From a virus, in IMG/VR virus record IMGVR_UViG_3300046529_001166, positions 1 to 41,506 of that record: DNA of 41,506 bases; one strand, given 5' to 3'. Shown here in pieces: positions 1 through 41,506 of the stretch; position 1 is the stretch's first letter; every line of letters begins with the position of its first letter. The notes under the pieces are model-generated. The model was not told the origin of the DNA. It saw nothing but the letters and a program-made list of their open reading frames with translations, and did not search any database. Position numbers and translations under genes: made by a program.

Positions 1-133
1 GCCCATGCTTCGAGCTGGTCGAAGGTTCGGGTCGCCGGCGCCGCCGCGGCAGTCCATTCGTCATAGACGCCGACCTTGCCGGTTTTCAGGGTGCCCGCTT
101 CGTTGAAGTCGGTGTCCTGACCCGCGACGGTGA
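1..133. repeat. Terminal direct repeat, left copy
   Basis: These 133 bases recur at 41374..41506 with one mismatch (C at 15, A at 41388). This is the usual signature of a circular or circularly permuted phage molecule assembled into a linear contig. The unit length is 41373 bp, which is divisible by three, and a tail gene continues in frame across the join. The mismatch changes one codon of that gene (CAG Gln here, CAT His in the right copy), so it may be population variation or a base error. Confidence 0.93.
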
Positions 134-2372
134 TAGTCGCGAAGGTCGGTGTGCCGTTCCACCACATTCGCCATTCGCCCGCCGCCGTCACTCGACAAGT
201 AATCCATCCAATCGGGCCCGCTCCGACCCGCAGCACTTCGGGTAGATAGATGATCCCAATGGTCGTGCTGACGCCGGCTTTTTTCTTGATGAGAAGCACC
301 TGCCACCGGGCGGTGTAAGTGGTGACGGCGACCTTTTGCATCACGACCTTGATGTGATTGTTGACGTCGGTGTAGCGGACGAACCCGCCCAGCGCCGCTG
401 CCCCGAAATTGATGTCCGCGTATTCGCCCCAGCAAAAGATGCGAAAGGCGAGGTTCGCGAGTTCCGTCGTGCCGGCGATTCCATAGGCACCGACTCCTTC
501 GGCATCGGCTTTTTCGGTGCGGGTGATGACGCCGCTACCGACCGTATAGCCGACCGCATCCCCGGCCAGGGTGTAGGTGCCGGCGCCGACGGCGGGCGCC
601 TTGCCGGTCAGCGCGCCGGCGGCTTGGTCGTAGTCATCCTGTACCAAGAAGGAGGAGGGCGCGGGCAGCGTCGGACTTGCTTCGGTCTTACCGGACGCGG
701 TCTCGACGGGGATGAGCAGGAAGTAGTCGACGTAGACGTCATCGCCCGGCACGGTCGACTTGACGAGCAGCCGCCCCTCCCATCGCTGCGTGGTGCCGGT
801 CGGAACTTCAGGAATGTTGACGATGCCGAGGTCGAGCAGCGACCACTTCAGCGCCGCTTCTTCGGGTGCCAACTTCACTTCGTCTTCATCGTTGGTCGTG
901 ACGGCGGCGAAGTCGCCGGTAGCCCATTGCCATTTCGCGCTGAAGGTGCCGAGCGACTGGAAGCGGTAGACGCGCGCCACCACCCGATAGGAACCGACGT
1001 GCGAGAGATGTTCGCCACCGCCGGTCGCCTGCGTAGAGAAGATCGCCTGCCAGGCGTTGGCGAGTTTCAATTTGAGCGTGTTCGTCCCAGCCCCCGATGC
1101 GCCGAGCGGCCCTTCGACTTTCGTTGCCGCCCCGAGCAGCGTGCGCGACTCGGCCTGATAGAACAATTCGGCGTTGGCGCTCGCCGAGTAGGTGTCGTGC
1201 TGCGCGCCCCACCATGCCGTCTGTTGATTCTGCGCCTGTTTCTCTTCGATGAGCAGGCGACCGAGGCCGGGGAGGTCGCCGGGTACACCTTCGGCGTTGA
1301 AGATCAGCGCCGGCAGGGTGAGCTCTTCCCGGGTGCCGCCTATCTGCACCTCGGGTGTGCGAAGGCCCGGGTCGGCCTCGAAGGCGAAGGCGAGCTCGGC
1401 GCGTTTCGCCTGAAGCATCCGGTCCTGCGGCGCGTCGGTGATGTGGGCAGCGCGCAAGTCGAAGGTGCCCGGCTGACATCCCGGCGCGACCCGGCGCAGG
1501 GTGCCGGTCTTCAGGCGCTTGACCCGGTCGAGTTGATTCATCAGGTCGTTGTATATGCGCGAGAAGCGGGTGCCATCCGGCGCCGGGCGGGTCGACGTGG
1601 AGGCGTGGCGAGCGCCGGTCCATTCGCACCCCGGGACATCGCCCGAGAAGTAGGGCGTCAGCACCGCCGATTCCTCCACGAGGAGACCCGTCACGATGAA
1701 CGTCGCCGCGCCGGCGCCGACCTGTTCGACACCGACTCGCCATGCCGCGGTCGCATCGGCGACGAAGCTGACATCGAGCCGGGCCCATCCGGCCGCCGTC
1801 ACGTTGACGGTCGAGTAGGTCGTGCCTTCGGCTTTTTTGGCGGCGCCGGCGGCGTTGTAGACGACGATGCGGATGCCCGTCGCGGTCAGCGCCGAGAGCT
1901 GCACATAGACCGACGCCCGGTAGGTTTTCGCGTTCGTGACGTTGATCGTGTCGTGGTAGAGGTAGTCTGCGGCGGCGTCGGTTTTCGCTTCGACGGCCGT
2001 GTCGATGCCCTTGCCGATGGGCGTGTTCGCGGGCAGCACGCGCGTCGGGCCGGCGAGCAGCGAGACGCCCGCCCAACTCGTCGCCGCGAGAGCCGCGCAG
2101 GGGTTGGTCACGAGGCTCGTGCTCGCCGGGTCTTCGGGCTCGAAGATCCGCACCCGCGTCGTGATGATCCGATTCTTGTAGCGGCTAGCGACCACCGGAT
2201 CCCCGTCGGTGTCGGCGCCGCCGGCGTCCTGCGTCTCGAGTTCGGGCGGCGTGTAGTCCTGCTCGAGCACGTAGATGCCCCAGCTTCGGTCGACACCCAT
2301 GAGGTCGAGAGGCGCGAGCGCAGGATTCTCGGTGACCGGGTTCAAAGTGACACGCTCGGAGAGCAGGGTCAT
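1..2372 (-). CDS. Minor tail protein with CBM-like insertion (N-terminal 790 codons)
   Basis: Starts at ATG 2372, overlapping the tape measure stop as ATGA, and runs off the left edge. Through the 133-bp repeat it continues as 41109..41506, giving one 878-residue protein on the circle. Residues about 1-90 look like the N-terminal part of a distal tail protein. Residues about 90-240 look like an inserted beta-sandwich carbohydrate-binding module, ending in the motif FSGDVPGCEWTG that is common in actinophage minor tail proteins. The last third looks like a concanavalin/laminin-G type domain. It probably sits at the tail tip and contacts cell-surface glycans. The family call comes from order (directly after the tape measure) and motif pattern; receptor binding is inferred. 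Confidence 0.85.
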   Translation of the reverse strand, partial: MTLLSERVTLNPVTENPALAPLDLMGVDRSWGIYVLEQDYTPPELETQDAGGADTDGDPVVASRYKNRIITTRVRIFEPEDPASTSLVTNPCAALAATSWAGVSLLAGPTRVLPANTPIGKGIDTAVEAKTDAAADYLYHDTINVTNAKTYRASVYVQLSALTATGIRIVVYNAAGAAKKAEGTTYSTVNVTAAGWARLDVSFVADATAAWRVGVEQVGAGAATFIVTGLLVEESAVLTPYFSGDVPGCEWTGARHASTSTRPAPDGTRFSRIYNDLMNQLDRVKRLKTGTLRRVAPGCQPGTFDLRAAHITDAPQDRMLQAKRAELAFAFEADPGLRTPEVQIGGTREELTLPALIFNAEGVPGDLPGLGRLLIEEKQAQNQQTAWWGAQHDTYSASANAELFYQAESRTLLGAATKVEGPLGASGAGTNTLKLKLANAWQAIFSTQATGGGEHLSHVGSYRVVARVYRFQSLGTFSAKWQWATGDFAAVTTNDEDEVKLAPEEAALKWSLLDLGIVNIPEVPTGTTQRWEGRLLVKSTVPGDDVYVDYFLLIPVETASGKTEASPTLPAPSSFLVQDDYDQAAGALTGKAPAVGAGTYTLAGDAVGYTVGSGVITRTEKADAEGVGAYGIAGTTELANLAFRIFCWGEYADINFGAAALGGFVRYTDVNNHIKVVMQKVAVTTYTARWQVLLIKKKAGVSTTIGIIYLPEVLRVGAGPIGWITCRVTAAGEWRMWWNGTPTFATITVAGQDTDFNEAGTLKTGKVGVYDEWTAAAAPATRTFDQLEAW

Positions 2373-5300
2373 CGTGCGTTCCTTCCGGTGAGTGAGGCGC
2401 GGCGTCCGGGCGCGCTCGGGGTTGCCCGGGACATCCCGGCCTTGCGGGCGACCCGGGTGAGACGCTGCTCGACCGCGACGTCGAGATAGGGCGCCAGGTC
2501 GCCGCTGATGTGGACGTGATTCTCGACCGCCGCGCCCGAGGCGTCGGCCGGCACCACGGTCTCACCCTTGTGGCCCATGTAGAAGCCGTCCGCGGGCAGC
2601 ACACCGCCGGTCTTATAGGGCCCGAGGTAGTCGGCGAGGACCGGGCGCTGCGCCCGCTCGACGGCGAGTTCGGCCGAGAGCTTGCGATTCCGCTCTTCTT
2701 CGGCCGCGAGTTTGGCCGCGTCCGCTTCGCCTTCGCCTTCGTGTGGGCCGGCCGCCTTGAGCCCGAGTTCGCGAATAGTCATCTGCGTTTGGAAGATGTC
2801 GCCGCTGAAGCCGTCGGCGCTCGGCACCGGCGAGAGCGAGGTGAGAAGGGCGTGCGTCTTGCCGAGCCCCTGCACGTCGGTGAGCTTGTCCTCGAAGCCG
2901 CCGAGTTTCGTTCGCGGGTTGTAGAGAGCCCGCAGGTTTTCGAGCGTCGTGCGCAACGGCCCGAGCCGATACTTCTGCGCCCGGTAGGCGGCCGGTTTGG
3001 ATTTCTTCAGGCCTTCGATGCTGCCGATCTGTTCTTCGGTTTCTCTCTCCCGCTTCACCGCGGCGTGCTCGGCTTCGATGATCGTGTTCCGCCAGGAGAG
3101 CTCGGTGCCGAGGATGCCGGTGAAGGCGCCCGACTCCGCTTCGTTGTAGCCGGCGTCGAACTGTTCGGGCTCGAGCGCCATGAGCTTTTCGGCGTGGTCG
3201 CTTGCCTCGTTGTAGGTGCGTTCGCGAAGGTCGAGCCGGTCTTCCCACCCTTTCATCACGCCGCGCTTTTCGATCCGGTGTTCGGTCTGCTTTTCGCGCC
3301 GCTGTTTCACGAGCCGGGCCTGTTGCTTAATCAGCGCCTTGATCCGGGCGCGCAGGAGGTTGATATTCACCTGTAGGTCTTTCCGCGTCGCCGCGTCCTT
3401 GTGCATCCGGTAGGCGCCCTGATACTCGCGAAGCTGCTTCTGCCGTTCTTCGAGCTCCTTACGGCAGGCGATGAGGTTCGAGGGCAGGGCCCCGAAGCTG
3501 AGTTTCGCCGTTGCCACGAAGCCTTTGCCGTGGCCGGTCAACTGGCCGACGAAGGAGGCCGGGCCGTGTTTGGGATCGTGGACGCCGTAGCCATAGGTCG
3601 GATAGCGGGTCGAGACGAACTTCGGAGTCGCCGGCGTTTTGGCGCCGGCGGCGGTAGAGGCGCCGTCGGCCGGTTCGACCCGCACCACACCGAGGCCGTT
3701 CGCGCTCGTGATGCCGAGCTTTGCCCCCGTCTCGAACCAGAAGTCGACCGCCCGATTCTTCCCCGCGACGTCGCCGCCGCCGGCACCGATGTCGAGCTTT
3801 TCGGCGACGACCGAATGCCCGGCTCGAGAGAACTTGAACTTCGTGTGAAAGGGAAGACCGCCGAGGGCGTGGCCCATCGCGAGCTCGGCGAAGCTCGAGG
3901 TGCCGGCGAGAGGGACGCCCGCGGCGCCGACGGTGCCGCTGACGTGGTCCGTCGGACCGCCGTAGTAGGAGGCGCCGACGAGCTCGCCGCCCTTCGGTGG
4001 CACCGGGCCGCCGGATGACATCGCGAGGATGCCACCGCCGGCGAAGCCCTTTTTCTGATGCTGCCCCTTGCCCCGCTTGCCCTTCGGCGCGATCAGGTTG
4101 ACGAGGTCGGCGTGTCGGGTTGTGAAGCCGGGCCGGTAGGTGTATTCGTTGATCCATCCCGCGCCGCCGCCGGGGTTCGAGTCCGAGGTGCCGAAGGCGC
4201 GCCCGCCGATGACGCTGTAGACATGGTCGGCCGAGGCGAGCACCGAGACCTTGCCCTTGCCCGGTGAGCCGAAAGACTCGAAGCCGCCCGAGACCATCGG
4301 CGCGAAGTTCCAGCCGGCGCCGTTGAAGAGCTCCGAGATGGCGCCCGAGCAATCCCACGGCCCGCCGACCGATGCGGTCGAACCGTGGCCGCCGCCCCAT
4401 AGATACGGCTGTTGAAGCCCATCCATCCGGTTAGCGTTTTTGACGATGGCCGCGTAGCTTTTATCGCCGCCGAGTTTTCGCACGAAGGCGGCGGCGCCGG
4501 CATACATTTCGTGCACCGCCGCTTGGCCGATGGAGTGAAGCGGGCCGCTGCCGCCGATGTGCGGTTCGGTCAGGCCGCCGCGCGCCATGTAGTGCGGCCG
4601 GTTGTTGCGGCCGAAGAAATCGCCGAGGCCTCTTGTGCCCGGATAGGTTGAGGCGACGGCGTGGTCAAGCATCGGGCGCTGATGGCGGTTTATGACCGCG
4701 AGCTCCTCGCCCGGCGCGACCATCGCATTGAGGCCGCCGTTGAGGAAGAGCGGGACCGTGTCCTGCTTCCCCTTGCCCGGGACTCGAGTCAGGCCGCCGG
4801 CCGCTTCGCCCGGGATCCCGATTGACTTGAAAGTTCCATGTTTGATCTCGAAGTTGAGCGCCTTGTTGACGTTCAACTGGCCCAACATCGAATTGACCGT
4901 GCTCTGAATCGCTTCGGCCGAGGTGCCCACCGAGTCGGCCATCCCACCGAAGTCGGTTTCGACGCCGCTCGTGAGTTTGTGGAAGGCACGCAGACCGGCC
5001 TTTTTTGTCTGCCCGAACTTGGTTTCGAGGTTGAGCCGCAGGACGTCGACCTGATGTTCGATCTTCGGGTGCCCCTTCGCCCACGCCGCGGCCATCCCGA
5101 GCACGGCTTCCTGCGCCTGTTCGCGAGCGCCCTTCGGCATCTGCCGGAAGTCGGCGACGATTTCGCGGATCCCCGACTCGGTCACGGCGTTCCCCTGCTT
5201 GAAGGAGGTGACGAAGCCGGCCGCCAGGCCGAGCGGGTCCGAGCCCTTGACGAGGCCGATTTTGTCGAGAAGCCTGTTTATCTCCTTGCGACCCTTATCG

Positions 5301-7339
5301 GCCGTGATGGAACCGTTGTGCATCCCCGCCCTGATGGAGGCGATGGTGCCTTCCATCGCCTCGACCACATGCACCCGCCAGGGCTTCGTGCCTTCCTTCC
5401 ATGCGCTCGAGGCTTCGGCGAGGCCGTGGTGCAGGTCGGTCATCAGCCGGTGAATGCCGGCGAGTTGGTCGACGCGGATCGTCGCCATGATCGTCGTGAA
5501 GGCCTGTTCGGCTTCTCGGACCGGCGCCATCGCTTTTTCGCGGTCGGCGTTGACCTGCCCCGTCTCTTCGGCGTGGTGTGGAACCAGGGTGCCGGTGAGC
5601 CCCCATTGCCGATGCCGTTCGAGCGCGGTCAGGCCTGCGTTTCGTTCGACGTTTTCGGCCTCGCCGTGGAGGGCTTTCAGCGCTTCGGTGCTGCGTTTCC
5701 ACGCCGGTATCGAGCGGTCGGTCAAGTCCTTCGCGGTTTCGTTGAACTTCGCGTGCGCGTCATCGAAGGCCGAGCCGGTGTTCATCACCGCCGCGGTGAG
5801 CGCGGCGAGGCCGATGCCGAGGCCGACCGGCAGGGCGATGGTCGCGAGGGTGCTCAGACCGGCCACCTCCACCGCGCCGCCCGCCGCGGCGCCCCCGCCG
5901 GCCGCCGTGAGCCCGGTCGCCCCCGCCGCCGCGCCGGCACCGGCGCCACCGGCGACCTGCTCGGCGCTGATGAGGCCGAAGGAGACCGCGGCCTGTTTCG
6001 CGTATTTGGCGACGCCGCCGAAGAGCTTGAGGAGGTTGCCGCCGATGGTGAGGATCGGGCCGAGCGCGATGCCGACGAGCGCGATTTTCGTCAGCCAGGA
6101 CTTCGTCACATCGGGGAGACCGTTGAAGGCCTTGAAGAGGCCGACGACATCGCCGCCGATTTCTTTCAGGAGCGGCCCGACCTCGGGGAGGATTTCGTTG
6201 CCGAGTTCGATGAGCTCGGCGCGCAGACCCGACCACACTTTCTCGAGCTTGACCGATTCCTCGGCGTTGGTTTCCCTGAGCTTCTTGTTGAAGCCGTCGG
6301 CCCCCGCCGTGATTTCGTGGAACTTCTTCTTGACGTCATCGAGATTGCCGAGCAGGGCGACGATGGTGCCGCCCGATTTCGCCCCGCCGAAGGCTTCGGA
6401 GAGAAGCGCCGTCTGCTGAATCTTCGAGAGCCCTTGCATGTGTTCTTTCAGGAGCTCGAGCGCGGAGACCAGGCCTTCGGGCCCGCGCATCTTCTTCGCG
6501 AGCCCTTCGCTGTCGATGCCGATGGACCCGAGCGCCTTCTGCGCCTTTTCGGTCGGCGCCGCCATCAGCGTGAAGGTCATCCGCAGGCGGGTCGCCGCGG
6601 AGTTGGCCGGGATCGCTTGCGACGTGAGCTCGCCGAGCGCCGCGGTCGCGTCCTTCAGCGTCAGGCCGACGCCTTTCGCGCTCGTCAGGAAGCCGGTCCC
6701 GATGGCGCCGTTGAGGTCTTCCATCCGAAGATTGCCGGCACCGATGGCGGCGTTGAGGATGCCGATTGCTTCGTGCATGTTGCCGGCGCCCTTGATCCCG
6801 CTTTTCATCGAGCCGACGAGGGCGTTCGTCGTCGCCTCGAGGTCCGCGTTGCCGACGGTCGCCAGGTCCGAGGCGGCCTTCAGCGTCTTCATCGCTTTGG
6901 CGCCGCGGAAGCCGGCGGACTCGATGTGGAAGAGGGCTTCGGAGAGTTCCTGAGGGCCCTGCGCGAAGCGGCCAGCCTCGGAGAGTTTCAGGATCTCGTG
7001 GCTGAGCTTCTCGACTTCCTTCGCCGAGCCGCCCGCCTGCGTGGAGACCATCAGCATCGAGCGCTGAAAGTCCATCGACATTTTGATCGACGCGGCGCCG
7101 ATGGCGAGGAGCGGCAGGGAGACGTATTTCGTCAGCGATTTCCCGGTCTTCGTCATCGTCGCGCCGGCACCGCTCCATTTCTGCGCGAGCGTCTCGACCG
7201 ACTTCCCGGCCTTCCCGCTCGCGGCGGTGGTCGCCGCGCCCATCTCCTCGACGGATCCCGACACCTTCGCGGCCGAGGCCTCGACCTGGCCGGTGCCGGT
7301 CATCCGAACGCTGATTACAAATGACTCCCCGCCGCTCAT
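2369..7339 (-). CDS. Tail tape measure protein with peptidoglycan hydrolase domain
   Basis: A 1656-residue protein that sets tail length and is expelled during DNA injection. Residues about 80-370 match the phage tail tape measure (PhageMin_Tail) region. Ala/Gly-rich hydrophobic segments lie at about 410-440 and 470-540. A NlpC/P60-like hydrolase domain lies at about 970-1080, with candidate catalytic Cys in WDCSGA (about residue 996) and His in SADHVYSV (about 1039). A second region near 1160-1240 (VVAEKLDIGAGGG, then AVDFWFETGAKLGI) looks like a small beta-barrel cell-wall domain. The C-terminus has charged coiled coils (about 1300-1480). The start ATG overlaps the upstream tail-chaperone stop (ATGA). 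The length predicts a tail of a few hundred nanometres if the usual 0.15 nm per residue holds. Confidence 0.95.
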   Translation of the reverse strand: MSGGESFVISVRMTGTGQVEASAAKVSGSVEEMGAATTAASGKAGKSVETLAQKWSGAGATMTKTGKSLTKYVSLPLLAIGAASIKMSMDFQRSMLMVSTQAGGSAKEVEKLSHEILKLSEAGRFAQGPQELSEALFHIESAGFRGAKAMKTLKAASDLATVGNADLEATTNALVGSMKSGIKGAGNMHEAIGILNAAIGAGNLRMEDLNGAIGTGFLTSAKGVGLTLKDATAALGELTSQAIPANSAATRLRMTFTLMAAPTEKAQKALGSIGIDSEGLAKKMRGPEGLVSALELLKEHMQGLSKIQQTALLSEAFGGAKSGGTIVALLGNLDDVKKKFHEITAGADGFNKKLRETNAEESVKLEKVWSGLRAELIELGNEILPEVGPLLKEIGGDVVGLFKAFNGLPDVTKSWLTKIALVGIALGPILTIGGNLLKLFGGVAKYAKQAAVSFGLISAEQVAGGAGAGAAAGATGLTAAGGGAAAGGAVEVAGLSTLATIALPVGLGIGLAALTAAVMNTGSAFDDAHAKFNETAKDLTDRSIPAWKRSTEALKALHGEAENVERNAGLTALERHRQWGLTGTLVPHHAEETGQVNADREKAMAPVREAEQAFTTIMATIRVDQLAGIHRLMTDLHHGLAEASSAWKEGTKPWRVHVVEAMEGTIASIRAGMHNGSITADKGRKEINRLLDKIGLVKGSDPLGLAAGFVTSFKQGNAVTESGIREIVADFRQMPKGAREQAQEAVLGMAAAWAKGHPKIEHQVDVLRLNLETKFGQTKKAGLRAFHKLTSGVETDFGGMADSVGTSAEAIQSTVNSMLGQLNVNKALNFEIKHGTFKSIGIPGEAAGGLTRVPGKGKQDTVPLFLNGGLNAMVAPGEELAVINRHQRPMLDHAVASTYPGTRGLGDFFGRNNRPHYMARGGLTEPHIGGSGPLHSIGQAAVHEMYAGAAAFVRKLGGDKSYAAIVKNANRMDGLQQPYLWGGGHGSTASVGGPWDCSGAISELFNGAGWNFAPMVSGGFESFGSPGKGKVSVLASADHVYSVIGGRAFGTSDSNPGGGAGWINEYTYRPGFTTRHADLVNLIAPKGKRGKGQHQKKGFAGGGILAMSSGGPVPPKGGELVGASYYGGPTDHVSGTVGAAGVPLAGTSSFAELAMGHALGGLPFHTKFKFSRAGHSVVAEKLDIGAGGGDVAGKNRAVDFWFETGAKLGITSANGLGVVRVEPADGASTAAGAKTPATPKFVSTRYPTYGYGVHDPKHGPASFVGQLTGHGKGFVATAKLSFGALPSNLIACRKELEERQKQLREYQGAYRMHKDAATRKDLQVNINLLRARIKALIKQQARLVKQRREKQTEHRIEKRGVMKGWEDRLDLRERTYNEASDHAEKLMALEPEQFDAGYNEAESGAFTGILGTELSWRNTIIEAEHAAVKRERETEEQIGSIEGLKKSKPAAYRAQKYRLGPLRTTLENLRALYNPRTKLGGFEDKLTDVQGLGKTHALLTSLSPVPSADGFSGDIFQTQMTIRELGLKAAGPHEGEGEADAAKLAAEEERNRKLSAELAVERAQRPVLADYLGPYKTGGVLPADGFYMGHKGETVVPADASGAAVENHVHISGDLAPYLDVAVEQRLTRVARKAGMSRATPSAPGRRASLTGRNAR

Positions 7340-7641
7340 TGCTCGTCGCTATCGAGTTCGTCTACCCACGCCGGTGCCGGCGTGTCGGGTGGATTGAGGG
7401 GTTCGTCGGTGAAGGCCGAGTCGCCGTCTGCTTCTCGCCGTCGCTGCTTCGCCTCGGCGATCAGGTTCATCAGCAATGCCCGCACTTCCCACCCCGGGCG
7501 CTCGTGCGCCGCCTGATAGGTGGTGAGACCGATCCGGTTGAGCAGCACCACGAGTTCGAGGCGCGTGAGGGCGACGGGCTCTTCCCCGTCGCCCCACTCG
7601 ATTTCCCAGACGACCTCGCCAAGATCAGGTCCACCCGTTAG
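7336..7641 (-). CDS. Tail assembly chaperone, downstream (T-like) reading frame
   Basis: This frame is open from well inside the upstream chaperone gene through to a TGA overlapping the tape measure ATG. It lies in the -1 frame relative to 7638..8009. The first internal start (GTG 7551) has no Shine-Dalgarno site, and the protein-like sequence (PDLGEVVWEIEWGDGEEPV) begins before it, so expression by a -1 ribosomal frameshift from the upstream frame is likely, as for lambda G/GT. The part after the upstream stop adds about 100 residues, rich in charged helix and ending in an acidic tail. I could not identify a convincing slippery heptamer. The left coordinate is certain; the right one is only the point where the upstream frame stops. 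Confidence 0.75.
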   Translation of the reverse strand, partial: LTGGPDLGEVVWEIEWGDGEEPVALTRLELVVLLNRIGLTTYQAAHERPGWEVRALLMNLIAEAKQRRREADGDSAFTDEPLNPPDTPAPAWVDELDSDEQ

Positions 7642-8009
7642 GTAGGGCGCGCCGCGCTCATCATGGAGTTGACGAGGTGGTTGATCTGACGCGCGGTCAC
7701 CTTGCCCTGTTCGTATGGCGGGAGCAGCGCCTCGCTCGGCGTCTTCGGCTTCGAGGTCTCCCCATCGCCGGCCGGCACCGGAACGGGCTCGAGGATGACG
7801 TCGAGTTGGGCGACCTGTGCCTTCATCAGGTCGATTGGCCGGGCGTTCTCGTCTTCGCGAACCCGGTTGAGCTCGCGTTCGACGTCCATGAGCTCTTCCT
7901 CGACGTCAATCGTGATCGGCTTCATGCGGAAGGTGTTGACTGCCCCCTCCCTGCCGAGTTCGACCTGCACTCCCGGGTCGATGTCGGTGAGTTTCAGCGT
8001 TCGTGTCAT
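7638..8009 (-). CDS. Tail assembly chaperone, upstream (G-like) frame
   Basis: A 123-residue protein directly downstream of the tail tube gene and upstream of the tape measure, the conserved place for the chaperone that coats the tape measure before tube polymerisation. The N-terminus (RTLKLTDIDPGVQVELG) resembles the beta-strand start of these proteins, followed by helices and a Pro-rich linker. ATG 8009 follows a GGAGGAAT ribosome site. It ends in TAA at 7638-7640, just where the downstream frame takes over. Function is assigned from order and size more than from sequence identity. Confidence 0.8.
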   Translation of the reverse strand: MTRTLKLTDIDPGVQVELGREGAVNTFRMKPITIDVEEELMDVERELNRVREDENARPIDLMKAQVAQLDVILEPVPVPAGDGETSKPKTPSEALLPPYEQGKVTARQINHLVNSMMSAARPT

Positions 8010-8035
8010 CTTCGTTATTCCTCCTTCGTAGGTGT

Positions 8036-8065
8036 CCCGCCGGCGCCCCGAAGAGCGCCGGCGGG
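8036..8065 (-). terminator. GC-rich hairpin after the major tail protein gene
   Basis: A perfect 11-bp stem (8036-8046 with 8055-8065) with an 8-nt loop between the tail tube stop and the tail chaperone start. There is no U-tract, as is common in high-G+C actinobacterial systems. A partial terminator here would keep tail tube message far above tape measure message. Function is inferred from position and structure. Confidence 0.6.
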
Positions 8066-8081
8066 TGGCCGGCTATCCGGC

Positions 8082-9134
8082 CTATTCGGTGTAGCTTTTG
8101 ACGTCGTTGATGACGGTGACGGTGACGTCCGCTTTCCCCGTTTCCGAAGACCCGGCCTGCCAGTCATAGGACGACTCGTGACGGGCCTGCTGCTTCAGGT
8201 TTTCGGGACCGCCGCCGGTGAACTGGCAGGAAGGCGATTCCACGAACATCGAGTAGGGGTAGTTGCCACCTTCCGAGCCGGGGATGTTCTGCTCGGACTG
8301 GAAGATGAACTGCAACCCGAAGATCGACGCGGCGATCAGGGCATCCCAATCGACCACATCGAAGTCCCGACGCTGAAGGCTTCCCTGAAAGTGCAGGAAG
8401 CCGTCGGGCGAGTTCACCCGTTCGGTCGCCTGCGGGAAACCGGACGCGACTCCCAGCGGATGCACCGCCTCGAGCGACTGCTCGAGGGAGAAGTCGACCG
8501 AGTCGAGCAGCTTCGTCGCCGCAAGCGAGGTCGCGGTGACTTTCAGGTTGCGCCGGCGGAACGGCAGCACCGAAAGAGCATCGGTGTTCGAGATGGTGTC
8601 CGCCGGGTCGACCGTGAGCCGTTTGAGGTAGTTCGCCATGAGTGCCGTCTGCGCCTTGACGCCGTCCTGCGCCAGGGAGAAGGCCATGCTCGCGACGCTG
8701 ACCCCGCGGGCTTCGAGCCATTTGTCGAAGTAAGCGAGGGTCGCGCGGGCCGTCGCCGGTGAGGAACCGGGCTTCTTTTTGAAGGTGTGCTTGAAGATTT
8801 TTTTCGGCAGCACGGCTTCGAGCGGATCTTTGGTGGTGGTCCCATCGGGTTCGACCGTCGTCACTTCCCCGAAGAGGAGGAGCATCAGGAAGCCCATGTA
8901 GCGGGTGTATGCGCGCATGTTCGCCTGACCCGTCGGCGCGTATTCATTCTGCGCGCCGATGATCCGCCCGTCGATCTGCTGAATCTCGTCCGAGCGGTCG
9001 AGCAGCGCCGGCGTCGGCGCGAAGCCGATCTCCTCGGCCGGCAGGAACCAATCTTTCGTTTTCACGACCGAGGCGGTGTTCTCATTGCCTTCGGTCGACT
9101 CGAGCTCCAATTTCGCGTATCGCTGACTCGTCAT
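8082..9134 (-). CDS. Major tail (tube) protein
   Basis: A 350-residue protein in the major tail tube position: after the tail terminator and before the G/GT chaperones. It has alternating beta strands and a C-terminal region (KADVTVTVINDVKSYTE) suggestive of an exposed beta domain. An AAGGAG ribosome site precedes ATG 9134. The gene is flanked by a hairpin on its downstream side, consistent with an abundant product. I do not recognise a precise family; the call rests on synteny, length and order. Confidence 0.78.
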   Translation of the reverse strand: MTSQRYAKLELESTEGNENTASVVKTKDWFLPAEEIGFAPTPALLDRSDEIQQIDGRIIGAQNEYAPTGQANMRAYTRYMGFLMLLLFGEVTTVEPDGTTTKDPLEAVLPKKIFKHTFKKKPGSSPATARATLAYFDKWLEARGVSVASMAFSLAQDGVKAQTALMANYLKRLTVDPADTISNTDALSVLPFRRRNLKVTATSLAATKLLDSVDFSLEQSLEAVHPLGVASGFPQATERVNSPDGFLHFQGSLQRRDFDVVDWDALIAASIFGLQFIFQSEQNIPGSEGGNYPYSMFVESPSCQFTGGGPENLKQQARHESSYDWQAGSSETGKADVTVTVINDVKSYTE

Positions 9135-9144
9135 CTCTGACTCC

Positions 9145-9609
9145 TTATGTGTTTAGGGGTTCCTCGGTCTCGACCTGGCAATCGCACGTGAGCATGAGCA
9201 TCGCCTGCCCCGACTGCGGCCGGACAATGACCGACTCGCCAGATGCGAGAGTCGAGTCATTCGCAACCCCTCCGAGGGAGCGGTCTGACTCGAGCGCGCT
9301 AACCACCTTCGCGATGAGCGCGTCCTGTTCGTCTTGCGCGGCCTCGGGGTCTGACTTCAGGGCGACCCACACCCGCACGTACAACCTCCAAACCCACCGC
9401 CGGCCCATCAGCGGGTCGACAATCGGGCCTTGAACTTCGTCGCTGTCGAGCTTGGCGCGGACGAAGCCGCGCGTTTGCATCGTCAGCAAGGGAAGCGCCG
9501 GCGCCTGCGTCGGCTCATAGCCGAGCACGGTGAGCCCTTCCACGAGCTCGAAGTTCGTCGCGAGGCCTTCCTTGACCTCGGCGAGCGGGTTTTCGGTGAG
9601 CGTCGGCAT
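9145..9609 (-). CDS. Tail terminator / head-tail completion protein
   Basis: A 154-residue protein starting at ATG 9609, sharing a TGATG with the preceding gene. The pattern (N-terminal helix NPLAEVKEGLATNF, then strands WRLYVRVWVALK and a conserved acidic helix EQDALIAKVVSALES) fits the gpU/tail-terminator fold that caps the tail tube and joins it to the head. It sits between the gp10-like protein and the tail tube, the standard order. The longer upstream reading of this frame only repeats the neighbour in another frame. Confidence 0.75.
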   Translation of the reverse strand: MPTLTENPLAEVKEGLATNFELVEGLTVLGYEPTQAPALPLLTMQTRGFVRAKLDSDEVQGPIVDPLMGRRWVWRLYVRVWVALKSDPEAAQDEQDALIAKVVSALESDRSLGGVANDSTLASGESVIVRPQSGQAMLMLTCDCQVETEEPLNT

Positions 9610-10058
9610 CAGGCCGTGAACACTCCCGTCAACTCGGCGGCGAGGATCGAAGAGGCCTCGTGGCCGGCCTCGAACTCCTCCATCGCATCGCGGGCGTAGC
9701 GCTTCTCGCGGATCTTGACTTCTTTCACCGCGTGCCACGCGCCATCGGGCGTCTGAAAGATCAGGTAGTCGCCGTGGATCGGCTTGATCGTGCCGCCGTA
9801 CTCGTGGATCGCCGCGTAGACGGGCGAGTCCTTGCCGAGCATGAAGCTGCCCTCCTCGCTCGGCACCGGCACGAGGAAGGAGCGGGAGAGTCGGCGCGTG
9901 CCGACGGTTTCCTTGAAGGCCTCGACCTTCTCGGCGATCAGCTTGCCGAGGAGCAGCGAGGCTTTGAGCAGGCCGCGAAGGAGCGCCGGGCCCACGTCGG
10001 CGGCGAAGTGCTCGCTCGCCGCCAGGGCGTCGCCCTCGGACTCGATCAGCAATTTCAT
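9609..10058 (-). CDS. HK97 gp10-like head-tail joining protein
   Basis: A 149-residue protein from ATG 10058 (ATGA overlap with the upstream connector). It has the HK97 gp10/tail-component pattern: N-terminal helices (KASLLLGKLIAEKVEAF), a central region with SPVYAAIHEYGGTIKP, the hallmark AxxxExGG stretch, and a C-terminal helix. It forms part of the neck. The order portal, protease, capsid, adaptor, gp10, terminator, tube supports the call. Confidence 0.82.
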   Translation of the reverse strand: MKLLIESEGDALAASEHFAADVGPALLRGLLKASLLLGKLIAEKVEAFKETVGTRRLSRSFLVPVPSEEGSFMLGKDSPVYAAIHEYGGTIKPIHGDYLIFQTPDGAWHAVKEVKIREKRYARDAMEEFEAGHEASSILAAELTGVFTA

Positions 10059-10768
10059 ACCGCCACCGCCGAGGTCGTGTAACTCTCCTGGCCCTCGAGG
10101 AGCTCTTCGACGTCGGCCGGCATTTTGAGGCCGGCCATCGCTTTGCCGAAGTCCTCGGAGAAGAAGGCCTGATCGCGCTTGTGGATGTTCTGCAACCACA
10201 TGAGCAGCGCCAGCTTGACGTTCGGCGGCACGGTTGTGCGATCCGGGCCGAAGCCCCATTTCGCGGTGACCCGCACCACGGCGTAGGAATTGAGTTCGGC
10301 CCGCACCTCGTTCGGCCAGGGCGTGCCGCCGCGCTCGTTGGAGGGAACGTGCGCAGAGAGGACGCCCCACCCGACGCCCTGCGCCGGCAACTCCTGCGGC
10401 AGAAGAAAGCGAACCCGGGTGAAGGTCGCCGCCGAACCGCTGAGCGGCTCGAGCGCGTATTCCTCGACGCCGAGTAAGCGCCAGGTCGCCTCGTCGCCCG
10501 GTGTCCCGCTCACCTCCACTTTTTCGACCGAGCGGCAGTCGGTTATCTCGGCGTGCTTGGCGCCGGGGTCGAAGGTGAACTCTCGGCTCGAGGCTTTGTC
10601 TTTCGAGTCGTCGCTGATGTAGCAATGACCCGTCCGCTCCACGATCCGAGCCGAGAGCCCTTCGATGATCTGTTCGAGCAGCGCGTCGCCGGGAAGGTCC
10701 GTTTTCCCCACGGCGAGGTAGGTGCGAACCTCCTCGGTGCTGACGAGTGCCTGATCGGCGAGCGCCAC
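10055..10768 (-). CDS. Head-tail adaptor (gp6-like connector)
   Basis: A 237-residue protein with an N-terminal helical segment (STEEVRTYLAVGKTD) typical of gp6-like DNA-packaging/adaptor proteins, an inserted beta region (residues about 60-160), then helices WLQNIHKRDQ near the C-terminus. It docks under the portal in HK97-type heads. The start is GTG 10768, immediately after the stop of the preceding small gene. It overlaps the next gene by ATGA. Confidence 0.78.
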   Translation of the reverse strand: MALADQALVSTEEVRTYLAVGKTDLPGDALLEQIIEGLSARIVERTGHCYISDDSKDKASSREFTFDPGAKHAEITDCRSVEKVEVSGTPGDEATWRLLGVEEYALEPLSGSAATFTRVRFLLPQELPAQGVGWGVLSAHVPSNERGGTPWPNEVRAELNSYAVVRVTAKWGFGPDRTTVPPNVKLALLMWLQNIHKRDQAFFSEDFGKAMAGLKMPADVEELLEGQESYTTSAVAV

Positions 10769-10771
10769 CCT

Positions 10772-11080
10772 TTACCGCCCGCGCCGGGCCGCCCTGCGTC
10801 CCGCCCAACCCTTCGGCTGTCGGTCTGCCCGATCCTGCTTCTGAGTCGCGACCGAGGCCTTGCGCGCATCGGCGCGCTGTTGCGCCCGATCCGCGGCCTC
10901 GCTCGGCGTCAGCTTGCGGTCGTGGTGGCGACGGGTGCCCGAGCGATCCTTCCGCTCGGGCAGGCCGCTGCCGCCCGACTTCCCTCCCCCGCGCTTGTCG
11001 CGCGAGGGAGAGTCCGACTTGTCACGAGATGGGCCGGTGGACTTGGCGCCACCGCTTTTGCCGTCTTTCGTGTCAGCCAT
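10772..11080 (-). CDS. Small basic, disordered protein between capsid and adaptor
   Basis: A 102-residue protein rich in Lys, Arg, Gly and Ser, with no obvious fold in the first 50 residues and a basic helix at the C-terminus (TPSEAADRAQQRADARKA). It lies 13 bp after the capsid stop and 3 bp before the adaptor start, so it is translated as part of the head operon. It could be a DNA-binding or capsid-associated accessory protein. No family is recognised and the ribosome site is weak, so confidence is moderate. Confidence 0.6.
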   Translation of the reverse strand: MADTKDGKSGGAKSTGPSRDKSDSPSRDKRGGGKSGGSGLPERKDRSGTRRHHDRKLTPSEAADRAQQRADARKASVATQKQDRADRQPKGWAGRRAARRGR

Positions 11081-11093
11081 CGCCGGTCAGCCC

Positions 11094-12848
11094 CTAGACG
11101 ACCGGGGTCGGTTTGACGCCCGTCACGGTGACGAACGATTTCGGCCGCACGACGATGAAGCCCATCCGCTCCTCGCCGCGGAACGAGGTCAGATTCTTTT
11201 TGAACCCGATGCTCGTGTCGATGTCGATGCGGAAGGGAGAGCGCCGAAGCACGATCCCGTCCATGAAGTTGCCGACGATGATCGGCGACTCGTCTTCTTC
11301 TTCGCCGGCGTCGAGCGGGATGTAGCTCGACCAGGTGATCGGCAGCCCCAGGATCCGCGGCGGCGCCTGACCGAGCGGCGGGCCGCTGTCCGAGGTTCCC
11401 TCGGTTTGCATCGGCCCGTAGAGGAAGCCGATTGCGTCCTCGAAGGAGAGCGCGATGTCCGTCCACGTGGCCGGATTGAGCGCCCCGTCGGTCGGCTCCA
11501 TGTGCCCTTCGACGCGGACCTGCTGCGCCGCCCGGAAGATGGAGGTGATGAAGTTGCGCCCGGCGGATGCTTTCGCCGCTTCATCGACTTTGCGAGTCGG
11601 GATGTCTTCGTTTTTCAGGATGCCGAGAGGCTCGCCCGTTCCCGAACCGCTGAGAACGTCGTTCTCCTCCTGCACTCCGGTCACGGTGCCGAGCTCGGTG
11701 CTGATCCACCCGCGAGCAGCCGGGAAGTCTTCGAGCGTCGGGTTCGGGACGTCGGAGATGCCGGCGATGGTGAAGACCCGCGCCACCTCGAGGTCGAACG
11801 TCGGGTCCGATTCGGGCTTCGGTTCGCCCTCATCGACGTGCCCGACTGAGAGCCCCGATTTGAAGACCGGGAACTCGACCGCCGGCGAGCTCGTCCGAAT
11901 CTCTCGGAAAAGCTGCACGACCTTCGCCTGCGCCCGCAGGAACGGAAGCGCCTGCTGAATGTCGGGGAGGATCAGGTCGACGTCTTCGAGGTCTTCGGTC
12001 GCCCATGCCTTCTGACGCTCGGGCGAGTTGAACTTCTCCTCGTAGTCGTGAAGGCGACTCGAGAGCTCCTGATCGTGCGTCTTGATCGCGTCACGCATTT
12101 CGAGGAAGAGGTTGTCGCCCTCCCATCGCTCGAGCTCCTTGCCGCGCTTGAGGCCTGCGCCCCGCGGGCCCGAGGCCGGTTGGTCGAAGTAGTCCTTGAC
12201 CTGCTTCTCGAACTTCTCGATGCGCTCATCGAGTTCGGCCTTGAAGTCGGCCATCTCGGTCGACTCGCGTTTCTTGGAGAAGGCGACGAGCTCATCGACT
12301 TTTTCGCCGAGCTCCTTCTCGCGCTTCTCGACCTCGGCCTTGTCCTCGCCCTTTATGTCCATCTCGCCGAGACGCTTGACCAGGTCGCCGCGCAGCTTGT
12401 CGACCTGCTCGCCGACTGCCTTCATCGTGGCGAGGTCGCCATCTCCGAGGGTGTCGTCGTCATCGCCGTCAGCGCCGGCGAAGGGGAAGACGAACATCTT
12501 CGCCGTGAGCGGATTTCGCAGCGCCGCGAAGAGCCCGTCGAGCCCGACCGAGCGGAAAGCCCGGAAGGCGCCGCGGAGTCGGATTGAGCCGCCGGACACT
12601 TTGCGCGCCGTGCGCTTGGCGATTCCCTCGCGGCCCTGCCCGCTCGCGTGCACGATTGCGTGCAAGCCGGGGTCGACCGACAATGGGATGAGCGCTACGG
12701 ACAGGCAGCCGATGGCGAAGCGATAGCCGAGGCGCTTGACCGCGCGACGCGGCTTCGCTGCCCCGGGAAGTTCGACTGCAAGCCACACGGCGAGGAGGGC
12801 GAACACCGCGAGGGCGATGACGCCGAACGTCGTCAGGTTGTGGAACAT
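11094..12848 (-). CDS. HK97-fold major capsid protein with N-terminal membrane segments
   Basis: A 584-residue open frame from ATG 12848, preceded by AAGGAG at a 5-nt spacing. Residues about 270-584 have the HK97 capsid pattern (PDIQQALPFLRAQAKVVQLF, TELGTVTGVQEENDVLSGSG, EPLGILKN, then the P-domain end). Residues about 142-222 form a strong coiled coil like the delta/scaffold domain removed by the prohead protease. Unusually, residues 1-60 contain two hydrophobic segments (about 8-27 and 45-59) separated by a basic loop, then about 60 basic linker residues. Either the precursor is membrane-associated, or a small membrane protein has become fused upstream. Internal ATGs (codons 118 and 142) lack good ribosome sites. 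Confidence 0.92.
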   Translation of the reverse strand: MFHNLTTFGVIALAVFALLAVWLAVELPGAAKPRRAVKRLGYRFAIGCLSVALIPLSVDPGLHAIVHASGQGREGIAKRTARKVSGGSIRLRGAFRAFRSVGLDGLFAALRNPLTAKMFVFPFAGADGDDDDTLGDGDLATMKAVGEQVDKLRGDLVKRLGEMDIKGEDKAEVEKREKELGEKVDELVAFSKKRESTEMADFKAELDERIEKFEKQVKDYFDQPASGPRGAGLKRGKELERWEGDNLFLEMRDAIKTHDQELSSRLHDYEEKFNSPERQKAWATEDLEDVDLILPDIQQALPFLRAQAKVVQLFREIRTSSPAVEFPVFKSGLSVGHVDEGEPKPESDPTFDLEVARVFTIAGISDVPNPTLEDFPAARGWISTELGTVTGVQEENDVLSGSGTGEPLGILKNEDIPTRKVDEAAKASAGRNFITSIFRAAQQVRVEGHMEPTDGALNPATWTDIALSFEDAIGFLYGPMQTEGTSDSGPPLGQAPPRILGLPITWSSYIPLDAGEEEDESPIIVGNFMDGIVLRRSPFRIDIDTSIGFKKNLTSFRGEERMGFIVVRPKSFVTVTGVKPTPVV

Positions 12849-12850
12849 CG

Positions 12851-13747
12851 TCACTCCTTCTCGATAGGTGGTGAGCCGAGCGCCTCGAGCAAATCGTTTG
12901 CGCCCCGCATGTAGGCCAACTCGATCAACTTTGCGTTAACCGCTTCAGCGCCGGGGAGTTTGCCTCCGAGAAGGGCGTGAAGAGTGGCGATCTGCTCCGA
13001 AGGTAGCACCCCTCGTCGGTCAGACTTTGCGAAGTACCCCTCGAGCTCGTGGATCAGCGCCTTCGAGTGGCGATTCACCCGGGCGACGTGCTCGTCGTCG
13101 CGACCGCCGAGATTCTTGACCTCGCTGACCGTCGCGAGCTCGTTCGCCGGGAAGGTGACGGGCGACCACTCCCAGAGGTCGATGTCCTTGAGGAACCAGG
13201 CTTCGAGCTCGGCGTTGTATTCCTCGACCACGACGTCATAGCCGATGGAGAGGCCGGTGACGACGCCGTCGAGCATCAGCGGCACGACCTCGTCTTTCAC
13301 CTTCGGGATGTTGGAGAGGACGCCGACCACGTCGAGCCCGAACTCATCCTCGACGCCGGACTCCTGCTTGCCGATGGGCTCGCGGGTGGAATGCTGCCAT
13401 AGCACCTTGACATCGGGTTTCTCGCGAAGCGTGCGCTCGAAGGCGCCGGGCATGATGATGTCGCCGTAGGCGTCGCGGTTGCCGAACACGGCGGCATAGC
13501 CGGCGATCCGCCGGCGTCCGTCATCCGACGGTTCCTCGAGGCGAAGACGCGACATCGGGAAGACCGACCGCCGTGCCTTGTGATGCCGCTCGCCGCTCGG
13601 CGCACTTTTCCCCATCAGGGAGGTCATCTGCGCTTCAGCTTCGGCTTTGGTCGCGTGGCAGCCCATGACCATGCCGCTGTCGCTGTTGACGCAGGCCCAG
13701 GGATGAGTCTCCGGACACTCGTCTGATTTTTCGACGTGGTATTTCAT
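12851..13747 (-). CDS. Prohead protease (HK97 U35 family)
   Basis: A 298-residue serine protease that trims the capsid scaffold region. The U35 core follows a 65-residue N-terminal extension: RRIAGYAAVFGNRDAYGDIIMPGAF, then the catalytic His in VLWQHSTREPIGK, and the catalytic Ser in GVVTGLSIGY. The N-terminal part (HVEKSDECPETHPWACV) contains Cys and His residues and resembles a small domain seen on other actinophage proteases. The C-terminal 60 residues are helical. ATG 13747 follows GGGGAG. It lies directly upstream of the capsid gene, the expected order. Confidence 0.92.
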   Translation of the reverse strand: MKYHVEKSDECPETHPWACVNSDSGMVMGCHATKAEAEAQMTSLMGKSAPSGERHHKARRSVFPMSRLRLEEPSDDGRRRIAGYAAVFGNRDAYGDIIMPGAFERTLREKPDVKVLWQHSTREPIGKQESGVEDEFGLDVVGVLSNIPKVKDEVVPLMLDGVVTGLSIGYDVVVEEYNAELEAWFLKDIDLWEWSPVTFPANELATVSEVKNLGGRDDEHVARVNRHSKALIHELEGYFAKSDRRGVLPSEQIATLHALLGGKLPGAEAVNAKLIELAYMRGANDLLEALGSPPIEKE

Positions 13748-13769
13748 AGGACTCCCCTCGTTTGCCGAG

Positions 13770-13809
13770 GTCGAGTCCCGCCGCCCGGATCGCGCCGACG
13801 GGACTCGAC
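13770..13809 (-). terminator. Hairpin between decoration protein and protease genes
   Basis: An 11-bp perfect stem (13770-13780 with 13799-13809) with an 18-nt loop, lying in the 70-bp gap between the stop of the upstream gene (13818) and the protease start. No U-tract follows on the minus strand. It could be a partial terminator that lowers protease expression relative to the decoration protein, or an RNA-stability element. Confidence 0.5.
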
Positions 13810-13817
13810 TTCCCGGG

Positions 13818-14687
13818 TTAGGACGCGGCGACCGTCCGCAGCGCCATCAGCGGTGCTTTCGTGCCGGCCGCTTCTCCGATGGCGACCGTTTTCGGCAGCG
13901 GGTAGCCGCCGGCCGCGAGTGTGATGAGCTCGCGCTTGCCGGCGGTGCCGCCGAGCAGGTCGGCCGCCGCCGCGTCGGCGCTGACCAGGTGCAGCACTTT
14001 CGCCGCGCCCCCCTGCGAGCCGAGGGCCGCGTAGTAGTAACGGCCCGGCTGTACCTGCACGACCGAGGCGAAGTCGAGCGCCTTCGCGCCGGCCGTGGCC
14101 GCGACTTCGTGGCCGCCGTTCGAGCCGAGCAGGTTGAGGTCCGCGTCGTAGATGCCGACGTCGACGGCGACCGAGTCGCCCGGGGTCTGCGTGGTGATCG
14201 TGACCGTTTTCGTGCCTTCGGTGAGGCCGGTCGCGTCAGCGGTCAGAGCCGGCACGTCCTGTTTGCCGAGCGTGCCCTTGAAGGTGACGATGTACGGCGT
14301 GGTGCCGTTTTCGTCGCCGGGCCCGCCGGTCACTTCGACGTCGCCCGAGGCGATGTTCGAGAGCGCGACGAGCGCCGCCTGCACCGCCGCGGCTTCCGCG
14401 TTGAAGGCGATGGGCGCCGTCGTCTGACCCCTGAAGGTCAGCGTGAAGGTGCCTTTTTTCGCTTTGACCTGGACTTTCTGCACCTCGTTCGCCGCGGTGC
14501 TCGAGTCGCTGACGTCGAAGCCGAGCCCGACCAGGCCGAAGCCGGCCTTCGGCGAGAAGCGGGCGAGTTGCGCGACGCCGTCGGCGAGCGCGAGCTTTTC
14601 CGTGCTGAGTCCGGGGAGCTCGGGCACGTAGATGCCGGACTCCGGGGAGACGTGGGCCGCGACGGGGCGACCGAATCCACTAGTCAT
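13818..14687 (-). CDS. Putative head decoration/fibre protein
   Basis: A 289-residue beta-rich protein. I chose ATG 14687 because AGGAGG stands 7 nt upstream; the ATG two codons earlier is only 1 nt from it. Residues about 65-180 hold a domain that recurs in phage and bacterial surface proteins (GTFTLTFRGQTTAPIAFNA, AAAVQAALVALSNI, VEVTGGPGDENG, PYIVTFKGTLG). It sits between portal and protease, a place often used for decoration or head-fibre proteins. No enzymatic motif is seen. Virion location is inferred from position. Confidence 0.65.
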   Translation of the reverse strand: MTSGFGRPVAAHVSPESGIYVPELPGLSTEKLALADGVAQLARFSPKAGFGLVGLGFDVSDSSTAANEVQKVQVKAKKGTFTLTFRGQTTAPIAFNAEAAAVQAALVALSNIASGDVEVTGGPGDENGTTPYIVTFKGTLGKQDVPALTADATGLTEGTKTVTITTQTPGDSVAVDVGIYDADLNLLGSNGGHEVAATAGAKALDFASVVQVQPGRYYYAALGSQGGAAKVLHLVSADAAAADLLGGTAGKRELITLAAGGYPLPKTVAIGEAAGTKAPLMALRTVAAS

Positions 14688-14698
14688 CTTCATTCCTC

Positions 14699-16792
14699 CT
14701 ATTTCGGGACTTCTATGACGGGCAGACCAATCCGCGTGCAATTCGGGTGGCTGATCGGGTTGGCTTCGTATTCCTCGAGGGTCCACCGCGAACCGTTTGC
14801 GTCCGCGCACTCCTCGTCTTCGTCGCCGTCCATGATGTCGACGGACTCGATACCCGCCTCGCGCATAAGCCCCGCGCTCGACTGATTGAAGGTAACGGCG
14901 GCCTCGGTCCGAGCGATGCGCTCGGCCTGCCAGGTCGTGTACTCCTCGTAGACGCCCTTGATCCCCTTGATCGTCACGTCAGGCGCGCCGGCCTGCGTGG
15001 AGGTGAAGGTGCCGCCCTCGGCGATCTGCCGATAGGTGAGGCCGTGGGCGATGCCTTCGCGGACCTCCTCGAGCACCTCGTTCTTGACCCGGCCCGAGAC
15101 CGAGGCGATGCCCTCGGGCCGGTTGGCGAGCGCTTTCAGGGTGCGCGCGATAAGCGACTCGCTCGCCGCCTGATCGACGGCCTCGGCGGTGATCTTGAAG
15201 GAGGCCAGCGCGAGCCCCTCTTGCATCGTCTCCACGACCTGATGGAAGTTGGCGGCGTCGTCTGACCATCCGTACTCGCTGAGCAGGCGCTCGAGCTCCG
15301 CGGCCTTTTCCTGCCCCTCCACGATGGAGAGAACCCGGTCGCGCTGCTCGGCGAAGTGCTTGACGATCTCCATTTTGCCGCGCTCGGAGAAGCGGGCTTT
15401 CGCCTCGAGGGCGTTGCGCAGCCACTCGGTGACGGTCGTCTTGGACTCGCGCAGCACCCACGACTCGAGGCGGTATCCGGGCCGCGCCTTCGGCACATTG
15501 ACGCCGGGCTCTTCTTCGAGTTGCGGCGTCGGCGCGGCTTCGATGAGGTCGACAATCGGCCGCGATTTCGTCGGCATCCACAAGCTGTCGGCGCCGGCTT
15601 CTTCAATCGGATCGTCGCCGAGGTCGCCGCGGCCTTCGTTCGGCGTCTTGAGGCCGCCGGACACCTCTTTCGCGGCCCGTTCGGAGCGCCATCCTTCGGC
15701 CCGGGCGAGCGCCGGCACGACGGTCGTATCGAAGCGGAAGTCCTCGACGTCGGGATAGAAGGGCATCAGCGTGACTTTCGTCCACGTGGCGAAGAAGCCG
15801 AGCTTCGGCAGCATCGTGATCTTCCAGAAGATCGGCTCGGCATTCTCGAAGTTCGAGTAGGTGGCGCGGGTCATATCGCCGACCAGGACCGGCGGCACAC
15901 CGAAGGCGGCGCATTGGCCCTCGCGGGCGAGCCGGCGCCCCTCGAGGTACTCGACGTCCTTTTGGGACTGCGTCAAGAGGGTGATGTCGGGATCGCCGCT
16001 GAGGATCGCGGCGCGATGGGCCCGGTCGACGCCCTTGAACTCGGCCCATTCCTCCTTGTTGAGCTTGCGCTCTTCGGAGTCCATCTTGCCTTTGAAGCCG
16101 ATGACCAGGTCCGGGCGGGCGGCGTTGCGGAAGAAGCGATGGTCATAGCGGACGCCGAAGTACTCGCTGATGATGTCGTCTTTCGCGGCGCGAAGCGGGC
16201 TCATCCCGTAGAGGTCATCTTTCGGGTTTGCGTAGCGGCCGGCGACGACGATGCTCTTTTCGCCCTCGCCGCTGACCTTCGGGTTGTAGGGGTCGAGCGC
16301 GTCGAATTGCACGACGTCGACGCCGTTGACGTTCGGGTCGTAGCTGTAGCCCTCGATGGTGCCGCCCTCGCCGGGCTTGATCCGCACGAATTGCCCGCGC
16401 AGCGGGAAGAGTTGAGCGATGTCGCCGCCGCGCGAGGGCACTATCTCCCAGAACCACTCGCCGATGACCTCGGCCCACTTGATCGTCCACTCGAAGAACA
16501 TCAGCGCCGGGTCGCGCGGGCTCGGCCGGCGCAGGAGGTCGAGCATCTTGTGCTCTTCGATCCACTCGCCGCGGACCTTGACTTGCATCGGCACCTGCGT
16601 CGCCGAGCTCGAGATGAGGTTCACGCAACGGTTGACCCACACCCGGTCGAAGTAGGCGTCGACCAACTCCTGCCGCGATTCGGGCTCATAGCGTTCGCCA
16701 TAGGCGCCGGTCATTCCGTAGCCGTAGGTATCGGGAGTCGCCCCCCGCGGGCCCGACTTGCCGGTGAGGAAATCAAGGATGGCGCTACGCAA
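14699..16792 (-). CDS. Portal protein fused to MuF-type minor head protein
   Basis: A 697-residue protein from TTG 16792, chosen because a perfect AGGAGGT lies 6 nt upstream and the frame before it only shadows the neighbour. Residues about 20-410 are an HK97-type portal (FDRVWVNRCVNLISSSATQVP, YGMSPLRAAKDDI, GVPPVLVGD), the dodecameric DNA gate. Residues about 450-697 are a MuF/SPP1 gp7-like domain ending in the typical RTEAAVTFNQSSAG, MDGDEDEECADANG and HPNCTR motifs. In most phages these are two genes; here one chain would place a MuF domain on each portal subunit. It overlaps the WbqC-like gene by 8 nt. Confidence 0.92.
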   Translation of the reverse strand: MRSAILDFLTGKSGPRGATPDTYGYGMTGAYGERYEPESRQELVDAYFDRVWVNRCVNLISSSATQVPMQVKVRGEWIEEHKMLDLLRRPSPRDPALMFFEWTIKWAEVIGEWFWEIVPSRGGDIAQLFPLRGQFVRIKPGEGGTIEGYSYDPNVNGVDVVQFDALDPYNPKVSGEGEKSIVVAGRYANPKDDLYGMSPLRAAKDDIISEYFGVRYDHRFFRNAARPDLVIGFKGKMDSEERKLNKEEWAEFKGVDRAHRAAILSGDPDITLLTQSQKDVEYLEGRRLAREGQCAAFGVPPVLVGDMTRATYSNFENAEPIFWKITMLPKLGFFATWTKVTLMPFYPDVEDFRFDTTVVPALARAEGWRSERAAKEVSGGLKTPNEGRGDLGDDPIEEAGADSLWMPTKSRPIVDLIEAAPTPQLEEEPGVNVPKARPGYRLESWVLRESKTTVTEWLRNALEAKARFSERGKMEIVKHFAEQRDRVLSIVEGQEKAAELERLLSEYGWSDDAANFHQVVETMQEGLALASFKITAEAVDQAASESLIARTLKALANRPEGIASVSGRVKNEVLEEVREGIAHGLTYRQIAEGGTFTSTQAGAPDVTIKGIKGVYEEYTTWQAERIARTEAAVTFNQSSAGLMREAGIESVDIMDGDEDEECADANGSRWTLEEYEANPISHPNCTRIGLPVIEVPK

Positions 16793-17432
16793 CGGAGACC
16801 TCCTGTTCGGGACGGGTCGGAAGAGCGCCATCGGTGAAGACCGCATCGATGACGGATGGATTCTCGCCGGCAAACCGGAAGAAGAGAAGGTCGATGCCGC
16901 CGGCCTCGAAGACCTCGGCGTCGAGCCGGGCGCCGGGCCCGGTCAGGTAGGCCGAGCCGCCGACTGCCTGCACCATGTGGACGATCCTCGAGGAGACCGA
17001 GCCGCGAGGCGTCGGCGCGAGTTGGGATTGGCGGAACTCGCGCGTCCCGAAGCCGAGGCGGCCGATGATCCACTCGATGAGCTCGAGGTTGAGGTCGACC
17101 AGGGGCGAGCCGTGGAAGGCGAGCTCGCCGGCGAGGATGTCGAAGATGTAGGGGTCGAAGTGCTCGGCGCCGGCGTAGCGCTCGCGCAGGATGTTGACGT
17201 GCTCACCCTGCCAGTCCTCGCCGGCGATGGTGACCTCGCGGATCGGCGTCAGGTGGTCGCGCCGGTCGACGGGCACCGTGAGCCACTCGCCGCGGGGAAG
17301 CTGGTTGCGGTTGACGTAACCGGGCGTGGTGAAGCGAACGTCATCGAGCCACACGACCGCATCGGCCCGGGCGATCTTCGAGACCACACTTACTCCCGGT
17401 AGATACCCCGGCTGATGGGCGGTGACGATCAT
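16785..17432 (-). CDS. WbqC-like family protein
   Basis: A 215-residue protein beginning MIVTAHQPGYLPG, then ADAVVWLDDVRFTTPGYVNRN. These are the signature N-terminal motifs of the WbqC-like family (HQPxYLPW, then DDVQF...NRN). Bacterial members lie in O-antigen and sugar-nucleotide clusters and are thought to act in transfer or modification of sugar moieties; the exact reaction is poorly defined. ATG 17432 overlaps the preceding stop (ATGA). Its place directly before the portal gene in the late operon suggests a role in modifying virion, DNA or cell-surface glycan late in infection; this is inference. Confidence 0.82.
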   Translation of the reverse strand: MIVTAHQPGYLPGVSVVSKIARADAVVWLDDVRFTTPGYVNRNQLPRGEWLTVPVDRRDHLTPIREVTIAGEDWQGEHVNILRERYAGAEHFDPYIFDILAGELAFHGSPLVDLNLELIEWIIGRLGFGTREFRQSQLAPTPRGSVSSRIVHMVQAVGGSAYLTGPGARLDAEVFEAGGIDLLFFRFAGENPSVIDAVFTDGALPTRPEQEVSVA

Positions 17433-17614
17433 TGCGAGAGCCACCCTTCACCGAGCGCGACGAAGAACAGGGCCCACGCCGCGGCGCAGACGGCGAGGGC
17501 GCCGAGCCAGAGAAGAATTACCTCAACCCTTAGGCCCCCAGCGGATCGCCCTCTTCGGTTTCGGCGCCGGCTTCGGTGTGCGCTTCCGAGAGGGCTTTCG
17601 TCGCTTGCCGTCAT
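17429..17614 (-). CDS. Small single-span membrane protein
   Basis: The C-terminal 34 residues (VEVILLWLGALAVCAAAWAL and onward) form one clear transmembrane helix, and the stop overlaps the WbqC-like ATG as ATGA, so translation of this frame is likely. The start is uncertain. The ATG at 17614 would overlap the upstream gene by about 90 nt in another frame and adds a poorly coding, Arg-rich stretch. A non-standard start near 17510 just after the upstream TAA is possible. No function is recognised. Confidence 0.5.
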   Translation of the reverse strand: MTASDESPLGSAHRSRRRNRRGRSAGGLRVEVILLWLGALAVCAAAWALFFVALGEGWLSQ

Positions 17615-17759
17615 CGGCGTCGTTCCAGGGAATCCGCCGCTGCTTCTTCACCTTCCCGCAAGCGCAAGTCGACCTTGAGGGTTGATCGAAGTCGATCTGC
17701 CAGACGTGATTGTGCGGCCCCGTAGATACCGAGAGCCTAGCCTGCCCGTCAGCGGTCAT
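17523..17759 (-). CDS. Hypothetical protein with CxC motif and basic tail
   Basis: A 78-residue protein starting directly after the preceding TAA (TAAATG). The middle has HVWQIDFDQPSRSTCACGK with two close Cys, and the last 30 residues are Lys/Arg/Pro-rich (KRTPKPAPKPKRA). It could bind metal or nucleic acid, but no family is recognised. It belongs to a run of four or five short overlapping genes before the WbqC-like gene. Confidence 0.65.
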   Translation of the reverse strand: MTADGQARLSVSTGPHNHVWQIDFDQPSRSTCACGKVKKQRRIPWNDADDGKRRKPSRKRTPKPAPKPKRAIRWGPKG

Positions 17760-18050
17760 TTACGCGACGCGGCGGGCGTTCTGCTTCGCGCGGAATGTGG
17801 CGAGGCGCTCGAGCGGCTTCGCGAGCTCGTCTAGAAGTTCCTGATGTGCCTGCTCGCCGGCGAGATTCTCGCGTGCGATCCGATCATGTTCGGTGCATAG
17901 CCAGATGACCTCGCCGTCCGGTCCCTCGTGGCGAGCGAGGGCGAGACTTAGGCAGCCTCGAGCCCGGCATGCGCAGGCCGGCTTCCGCGGCGCCGCCTTC
18001 GCCGTCGGTTCCGGCTCCGGTATCCGCCGCTTCTTCTTGCCCTTCGCCAT
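17760..18050 (-). CDS. Hypothetical Cys-containing small protein
   Basis: A 96-residue protein: a basic N-terminus (AKGKKKRRIPEPEP), then CACRARGCLSLALARHEGP and EVIWLCTEHDRIAREN, giving several Cys and a His that could form a zinc site, then a helical C-terminus. A TGA in its own frame lies 6 nt before ATG 18050, so the start is well bounded. Most of it overlaps 17884..18126 in another frame; of the two, this one has the better protein-like composition here. Confidence 0.7.
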   Translation of the reverse strand: MAKGKKKRRIPEPEPTAKAAPRKPACACRARGCLSLALARHEGPDGEVIWLCTEHDRIARENLAGEQAHQELLDELAKPLERLATFRAKQNARRVA

Positions 18051-18126
18051 CGCGAATCAGCGCCAGGAGGCGCGGGTCGGCGAGCCCGGGATAGGCCTCA
18101 TAGATGTCACGAAGCGACGCCGGCAT
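17884..18126 (-). CDS. Doubtful short ORF overlapping the next gene
   Basis: An 80-residue frame whose first 27 residues (MPASLRDIYEAYPGLADPRL) look like real protein and fill a stretch otherwise without a gene, while the remainder shadows 17760..18050. Either a very short peptide is made, or the N-terminal part once belonged to the downstream protein and a frameshift separates them. Confidence 0.3.
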   Translation of the reverse strand: MPASLRDIYEAYPGLADPRLLALIRDGEGQEEAADTGAGTDGEGGAAEAGLRMPGSRLPKSRPRSPRGTGRRGHLAMHRT

Positions 18127-18289
18127 AGGCGATGACTACCCCAAACCCGATAGCGAGTGAACATCCGATGACCACCTCGACACGCATCGGCCGCCGCGGC
18201 GCCCGGATCGCAAGGCGCCACTCGTCGCCGAGCGCGACGGCCGCGGCGACGGCGATTGCAATTCCGAGTCCGAGTAGGGCGAGCATCAT
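18107..18289 (-). CDS. Small two-span membrane protein
   Basis: A 60-residue protein with two hydrophobic helices (about 2-20 and 38-57) joined by a basic loop (RLAIRAPRRPMR), the layout of small class II holins or membrane regulators. ATG 18289 is preceded by CACCACGAAAGGCAC, a shortened form of the start-associated sequence used elsewhere. It is the first gene after the parS-like palindrome and the hairpin at 18336-18374, so a new transcript may start here. A holin already exists at the lysis cassette, so a lysis role is only one option. Confidence 0.65.
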   Translation of the reverse strand: MMLALLGLGIAIAVAAAVALGDEWRLAIRAPRRPMRVEVVIGCSLAIGFGVVIAYAGVAS

Positions 18290-18307
18290 GTGCCTTTCGT
18301 GGTGGAG

Positions 18308-18323
18308 CGTTCCACGTGGAACG
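18308..18323. promoter_or_regulatory. parS-like ParB-binding palindrome
   Basis: CGTTCCACGTGGAACG is a perfect 16-bp palindrome. Its 14-bp core fits the chromosomal parS consensus GTTnCACGTGnAAC at every defined position. It is intergenic, 1.44 kb from a cluster of DnaA boxes. I find no parA or parB in the window, so if it is bound, host ParB would do it. An operator for an unknown dimeric regulator is the alternative. I saw no second copy with this core. Confidence 0.7.
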
Positions 18324-18335
18324 GTAAGGGGAGGT

Positions 18336-18374
18336 GCGGCCGGATCGCCTACCGCCCGCAGGCGACCCGGCCGC
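18336..18374 (-). terminator. Terminator-like hairpin after DUF2303 gene
   Basis: Stem of 8 bp plus 5 bp interrupted by a 2x2 internal loop (18336-18350 with 18360-18374), loop about 9 nt. It lies 20 bp downstream of the DUF2303 stop on the minus strand and before the next gene's leader. There is no U-tract. Confidence 0.55.
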
Positions 18375-18394
18375 TATAAGGCTCGACTTGAGGC

Positions 18395-18570
18395 TTACGC
18401 CCCGGTGCCGGGTGTGCCGCGGTAGACGAGCTCGTGCATTTCCGCGAGGCGCTCGGCGATGCCGTCGAGCACGACCCGCACCGCCCGGTCGGGCCGGTCG
18501 AGCTTGTAGCCGAGGCCGACCTTGCCGCCGTTCATCCGCACCCGGAAGCGCGCGGTGGCACCCGCTGCCC
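18395..18570 (-). pseudogene. DUF2303 protein, C-terminal fragment
   Basis: The minus strand encodes ARFRVRMNGGKVGLGYKLDR and then a helix and VYRGTPG, the usual C-terminal pattern of DUF2303 phage proteins (YfdQ type). The matching N-terminal part lies on the opposite strand at 18613..19342. Joining base 19342 to the complement of 18570 restores one frame through CAC-CGG-GCA, giving a 301-residue protein. The open frame extends to 18592, but residues before the join (MVVVTRRR) look like read-through of the inverted piece. It is therefore a gene fragment in this arrangement. Confidence 0.75.
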
Positions 18571-19342
18571 GACGACGAGTCACCACGACCACTCAACTAG
18601 GAGGAACCACGAATGCCTGAGCACGACGAGACAGCGCCCGATTTCAAACCCCTTGAGGCCGAGCTCGGTGCCATCCATGCCGGCGACGCGGCCATCATCC
18701 AAACCGCGCAAGAGGCCGTCGCGCCGAAGGAGCTCAACGTCACCGAGCTCTACGCAGTCCGCGGCGAGGATGGCGCCCTCGAGGTGCTCGACCTCGAGCG
18801 TTACCGAGTGCAACCCGACCGGGCCCGCTGCACCGTGCGGCCCGGAACGGTCGACGCCCTCTCGGCCTACGTCAAGCGCCACGGCATCGAGGGGCATACC
18901 TCGGTGTGGGTTGCGCCGGACGCCGGCAGGATCATCGCCGTCATCGATGAGCACGGCGCCGACGCCGTCGCCGAGGCGCGCTTTCGACAGCACCGCGCCG
19001 AGCTCGAGCTCCTGGTCACGCCCGAGTGGGAGTTCTGGCTCAAGCGCGACGGCGAGCTCATGGATCAGCAGGCCTTCGCCGAACACATCGAGGAGGGTCT
19101 TGACGACATCCGCGAGCCGGACGGCGCCACGATGCTCGAGGTCGCGCAGTCGATCCACGGCACGAACAAAGCGACCTTCCGCTCGGGCTACAAGCTCGAG
19201 AACGGCGAGCTCAAGTTCGGCTACGACGAGGACGTCAACATCCGCGCCGGCGACCCGCAGAAGCACGGCGAGCTCGCCATCCCGCACGAACTCAAACTCG
19301 CGGTCGCGCCGTTCATCGGCGAGCCCGCCTTCGAGCTGCACC
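18570..19342. other. Apparent 773-bp inversion splitting two genes
   Basis: The segment carries the DUF2303 N-terminal part on the plus strand, the only plus-strand gene in 30 kb of leftward genes. At each edge a minus-strand gene is cut. Turning the segment over joins DUF2303 to its C-terminus (18395..18570). It also gives the small partner gene (19695 to 19343) a natural end, DDESPRPLN and TAG at 18571-18600, just before the DUF2303 start. No single choice of breakpoints restores both frames; they differ by one base, consistent with loss of 1 bp. Only a short imperfect inverted repeat is visible at the edges (CGCTGCC at 18563, GGCATCG at 19343). It may be a real rearrangement, a mixed population or an assembly error. 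Confidence 0.75.
18613..19342 (+). CDS. DUF2303 family protein, N-terminal part (inverted)
   Basis: Residues 1-243 from ATG 18613, after AGGAGGAACCACGA, match the DUF2303 pattern: NVTELYAVRGEDGALEVLDL, ALSAYVKRHG, VWVAPDAGRIIAVIDEHG, TPEWEFWLKRDGELMDQQAF, then an IPHELKLAVAPFIGEPAFEL end. The family occurs in temperate and lytic phage genomes beside recombination or replication-type genes; its biochemical role is unknown. Beyond 19342 the plus frame stays open to 19725 but only mirrors the convergent gene, so it should not be taken as protein unless the inversion is real and expressed. See the inversion entry for the missing C-terminus. Confidence 0.75.
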
Positions 19343-19695
19343 GGCATCGATGTCTGATTCGGGTTGCGACGGGTGAGGTTGCCCTTGCCGTCGGTGAAGA
19401 ACATCGAGCTCTGCTTGTCGACCGGCGGTTTCGCCTTCACCTCGTCGGTGATGAAGACGGCCGCCTGCCCCTTGCCGGCCGGGTTGATCTTCAGCGTCAG
19501 CGTCAGCGTGCCCGACTTGTTGAGGTCGATGACGGCCTGCGAGATGTTCGCGAGCTCGTCGGAGAGCTCGGCGTGCAAGCTGCCCTGCCGCTGTTCCTGC
19601 AAGACCGCGGCGAATGGCCGGCGCTCGGGCCCCTCGGGAGGTTGGCCGTCGCCAGGTTGCTCGGGCGGATCGGGAACGGCGGTCGGCTTCGTCAT
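19343..19695 (-). CDS. Small conserved partner of DUF2303 (5' part)
   Basis: From ATG 19695: a Pro-rich start, then AELSDELANISQAVIDLNKS, GTLTLTLKINPAGKGQAAVF, ITDEVKAKPP and SSMFFTDGKGNLTRRNPNQT. This is the pattern of a short phage protein that commonly precedes DUF2303 genes. The natural end (DDESPRPLN, stop TAG 18598-18600) lies on the plus strand at 18571-18600 because of the inversion; intact length would be 127 residues. The frame as it stands runs open to 18580 as antisense of DUF2303. The leader has a start-associated sequence with an extra CGT (19704-19721) and a TAGGGT -10 box at 19738-19743. Confidence 0.75.
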
Positions 19696-19743
19696 CGTGA
19701 GGGCTCCTTCGTCGTCGTGGTCTAGATCGCGCTCGCGACCCTA
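19696..19743 (-). promoter_or_regulatory. Promoter plus start-associated leader for the DUF2303 unit
   Basis: On the minus strand TAGGGT (19738-19743, preceded by GTG) fits an actinobacterial TAnnnT -10 box. A start about 7 nt on gives a 35-nt leader containing CCACGACGACGAAGGAG before ATG 19695. The same -10/leader geometry appears at four other loci. No convincing -35 is seen. Confidence 0.5.
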
Positions 19744-19765
19744 CACCCCTCGGCGGTCGAAGGAG

Positions 19766-19923
19766 TTATCCACAAGCGCGGGTGTGGATAACTACGGATG
19801 CGGTGTGGAAACCGTGGCCGGCGCGGGCGTGGCCGGACTTGTCCACACCTTTCCACAACCGTTTCAACAGGCGGTTTTCGGCGCCGGCGCGGGCGAAACC
19901 CCGCCTTCCGCGACTTCTCCACA
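19766..19923. other. DnaA-box cluster, probable replication origin
   Basis: The 257-bp intergenic region 19696-19952 holds six 9-mers close to the DnaA box. They are TTATCCACA at 19766-19774; its exact inverse at 19783-19791; GTTTCCACA (minus) at 19804-19812; TTGTCCACA at 19839-19847; CTTTCCACA at 19849-19857; and TTCTCCACA at 19915-19923. TTATCCACA is the classic high-affinity box and TTGTCCACA the actinobacterial consensus. The region next to it (19926-19952) is relatively A+T-rich and could be the unwinding site. No polymerase, primase or helicase gene is present, so initiation by host DnaA is the natural reading. Function is inferred. Confidence 0.7.
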
Positions 19924-19952
19924 AGCCCTACTACTACTCGAATAGATAGAAG

Positions 19953-20216
19953 CTAGGAGAGGTCTCGGGAAACGGTGACGATGAGATGCTGCGCGTTGGG
20001 CGAGTCGCCGGCGTCCTCGTGCCCTTCGATGGTGACGAGCTTGTCGCCGGCGATGCCCTCGGCCGCGGCGATGGCGGCCTTGACGCCGGCGTCGAGTTGC
20101 TTCTGCGGGATGTGGCCGGTCTCGGTCTCCTCATCGAAGGCGACCTCGGCGTCCTCGCGGCCGAAGCCCGTCCACTTGCCGCCGGCCTTCACCTTCTTCT
20201 CGATGCGCCAGTTCAT
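19953..20216 (-). CDS. Hypothetical protein
   Basis: An 87-residue protein, last gene of the unit that starts at 22417, sharing TGATG with the gene before it. The pattern WRIEKKVKAGGKWTGFGRED and a C-terminal strand HLIVTVSRDLS suggest a small alpha/beta fold. No family is recognised. Its stop lies just outside the probable origin region, so transcription of this unit would run toward the DnaA boxes. Confidence 0.75.
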   Translation of the reverse strand: MNWRIEKKVKAGGKWTGFGREDAEVAFDEETETGHIPQKQLDAGVKAAIAAAEGIAGDKLVTIEGHEDAGDSPNAQHLIVTVSRDLS

Positions 20217-20719
20217 CAGCCGAGCATCGCAAGCTGATCGGATCTATTCGGCGGCGGGAAACCGGCCATGAGCTCACCGTAGTCGAAGCGCTTGCCGAGG
20301 CAGTAGCGGATCCCGACCAGGTCGCCGGCGGTGCCGAGGACGTCGCCGTCGTAGATCAGCGCGTACTTCGGCACCTGCGCCGCGCCGCGGACGAACGCGA
20401 CGCCGCGGTCAGTCACGCGCCAGTAGCCCGCGCGACCGCCGTCAGGGCGCCGCACGAGCTCCTCCTCGAGCAAGCCCCACCACGAAAGCTGCGAGGCCTC
20501 GTGGCTGTCGCAGGGAAGCGAGGGCGTGTGGATGAAGCCGCGTGCCAGGTCGGCGCGGTAGGCCTCGATGAGGGTGCGCGCCATGCCGGCGTTGATCGTG
20601 CGGCGGTAGACCTTCGCGAGTTGGCCGCAGCACGGACATTCGACGCCCTCGTCGCGGTTCATTCGTACGTACTCGCGCGCCTCGAGCAGCGACGAGCCGG
20701 TCGGGTGTGGCGCCGCCAT
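20216..20719 (-). CDS. Hypothetical phage protein with CPCC motif and winged-helix-like C-terminus
   Basis: A 167-residue protein. The N-terminus has VECPCCGQLAKVYRRTINAG, a zinc-knuckle-like start followed by a basic helix. The second half (LSWWGLLEEELVRR, GYWRVTDRGVAFVRG) looks like a winged-helix unit in which the wing carries the TDRG turn. Such proteins occur in many actinophage genomes without a known role. It could bind DNA. It shares 1-nt overlaps with both neighbours. Confidence 0.78.
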   Translation of the reverse strand: MAAPHPTGSSLLEAREYVRMNRDEGVECPCCGQLAKVYRRTINAGMARTLIEAYRADLARGFIHTPSLPCDSHEASQLSWWGLLEEELVRRPDGGRAGYWRVTDRGVAFVRGAAQVPKYALIYDGDVLGTAGDLVGIRYCLGKRFDYGELMAGFPPPNRSDQLAMLG

Positions 20720-21243
20720 CAGAGCGGGCTCAACTCATAGCGGCGGCATGAGCAAGCGACGGCCTGATCGGCACCGCCGCTGTAGAAGCAACCCTCGCCG
20801 CCGTCTACTCCGCGGTGGATAGCGTAGGGATGACCGCACGTCGCGCAGTCGGGCTTGCCCTGCGCGCGCTTCGCCTCGACCTCATCTACCGGCACGACGT
20901 CCGGCCCGCGCCGCTTGATCGTGAGTTGGACGCTGCCGGTGGTCGGCGATTCGTTCGTGTAGGTGAGCTCGTAGTTGGGCCCGAGCGTCAGAACGTAGTC
21001 GGCATCCGGGCCCATGATCTTCTGCTCGAAGACGCCGGTCGGCTCGATCATCGTCGTCACGAGGCAGCGGTCGCGCTCGCCAGGTCCGAACGGTTGCCGC
21101 GGCTCTTCGGCGCAGAGTTCGAGCACCGCCTGCGCCACGTCGCCGGGCGCCGCGCCATGCATGATCGCCTCGGAGGCGATGGCGCGCACGACCTCAATCG
21201 GATCGCTCGGCGGGCGCCCGCCGGCGCGGGCCTCGGTGCCCAT
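20719..21243 (-). CDS. Hypothetical protein with C-terminal zinc-binding motif
   Basis: A 174-residue protein from ATG 21243 (TGATG overlap). The first 45 residues are helical, the middle is beta-rich (YVLTLGPNYELTYTNE), and the C-terminus contains CATCGHPYAIHRG followed by CFYSGG and ACSCRRYE. The CxxC and CxC arrangement would suit a zinc site. Upstream in-frame extension is only Arg-rich shadow of the neighbour. No known function. Confidence 0.75.
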   Translation of the reverse strand: MGTEARAGGRPPSDPIEVVRAIASEAIMHGAAPGDVAQAVLELCAEEPRQPFGPGERDRCLVTTMIEPTGVFEQKIMGPDADYVLTLGPNYELTYTNESPTTGSVQLTIKRRGPDVVPVDEVEAKRAQGKPDCATCGHPYAIHRGVDGGEGCFYSGGADQAVACSCRRYELSPL

Positions 21244-21596
21244 CAGCCGGCCTTCCCCTCGTCGCCCGGTAATTGGATGAATCGTTGCGAGCCGAGGAGG
21301 CGTTCGCGGCCGGGAATGTGCGCCTCGAGCTCGTCGCGGACGCGGTCGATCTTCTCCTGCTCGATGGTGCCGTCGCCGGCGAAGAGGATGCCCTCGTCGT
21401 CGTCGCGGTAATCCCATACGCCGCCGAGGTGCTCGCTGCCATCCTCCTCAATCACGACCTCGAGCGCCAGGCCGAGCGGGTGCAGTATGAGCCGGTTGAC
21501 CTCTTGCAGATAGCCGCGCTCGCGGAACTCGCGAACGTCGATCCGGTTCACCTCTTTCATCGGCGGGGTCGGCGTCTCGCCGGGTAGCTCGCCCAT
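21243..21596 (-). CDS. Conserved hypothetical phage protein
   Basis: A 117-residue protein. ATG 21596 is chosen over the GTG one codon earlier because AAGGAGG then has a 7-nt spacing. The core (REFRERGYLQEVNRLILHP, LGLALEVVIEEDG, HLGGVWDYRDDDEGILF, then a charged helix and LGSQRFIQLP) recurs in actinophage genomes as a protein of unknown function. It is translated with its neighbours in a five-gene unit. Confidence 0.78.
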   Translation of the reverse strand: MGELPGETPTPPMKEVNRIDVREFRERGYLQEVNRLILHPLGLALEVVIEEDGSEHLGGVWDYRDDDEGILFAGDGTIEQEKIDRVRDELEAHIPGRERLLGSQRFIQLPGDEGKAG

Positions 21597-22417
21597 CACC
21601 GATCCTCCTTCGAGCCGCGGACTTCACCGGACTTGGGCGGCCACACCATGCGCTCGATGTCATGGAGCGCATCAGCCGCCTCTAGCCACCACGCGGCGGG
21701 GAAGCCATCAGACCCGTTGAGGTTGCCAACCAGGACGCGGCTTGCATTTTCGAGGCGCTGCGTCCGGTTCACCCGGGCATCGCGGTCGCGGATGGCCTCG
21801 GCTAGCTCGTCGGTGAGTTCGCCTACTCGCTTCCGACCAATTTCGTCATGCAGCGTTGCCGTCGCTAGGCGCTGCTCGAGGAACTCGCGCTCGACGCCGG
21901 CGACGAGATTCGCCTCGGCCTCGGGCACGAAGATGCGGTCGGTGCCGTCATTGCCGATGCGGATGAGGAAGGCGTCGCGGCATCCGGGGCACCATTCGAT
22001 GAAGAGCGGATCGCCGGCCGGCCCGTCGGCGATCCGATAGGCCGCCGTTCGGTTGAAGTCGTGGACGTGCTCGCCCTCATCGGTCGCCGCGGGCGCATCC
22101 TCGCCCCCTTCGCCGGCCATCTGCCGCATCTCGCGGGAGAGCGCAGCGCCGAGGCCGTCGCGCATATCGGCGGCCAACTCGCGGAGACCCTCGGCCGCCC
22201 ATGTCATCACGCTCTGAGGCGGGGTCGGAGACTCTAGATTCTCCGCGATCAACTCGACCCGCTCGATGAGCTCCTCCTCGCGGCCGTCGGGTTGCGGCAG
22301 TCCCGCCGCCTCCTCGAGAGCCGCTTCGATGGCGAATTGCTGCTTCACCGTCGTGTGGTTGTCGGGGATGAGGTCGAGCTCGAGCATCAGCGCCCGGGCC
22401 CGCTCGTGAGAGTTCAT
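21596..22417 (-). CDS. Hypothetical protein, first gene of a five-gene unit
   Basis: A 273-residue protein beginning MNSHERARALMLELD, mostly helical, with a central ribbon (FIEWCPGCRDAFLIRIG) that has a CxxC, and a long coiled-coil-prone helix (residues about 190-240) ending near AAWWLEAADALHDIERM. Start ATG 22417 follows the element CCACGACGAAGGAGGCACCACGAA (first half of the consensus plus a repeated CACCACGA). The upstream frame extension is shadow. No family is recognised. Confidence 0.75.
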   Translation of the reverse strand: MNSHERARALMLELDLIPDNHTTVKQQFAIEAALEEAAGLPQPDGREEELIERVELIAENLESPTPPQSVMTWAAEGLRELAADMRDGLGAALSREMRQMAGEGGEDAPAATDEGEHVHDFNRTAAYRIADGPAGDPLFIEWCPGCRDAFLIRIGNDGTDRIFVPEAEANLVAGVEREFLEQRLATATLHDEIGRKRVGELTDELAEAIRDRDARVNRTQRLENASRVLVGNLNGSDGFPAAWWLEAADALHDIERMVWPPKSGEVRGSKEDR

Positions 22418-22464
22418 TTCGTGGTGCCTCCTTCGTCGTGGTCGCTTCGTTGCGCGAAAGGGTA
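22418..22464 (-). promoter_or_regulatory. Promoter and start-associated leader
   Basis: Minus strand: GGTGTTACCCTTTCGCG, in which TG-n-TACCCT (-10 at 22459-22464) is an extended -10 box, then a leader of about 35 nt with ACCACGACGAAGGAGG just before ATG 22417. The same 14-base core GGTGTTACCCTTTC occurs at 32580 and, with one change, at 25001. No -35 element is evident. The remainder of the 238-bp gap holds a terminator (22487-22514), a smaller 7-bp hairpin (22530-22554) and nothing else I can support. Confidence 0.6.
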
Positions 22465-22486
22465 ACACCGCGAGCGGCAGCGAGGA

Positions 22487-22514
22487 GCGCCCCGGACCCG
22501 AAGACCCGGGGCGC
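22487..22514 (-). terminator. Hairpin ending the 24970-22656 unit
   Basis: A perfect 9-bp G+C stem (22487-22495 with 22506-22514) with a 10-nt loop, upstream of the promoter for the next unit on the minus strand. No U-tract. Confidence 0.5.
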
Positions 22515-22655
22515 CACCCGGAAAGGAGACCATCGCCCCATGCGTTCGCGATGGCACTTCGCCGTGGTTAGCCGGCTCCAATGTCAAGGCCGGCCTGTCG
22601 AGCACTCACGTCTTACCCGTCATGCCCCAAAGCGAGATGAAGTCTACCGCCGGCG

Positions 22656-22841
22656 TCAGCGCCCCATCGTGTTTCGCAGGTTGCCGAGCGCCTCTTTCAG
22701 GTCGGCGATGACCTTCTCGGCGACGTCGGTCGGGAGTTCGATGACCTCCCACTCGCCGGCCCGGTAGACGCGGGCGAGGTAGGTCGACTGGCACCCGTCC
22801 TCGCTCTTCCAAATCGAGTCGATGAGAAGTTCGGCGGCCAT
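22656..22841 (-). CDS. Hypothetical small protein
   Basis: A 61-residue protein from ATG 22841 (TGATG overlap with the gene before it). A beta hairpin (STYLARVYRAGEWEVIELP) is followed by a helix (VAEKVIADLKEALGNLR). No family is recognised. It is the last gene of an eight-gene unit beginning at 24970. Confidence 0.75.
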   Translation of the reverse strand: MAAELLIDSIWKSEDGCQSTYLARVYRAGEWEVIELPTDVAEKVIADLKEALGNLRNTMGR

Positions 22842-23233
22842 CAGATGACCCCGACTACTTCCTGCACGACCTTCCATAGCCCGAGGATCAGGAACGGCCG
22901 CTTGCCCGGCGGCGAGAGCGGATCGAAGACCCGGCCGATGTTGTCCATCACGACGATGTGCGCGTTGCCGGTGTCGTTCTGATGGACGAGCGCGAAGTGC
23001 GCCGGGGCGAAGGCGCGCGGCGGCCATCCGGTAGGACTGTCCTCGCGCAAGTCAACCACGCGGCAGAACCTCCCATCGCGTTCGAGTTCACGACGAAGGC
23101 GACCATGCGGAAGCCCCTCGCCATCGGACACGAAGTTGAGGTGCCGCGCTGCCGCGACGTAGCTGCGCCCGGTGAGCATCGCGAAGGCGGCGACGCCGCA
23201 CCCGTCGGGGTCTCTCTGTCGCACGAGCCTCAC
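22841..23233 (-). CDS. C39-like cysteine peptidase fold protein
   Basis: A 130-residue protein from GTG 23233 (GTGA overlap). RQRDPDGCGVAAFAMLTGRS near the N-terminus and AHIVVMDNIGRVFDP near the C-terminus match the papain-like C39 bacteriocin-processing/Btl-type layout, with Cys12, His92 and Asp104 as the likely triad. There is no signal peptide, so it acts in the cytoplasm or is packaged. Substrate is unknown; host or phage protein processing are both possible. It is about the size of a minimal C39 domain. Confidence 0.72.
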   Translation of the reverse strand: MRLVRQRDPDGCGVAAFAMLTGRSYVAAARHLNFVSDGEGLPHGRLRRELERDGRFCRVVDLREDSPTGWPPRAFAPAHFALVHQNDTGNAHIVVMDNIGRVFDPLSPPGKRPFLILGLWKVVQEVVGVI

Positions 23234-23610
23234 CTGGCCCCCGGCATCGTGTCGAGCACGGTCACCTCGTCGGGCACCTGGCCGATGCGCACGACGCCGT
23301 CGAGCAGGAAGGCCGGGCAGAGCACGACCGGCAGGCCGCACCACTCGAGCGTGCCCGAGACCCGCCAGGCGACGGGCCCATCGTGGCCGGGGAAGATCTC
23401 GCTCGTCAGGTGCCGCGGACGGCGTTCGACCTTGCCCCGCCAGGCGACCTCGCGGGCCGAATAGAGAAGTGACGGGATTACCTCGATGGTCGTGCAGCCG
23501 TTGTATTCCATCGACTCGACGCGGCCTATCTCTTCGCCGTTCACGACCCATGTATCGCCGACCCGGTTGTCGGCATAGAGGTGGAAGCCGGGTCCGCTGA
23601 TGGTGGTCAC
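23230..23610 (-). CDS. Hypothetical protein
   Basis: A 126-residue beta-rich protein from GTG 23610 (GTGA overlap). The pattern FHLYADNRVGDTWVVNGEEI, RVESMEYNGCTTIEVIP, then VAWRVSGTLEWCGL suggests two sheets, perhaps a jelly-roll or OB-like fold. No catalytic motif or known family. It is translationally coupled to the C39-like gene downstream and the 217-residue protein upstream. Confidence 0.72.
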   Translation of the reverse strand: MTTISGPGFHLYADNRVGDTWVVNGEEIGRVESMEYNGCTTIEVIPSLLYSAREVAWRGKVERRPRHLTSEIFPGHDGPVAWRVSGTLEWCGLPVVLCPAFLLDGVVRIGQVPDEVTVLDTMPGAR

Positions 23611-24260
23611 GACGGCACCCCGGCATCGGTGCCGCGGACGAGCTCGCCCTCGACGCGCCACTCGGCGATCAGGGTCTCGTCGGTGGTCTCGAGGGCGTGA
23701 AGCACGTTCGGGCACTTGTTCATCCACATCGAACGCGGCGGGATGCCGAGCACGAAGGGCACACCGGGCCGAAGCTGATGGACGATGGCGACGAAGTCGC
23801 GCCAGACCGGCACCTCGTGGCCGCCCTTCAGGTGCTCTTCGTCAGAGACCGAGATGTGCCATCGCCGGTCGTCGGGATCGTCGTGCATCGGGTCGCGGCT
23901 GATGAGCACGCAGTAGCGCCGCCCGTTGAGCGTGCCCCACATCCGGTCGCCGGCGTGCGGTTTGACGACGCCCTCTTCGGTCTTCTCGACGTGGAAGATG
24001 CCGTCATGCTCGCCCTCGGCCTCGGGCCGCCGGTCGTGGTCGGCCTCGATGGCGAAGGCGGCGATGGTGGCCGCCAGGCCGAGCGATTCGCCGCGGGTGA
24101 GCTTGCGGTCCTCGGGAATCCTCGAGGAGACGAAGGCGATCAGGTCGTCGTAGCTCCACTCGAGGTCGAGCGCGTCCCACAAGGCGCGCACCTCGCCGCC
24201 GTTGGCGGCGTGTCTCTCCATCACACGCCTCGCGGCGCGGGAGGTGGCGACCTCGGTCAC
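23607..24260 (-). CDS. Two-part hypothetical protein with DUF7694-like C-terminus
   Basis: A 217-residue protein from GTG 24260, sharing GTGA with the upstream gene. Residues about 20-70 are helical (RALWDALDLEWSYDDLIAFV). The C-terminal 90 residues (RRWHISVSDEEHLKGGHEVP, WRDFVAIVHQLRPG, FVLGIPP, PNVLHALET) resemble the small phage domain DUF7694, in which W and H positions recur. Its function is unknown. It could be a fusion of two small phage genes. Confidence 0.7.
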   Translation of the reverse strand: MTEVATSRAARRVMERHAANGGEVRALWDALDLEWSYDDLIAFVSSRIPEDRKLTRGESLGLAATIAAFAIEADHDRRPEAEGEHDGIFHVEKTEEGVVKPHAGDRMWGTLNGRRYCVLISRDPMHDDPDDRRWHISVSDEEHLKGGHEVPVWRDFVAIVHQLRPGVPFVLGIPPRSMWMNKCPNVLHALETTDETLIAEWRVEGELVRGTDAGVPS

Positions 24261-24448
24261 GGCCGGCGCCTCGGCGATGTCGAGAGCCGGGCGAGCGTTT
24301 CGCCGAACTCTCGCATCGTCACCCCGGCGGCCTGCGCCATCCTCGATAGGTCGCGGCCGAACTTCGCCATCGCCTTGAGTTCGCGTCGGCGCCGGGCGTT
24401 GCGCTGATCGACGGTCTCGGTGAACGGCGGCTTGAAGTCGCCGGTCAT
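24257..24448 (-). CDS. Small basic helical protein
   Basis: A 63-residue protein from ATG 24448 (ATGA overlap). It is strongly basic and helical (QRNARRRRELKAMAKFGRDL, then AQAAGVTMREFGETLARL), with a possible nucleic-acid-binding helix-turn-helix in the second half. No family is recognised. Confidence 0.68.
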   Translation of the reverse strand: MTGDFKPPFTETVDQRNARRRRELKAMAKFGRDLSRMAQAAGVTMREFGETLARLSTSPRRRP

Positions 24449-24558
24449 AGGTTCGAGACCACGATGACGACGGCGCAGACAATGGCCGCGCAGACGAGGA
24501 GGCCGACCAGGATCGCCAGGGCGCAGCCGGTTTCGGGATCGTGGCGCTCGTGACTCAT
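24445..24558 (-). CDS. Tiny membrane protein
   Basis: A 37-residue protein with a charged N-terminus (SHERHDPETG) and one transmembrane helix (CALAILVGLLVCAAIVCAVV). ATGA overlaps at both ends show it lies in a coupled translation chain. No function is recognised. Confidence 0.65.
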   Translation of the reverse strand: MSHERHDPETGCALAILVGLLVCAAIVCAVVIVVSNL

Positions 24559-24689
24559 CGCGGGCCCCGCTGACGCTCGGCGAAGCCGCACGAGCACGCG
24601 CCCTGGTTGTGGACGGCGGCACACCAATGCTTATGCCCGCGCTTGCCCTTCGGCCGGTGCGGCTTGGATTTGCCGCGCTTCTTGCTCAT
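24555..24689 (-). CDS. Tiny basic Cys-rich protein
   Basis: A 44-residue protein found by reading the chain: ATG 24689 overlaps the preceding stop as ATGA, and its TGA overlaps the next ATG. A Lys-rich start (SKKRGKSKPHRPKGKRGHKH) is followed by WCAAVHNQGACSCGFAE, with a CCxC-like metal site. It resembles small nucleic-acid-binding proteins but no family is recognised. Confidence 0.65.
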   Translation of the reverse strand: MSKKRGKSKPHRPKGKRGHKHWCAAVHNQGACSCGFAERQRGPR

Positions 24690-24970
24690 CGGCTACGACG
24701 ATGCAAGCGGCGAGCCCGGCGGACTCGCAGGCGAGCGAAGGGACGGTCGCGCCATCGCGGCAGCATGTAGACGGTCGTCCTCTTGAGCAGCGGGTCATAC
24801 ACCTCGACGCGATCCTCGCCGGCAAGGATGCGCTCCTCGACTCGCTTCGCCGCCCGGTGAGCGCGAAGCCGAGATTCGAGTTCGACCGCTCGGCAGATGG
24901 TCGACGGCGTCCCGGTGACGCTGAAAACGGCCTGCGGCTTCGTCGGATCGGGGCGTGGTCGTGGTTGCAT
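24686..24970 (-). CDS. Hypothetical protein, possibly frameshifted near the C-terminus
   Basis: A 94-residue protein from ATG 24970, first gene of its unit, after CCACGACGAAGGAGGAAGGA. The part up to YMLPRW is protein-like (TICRAVELESRLRAHRAAKR, VEERILAGEDRVEVYDPLLK). After it the frame becomes Arg-rich (RDRPFARLRVRRARRLHRRS). An adjacent frame in the same stretch reads DGATVPSLACESAGLAACIV and onward, which looks more natural and would run to 24631. A single-base error or a real frameshift at about 24770 is possible. Confidence 0.65.
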   Translation of the reverse strand: MQPRPRPDPTKPQAVFSVTGTPSTICRAVELESRLRAHRAAKRVEERILAGEDRVEVYDPLLKRTTVYMLPRWRDRPFARLRVRRARRLHRRSR

Positions 24971-25006
24971 TCCTTCCTCCTTCGTCGTGGTGTGCGCGGA
25001 AGGGTA
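24971..25006 (-). promoter_or_regulatory. Promoter and start-associated leader
   Basis: Minus strand: GGTGTTACCCTTCCGCGC, with extended -10 TG-T-TACCCT (-10 at 25001-25006), directly followed by CACCACGACGAAGGAGG and ATG 24970. The predicted leader is about 24 nt, so the transcript would begin at the start-associated element. The promoter overlaps the stop of the preceding gene. Confidence 0.6.
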
Positions 25007-25010
25007 ACAC

Positions 25011-25196
25011 CTACTCGGGCGGCGCCATCTCCTCTCGCTTCAGCCGCTCGAGCTCCGCTTCGGCCATCTCCTGCGCGGCGTCGGCTTGGCCCTCGAGGAT
25101 CAGCGCCGAGGGGTCGGGACCGGCGAGGACGTTCGCCCGCTCGCGGGTGGTCAGCGGCCGGTGCCGCGCCGGCGGGTCGAAGTCGCCCGCGGTCAT
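25011..25196 (-). CDS. Hypothetical small protein
   Basis: A 61-residue protein; ATG 25196 is chosen because it overlaps the preceding stop as ATGA (an in-frame ATG at 25211 is less likely). A Pro-rich start is followed by one acidic helix (QADAAQEMAEAELERLKREE). Last gene of the unit that starts at 26741. No family is recognised. Confidence 0.68.
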   Translation of the reverse strand: MTAGDFDPPARHRPLTTRERANVLAGPDPSALILEGQADAAQEMAEAELERLKREEMAPPE

Positions 25197-25447
25197 CCGG
25201 GGAACGTCCATGCGGTGACGGACGTCGCCTCATAGCCGGCCGGTGGTGCGAGCAGCGCCCCGCCGGTGTCGGCGTGGAAGAAGCGGCCTAGCACATAGGG
25301 CACCCATCCCGGCCAATCGCGCCAGAGGTGCGCCTCCTCGCCGGGCCCATTGCGACCCGGGCCCGAGAGGAAGTCCATGAAGGCTTCAGCCTCTCGCCGG
25401 TCGTGCGGATGTAGCTGCTCGAGGTTCGCCTCGGTGACGACGGTCAT
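25193..25447 (-). CDS. Hypothetical protein
   Basis: An 84-residue protein from ATG 25447 (ATGA). The sequence is Trp- and His-rich (LWRDWPGWVPYVLGRFFHAD), with a helical start (LEQLHPHDRREAEAFMDFLS). No family is recognised; the composition suggests a compact globular protein. It is coupled to both neighbours. Confidence 0.7.
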   Translation of the reverse strand: MTVVTEANLEQLHPHDRREAEAFMDFLSGPGRNGPGEEAHLWRDWPGWVPYVLGRFFHADTGGALLAPPAGYEATSVTAWTFPG

Positions 25448-25707
25448 ACCCGCCCCGCTTCGATGTCGATGGCGACGGCCTCTCGCTGTTCGGCGCGGAG
25501 TTTTTCCCGTTCGGTCATCACCGCCTCGAGCTCCTCGGCCGGCACGACCTCGATGCGCTTCCACGTCACCTGCTCTAGCGTTCCGACGCCGCCGCGGCCG
25601 TGGTCGCACCACACGGTCCGGCTCGCGCCGAGATTGTGGTCGACGTGCGGCGTCACTTGGCGACCGCATTTCTCGCAGACCTTGACGTAGAGCTTCACCT
25701 CGCTCAT
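25444..25707 (-). CDS. Small zinc-ribbon-like protein
   Basis: An 87-residue protein from ATG 25707. SEVKLYVKVCEKCGRQVTPH and RTVWCDHG give CxxC plus Cys/His ligands for a half zinc ribbon, then a strand and a long helix (ELEAVMTEREKLRAEQREAV). ATGA overlaps both sides. Such proteins in phages are often nucleic-acid or RNA-polymerase binding, but no specific family is recognised. Confidence 0.7.
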   Translation of the reverse strand: MSEVKLYVKVCEKCGRQVTPHVDHNLGASRTVWCDHGRGGVGTLEQVTWKRIEVVPAEELEAVMTEREKLRAEQREAVAIDIEAGRV

Positions 25708-25844
25708 CGGCTCGGCTCCTCCTCGGGTTGCGCGGGCCAGCTGCGCAGGACGGCGAAGGCGGTAGGGCTGTCGCCCGGGCGGATCGTGGCCCAGGCGACA
25801 TGCCGCCCAAACAGCATCCACTTGTAGATCCGGAAGCCGAACAT
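25704..25844 (-). CDS. Tiny hypothetical protein
   Basis: A 46-residue protein located by overlap: ATG 25844 shares TGATG with the upstream gene, and TGA 25704-25706 overlaps the next ATG. Sequence starts MFGFRIYKWMLFGRHVAWAT, a short aromatic-rich strand/helix, and ends in Pro/Glu. No family is recognised. Confidence 0.65.
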   Translation of the reverse strand: MFGFRIYKWMLFGRHVAWATIRPGDSPTAFAVLRSWPAQPEEEPSR

Positions 25845-26062
25845 CAGACGTGCACCGGGCAGTCCTCGAAGCCGTCCATATCAGCGCACGTGCAGCGCGG
25901 GTCGGCGTCCTTGATCGGCACCATCGGCGGGCCCTTCAGCGGGCGCACGTTCAGGTTCGCCGGGATGCGAGCGCCGGGCGCGGTGCCCTCGCCGACGACC
26001 TTCTCGCTCGTGTCCTTGTGGTTGTAGTCGCCGGGCTTGTGGCGGAAGCCGCGCCCGTTCAT
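25844..26062 (-). CDS. Hypothetical small protein with C-terminal Cys/His
   Basis: A 72-residue protein from ATG 26062 (ATGA overlap). Basic, polar N-terminus (GRGFRHKPGDYNHKDTSEK) and a C-terminus with CTCADMDGFEDCPVHV, i.e. three Cys and a His that could bind zinc. No family is recognised. Confidence 0.7.
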   Translation of the reverse strand: MNGRGFRHKPGDYNHKDTSEKVVGEGTAPGARIPANLNVRPLKGPPMVPIKDADPRCTCADMDGFEDCPVHV

Positions 26063-26514
26063 CGTTCCTCCTCGCTCGCGCTGACGACGACGCTCGCTTT
26101 TCGTCCGGCCGGGTCGGCGTAGATGACGGTCAGGTCACCGGCGACCAGGCCGCCGCCGGCGTAGACCTCGGCCCGGAAGCGGCGGCCGACGGTGCGGGCG
26201 CCGTCCTCGGTCCATCGGCCGTGCTCTTGGATGTCGATGATCGCGTCGCGCTCGTTGTCCTCGAGGGCGTAGACGCCGAGTTGCACGGTCGACGTGCCGA
26301 CGTAGACCGGCGGCGTGCCGGTGCCCCAGATGAGGAGCTCGACGTTCGCCCCCTCGGCGATGGCCTTCCGCTCGAGGTCGTTCGGCACCCACGTCGAGCC
26401 GATGACGGGCTCGCCATGCTCGCCGCGGCGCTCCTCAACCCATAGGTCATTCGCGTCGGTGCCGCCGGGTAGGACGAAGCGCTTCGTGCACCGGACGGTG
26501 CGCTCGTGCTTCAT
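26059..26514 (-). CDS. Hypothetical beta-rich protein
   Basis: A 151-residue protein from ATG 26514. It is rich in predicted strands (VELLIWGTGTPPVYVGTSTV, QLGVYALEDNERDAIIDI, VAGDLTVIYADPAGRKASVV) with no catalytic signature. Overlaps of 4 nt join it to both neighbours. No family is recognised. Confidence 0.72.
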   Translation of the reverse strand: MKHERTVRCTKRFVLPGGTDANDLWVEERRGEHGEPVIGSTWVPNDLERKAIAEGANVELLIWGTGTPPVYVGTSTVQLGVYALEDNERDAIIDIQEHGRWTEDGARTVGRRFRAEVYAGGGLVAGDLTVIYADPAGRKASVVVSASEEER

Positions 26515-26741
26515 GCCCCGATTGGGAAGAGCTCGGGCCGTTGGCCGATGAGCTCATTGCAGGCCGCGAGCTCGTCCGCATCCTGCTCGCGATCCGGGTC
26601 GAAGAGGCTCGGCCAATCGCGGAAGACGGCGAGGCGTGATGCCTGCTCCCATTGCTGCTTGAGCATCACCCGCGCTCGCTGCGTCGGACTCAACTTTTTC
26701 CACGCCTCCCGGTACTCGGCGTAGCTCGGATCGGTGCTCAT
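26511..26741 (-). CDS. Hypothetical helical protein, first gene of a seven-gene unit
   Basis: A 76-residue protein: SYAEYREAWKKLSPTQRARV and MLKQQWEQASRLAVFRDWPS are amphipathic helices. Start ATG 26741 directly follows ACGAAGGAGGCACCACGA. No family is recognised. It heads the unit ending at 25011. Confidence 0.72.
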   Translation of the reverse strand: MSTDPSYAEYREAWKKLSPTQRARVMLKQQWEQASRLAVFRDWPSLFDPDREQDADELAACNELIGQRPELFPIGA

Positions 26742-26742
26742 T

Positions 26743-26766
26743 CGTGGTGCCTCCTTCGTCGTGGTT
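26743..26766 (-). promoter_or_regulatory. Start-associated sequence
   Basis: Minus strand AACCACGACGAAGGAGG plus CACCACGA, immediately before ATG 26741. No clear -10 box is seen upstream. The rest of the 201-bp gap 26742-26942 holds two hairpins (26825-26844 and 26868-26917) and no gene that I can support. Confidence 0.6.
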
Positions 26767-26867
26767 ATCGCTCCGACGCCGGCGGCCCGAGTAGCCCACC
26801 CTGATCGCGCCGACGCCGAAGCGTGTCTCGTCCGCGAGCGAGACTACACCCGCGACCGGAAGAAGGC

Positions 26868-26917
26868 GACCCCTCGAGGGTTGCCGCGACTCGATGGTCG
26901 CAGTCCCTCGAGGGGTC
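26868..26917. terminator. Strong 13-bp inverted repeat with nested hairpin
   Basis: GACCCCTCGAGGG (26868-26880) pairs perfectly with 26905-26917; inside the 24-nt loop GCGAC (26886-26890) pairs with GTCGC (26897-26901). It lies 26 bp downstream of the stop of the gene at 26943-27290, so it may end that single-gene unit. Being symmetrical it could act in either direction, or be a protein-binding site. Confidence 0.55.
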
Positions 26918-26942
26918 ACGTGGTGCCCCGCGAGCTCGAAGG

Positions 26943-27290
26943 CTACTCGGCGGTGGTGTCGATGCGCGCCTTGCCGGCGATGCGCCAGACCGCCACGGCT
27001 CCTTCGCGAGCGTGCTCCTTCGTGGTGTAGCCCTCCGACTGCGCGACGACCTCGCCGTTGCCGGACTTCAGCCGCCACCGGAAACCGTCCTCGCTCGGGA
27101 AGACCTCGAAGACCGCGTCATGCTGCGCGCCCGGGTCGATGGCGGTGAGCGCGACCTTGTGCATCGTCCCGCCCTCGCCCTCGGGATAGCCGAGGTAATA
27201 GCCCGGGTCGGTGAAGCGCTCGCCGGCGTAGTAGAGGACTCGGCCATCGGGAAGCTCCGCGACCTTGTCCATTGGGGATGAGACCTCCAT
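26943..27290 (-). CDS. Hypothetical protein in a single-gene unit
   Basis: A 115-residue protein with its own leader and downstream hairpin. Strands such as GRVLYYAGERFTDPGYYLG, MHKVALTAIDPGAQHDAVFE and FRWRLKSGNGEVVAQSEGYT suggest a DUF1508-like or other small beta domain (the FRWRLKxxNGEVVAxSEGY pattern resembles YegP/DUF1508 repeats). That resemblance is suggestive, not certain. ATG 27290 follows ACGACGAAGGAGGAATCACG. Confidence 0.68.
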   Translation of the reverse strand: MEVSSPMDKVAELPDGRVLYYAGERFTDPGYYLGYPEGEGGTMHKVALTAIDPGAQHDAVFEVFPSEDGFRWRLKSGNGEVVAQSEGYTTKEHAREGAVAVWRIAGKARIDTTAE

Positions 27291-27356
27291 CGTGATTCCT
27301 CCTTCGTCGTGACTGAAGGCGGCGCGAGCGCAAAGCGGCCGATGCCCGGCGCCCTA
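27291..27356 (-). promoter_or_regulatory. Start-associated sequence with possible promoter
   Basis: Minus strand TCACGACGAAGGAGGAATCACG precedes ATG 27290; a TAGGGC at 27351-27356 is a weak -10 candidate that would give a 50-nt leader. The gap 27291-27419 otherwise shows nothing I can support. Confidence 0.45.
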
Positions 27357-27419
27357 CCCGTATGGCCATCGCAGCATCGACCGCCGCTGCACCTGCTTAG
27401 GATTACCGCCGCCGGCAGC

Positions 27420-27734
27420 CTACACCGACGTCCACTCGCCGGCGCGCAGCCATCCATGCCAGCGGTTGCCGTGAGTCACGACGATGGAAGGCGAGACCGT
27501 GATCGTCCCGTCGGCATGCTCCTCGACGGTGTGGTGCTCGAAGCGGATGCTCGAGACGTCGCCGGTCGGGTCGCGGATATACCACGCCCAGACTTCGCCC
27601 TCGGGTCCGAGCACCTTCATATAGGCGCCGAGCGGAGCGACGAGCACCCGCCGCCTGCCCCGTTGCAGCCGGTCCCACTTCGACCACCCGCGGCGAGCGT
27701 CGCGCTTGACGTCGGGAAGGCGGGTGCCCTTCAC
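27420..27734 (-). CDS. Hypothetical basic protein
   Basis: A 104-residue protein from GTG 27734; GGAG lies 6 nt upstream and the start overlaps the preceding TGA as GTGA. A basic N-terminus (RLPDVKRDARRGWSKWDRLQ) is followed by strands (VLVAPLGAYMKVLGPEGEVW, ITVSPSIVVTHGNRWHGWL). It could be a small nucleic-acid-binding protein. No family is recognised. Confidence 0.7.
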   Translation of the reverse strand: MKGTRLPDVKRDARRGWSKWDRLQRGRRRVLVAPLGAYMKVLGPEGEVWAWYIRDPTGDVSSIRFEHHTVEEHADGTITVSPSIVVTHGNRWHGWLRAGEWTSV

Positions 27735-27907
27735 CTATTACTCCGCGCCGAAGCCCTGCTTTTCGGACACGAGAGAGGCGTTACCCCCCGTTTTTTCGAC
27801 CTCGAGGGCTCTGAGAGGCCGCGATCAGGCCGCCGCCAGCCATCGCCGAGCGGCCAATAGGGACCGCCGGCCGCCGCCCACTCCGGCCACCCGAGGAGCT
27901 CGCTCAC
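27731..27907 (-). CDS. Small basic protein directly after the large terminase
   Basis: A 58-residue protein with GTG start at 27907 overlapping the terminase TGA (GTGA), and TGA overlapping the next GTG, so it fills a stretch that otherwise seems empty. It begins SELLGWPEWAAAGGPYWPLG and ends in a Ser/Arg/Lys-rich tail. Perfect coupling at both ends is the main support. No family is recognised. Confidence 0.6.
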   Translation of the reverse strand: MSELLGWPEWAAAGGPYWPLGDGWRRPDRGLSEPSRSKKRGVTPLSCPKSRASARSNR

Positions 27908-29304
27908 CAGATTTCGACGCCGCCTTCCCGGGCAGGAACGAAGAGCATGTTCACCGAGTCTGCCCGATCCGGCGAGCGCCCGAGGCGCTTCTTCGTCGCA
28001 TCCTTCGGCTCGACTTCGCGCCGGCCGTGCTTATCGAGTTTGTAGCGCGGCGAGAGGAGGTCGGCGGCTAGCTGCTCGTCGTCGGGGATCCGCACCTTCT
28101 CGAGCCGCTCGGCGGTGCGGAACCAGGACTCCGAGCGGGCGTTCGGATAGATGTCTTCCTCGATGGCGGTTTCGCCGGCGTTGAAGGCGGTGACGGGCAC
28201 CTTCTCGTGGCGCAGGTTGTCGGTGACGCCGCCGCCGACGCCGGTGTCATCGACCACGATCCGCGCCGTCCCTTTGCCGGCGGCGAGCTCGCGATAGACC
28301 TCCATCACCCGGCCGGTGGTCTCGACGGTGTCGCGCCCCTGGTAGATGTCGGCGATCTTGACCTCGTTCCCGATCAGCGTCGAGATGACGGTCTCATCCG
28401 ATCCGAAGCGCGCGACGTCGCAGGCGATGACGGCCTCGCGGTCGACGGGCGCCGGGACGATGAGGCGCTCCTCGGACTGCGCGGCCTCGACCAGGGCGAG
28501 GGAGATGACGGTGTCGTCGGCTCGCTTGGAGAAGTTGCCTTCGACTTTCACGTCCCATAGCGCCGTGCCCTCCCACCGCGCCCGCCGTTCCTCGACCCAC
28601 GCCTCGGAGACGAGCCGGGCGGCGAGCTCCGCGCTGACCTCCTCGTCGGTGAAGTTCGGCGTGTCGAAGGCGCTGATGTGGTGGCAGGCGTACTTGTCGC
28701 GCTCGGAGTGGAAGGCCTTGTAGAACTCGCCCTCGGCGCGGGTCGGGTTGCCGATCATCAGCTTCCGCGCGCCCTCGGTGGTCATGTAGCCCTCGCCTGC
28801 TTCGTAGACCGGCTCGGGGATGCCCGAGGCCTCGTCGTAGAGAAGGAGGATGTGCGGCGCATGGTGGCCCTGGAAAGACTCCTCCTGGCCGGGCCGCGTG
28901 GAGAGGCCGAGCGCGTAGCGGCCATCGGGAAGGTATAGCTGCGTCTGAAGGCAGGTGCCGCCCATCTTCGCCCGGGCCCGCGAGTGGAGTTGGTTGACCT
29001 CGTGCCAGAGGAGATTCTTGACCTGCGACCACTTCGTCGCCGTCGTCACCACTCGCGAGTTCGGGAAGGAGTAGAGGAACCACAAGACCACCGCGGCGGC
29101 GATGAAGGTCTTCCCCGGGCCGTGGCAGGAGCGGACCGCGGTCTGCCGGTTGTCGCGCACCGAGCGGGTGATCGCCCGTTGCCCGCTCCATAGTTCGGCG
29201 CCGAGCACGGTTTCGATCCACCACACCGGGTCGGTCTGAGAGCGCCGGCGGAATTGCTCGGCCGAAGCGCGCGGCTTACTTCGCGCCGGCATCGGGCGAC
29301 TCAT
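27904..29304 (-). CDS. terL: Terminase large subunit
   Basis: A 466-residue packaging motor. ATPase domain: Walker A HGPGKT (residues 61-66), Walker B LLLYDEAS (Asp157-Glu158), and an SxxR/coupling region following. RNase-H-like nuclease: ACDVARFGSDE (Asp296), VDDTGVGGG (Asp352/353) and RADSVNM near residue 450 supply acidic ligands. It translocates DNA into the prohead through the portal and cuts concatemers. ATG 29304 overlaps the small-subunit stop (ATGA); the longer upstream frame is shadow. The circularly permuted ends would suit headful packaging but do not prove it. Confidence 0.95.
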   Translation of the reverse strand: MSRPMPARSKPRASAEQFRRRSQTDPVWWIETVLGAELWSGQRAITRSVRDNRQTAVRSCHGPGKTFIAAAVVLWFLYSFPNSRVVTTATKWSQVKNLLWHEVNQLHSRARAKMGGTCLQTQLYLPDGRYALGLSTRPGQEESFQGHHAPHILLLYDEASGIPEPVYEAGEGYMTTEGARKLMIGNPTRAEGEFYKAFHSERDKYACHHISAFDTPNFTDEEVSAELAARLVSEAWVEERRARWEGTALWDVKVEGNFSKRADDTVISLALVEAAQSEERLIVPAPVDREAVIACDVARFGSDETVISTLIGNEVKIADIYQGRDTVETTGRVMEVYRELAAGKGTARIVVDDTGVGGGVTDNLRHEKVPVTAFNAGETAIEEDIYPNARSESWFRTAERLEKVRIPDDEQLAADLLSPRYKLDKHGRREVEPKDATKKRLGRSPDRADSVNMLFVPAREGGVEIW

Positions 29305-29909
29305 CCATCGCCGTCGCCGTCCTCGGTCGGCGGATCGGTCGCCGAGCGGGCGAAGAGCTCGGCGAGGCTGATGTGCTCGCCGTCGGGCCCGATGCCGCCG
29401 TGATCGAAGCGGGTGCGGCGACCGTACTCGTCGGGCCGGCTTCGCTCGAGGAACCACGCCCACGCGCGCCAGTCGGTTTTACCTGCCTCGAGGATCCCGC
29501 GAAGGGCGATGTGCACGACCTGCTCGCGCGCCCGCGTGACGGCCTCGGAAAACTCGATGTAGGGCATCTCGCTCGCCGGCGGGTTGTCCTGCCCCCGATG
29601 CTCCTCGGCGCGCGCCATCCAATCGTGAACCGTGGACTCGTGGAGACCGAGAGCCTCGGCCGCGGTCTTGATCGACGTGCCGGCTTCGAGCACCATCACG
29701 ACGCCCTCGCCGGTGGTGACCTGAAGCTCGAGCTCGCCCTTGCCATCGGGGCGCGGCATCGTGACCGTGACGTACTGCGTGATTTTCGGCGGGCGCCCGG
29801 GCTTGCGGACCTGGCGCGGCGGTTTGCGCCTGCGCTTTGCTTTCCCCTTCGCCGGCGCGCGCTTCGGTGTGGCCGTGGTCTTCTTCGTCTTGCTCTTCGT
29901 GGATGCCAC
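29301..29909 (-). CDS. Terminase small subunit (helix-turn-helix)
   Basis: A 202-residue protein with a long Lys/Arg-rich tail (residues 1-40), a helix-turn-helix (GTSIKTAAEALGLHESTVHDW, i.e. residues about 78-98) and an oligomerisation helix (EFSEAVTRAREQVVHIALRG). A homeodomain-like terminase small subunit recognises the packaging site, probably near this gene. GTG 29909 is the best available start, though the ribosome site GGGAG abuts it, so an internal or leaderless start is possible. It is the first gene of the late strand, divergent from the methyltransferase. Confidence 0.82.
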   Translation of the reverse strand: MASTKSKTKKTTATPKRAPAKGKAKRRRKPPRQVRKPGRPPKITQYVTVTMPRPDGKGELELQVTTGEGVVMVLEAGTSIKTAAEALGLHESTVHDWMARAEEHRGQDNPPASEMPYIEFSEAVTRAREQVVHIALRGILEAGKTDWRAWAWFLERSRPDEYGRRTRFDHGGIGPDGEHISLAELFARSATDPPTEDGDGDG

Positions 29910-29963
29910 CTCCCGAAGGCTACCCGCGGGGTCGGCTCTAGTCCATTCGTCCCTATTAGTTAA

Positions 29964-30028
29964 AGGTCTTGACAGGTTAGGGTCTTTTGTGGTTTAATAG
30001 ACCTATGACCACGACGAAGGGAGACACG
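29964..30028 (+). promoter_or_regulatory. Early promoter, operator-like repeat and start-associated leader
   Basis: TTGACA (29969-29974), an 18-bp spacer and TTTAAT (29993-29998) form the best sigma-70-type promoter in the window. Initiation would fall at about ATG 30005, i.e. a leaderless message. TAGGGT at 29978-29983 is an alternative -10 giving a 38-nt leader like other units. AGGTCT (29964-29969) and AGACCT (29999-30004) are an inverted repeat bracketing the promoter and could be an operator. The start-associated element is at 30008-30028. The gap 29910-29963 upstream also contains the late-strand leader, with no clear promoter. Confidence 0.65.
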
Positions 30029-30799
30029 ATGGATAGCACGGATCAGATGGGAACCGACCGCACGACAGACGCGAGGGAGTTGACTGCCGCCCCGATTCTC
30101 CTCGATGCCTTCTGCGGCGCCGGTGGCGCGGGAGAGGGGTACCGCCGCTCAGGTTTCGACGTCATCGGCGTCGACCACAAGCGCCAGCCTAACTATCCCT
30201 TTCAGATTTTCTATGGCGACGTGATCGAGATTCTCGGCGCAATTCTCGATGGGAGGTGGGTAGAGCGATGGGGATTGCCGATGCCACAAGGCATCCATGC
30301 CTCGCCCCCATGCCAGGCGCACTCGGACCTTCGCCACCGGACGGGCCTCGAGTACCCCGAACTCGTCGCGCCAGTCCGCGAGCTCCTCGAAGAGACCGGA
30401 CTGCCGTGGATCATCGAGAACGTGGAGGGCGCTCCGCTCCGCGACCCGGTCACTCTCTGCGGCACGATGTTCCCCGGCTTGCGAGTGCTTCGCCATCGGC
30501 TCTTCGAGTCGAACTTCCCGCTCGAGACGCCCGCGCATCCAACCGAGCCGCACCCCCCGGTCTTCACGACCGACAAACGGAAATCGCATTACGGCAAGCT
30601 CGATCAGGACATCTCATTCGTGTCGGTCACCGGCGGCGGGAACTGCTCGATTGCGAACGCACGCTCGGCAATGGGCATTGAGTGGATGACGAAGCCCGAG
30701 CTCAACGAGGCGATTCCCCCGGCCTACACCGAGTATCTCGGCCGTCAGCTTCTCTCACACATTGAATCCACCACGACGAAAGGAGCACCACGACCATGA
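30029..30799 (+). CDS. C5-cytosine DNA methyltransferase
   Basis: A 256-residue enzyme with motif I LLDAFCGAGGAGEGYRRSGF (SAM binding), VDHK after it, motif IV ASPPCQ (catalytic Cys95), and motif VI IIENVEGAPL. The target-recognition region is short (residues about 150-215), as in many orphan phage methylases that protect phage DNA from host restriction. I start at ATG 30029, preceded by the start-associated element; a leaderless start at ATG 30005 would add MTTTKGDT. First gene of the early arm. The sequence specificity cannot be read from the protein alone. Confidence 0.93.
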   Translation: MDSTDQMGTDRTTDARELTAAPILLDAFCGAGGAGEGYRRSGFDVIGVDHKRQPNYPFQIFYGDVIEILGAILDGRWVERWGLPMPQGIHASPPCQAHSDLRHRTGLEYPELVAPVRELLEETGLPWIIENVEGAPLRDPVTLCGTMFPGLRVLRHRLFESNFPLETPAHPTEPHPPVFTTDKRKSHYGKLDQDISFVSVTGGGNCSIANARSAMGIEWMTKPELNEAIPPAYTEYLGRQLLSHIESTTTKGAPRP

Positions 30800-31053
30800 A
30801 GGTAATCGAGAGCAGAGAGGTCATTTCCTTCTCGCTGACCGTTGAAGTGCCGCTCACTCAAGCGCGGGCTTTCTCGGCCGCGATGACCGGGAATGACGAT
30901 GACATCGTCCTCGCCGCCGAGACCGCCATGCGGGATCGGATTGAGGATGAGGTGCATGAAGACGACGACGAGCGCCTCGAGGTCGGCTTTCCGAACGAGC
31001 GCTATGCCGGCGACTTCCTGCACAACCACGGCAGAGAGCCGCGGCCCCGGTGA
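30796..31053 (+). CDS. Hypothetical acidic protein
   Basis: An 85-residue protein from ATG 30796, overlapping the methyltransferase stop (ATGA) and preceded by CACCACGACGAAAGGAGC plus ACCACGACC inside the end of that gene. Strands (EVISFSLTVEVPLTQARAFS) then an acidic helix (EDEVHEDDDERLEVGF). No family is recognised. Confidence 0.75.
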   Translation: MKVIESREVISFSLTVEVPLTQARAFSAAMTGNDDDIVLAAETAMRDRIEDEVHEDDDERLEVGFPNERYAGDFLHNHGREPRPR

Positions 31054-31316
31054 CCGGCGAGCCAATCAAGCGCGAGCCGGCCGAGACGCCCGGCGGCCTG
31101 CAACCGCTGAAGGTGATGGACGAGGTCAACCGGCTCAAACGGCTCGGCATCCATGAGCTTCGGTCCGAGGCGCGGGCGTGTCGTCTCTCGAAAGCGAAGG
31201 TCGCCGGCGCCGCGACCGGCGACGAGCTTCGGCTCGCGATCCTCGAGGTCAAGCTCGCCGAGGCACTTGGCGGGGAACCCACAACGAAGGGAGAGCACGA
31301 TGCGAAAGACGAGTGA
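31050..31316 (+). CDS. Hypothetical helical protein
   Basis: An 88-residue protein from GTG 31050 (GTGA overlap). LQPLKVMDEVNRLKRLGIHE and LRLAILEVKLAEALGG are amphipathic helices, with a basic middle (RACRLSKAKVAGAA). No family is recognised. Its C-terminal codons overlap the next gene's leader by 17 nt. Confidence 0.7.
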   Translation: MTGEPIKREPAETPGGLQPLKVMDEVNRLKRLGIHELRSEARACRLSKAKVAGAATGDELRLAILEVKLAEALGGEPTTKGEHDAKDE

Positions 31317-31569
31317 CGTGCGGGACACGACCTTCCCGTTCACCGCGGACACGACGGCCTTCATCTTGGTCGTGACCGAGCACGAGGGCGACCATCGCGG
31401 CTTCGAGCACGCGAGCACCTTCGAGAAGAAGAGGGCGCTCGTGGAACACGCGATCAGGCGGGAAGAGGACGGCTACGGCTCGACTCTGCTCGCGGTGTGG
31501 CCGGGGAAAACCCGCTCCGACGTCTTCCACGTCGACAACCTCGAGGAGGCGCTTCACGCATTCGCCTAG
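31300..31569 (+). CDS. Hypothetical protein
   Basis: An 89-residue alpha/beta protein from ATG 31300, with ACAACGAAGGGAGAGCACG just before the start. Strands (DTTAFILVVTEHEG, STLLAVWPG) and a helix (FEKKRALVEHAIRREEDG). No family is recognised. A hairpin lies 9 bp after its stop. Confidence 0.72.
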   Translation: MRKTSDVRDTTFPFTADTTAFILVVTEHEGDHRGFEHASTFEKKRALVEHAIRREEDGYGSTLLAVWPGKTRSDVFHVDNLEEALHAFA

Positions 31570-31577
31570 AGAAGCAG

Positions 31578-31607
31578 CGAGCCCGGCAAGTCTCCCGGCC
31601 GGGCTCG
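31578..31607 (+). terminator. 10-bp perfect hairpin
   Basis: CGAGCCCGGC (31578-31587) pairs with 31598-31607 around a 10-nt loop, just after the stop of the previous gene. No U-tract follows. A second stem (GGTCGCC 31619-31625 with 31639-31645) follows it. Together they probably end the first early unit. Confidence 0.6.
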
Positions 31608-31653
31608 CAGACGACGAAGGTCGCCGCACCACGACGAGGGCGACCGCCTCACA

Positions 31654-31687
31654 TACCCTATCCACGAACGACGACGAAGGAAAAACT
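31654..31687 (+). promoter_or_regulatory. Promoter and start-associated leader for the metzincin gene
   Basis: TACCCT (31654-31659) as -10, then ACGAACGACGACGAAGGA just before ATG 31688, giving a leader of about 22 nt. The gap 31570-31687 also has two unused copies of the ACGACGA(A/G)GG core (near 31611 and 31631) and the hairpins described separately. Confidence 0.55.
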
Positions 31688-32176
31688 ATGACGAGAGCAG
31701 AGAGAATCGTAATCGCCGCGATCATCGCGATCATGCTCCTCCTGGCGGCCATCGCCGGCGGGATGGACAAGGCCGACGCGGCCATCAGCGGGCCGGTGCC
31801 GTTCTCCCCGAAGGCCGAGCGCTTCTATGAGGAAGCCCTCACATACTGGAATCTGCCGGTGCCCGAGGCATGCCCGACCGTGACGCGCGAGCTCGTGCCG
31901 GCCGGTTCGCTGACGCCCGACCTCGGCTTCTTCGAGTACGAAGAAGGGGTCTACTGCCGGATCCAAATTGACGAGTCGGTCGTGAGGTCGTGCGAACTTC
32001 GGCAATTGGTCTTCCACGAGACCGGCCACCTTGTCGGCCTCGAACACTCGACCGACCCGCGGAGCTATATGTATCCCGATACCTACCAGGGCGCGCCGGC
32101 CACCTGGCAGATGTGTCGGGAAGAGCATCCGAAGCTGCACCACGGCGCGACGATTCACGCGGGGCGAGCGCGATGA
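31688..32176 (+). CDS. Secreted metzincin-like zinc metalloprotease
   Basis: A 162-residue protein with a signal peptide or membrane anchor (residues 7-24, possible cleavage after ADA at 31). HETGHLVGLEH (residues 110-120) is the metzincin zinc site HExxHxxGxxH (His110, Glu111, His114, His120), followed at 128 by a Met-turn candidate in RSYMYP. Four Cys (62, 90, 102, 143) suggest disulfides outside the cytoplasm. It would cleave a protein at the cell surface; a role in exclusion of other phages, release or envelope remodelling is inference. The catalytic domain is short for the family. Own promoter; overlaps the regulator gene downstream by ATGA. Confidence 0.82.
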   Translation: MTRAERIVIAAIIAIMLLLAAIAGGMDKADAAISGPVPFSPKAERFYEEALTYWNLPVPEACPTVTRELVPAGSLTPDLGFFEYEEGVYCRIQIDESVVRSCELRQLVFHETGHLVGLEHSTDPRSYMYPDTYQGAPATWQMCREEHPKLHHGATIHAGRAR

Positions 32177-32565
32177 AGCGGCCGACGAAAGCCGAGCGCG
32201 ACGCGGCGACGAGCGCACGGATGCTCGCCCATCCGATTCGCCGGCGGATCCTGCGCCGCCTCGAGGAAGCGAAGTTCGCCTCGCCGGCCGAGCTCGGTCG
32301 CGAACTCGAGCTTCCGGTCGCCACCGTCAGCTACCACATGCGGGTGCTTCGCTCGAACGGCGCGGTGAAGCAGGTGAAGACGCGGCGGGTGCGCGGCGCG
32401 ACCGAGCACTTCTTTCGGTCGACGGGGAAGGTCTCACTCAGGAGTGACGCCGAGACCGCGCTCGACCGCATCACCGAGGTTGTCGACGTGCGCGAAGGGG
32501 AAACCGACGTGATGATCGAAGCGGTCCGCGACATTCTGGCCGAGACGGGCCGCGGCACTCGGTAG
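32173..32565 (+). CDS. ArsR-like winged-helix transcription regulator
   Basis: A 130-residue protein. MLAHPIRRRILRRLEEAKFA, SPAELGRELELPVATVSYHM and RVLRSNGAVKQVKTRRVRG are helix 2, the recognition helix and the wing of an ArsR/HTH_20-type domain (residues about 17-85). No Cys-rich metal site is present. Translationally coupled to the metzincin gene. It is the only clear DNA-binding regulator in the window and a candidate to act on the repeated promoter leaders or on the tandem repeats at 34433. Confidence 0.85.
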   Translation: MKRPTKAERDAATSARMLAHPIRRRILRRLEEAKFASPAELGRELELPVATVSYHMRVLRSNGAVKQVKTRRVRGATEHFFRSTGKVSLRSDAETALDRITEVVDVREGETDVMIEAVRDILAETGRGTR

Positions 32566-32579
32566 CCCGCGCAAGGTGT

Positions 32580-32616
32580 TACCCTTTCGCCGGCCACCAC
32601 GACGAAAGGAAGCAGG
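32580..32616 (+). promoter_or_regulatory. Promoter and start-associated leader
   Basis: GGTGTTACCCTTTCGCC with extended -10 TG-T-TACCCT (32580-32585), then CCACCACGACGAAAGGAAGC and ATG 32617. The leader would be about 25 nt. It is the plus-strand twin of the minus-strand promoters at 22464 and 25006. Confidence 0.6.
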
Positions 32617-32913
32617 ATGCGAAGCAAACCACCACCGCCCCTAGCCGAGACGGCGCAGGTCATCATCAGCATCGAGGTCAAGGACGGGACCGGCTACGGC
32701 GCCCGCCAGGTCGCGAAGACGGTCCTCGAGGAGCAGGTCGTACTCGAGGACGCCGGCGAGTTTGATCGCTACCCGCCGGTGCGCGACAAGGTCCGCGACC
32801 TGGCCGACAACGCGATCAGCCGTACCGACACGCAGGTCGACGCTCACAACGCGCTCGTCAAGGCCGAGCAGGCGAAGGCCGAGGCCGAGAGGCCTGATAC
32901 CCCGCCGGCCTGA
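32617..32913 (+). CDS. Hypothetical protein
   Basis: A 98-residue protein: strand AQVIISIEVKDGTGYGARQV, then helices (VLEEQVVLEDAGEFDRYPPV, KVRDLADNAISRTDTQVDAH) and an Ala/Glu/Lys-rich tail. It opens a unit of six coupled genes (32617-34414). No family is recognised. Confidence 0.72.
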   Translation: MRSKPPPPLAETAQVIISIEVKDGTGYGARQVAKTVLEEQVVLEDAGEFDRYPPVRDKVRDLADNAISRTDTQVDAHNALVKAEQAKAEAERPDTPPA

Positions 32914-33107
32914 TGTCCCGCCATCCCCGCTATGACACCGAGCTCCGCGAGAAGGCACTCGCCGTCTATCGCGAGCTCAAGAGCTACCGGAAGACCGGCA
33001 CGCGGCTCGGTGTCAGCGGGAAGCGGGCCCACGTACTTGTGAAGGAGGGGATGCGCCTCGAGCTCGAGGCCGCCCGTAAACGCGACGAAGGAGACACGAC
33101 GAAATGA
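32913..33107 (+). CDS. Small helix-turn-helix protein
   Basis: A 64-residue protein from ATG 32913 (TGATG). ELREKALAVYRELKSYRKTG followed by TRLGVSGKRAHVLVKEGMRL has the spacing of a homeodomain-like helix-turn-helix of the transposase/resolvase type. It is too short to be an enzyme and probably binds DNA. Other members of this unit look recombination-related. Confidence 0.7.
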   Translation: MSRHPRYDTELREKALAVYRELKSYRKTGTRLGVSGKRAHVLVKEGMRLELEAARKRDEGDTTK

Positions 33108-33763
33108 GCACCACGACGCAGGTTCAACCCCTGATCGACCCGACCGAGCTCGAGAGCTTCGAGGAGGCGCAGGAGAAGATCAAGCGGGCCCGCGGCCTGA
33201 TCGACCGGATCCCGGCCGAGCTCGATGACGACTCGGCGAGCACCGCGGCCGACGCCCTGAAAGAAGCCCGCTTCGCGGTGCAGGACTTGGAGGTCTCGCG
33301 CAAGGCCGAGAAAGAGCCCTATGCCGTCACCGGCCGGCGCATCGACGCCGACTTCAACGAGCTCAAGTCCTCGCTCGAGGCGGCGATGGACTCGCTGAAA
33401 GCGCGGGTCATCGCCTACAACGCGAGGGTGCAGAAGGCGGCCGAGGAAGAGCGCAAGCGAATCGAGCGGAATGCCGAGGCGCGCCAGAAGCGAGAGGACG
33501 AGAAAGCGGCGAAAGAGAACCGCGCCTCTCACGATAAACGCGGCGCGCCGGCGCCACCACCGCCGCCGCCATCTGCCCGCGGCATGAATGCGAAGACCAC
33601 GATCAAGAAAGTGAAGAAGTACCGCATCGAGGACGAGTCGCTGCTGCCCGACCACCTCGTCAAACGGGTGCCGGACAAACTCAAGATCAAGGCGGCCGTC
33701 AACGCGGGCGAAGCGATCCCCGGCGTGAGGATGTGGGAAGAGGACGAGGTCGCGACCCGATGA
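33104..33763 (+). CDS. Coiled-coil recombination accessory protein (DUF1351-like)
   Basis: A 219-residue protein. A long coiled coil (residues about 15-140; EEAQEKIKRARGLIDRIPAE, LKSSLEAAMDSLKARVIAYN), a Pro-rich hinge (APAPPPPPPSARG), then a small C-terminal domain KKYRIEDESLLPDHLVKRVP and IKAAVNAGEAIPGVRMWEED. This layout is typical of phage proteins encoded beside single-strand annealing recombinases (RecT/Erf type). No catalytic site. It starts at ATG 33104 after CGCGACGAAGGAGACACG. A role in recombination-dependent replication is inferred from the family's genome context. Confidence 0.75.
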   Translation: MSTTTQVQPLIDPTELESFEEAQEKIKRARGLIDRIPAELDDDSASTAADALKEARFAVQDLEVSRKAEKEPYAVTGRRIDADFNELKSSLEAAMDSLKARVIAYNARVQKAAEEERKRIERNAEARQKREDEKAAKENRASHDKRGAPAPPPPPPSARGMNAKTTIKKVKKYRIEDESLLPDHLVKRVPDKLKIKAAVNAGEAIPGVRMWEEDEVATR

Positions 33764-33984
33764 AGACCTATGTGATCCACGCGACCTGCCGCTATGTGGT
33801 CAAGCAAAAAGAGACCGGCGAGACCGAGAGCGGTCAAAACCGCCCGACGATTTCGGTCGAAGCCTCGAGTGAAGGTGCCGCAATCCGCAAGGCAACGAAG
33901 GAGCAGAAGAAGCGGATCGGCACCGAATGGTGGCCGGTCGTCAGCTTCCACCTAGTCCCCGAGCTCGTGACGGTGATCGACTGA
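33760..33984 (+). CDS. Hypothetical small beta protein
   Basis: A 74-residue protein from ATG 33760 (ATGA). KTYVIHATCRYVVKQKETGE and TISVEASSEGAAIRKATKEQ suggest two strands, a helix and a final strand (WPVVSFHLVPELVTVI). No family is recognised. Confidence 0.72.
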   Translation: MKTYVIHATCRYVVKQKETGETESGQNRPTISVEASSEGAAIRKATKEQKKRIGTEWWPVVSFHLVPELVTVID

Positions 33985-34256
33985 TGAGCACCGGGTCGAC
34001 CATCGTCCCGCGGCCGGGCTCGATTACGGTCGCCGACCTGCCCGACGATCAGCGCGAGGGTCTCGTGCTGCCCTACGGCGTCGGCGGAAAGCCGGACGTC
34101 GGAATCGTTGTGCGGGTCGGCCTCGGTGTCGAGCTCGGCCTCGAGGCGGGCGACAAGGTCTTCTACGGCAAGGGACATTCCCACGAAGTAGAGGACGTCA
34201 AGGTGGTCGACCAGGGTTGCGTCATCGCCTACGACGATTCGGGCCGGTCTTTCTGA
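33984..34256 (+). CDS. GroES/Cpn10-like protein
   Basis: A 90-residue protein from ATG 33984 (TGATG). GLVLPYGVGGKPDVGIVVRV, then LEAGDKVFYGKGHSHEVEDV and QGCVIAYDDSG follow the co-chaperonin layout: (G)xVLP...GxVVxVG, then VGDKVxxGKxxGxE(V/I)..., then a last strand giving a xxxxEDD-like end. Length fits a single Cpn10. The mobile-loop region is short. It could alter host GroEL to fold phage proteins, like T4 gp31, but it may only share the fold. Confidence 0.65.
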   Translation: MSTGSTIVPRPGSITVADLPDDQREGLVLPYGVGGKPDVGIVVRVGLGVELGLEAGDKVFYGKGHSHEVEDVKVVDQGCVIAYDDSGRSF

Positions 34257-34414
34257 TGGGCTTCACGATGCCGCGCCCCCTGCCGCCGCTGCCGTTCACC
34301 TACCGCGGCTTGCTCGAGCAGCACGCGGTCACCTTCCGCCGGATGCCGCGGCGGGCGCCGGCCGATTCCGAGATACGCGGCCGGCCCTACAATTGGAGGC
34401 GCGACGGTATATAA
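34256..34414 (+). CDS. Tiny hypothetical protein
   Basis: A 52-residue protein from ATG 34256 (TGATG). Pro-rich start (GFTMPRPLPPLPFTYRGLL), then a basic tail (FRRMPRRAPADSEIRGRPYN). Its stop lies within a TATATAA that could double as a -10 box for the next gene. No family is recognised. Confidence 0.6.
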   Translation: MGFTMPRPLPPLPFTYRGLLEQHAVTFRRMPRRAPADSEIRGRPYNWRRDGI

Positions 34415-34432
34415 CCCCTGCTAAGCGCCATT

Positions 34433-34472
34433 TTGCGATTCGCACATTGCGATTCGCACATTGCGAAATGCA
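34433..34472 (+). repeat. Tandem 14-bp repeats, operator- or iteron-like
   Basis: TTGCGATTCGCACA at 34433-34446 is repeated exactly at 34447-34460, with a decayed third copy TTGCGAAATGCA at 34461-34472. Each full copy contains the symmetric TGCGA-T-TCGCA. The array fills the gap between an A+T-rich TATATAAC (34408-34415) and the start-associated leader of the next gene (34471-34499). Helical phasing of 14 bp and internal symmetry suit a DNA-binding protein; iterons for replication are the alternative. Confidence 0.7.
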
Positions 34473-34499
34473 CCACGACGACGAAGGAGCACCACGACC

Positions 34500-35576
34500 A
34501 TGAGCGATGAGCAGCACCACGACGAAGACGTTGTAGAGCCCGACGCAGTAGAAGAGCCCGCGGCGCCGGACACCGCCCGCACCTCGCGGGCGCTCGAGCC
34601 GGTGGCGGCGGCGCCGGCCGTCCCGAGCGTCACCCCGCAGGTAACCGCGATGGAACTCGGCGAGCGGCTCGAGCTCATCGAAGAGGTGATGCGCGAGAAG
34701 ATGGAGAAGGGCGTCGACTACGGCGTCATCCCGGGCACCGACAAGCCGGCGCTCTTCAAGCCGGGCGCCGAGAAGTTGGCGGTGCTCTTCCGGCTCGACG
34801 TGCAACCGCGCAGCACGAAGACATGGGAAGGCGAGCACCTCACCGTCGAGAATGCGGCGACCGTCTATGACATCGCCACCGGCGCCCGCATCGGCTACGG
34901 CGAGGGTCTCTGCACGACCCGCGAGAAGAAGTACGCGCGGCGCTATGGCGGCCTCTCCTGCCCGACCTGCGCGAAGGAAACGGTCAAGCGCTCCAAGAAG
35001 GAGGCCGAGTTCTACTGTTGGGCGAAGATCGGCGGGTGCGGAGAGACCTTCGCCCTCGAGGACGAGCGCATCACCTCCCAGAAGCCCGGGGAGATTCCAA
35101 ACCCCGACCTCCCCGATATGTGGAACACGGTCATAAAGATGGCCGAGAAGCGGGCCCGGGTCGACGCCGTGCTCGCCGTCACCGGCGCCTCGGCGATCTT
35201 CACGCAGGACATCGAGGACCGGGCCGAGAGCGAAGAGACCGTCGCGGCGCCCGGCCTGCCGGCGGCCACCGAGGAAGAGCTCGGCGCCCTGCGGGCCGGC
35301 CTCGAATACATCCTCCCGACGGCCGAAGCGAAGCGGGTGTGGGAGGAGATAAGAACGGCCTTCGGCGGGAACCTGTATGGGCCCGCCACGGTCGCCGCCC
35401 TGGCGCCGATCCGGGCGTTGAAGTCGATCCACGACGACGAGGCCGAGACCGAGGCCGAGACGAAACGCGACGAAGAAGCGCAGGCCGAGGCGGGTGAATC
35501 GGCCGAGGAGAAGCGCGAGCGCGAAGCCCGGGAGAAGGCCGGGAAAAAACGGACCTCGAAAGGGAAGAAATCGTGA
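34500..35576 (+). CDS. Zinc-binding phage recombination/replication-type protein
   Basis: A 358-residue protein from ATG 34500 with a full start-associated leader. After an acidic tail (1-50): ELIEEVMREKMEKGVDYGVI, PGTDKPALFKPGAEKLAVLF, VYDIATGARIGYGEGLCTTR, a Cys4 insertion (Cys154, 157, 173, 180), then NTVIKMAEKRARVDAVLAVT and FTQDIED. This pattern is a widespread phage/plasmid family often found beside recombination genes and sometimes called RecT- or Sak-like; the activity has not been settled as far as I know. The C-terminus is Lys/Glu-rich. With 33104..33763 it probably forms the phage's DNA-metabolism core. Confidence 0.75.
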   Translation: MSDEQHHDEDVVEPDAVEEPAAPDTARTSRALEPVAAAPAVPSVTPQVTAMELGERLELIEEVMREKMEKGVDYGVIPGTDKPALFKPGAEKLAVLFRLDVQPRSTKTWEGEHLTVENAATVYDIATGARIGYGEGLCTTREKKYARRYGGLSCPTCAKETVKRSKKEAEFYCWAKIGGCGETFALEDERITSQKPGEIPNPDLPDMWNTVIKMAEKRARVDAVLAVTGASAIFTQDIEDRAESEETVAAPGLPAATEEELGALRAGLEYILPTAEAKRVWEEIRTAFGGNLYGPATVAALAPIRALKSIHDDEAETEAETKRDEEAQAEAGESAEEKREREAREKAGKKRTSKGKKS

Positions 35577-35815
35577 CCCGCTGCTCGGTCATCCTGCCCG
35601 ACACCCGCTCGGTGAACATCGAGTGCGCGCGGGTGCCGTGTATCGGTGAGGAGATTGTGCTCGACCGGATCGCGGCGCCCGACGACGGCGGCGATCAATG
35701 GGCAGATGACATCAGCGGTAAGGCCTTCGTCGTGAAGGGAGTGATTTGGGCAGCACCGGCGCCGGGCATCCGGGCTCGCGTCGTGCTATCGACCGAGGAT
35801 CGCGAGAAGGGGTAA
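35573..35815 (+). CDS. Hypothetical small protein
   Basis: An 80-residue protein from GTG 35573 (GTGA). Beta-rich pattern (CSVILPDTRSVNIECARVPC, AFVVKGVIWAAPAPGIRARV) with three Cys. It may be a small beta-barrel. The following 64-bp gap (35816-35879) holds a GTAACAC element on the opposite strand and no gene with a valid start. Confidence 0.7.
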   Translation: MTRCSVILPDTRSVNIECARVPCIGEEIVLDRIAAPDDGGDQWADDISGKAFVVKGVIWAAPAPGIRARVVLSTEDREKG

Positions 35816-35879
35816 CACTTGACCGATGCCGGTGCGACGATGCGCCGGCCAAGCTGACCTACATCCCCGAGGAGGGACG

Positions 35880-36149
35880 ATGACGACTGAGAAGACCGAA
35901 AAGAAAGAGCTCACCGCCGAGCAGACGGCGGTGCTGCAACTCGTGACCATCGAACCGGCGCCGCGCACGGCGACCGAGCTCGCGAACAACTACGGCGGGC
36001 GGGTGATCGCGAATCTTTGGCCCGAGCAGACAGTCGACCAGGTGAAGAGCCGCCTGAAGGAGCTCGTCGGCTCGAAGCATCTGAAGTACGGCGAGGAGGC
36101 GCCCGACGGTGAGAAGACGCTCGAGCTCACCGCCGCCGAGCGCGACTAA
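35880..36149 (+). CDS. Hypothetical winged-helix-like protein
   Basis: An 89-residue protein from ATG 35880 after GAGGAGGG. LTAEQTAVLQLVTIEPAPRT, ATELANNYGGRVIANLWPEQ and VKSRLKELVGSKHLKYGEEA have the helix spacing and final beta wing of a small winged-helix domain. It may bind DNA. A strong hairpin follows it. Confidence 0.65.
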   Translation: MTTEKTEKKELTAEQTAVLQLVTIEPAPRTATELANNYGGRVIANLWPEQTVDQVKSRLKELVGSKHLKYGEEAPDGEKTLELTAAERD

Positions 36150-36161
36150 GGGACGAAGGGT

Positions 36162-36191
36162 GCGGCGCCGGCGTTCACCCGCCGGCGCCGC
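36162..36191 (+). terminator. 12-bp perfect hairpin
   Basis: GCGGCGCCGGCG (36162-36173) pairs perfectly with 36180-36191 around a 6-nt loop. It is the strongest hairpin in the early arm, 12 bp after a stop codon, with no U-tract. It probably separates the last three genes as a new unit. Confidence 0.65.
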
Positions 36192-36237
36192 GGCAGGAAT
36201 CGTATCCGCACCACGACGAAGTGAAGGAGGGATAGCG

Positions 36238-36528
36238 ATGACGAAGGCGCCGCGTCTACTTTCGGACGCCGACCAGGCGATAAGCGATGCCGCCGTGGCC
36301 GCCGTTACCGACGCCGACCAGGACCGGCGGCTCGAGGCTTGGCGAGTGGTCGGAGACCTCGCCCCGCCCGCGGCCGAGCGGCCGTTCCATTGGTCGGCCT
36401 ACCTACTATTGAGCTCGGATCCGATGTGGGAGGAAAACGCGGCCGACATCGTGGTTTGCGCCGGGGAACTGCTCGACATCCATGAGCGCCATCTCGCCGC
36501 GGTCGCCGCCAGGAAGCGGGCCGGCTGA
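36238..36528 (+). CDS. Hypothetical protein
   Basis: A 96-residue helical protein from ATG 36238; the leader has CACCACGACGAAG then GAAGGAGGGATAGCG (36209-36237), a start-associated element with a small insertion. LLSDADQAISDAAVAAVTDA and DRRLEAWRVVGDLAPPAAER are helices; the C-terminus has ENAADIVVCAGELLDIHERH. No family is recognised. Confidence 0.7.
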   Translation: MTKAPRLLSDADQAISDAAVAAVTDADQDRRLEAWRVVGDLAPPAAERPFHWSAYLLLSSDPMWEENAADIVVCAGELLDIHERHLAAVAARKRAG

Positions 36529-36791
36529 TGGCCGTGATGGTGGAGGTGACCTGCCCGAACGAGGAGTGCCCCGCGCGCGAGGTCACCCACTCGAGCGCCT
36601 GCCGCTGCAAGGGCAGCGAACGGGTGCCGAGCGAAGACGGTCCCGGTTGGGAACCGTGTCCCGAGGAGGCCGAGGTCATCCCGCACCGATGGATGGCCGA
36701 ATGGCTTCCGACCACCTACCGCCGGCTCGGCGATTGGGGTCCGTCTATCTACTGCTCCGGGTGCGGAGAGGAAGGTCAGGAGTCTCCATGA
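36528..36791 (+). CDS. Small zinc-ribbon-like protein
   Basis: An 87-residue protein from ATG 36528 (TGATG). Cys are arranged as CPNEECPAREVTHSSACRCK early and EPCPEE, then YCSGCG near the end, enough for one or two zinc sites. No known family. Coupled to both neighbours. Confidence 0.7.
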   Translation: MAVMVEVTCPNEECPAREVTHSSACRCKGSERVPSEDGPGWEPCPEEAEVIPHRWMAEWLPTTYRRLGDWGPSIYCSGCGEEGQESP

Positions 36792-37219
36792 TCCGCTACA
36801 TCGACTCCGAAGCGATCCTGCGCTCGATGAGCGACGAGTGCCCGGGGATCCTCGGCATCAGCCGGCGCCCCGAGCACGACTACGGCGCCTTCATCATCGA
36901 CACGAAGTGGCAGCCGCCGAAGCCGAGCGCCGGCAGGATCGTCCGGGTCGCGGCGAATGAGGATCCGCGGCTCGAGGTGCCGCCGCCCGGCGAGCCGGTG
37001 CCGTGGCTCACCGCGCTCACCGCGGAAGAAGTCGTGGAGGAGCTCGAGGGCGCGAAAGAGGTCGTCTTCCTCCTGCACATGCTGCGCGTCGACCTTCACG
37101 GCTCGGTCGATTCCGACTACGCACGGATGAGCTTCGCCACCACGCAGGCCCTCGCCCGCCTCGCTGACGAGACCATCGTCGCGATCAGGCTGCGATGGCC
37201 GCGGGACTTCCCGGCCTAG
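36788..37219 (+). CDS. Hypothetical protein, last early gene
   Basis: A 143-residue alpha/beta protein from ATG 36788 (ATGA). Features: CPGILGISRRPEHDYGAFII, WLTALTAEEVVEELEGAKEV and VFLLHMLRVDLHG. No family is recognised. Its TAG (37217-37219) lies in a CTAG that also gives the stop of the holin gene on the other strand, so the two arms meet with no spacer and no obvious terminator. Confidence 0.75.
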   Translation: MIRYIDSEAILRSMSDECPGILGISRRPEHDYGAFIIDTKWQPPKPSAGRIVRVAANEDPRLEVPPPGEPVPWLTALTAEEVVEELEGAKEVVFLLHMLRVDLHGSVDSDYARMSFATTQALARLADETIVAIRLRWPRDFPA

Positions 37220-37395
37220 CCGCGGACCGCGTCCACGAACTCCGAGACCACGGCGGGCCCGAAGGCGACGACGGCGCCGGCGATGGCGGCGACGATGCCG
37301 GTGACGCCGTCCTGCGTGAGGAAGCCGTAGAGAGCGGTGCCGAGCGCGACGCCGGTGAGCGCCTCGGTCGGGCGCTGAGCGATCTTCTTCTTCAT
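37216..37395 (-). CDS. Putative holin
   Basis: A 59-residue protein with a basic start (KKKIAQRPTEALTGVAL) and two hydrophobic segments (about 11-26 and 31-50). ATG 37395 overlaps the lysozyme stop (ATGA). It is the last gene of the late strand and is adjacent to two endolysins, the usual place for a class II holin that triggers membrane opening at lysis. Confidence 0.8.
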   Translation of the reverse strand: MKKKIAQRPTEALTGVALGTALYGFLTQDGVTGIVAAIAGAVVAFGPAVVSEFVDAVRG

Positions 37396-37883
37396 CGGTG
37401 CGATCCCTTCGTGTGAGTGTGGACGGGCGTGACCTTCTTCTTCGAGTGCAGGAACATCCACCGCTCGGCCTCGCGGCGATTCTTCAAGCCTTCGACCACG
37501 ACCCCGCCGGCGTGATCCCATTCGAGGAAGCACTCCGCGGCGCCCTTGTAGTTGCGGGCGTTGAGCTTGTGGGCGAGGGTTGAGCCGACGACGGCGCCGG
37601 GCCCGCAGTTGAAGACGAGGCTGATGAGGGCGATCCGCTGTCGGACGCTGAGCCGCACATGGATGTTGTCGCGCACCGCCCGCGCCGCGCTGCGCAGGTC
37701 GGCGGTGAGCAGGCGAAGCCCCTCGCGTTTCGTGATGTGCTCGCCCGCGTAGACGTCAGAGCCGGTATGGCCGAAGCCGATGGTGTAGACGGCCGGGCTC
37801 GCGATGGTGTCGAGATAGGCGTGAGGAAGCCAGCCCTCCCACTTCGAGACGAACCGCGCCGCCCATAGCAGCGACCACTTCAT
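37392..37883 (-). CDS. GH24 lysozyme (endolysin)
   Basis: A 163-residue T4-type muramidase. WEGWLPHAYLD then VYTIGFGHTGSDVYAG supplies the GH24 triad (Glu16, Asp25, Thr34), followed by ITKREGLRLLTADLRSAARA and LSVRQRIALISLVFNCGPGA, typical of the RRRD/lambdoid lysozyme group. It cleaves the glycan strand of peptidoglycan. No signal peptide, so release depends on the holin. Coupled by ATGA to the M15 endolysin upstream and the holin downstream. Confidence 0.92.
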   Translation of the reverse strand: MKWSLLWAARFVSKWEGWLPHAYLDTIASPAVYTIGFGHTGSDVYAGEHITKREGLRLLTADLRSAARAVRDNIHVRLSVRQRIALISLVFNCGPGAVVGSTLAHKLNARNYKGAAECFLEWDHAGGVVVEGLKNRREAERWMFLHSKKKVTPVHTHTKGSHR

Positions 37884-38521
37884 CGGTGCCCCTTCTTCGG
37901 CGCGTGGCGCTCGTGGTACTGGCGATGGAAGACGCCGTCGATCTTGGCGCCGGTCTTCGGCCCTATCTCGCCGTCGACGTGGAGATGGTAGGAGCGCTGG
38001 AACTCGCGCACCGCGCGCTCGACGCGCGAGCCGAAGCGCCCGGGCGCCCGCGCCAGGTAGGCGCCGCCGTCGGCGTGGTGGATGAAGGCGAGCCGGCGCG
38101 TGTAGTGCTTGACGCGGTGGCCCTTCGAGCCGCGCTTCAGGGTCTCGAAGCTCGGGAAGCTGACACCGCCGACGAAGTTCACGTGCCACCACTCGCTGAA
38201 GGCTTCGGTCTTCGCCCATCCATAGGTCGCGCCGTGCTCGTCTATCCACGAGCGCATCCACGGTTCCTTCAGGTCGACGCAGACGCCCTCGCCATGAAGC
38301 GAGGTGCCGACTTCGGCGGCGAGCGGACCGCCGGCCTTGTAGGCGGCCCACGTCTTTTCCTGGCCGGCGATGTCGCGATAGCTGCCCTCGGGCCCCTCGG
38401 GTCGCAGGCCGGCATCTGCGGGCCCACCGTGAGCGTTCCACCCCGCCGCGGCCGAGACGGAGAGCTCGCCGCCCGGTATCGCGGCGAGTTCGGAAGGCTT
38501 CAGCTTGCCGTTCTCTGACAC
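37880..38521 (-). CDS. M15 (VanY-type) peptidase endolysin with peptidoglycan-binding domain
   Basis: A 213-residue protein from GTG 38521. SLHGEGVCVDL (His76, Asp83) and FSEWWHVNF (Glu110, His113) are the zinc ligands and base of an M15 D,D-carboxypeptidase/L-Ala-D-Glu peptidase. The C-terminus has a PG_binding_1 repeat (LKRGSKGHRVKHYTRRL, VEREF-type helix, VDGEIGPKTG). It would cut the stem peptide while the neighbouring lysozyme cuts the glycan. The ribosome site is weak; an ATG at 38599 would overlap the collagen-like gene and add a basic stretch, which I judge less likely. Confidence 0.87.
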   Translation of the reverse strand: MSENGKLKPSELAAIPGGELSVSAAAGWNAHGGPADAGLRPEGPEGSYRDIAGQEKTWAAYKAGGPLAAEVGTSLHGEGVCVDLKEPWMRSWIDEHGATYGWAKTEAFSEWWHVNFVGGVSFPSFETLKRGSKGHRVKHYTRRLAFIHHADGGAYLARAPGRFGSRVERAVREFQRSYHLHVDGEIGPKTGAKIDGVFHRQYHERHAPKKGHR

Positions 38522-38553
38522 CGCGAGAAGCCTAGCGCGCCCTCTCGGACGCT

Positions 38554-39165
38554 CTAGGCGGGTGTGCAGGTGAAGACGCCCGGCGAGGCTTCGACGCACG
38601 TGAGCGTCCCTGGCGGCGTCCCTGGCGGCCCTTCTGGCCCCGGCGGTCCCGGTGGACCTTCGGGACCGCGTTCGCCGGGCGGTCCCGGCGCCCCTTCCGG
38701 TCCTGGCGGCCCTTCGGGACCGCGGTCACCCTTTTCGCCCTCGGGCCCGGCACTCCCCACGCTTCCTTCCGGCCCGGCAGGGCCGGGTGAGCCGGGTGAG
38801 CCGGGAGCTCCGGTCTCTCCTGCCGGACCTGGCGGCCCGATCAGACCGGCCTTACCTTCCGGTCCAATCAGACCGGCGAGGCCGCGTTCTCCCATCGGAC
38901 CGAGGCCGCCCGGGGCGCCGGGGAATCCGCGTTCGCCGCGCAGGTAGCCGGCGATGCGTTTGGTCTGATGGTGCGCTCGTTTCGCTTCAACGTGCGCCTT
39001 GTTCGCCGTGCTCTGAGCCTGCTCGGTTGCCTGTTCCCGTTCGGTCGTCTTGCCGCGCAGCATCAGGGCGAGCACGACCGCCCCGATGAGCACTAGAGCG
39101 GCGGCGAACATGAGCCGCAGCATGTCGCGACGGAAGAGCGGTTGGTCACGGCGGCGTTCGCTCAT
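38554..39165 (-). CDS. Membrane-anchored collagen-like protein
   Basis: A 203-residue protein: a basic start, one transmembrane helix (residues about 18-36, [19 protein letters not shown]), a coiled coil (about 42-75), then about 37 Gly-X-Y triplets (residues 80-188; e.g. [20 protein letters not shown]) and a short end with two Cys. Triplets are Pro/Glu/Lys-rich, so a trimeric triple helix outside the membrane is plausible. Phage collagen repeats are usually in tail fibres, without a TM anchor. Here the gene lies in the lysis cassette, coupled by ATGA to a coiled-coil/TM protein, so a spanin-like or envelope-bridging role is possible. Confidence 0.85.
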
Positions 39166-39407
39166 CCGCCGAGTGCCTTTGTTGCGAAGGCCAGGATGAG
39201 GGTGACGATACCGCCCCCGACGACCGAGCCGATGGCCGCCGCGAGGCCGATTTTCGTCGTCACTCGTGTCATTTCTCGGTCGAGTTCGTCTTGCCGGTCA
39301 TCGATTTCCTTGATCCGGGCGTCGCCTCGTTCGAGGCGTTTGTCGGTGCCCTCAATCCATTTGTCGACGCCGCCGCGCCATCGCTCGAGTCCGGCACCGG
39401 CCTCCAT
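39162..39407 (-). CDS. Coiled-coil protein with C-terminal membrane helix
   Basis: An 81-residue protein: helix with heptads ([38 protein letters not shown]), then one transmembrane helix ([20 protein letters not shown]). This resembles XhlA-like holin partners, which are also short coiled-coil/TM proteins in lysis cassettes. Ribosome site is weak. It starts the lysis cassette downstream of the tail hub gene. Confidence 0.75.
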
Positions 39408-39429
39408 CTCGCGAATCCTACGGGCACCG

Positions 39430-41112
39430 TCAGCCGGTCACGCCGACGAGGACAACGCCCATCCTCTCCATCAGCGCATCGATCTTGTGCGGGGTCGCAT
39501 CCATCGAAGCGGAGCAGGTCCGCGAGTCGTGGTCATAGGTGGTCTCGATGATGCCGCGCTCGATGTTGTCGCCGTCGGTGACGATGGCCGAATCGCCGGC
39601 GCGCATACACCACGCCGGATAGAGGGCGCCGGTCGCGTCGTCTTCGACCAGGCCGGTAACGACGACCGAGCCGCGCGACCTCGCGCTAAGGAGTTTGTCA
39701 GCGAGCCACGCGGCCGCGACCTGAATCGCTCCGATGACCGTGGTGACGAAGCCGAGCTTGAGTTCTGCCCACTTGCGCGGGATGCCGGCCAGGTTGACCG
39801 GGTTCGTGGCGCTCGTGTCTTCGAGCGCCGGGGAGGTCGCGTAGGCCGTCGGGCAGCCGGTCGGCCCGATGACGCGGGTCACACCGCTCGGGTCGGTGAA
39901 GGTGCAGACCACGCCGTTATAGGCATCCTCGGCTTGCGGGCCGAGGAGGTCGACACCGTGAGCTTTACTTCGACGGATGCGCCACCGTTTGCGGTATTCG
40001 GTGGCCGGGCGCCAGAAGAAGGTTTTGTCCTCATAGACGCCCCATGAGCGGTAGTGGAAGGCGTTCGTGGCGAGAATCGCGTCCGATCCCTTTACGCCTT
40101 CCTTGAAGACGAGGTGTGGGATCGCGAAGGTCGACGGCTGAATGGTGCCGCCCGCGCCGGTGGTGAATTGCAGGTCGGACGCCGCGCGCCCCACGATGTC
40201 GGCGATCACGTCGCTGCCGAGCACCCCGACGTTCGGCCACGCGCCGGCAAGAGTCAGGCCGTGGCGCCCCATTACCTTCGGGATCTCGAACATCGTCTTA
40301 GCGTTGTAGGCCGGATTCGCCGCCCCGGCGTTGGTGAAAGCGACGATCAGCGAGGCGTATTTGCGGCCGGCGGCGGTGGCGGCGAGTTCTTTCTGAGTCT
40401 GAAGCGGGTTGTTTTTGTAGTTGGCCGAGATATCGAATGTGCCGGCCGCGAAGTTCGTGTCGCTGAAGTTGGCGAGCAGCGCTTGGGTCTGCCAGGTTTC
40501 GGCTTCGACCAGGCCGCGGAAGTTGTAGAGCAGCCGGCCGATGTCCACCCCGCCGCCGTAGTACCACGCTTCATTCCCGGAAATGCCATTGGGCAGATTG
40601 GTAAAGATCCACGCGATGCCGGGCAGGTTTCCGCTCGTGTCCTGGTAGGTGGCCTGCGGATCGGGTTGAACGTGCCACGCCCCCGGCGCTTGCAATTCGC
40701 TGATTCGTTGCAGGCTCGGCGGCCCCCATCCGCTCAGGTCCGAGTCAAGATAAATCTCCGCGAAGCTCGGGTCATCATCGAGCCTTGCCACGTGCCCGAC
40801 CGCGCCGGGCACTTCGTCTTCATCGGCCGCGGCATGATGCGGCGTTTCGTGAAGGCGGCCCTCCCATGCCGTCCGTTCGCCTTCGCCATAGATGCGGATT
40901 GGTCGCAGAATCTCGGTGTCGGGATAGGACTCGGCGATTGCTCGGGCGAGCGACATCGTCGCGTCCTTGAAACCGCCCGGATCCGAGGTCGAGAAACCGA
41001 GTCCCTTCGGGATATCGGCGACGGCTTCCTCATCGGCGCCGAGCCGGCCGCCGACGCTGCCGTCTGCGTTGAGCAACGAGACCGCGAGCTCCGTTGAGGG
41101 CTCGCCGATCAT
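39430..41112 (-). CDS. Minor tail / tail-hub-like protein
   Basis: A 560-residue protein from ATG 41112 (ATGA overlap with the CBM-type tail protein). Order (tape measure, distal tail, this gene, lysis) fits the tail-associated hub. Visible regions: an N-terminal beta part (RPIRIYGEGERTAWEGRLHE) as in siphovirus baseplate hub domains, a long middle (PGIAWIFTNLPNGISGNEAW, LVEAETWQTQALLANFSDTN), and a C-terminal part with VVVTGLVEDDATGALYPAWC and a final ERGIIETTYDHDSRTCSAS. No peptidase motif is evident. It probably forms the tail tip ring. Confidence 0.8.
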   Translation of the reverse strand: MIGEPSTELAVSLLNADGSVGGRLGADEEAVADIPKGLGFSTSDPGGFKDATMSLARAIAESYPDTEILRPIRIYGEGERTAWEGRLHETPHHAAADEDEVPGAVGHVARLDDDPSFAEIYLDSDLSGWGPPSLQRISELQAPGAWHVQPDPQATYQDTSGNLPGIAWIFTNLPNGISGNEAWYYGGGVDIGRLLYNFRGLVEAETWQTQALLANFSDTNFAAGTFDISANYKNNPLQTQKELAATAAGRKYASLIVAFTNAGAANPAYNAKTMFEIPKVMGRHGLTLAGAWPNVGVLGSDVIADIVGRAASDLQFTTGAGGTIQPSTFAIPHLVFKEGVKGSDAILATNAFHYRSWGVYEDKTFFWRPATEYRKRWRIRRSKAHGVDLLGPQAEDAYNGVVCTFTDPSGVTRVIGPTGCPTAYATSPALEDTSATNPVNLAGIPRKWAELKLGFVTTVIGAIQVAAAWLADKLLSARSRGSVVVTGLVEDDATGALYPAWCMRAGDSAIVTDGDNIERGIIETTYDHDSRTCSASMDATPHKIDALMERMGVVLVGVTG

Positions 41113-41506
41113 GTGGGCGGTGCGATCAGGTAGCGCGGCTGCACGAAGAGTTTTGCCGCGATGTCGTCAATACCGGCATCGTTGCGCGGATCGCGCGAGT
41201 CCTTGACCAGGATGCGGGTGATGCCCTTCTCCGGTCCGGCCGGCGGGATTGTGCAGTATTGCCCCTGGTAGGAAGGCGTGCCCCATGTGACACCGGCCGA
41301 ATCCTGTCGGCGGATCTGATCGCTGCGCACCTCAAGTTGGCGACTTGCGAAGATCGCCGCGTTCGACGCGGGTGCCCATGCTTCGAGATGGTCGAAGGTT
41401 CGGGTCGCCGGCGCCGCCGCGGCAGTCCATTCGTCATAGACGCCGACCTTGCCGGTTTTCAGGGTGCCCGCTTCGTTGAAGTCGGTGTCCTGACCCGCGA
41501 CGGTGA
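41109..41506 (-). CDS. Minor tail protein with CBM-like insertion (C-terminal part)
   Basis: This is the continuation, through the terminal repeat, of the gene that starts at 2372. The frame matches because the unit length is a multiple of three. Beyond the repeat the new sequence (SNAAIFASRQLEVRSDQIRR, then VTWGTPSYQGQYCTIPPAGP, KGITRILVKDSRDPRNDAGI) ends in TGA at 41109-41111, overlapping the hub gene ATG. Residue differences within the repeat are limited to Gln (left copy) versus His (right copy) in FD(Q/H)LEAWA. Confidence 0.88.
   Translation of the reverse strand, partial: TVAGQDTDFNEAGTLKTGKVGVYDEWTAAAAPATRTFDHLEAWAPASNAAIFASRQLEVRSDQIRRQDSAGVTWGTPSYQGQYCTIPPAGPEKGITRILVKDSRDPRNDAGIDDIAAKLFVQPRYLIAPPT
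41374..41506. repeat. Terminal direct repeat, right copy
   Basis: Right copy of the 133-bp repeat described at 1..133; the mismatch is at 41388. It marks the circular join and is not thought to be a physical cohesive or terminally redundant end. Confidence 0.93.

Follow-up and report, generated by a model that had tools for sequence, protein, structure and literature searches.

How does a tailed phage begin to replicate its DNA when it carries no recognisable gene for an initiator, helicase, primase or polymerase? The question is raised by a soil phage whose 41,506-nt sequence (the window, meaning the whole stretch of viral DNA analysed) contains an intergenic gap crowded with 9-mers resembling DnaA boxes, from which a preliminary description had drawn a model of replication driven by the DnaA protein of the host.

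Genome structure and replication gene content

The record is a virus contig bearing terminase, portal, protease, capsid, tape-measure and lysis genes, and is therefore assigned to a tailed phage. Its last 133 bp (41374-41506) repeat positions 1-133 directly with a single mismatch (15/41388), and the molecule is therefore taken to be a true circle of about 41,373 bp; a tail gene reads across the trimmed junction and ends on the start of the next gene. The window had been described as a complete circle, which is correct as to circularity but not as to size, since the ends overlap by 133 bp. Four relatives were available for comparison: G2 (41.5 kb, portal 80%), L172 (genome G8; 40.9 kb, 74%), L173 (genome G9; 41.2 kb, 59%) and L174 (74%), the last a 4-kb fragment, so that whole-genome density counts cover the window, G2, G8 and G9.

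Profile searches with Bac_DnaA, DnaB_C, DNA_pol_A, phrog_19 (DnaB-like) and Prim-Pol found none of these families in the window, G2, G8 or G9, and Pfam and PHROG scans of nearly all the larger genes of the window gave no match to an initiator. The earlier statement that polymerase, primase, helicase and initiator genes are missing from the window held in every search made. A divergent replication protein was also sought, by structure search among other means, and none was found, the best candidate being a 358-aa Rad52-like single-strand annealing protein with a zinc-finger-like insert (phrog_10048; 34500-35576, plus strand), recognised by profile and by its structure model. The model has a pLDDT of 75 and its nine best PDB matches are all RAD52 chains, the best of them at an E-value of 6e-3, which is weak but consistent, and on this modelling the protein probably serves in single-strand annealing and not as an initiator.

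Replication could instead start at another site through an unrecognised initiator, with the gap merely assisting. Many genes of the window have no assigned function, and such an initiator might possibly lie among the unassigned small conserved proteins or the non-conserved ones. Control phages without the same replication families also manage without a DnaA cluster, which means that absence of a replicase is by itself no evidence for a DnaA origin, and the general argument from the one to the other was rejected. Against a start elsewhere, sizeable conserved non-structural genes without a clear role are few (WbqC, the Rad52-like gene and a Gam/Gp157-like gene recognised by profile matches at 33104-33763, plus strand), and the genome showed no other cluster of DnaA cores; we regard this explanation as quite unlikely. 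The large extra genes of the relatives that have a clear Pfam match are DNA methylases, and the largest extra genes of G8 and G9, considered as possible replication proteins, turned out to be methylases too. The methylases differ from genome to genome (G8 2452-5132, G9 26095-27465, G2 37257-38099), the window itself having a C5-methylase-like gene at 30005-30799. The WbqC-like gene (PF08889; 16785-17387), unexpected in a phage, lies beside the portal gene and is kept in all four relatives checked, and a small protein encoded at 31688-32176 has a matrixin-type (M10) metallopeptidase motif (Pfam, 30.6 bits).

A GC-skew inflection at 19.7-19.95 kb, which the preliminary description had put forward as a check, is absent: the detrended extremes of GC and AT skew do not lie at the site, nor do they coincide across the window, G2, G8 and G9. 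Skew is uninformative here because the genome is small and weakly skewed.

The box cluster and its conservation

The gap (19696-19952) is 257 bp long and gene-free, lies between minus-strand genes that adjoin it at 19695 and 19953, and is found at the syntenic place in the four relatives; the gene at 19953-20216 (minus strand), which adjoins the AT-rich side of the gap, encodes 87 aa, and sequence comparison finds it also in G2. Within the gap, six DnaA-like 9-mers occupy 158 bp, exactly as had been noticed at the outset. Motif matching places two perfect boxes, TTATCCACA, at 19766-19774 (plus strand) and 19783-19791 (minus strand), forming the inverted pair with an 8-bp separation that had been reported. 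These are followed by the DnaA-like GTTTCCACA at 19804-19812 (minus strand), by TTGTCCACA, a match with one mismatch at 19839-19847 (plus strand), and, after a single base pair, by the DnaA-like CTTTCCACA at 19849-19857 (plus strand). The outermost box, TTCTCCACA, again with one mismatch, lies at 19915-19923 (plus strand). Repeat analysis showed that the repeats within the gap are the DnaA boxes themselves, and the gap matches no Rfam family at gathering thresholds and contains no tRNA.

The clustering goes well beyond chance, as had been supposed. The pattern TTWTNCACA matches only twice in the whole window, both times in the gap, where 0.22 matches would be expected per window, and two matches never arose in 100 shuffles. 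Sequences within one mismatch of TTATCCACA number six in the window, four of them in the gap (1.15 expected for the whole window), mismatches being counted against TTATCCACA, from which the DnaA consensus of the host may differ; two scans of genome contigs for a prophage that would point to the host gave no match. Counting only the core TCCACA, the gap has six copies per 260 bp, any other 260-bp stretch of the window has at most one, and the highest count in 100 dinucleotide shuffles was three, so that the density is equalled nowhere else in the genome.

All four relatives have a box cluster at the syntenic place, upstream of the yfdP-like gene of a yfdP-yfdQ pair. In each of the four long genomes this is the densest TCCACA cluster (per 260 bp, six cores in the window, five in G2, seven in G8 and six in G9), with at most two elsewhere and a peak of three in 100 shuffles. 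When the window is aligned with G2, five of the six boxes face a box or box-like site (CTTTCCACA facing ATTTCCACA), while much of the intervening DNA has diverged. What is conserved across the relatives is the number of boxes, the box TGTGGATAAC at 19783-19791 (exact in three of the four, L174 being the exception) and the box at 19915-19923, whose core is retained in the window, G2, L173 and L174 and reads TCGACA in L172. Nine control phages, many of similar G+C content, have at most two cores and no cluster; two of them share essentially only the terminase with the window and seven share the Rad52-like gene.

The inverted perfect pair, to which the preliminary description had given weight, did not survive this comparison as a key element: the relatives keep neither the pair nor its spacing. 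Among the 124 matches listed in an IMG/VR search for inverted TTATCCACA pairs (L029-L148), spacings of 5-6 nt occur in at least 39 and of 13-14 nt in at least 57, and few lie at 8-11 nt; the 8 nt of the window falls outside these peaks. The loss of the spacing bears on a further reading, that a phage DNA-binding protein uses the repeats as operators or iterons and that they resemble DnaA boxes by chance. Small HTH proteins (32173-32565 and 32913-33107) are indeed conserved in the lineage, and the pair AGTTATCCACA/TGTGGATAACT forms a perfect 11-bp inverted repeat. An operator would, however, need the spacing that the relatives have lost. The core common to the boxes is precisely TCCACA, and in four of the five sequences the best copy is TTATCCACA, so that this reading appears very improbable.

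The trio-like repeat and comparison with known origins

In bacteria the basal unwinding system (BUS) consists, in order, of a DnaA box, a short spacer and at least three NAN trios (PMC8287927, PMC6669920). The spacer measures 0-16 bp, typically as a GC-rich gap averaging 4 bp, and 3'-GAT-5' is the preferred trio (PMC8287927, PMC6669920). The same order, which the preliminary description had not mentioned, is present in the window as TTCTCCACA-AGCC-CTACTACTACTC followed by an AT-rich stretch. The box beside the proposed opening site, for which BUS rules allow up to two mismatches, has one; the G+C-rich spacer AGCC (19924-19927, plus strand) is 4 bp long, equal to the published mean gap (PMC8287927); and the trio-like repeat CTA CTA CTA CTC (3'-GAT GAT GAT GAG-5'; 19928-19939, plus strand), found by pattern search, has an expectation of 0.00 in shuffles. 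The pattern TCCACA-N2-14-CTACTACTACT is likewise found a single time in the window and in no shuffle. The candidate unwinding region, at 19929-19957, ranks with the 40-bp windows of highest AT content in the genome, and the adjoining stretch has the same standing in G2, G8 and G9.

For the window, then, the sequence makes a good case for reading the repeat as a DnaA-trio; for the lineage the case is partial. All five sequences retain the proximal CTA, whereas a strict run of three consecutive NAN trios, read on the 3'-5' strand, is found only in the window and L173, the second triplet being CCN in G2, L172 and L174. Nor is there a good tandem second box within 3 bp of the trio-proximal one, the next core ending at 19857, 57 bp upstream; the tandem arrangement is the commonest in bacteria, not a universal one.

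All IMG/VR contigs were searched for TTATCCACA-N2-6-CTACTACTA, with the trio read backwards as control. In number there was no excess, with 23 matches against 35 in the control. Spacers of 3 or 4 nt were found in 22 of the 23, and at least three extra cores lay within 300 bp in six of them, compared with none of the 35 controls (Fisher p = 0.0025, an approximate value, as some matches may be related contigs). The six contigs (L202, L206, L209, L211, L212 and L216) contain no DnaA gene, and therefore suggest that DnaA-type origins may reach beyond the family of the present phage. In four of them, L202, L206, L211 and L216, the boxes look like a textbook array, accompanied by a trio and an AT-rich stretch. 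Portal and capsid genes are present in L212, and genes for a DnaB-like helicase and an O-like protein in L216. The Rad52-like family phrog_10048 is also present in L209 and L216, but a general link between this family and DnaA clusters was rejected, as seven other phages carrying the gene have no such array.

Compared with a B. subtilis-type oriC, the locus has the same box orientation, a 4-nt G+C-rich spacer, 3'-GAT-5' repeats, an AT-rich stretch and further boxes on the other side; it differs in belonging to a phage, in having no dnaA gene beside it, in lacking a clear tandem box pair next to the trio, and in the imperfection of the trio in three of the five sequences. The origin oriR of phage P1 and similar plasmid origins combine host DnaA boxes with a plasmid Rep protein and iterons. 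They share with the present locus the use of host DnaA boxes in an extrachromosomal replicon, whereas neither a Rep gene nor iterons were found in the window by family scans and analysis of the repeats in the region. Lambda-type origins depend on O and P proteins and iterons, DnaA acting on transcription from pR (PMC7466680). The use of the host replisome and an effect of DnaA on initiation would be common to both, on the present proposal, but the boxes here are arranged as in oriC, no iterons were found, and the window gave no O match in Pfam or PHROGs and no DnaB_C or phrog_19 match that would indicate a P-like or DnaB-like loader or helicase. In Pseudomonas phage PseuGes_254, DnaA boxes were predicted by Ori-Finder near an AT-rich stretch, which is similar, but that phage has its own primase and polymerase, and the accessible part of the report describes neither comparative conservation nor a trio (PMC11512268). 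Predicted DnaA sites in phages of Alphaproteobacteria show no positional asymmetry (PMC9437464). A search of the open-licence literature, with subscription papers and preprints outside its scope, listed no paper that reports a DnaA-trio origin in a phage.

The conservation of the cluster in the relatives, the trio with its AT-rich stretch, and the BUS-type clusters elsewhere all favour the model of host-DnaA-driven replication first proposed for this locus. We consider it fairly probable, from the sequence comparisons, that 19696-19957 is a host-DnaA-dependent origin of a circularising tailed phage without recognisable initiator, helicase, primase or polymerase, and the syntenic conservation of the cluster in four relatives suggests that this virus family borrows host DnaA to start replication. 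Host DnaA would bind the six boxes, to judge from their motif, and a DnaA filament would extend from the outermost box at 19915 onto the trio-like repeat at 19928-19939, opening the AT-rich stretch that follows it, where the host would load its own helicase and replisome. The Rad52-like and Gam/Gp157-like recombination proteins of the phage may later take over for concatemer formation.

The yfdP-yfdQ pair beside the boxes

The gene immediately beside the gap belongs to the YfdP family (phrog_204) by profile and is collinear in the relatives; its 5' part lies at 19345-19695 (minus strand). It is paired with a gene of the YfdQ family (DUF2303, phrog_210), identified by profile and synteny, whose main part lies at 18613-19345 (plus strand). 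The E. coli proteins YfdP and YfdQ score 166 and 401 bits against these PHROGs. When yfdQRS or yfdQRT is present in extra copies, initiation by DnaA at oriC is inhibited in E. coli, and YfdR binds DnaA; for YfdQ alone, binding to DnaA was not demonstrated (PMC4776307). No YfdR was detected in the window. The connection of the pair with DnaA is thus, by analogy, a lead: the yfdP-yfdQ operon may bias DnaA towards the phage, as the E. coli yfdQRS/yfdQRT effect would suggest. The idea that yfdPQ and DnaA clusters generally go together was rejected, there being no cluster in Karkharias, Dulem virus 32 or E. coli CPS-53.

The same neighbourhood invites another explanation, namely that the boxes serve as a promoter region under DnaA control or as a sink for DnaA, which would regulate yfdP-yfdQ or stall host initiation by titrating DnaA. 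DnaA is known to act as a transcription factor, the cluster is directly upstream of the start of the yfdP-like gene, and between them is a conserved block (TAGGGT at 19738-19743 on the minus strand; TAGGGT, TAGGTT or TAGTCT in all five sequences) that could be a -10 element for that gene, although a scan for E. coli-type promoters found none for it. The inhibition of DnaA-driven initiation by yfdQRST in E. coli (PMC4776307) points the same way. Such a site could, however, do without the 4-nt spacer and trio and without the AT-rich stretch that lies beyond them, and yfdPQ occurs without a cluster in E. coli CPS-53 and in Karkharias and Dulem virus 32, both of which have primase and polymerase genes of their own. 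A promoter or sink is accordingly a credible but unlikely account of the boxes.

If the locus is instead the host-DnaA-dependent origin proposed above, these phages use the initiator of the host to begin replication at a site that copies the host's own origin logic, and their replication is tied to the availability of DnaA and to the host cell cycle. The five related origins, with their variable boxes and trios, would then be small natural test objects for a minimal DnaA origin, and the position of yfdP-yfdQ beside the origin would hint at the function of a widespread phage pair (DUF2303) linked in E. coli to DnaA inhibition. More tentatively, some tailed phages may form a class that lacks both initiator and replisome, has a full bacterial-type BUS as its origin and contests host DnaA with oriC, yfdP-yfdQ redirecting DnaA in the present lineage; we hold this broader idea to be possible but rather doubtful.

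The yfdP-yfdQ pair is itself rearranged in the window. Relative to all four relatives, the segment 18556-19345 (approximate breakpoints) is inverted and cuts both genes; it takes in most of the DUF2303 gene together with the terminal part of the YfdP-family gene, both of which still form long open frames, and alignment with the relatives shows that the 3' remainder of the DUF2303 gene (18395-18555, minus strand) keeps the original orientation. The exact breakpoints showed no strong inverted repeat. A second contig (G001), covering positions 8040-41401 of the window with two mismatches, has the same inverted arrangement, which may reflect a switch, a mutation or an assembly effect common to both contigs. 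The DUF2303 protein of G2 (L164:13159-14055) matches PDB entry 9o7m, a solved YfdQ with 36 chains, at an E-value of 1e-8; a structure is therefore known for the YfdQ family, whose members may build a large assembly.
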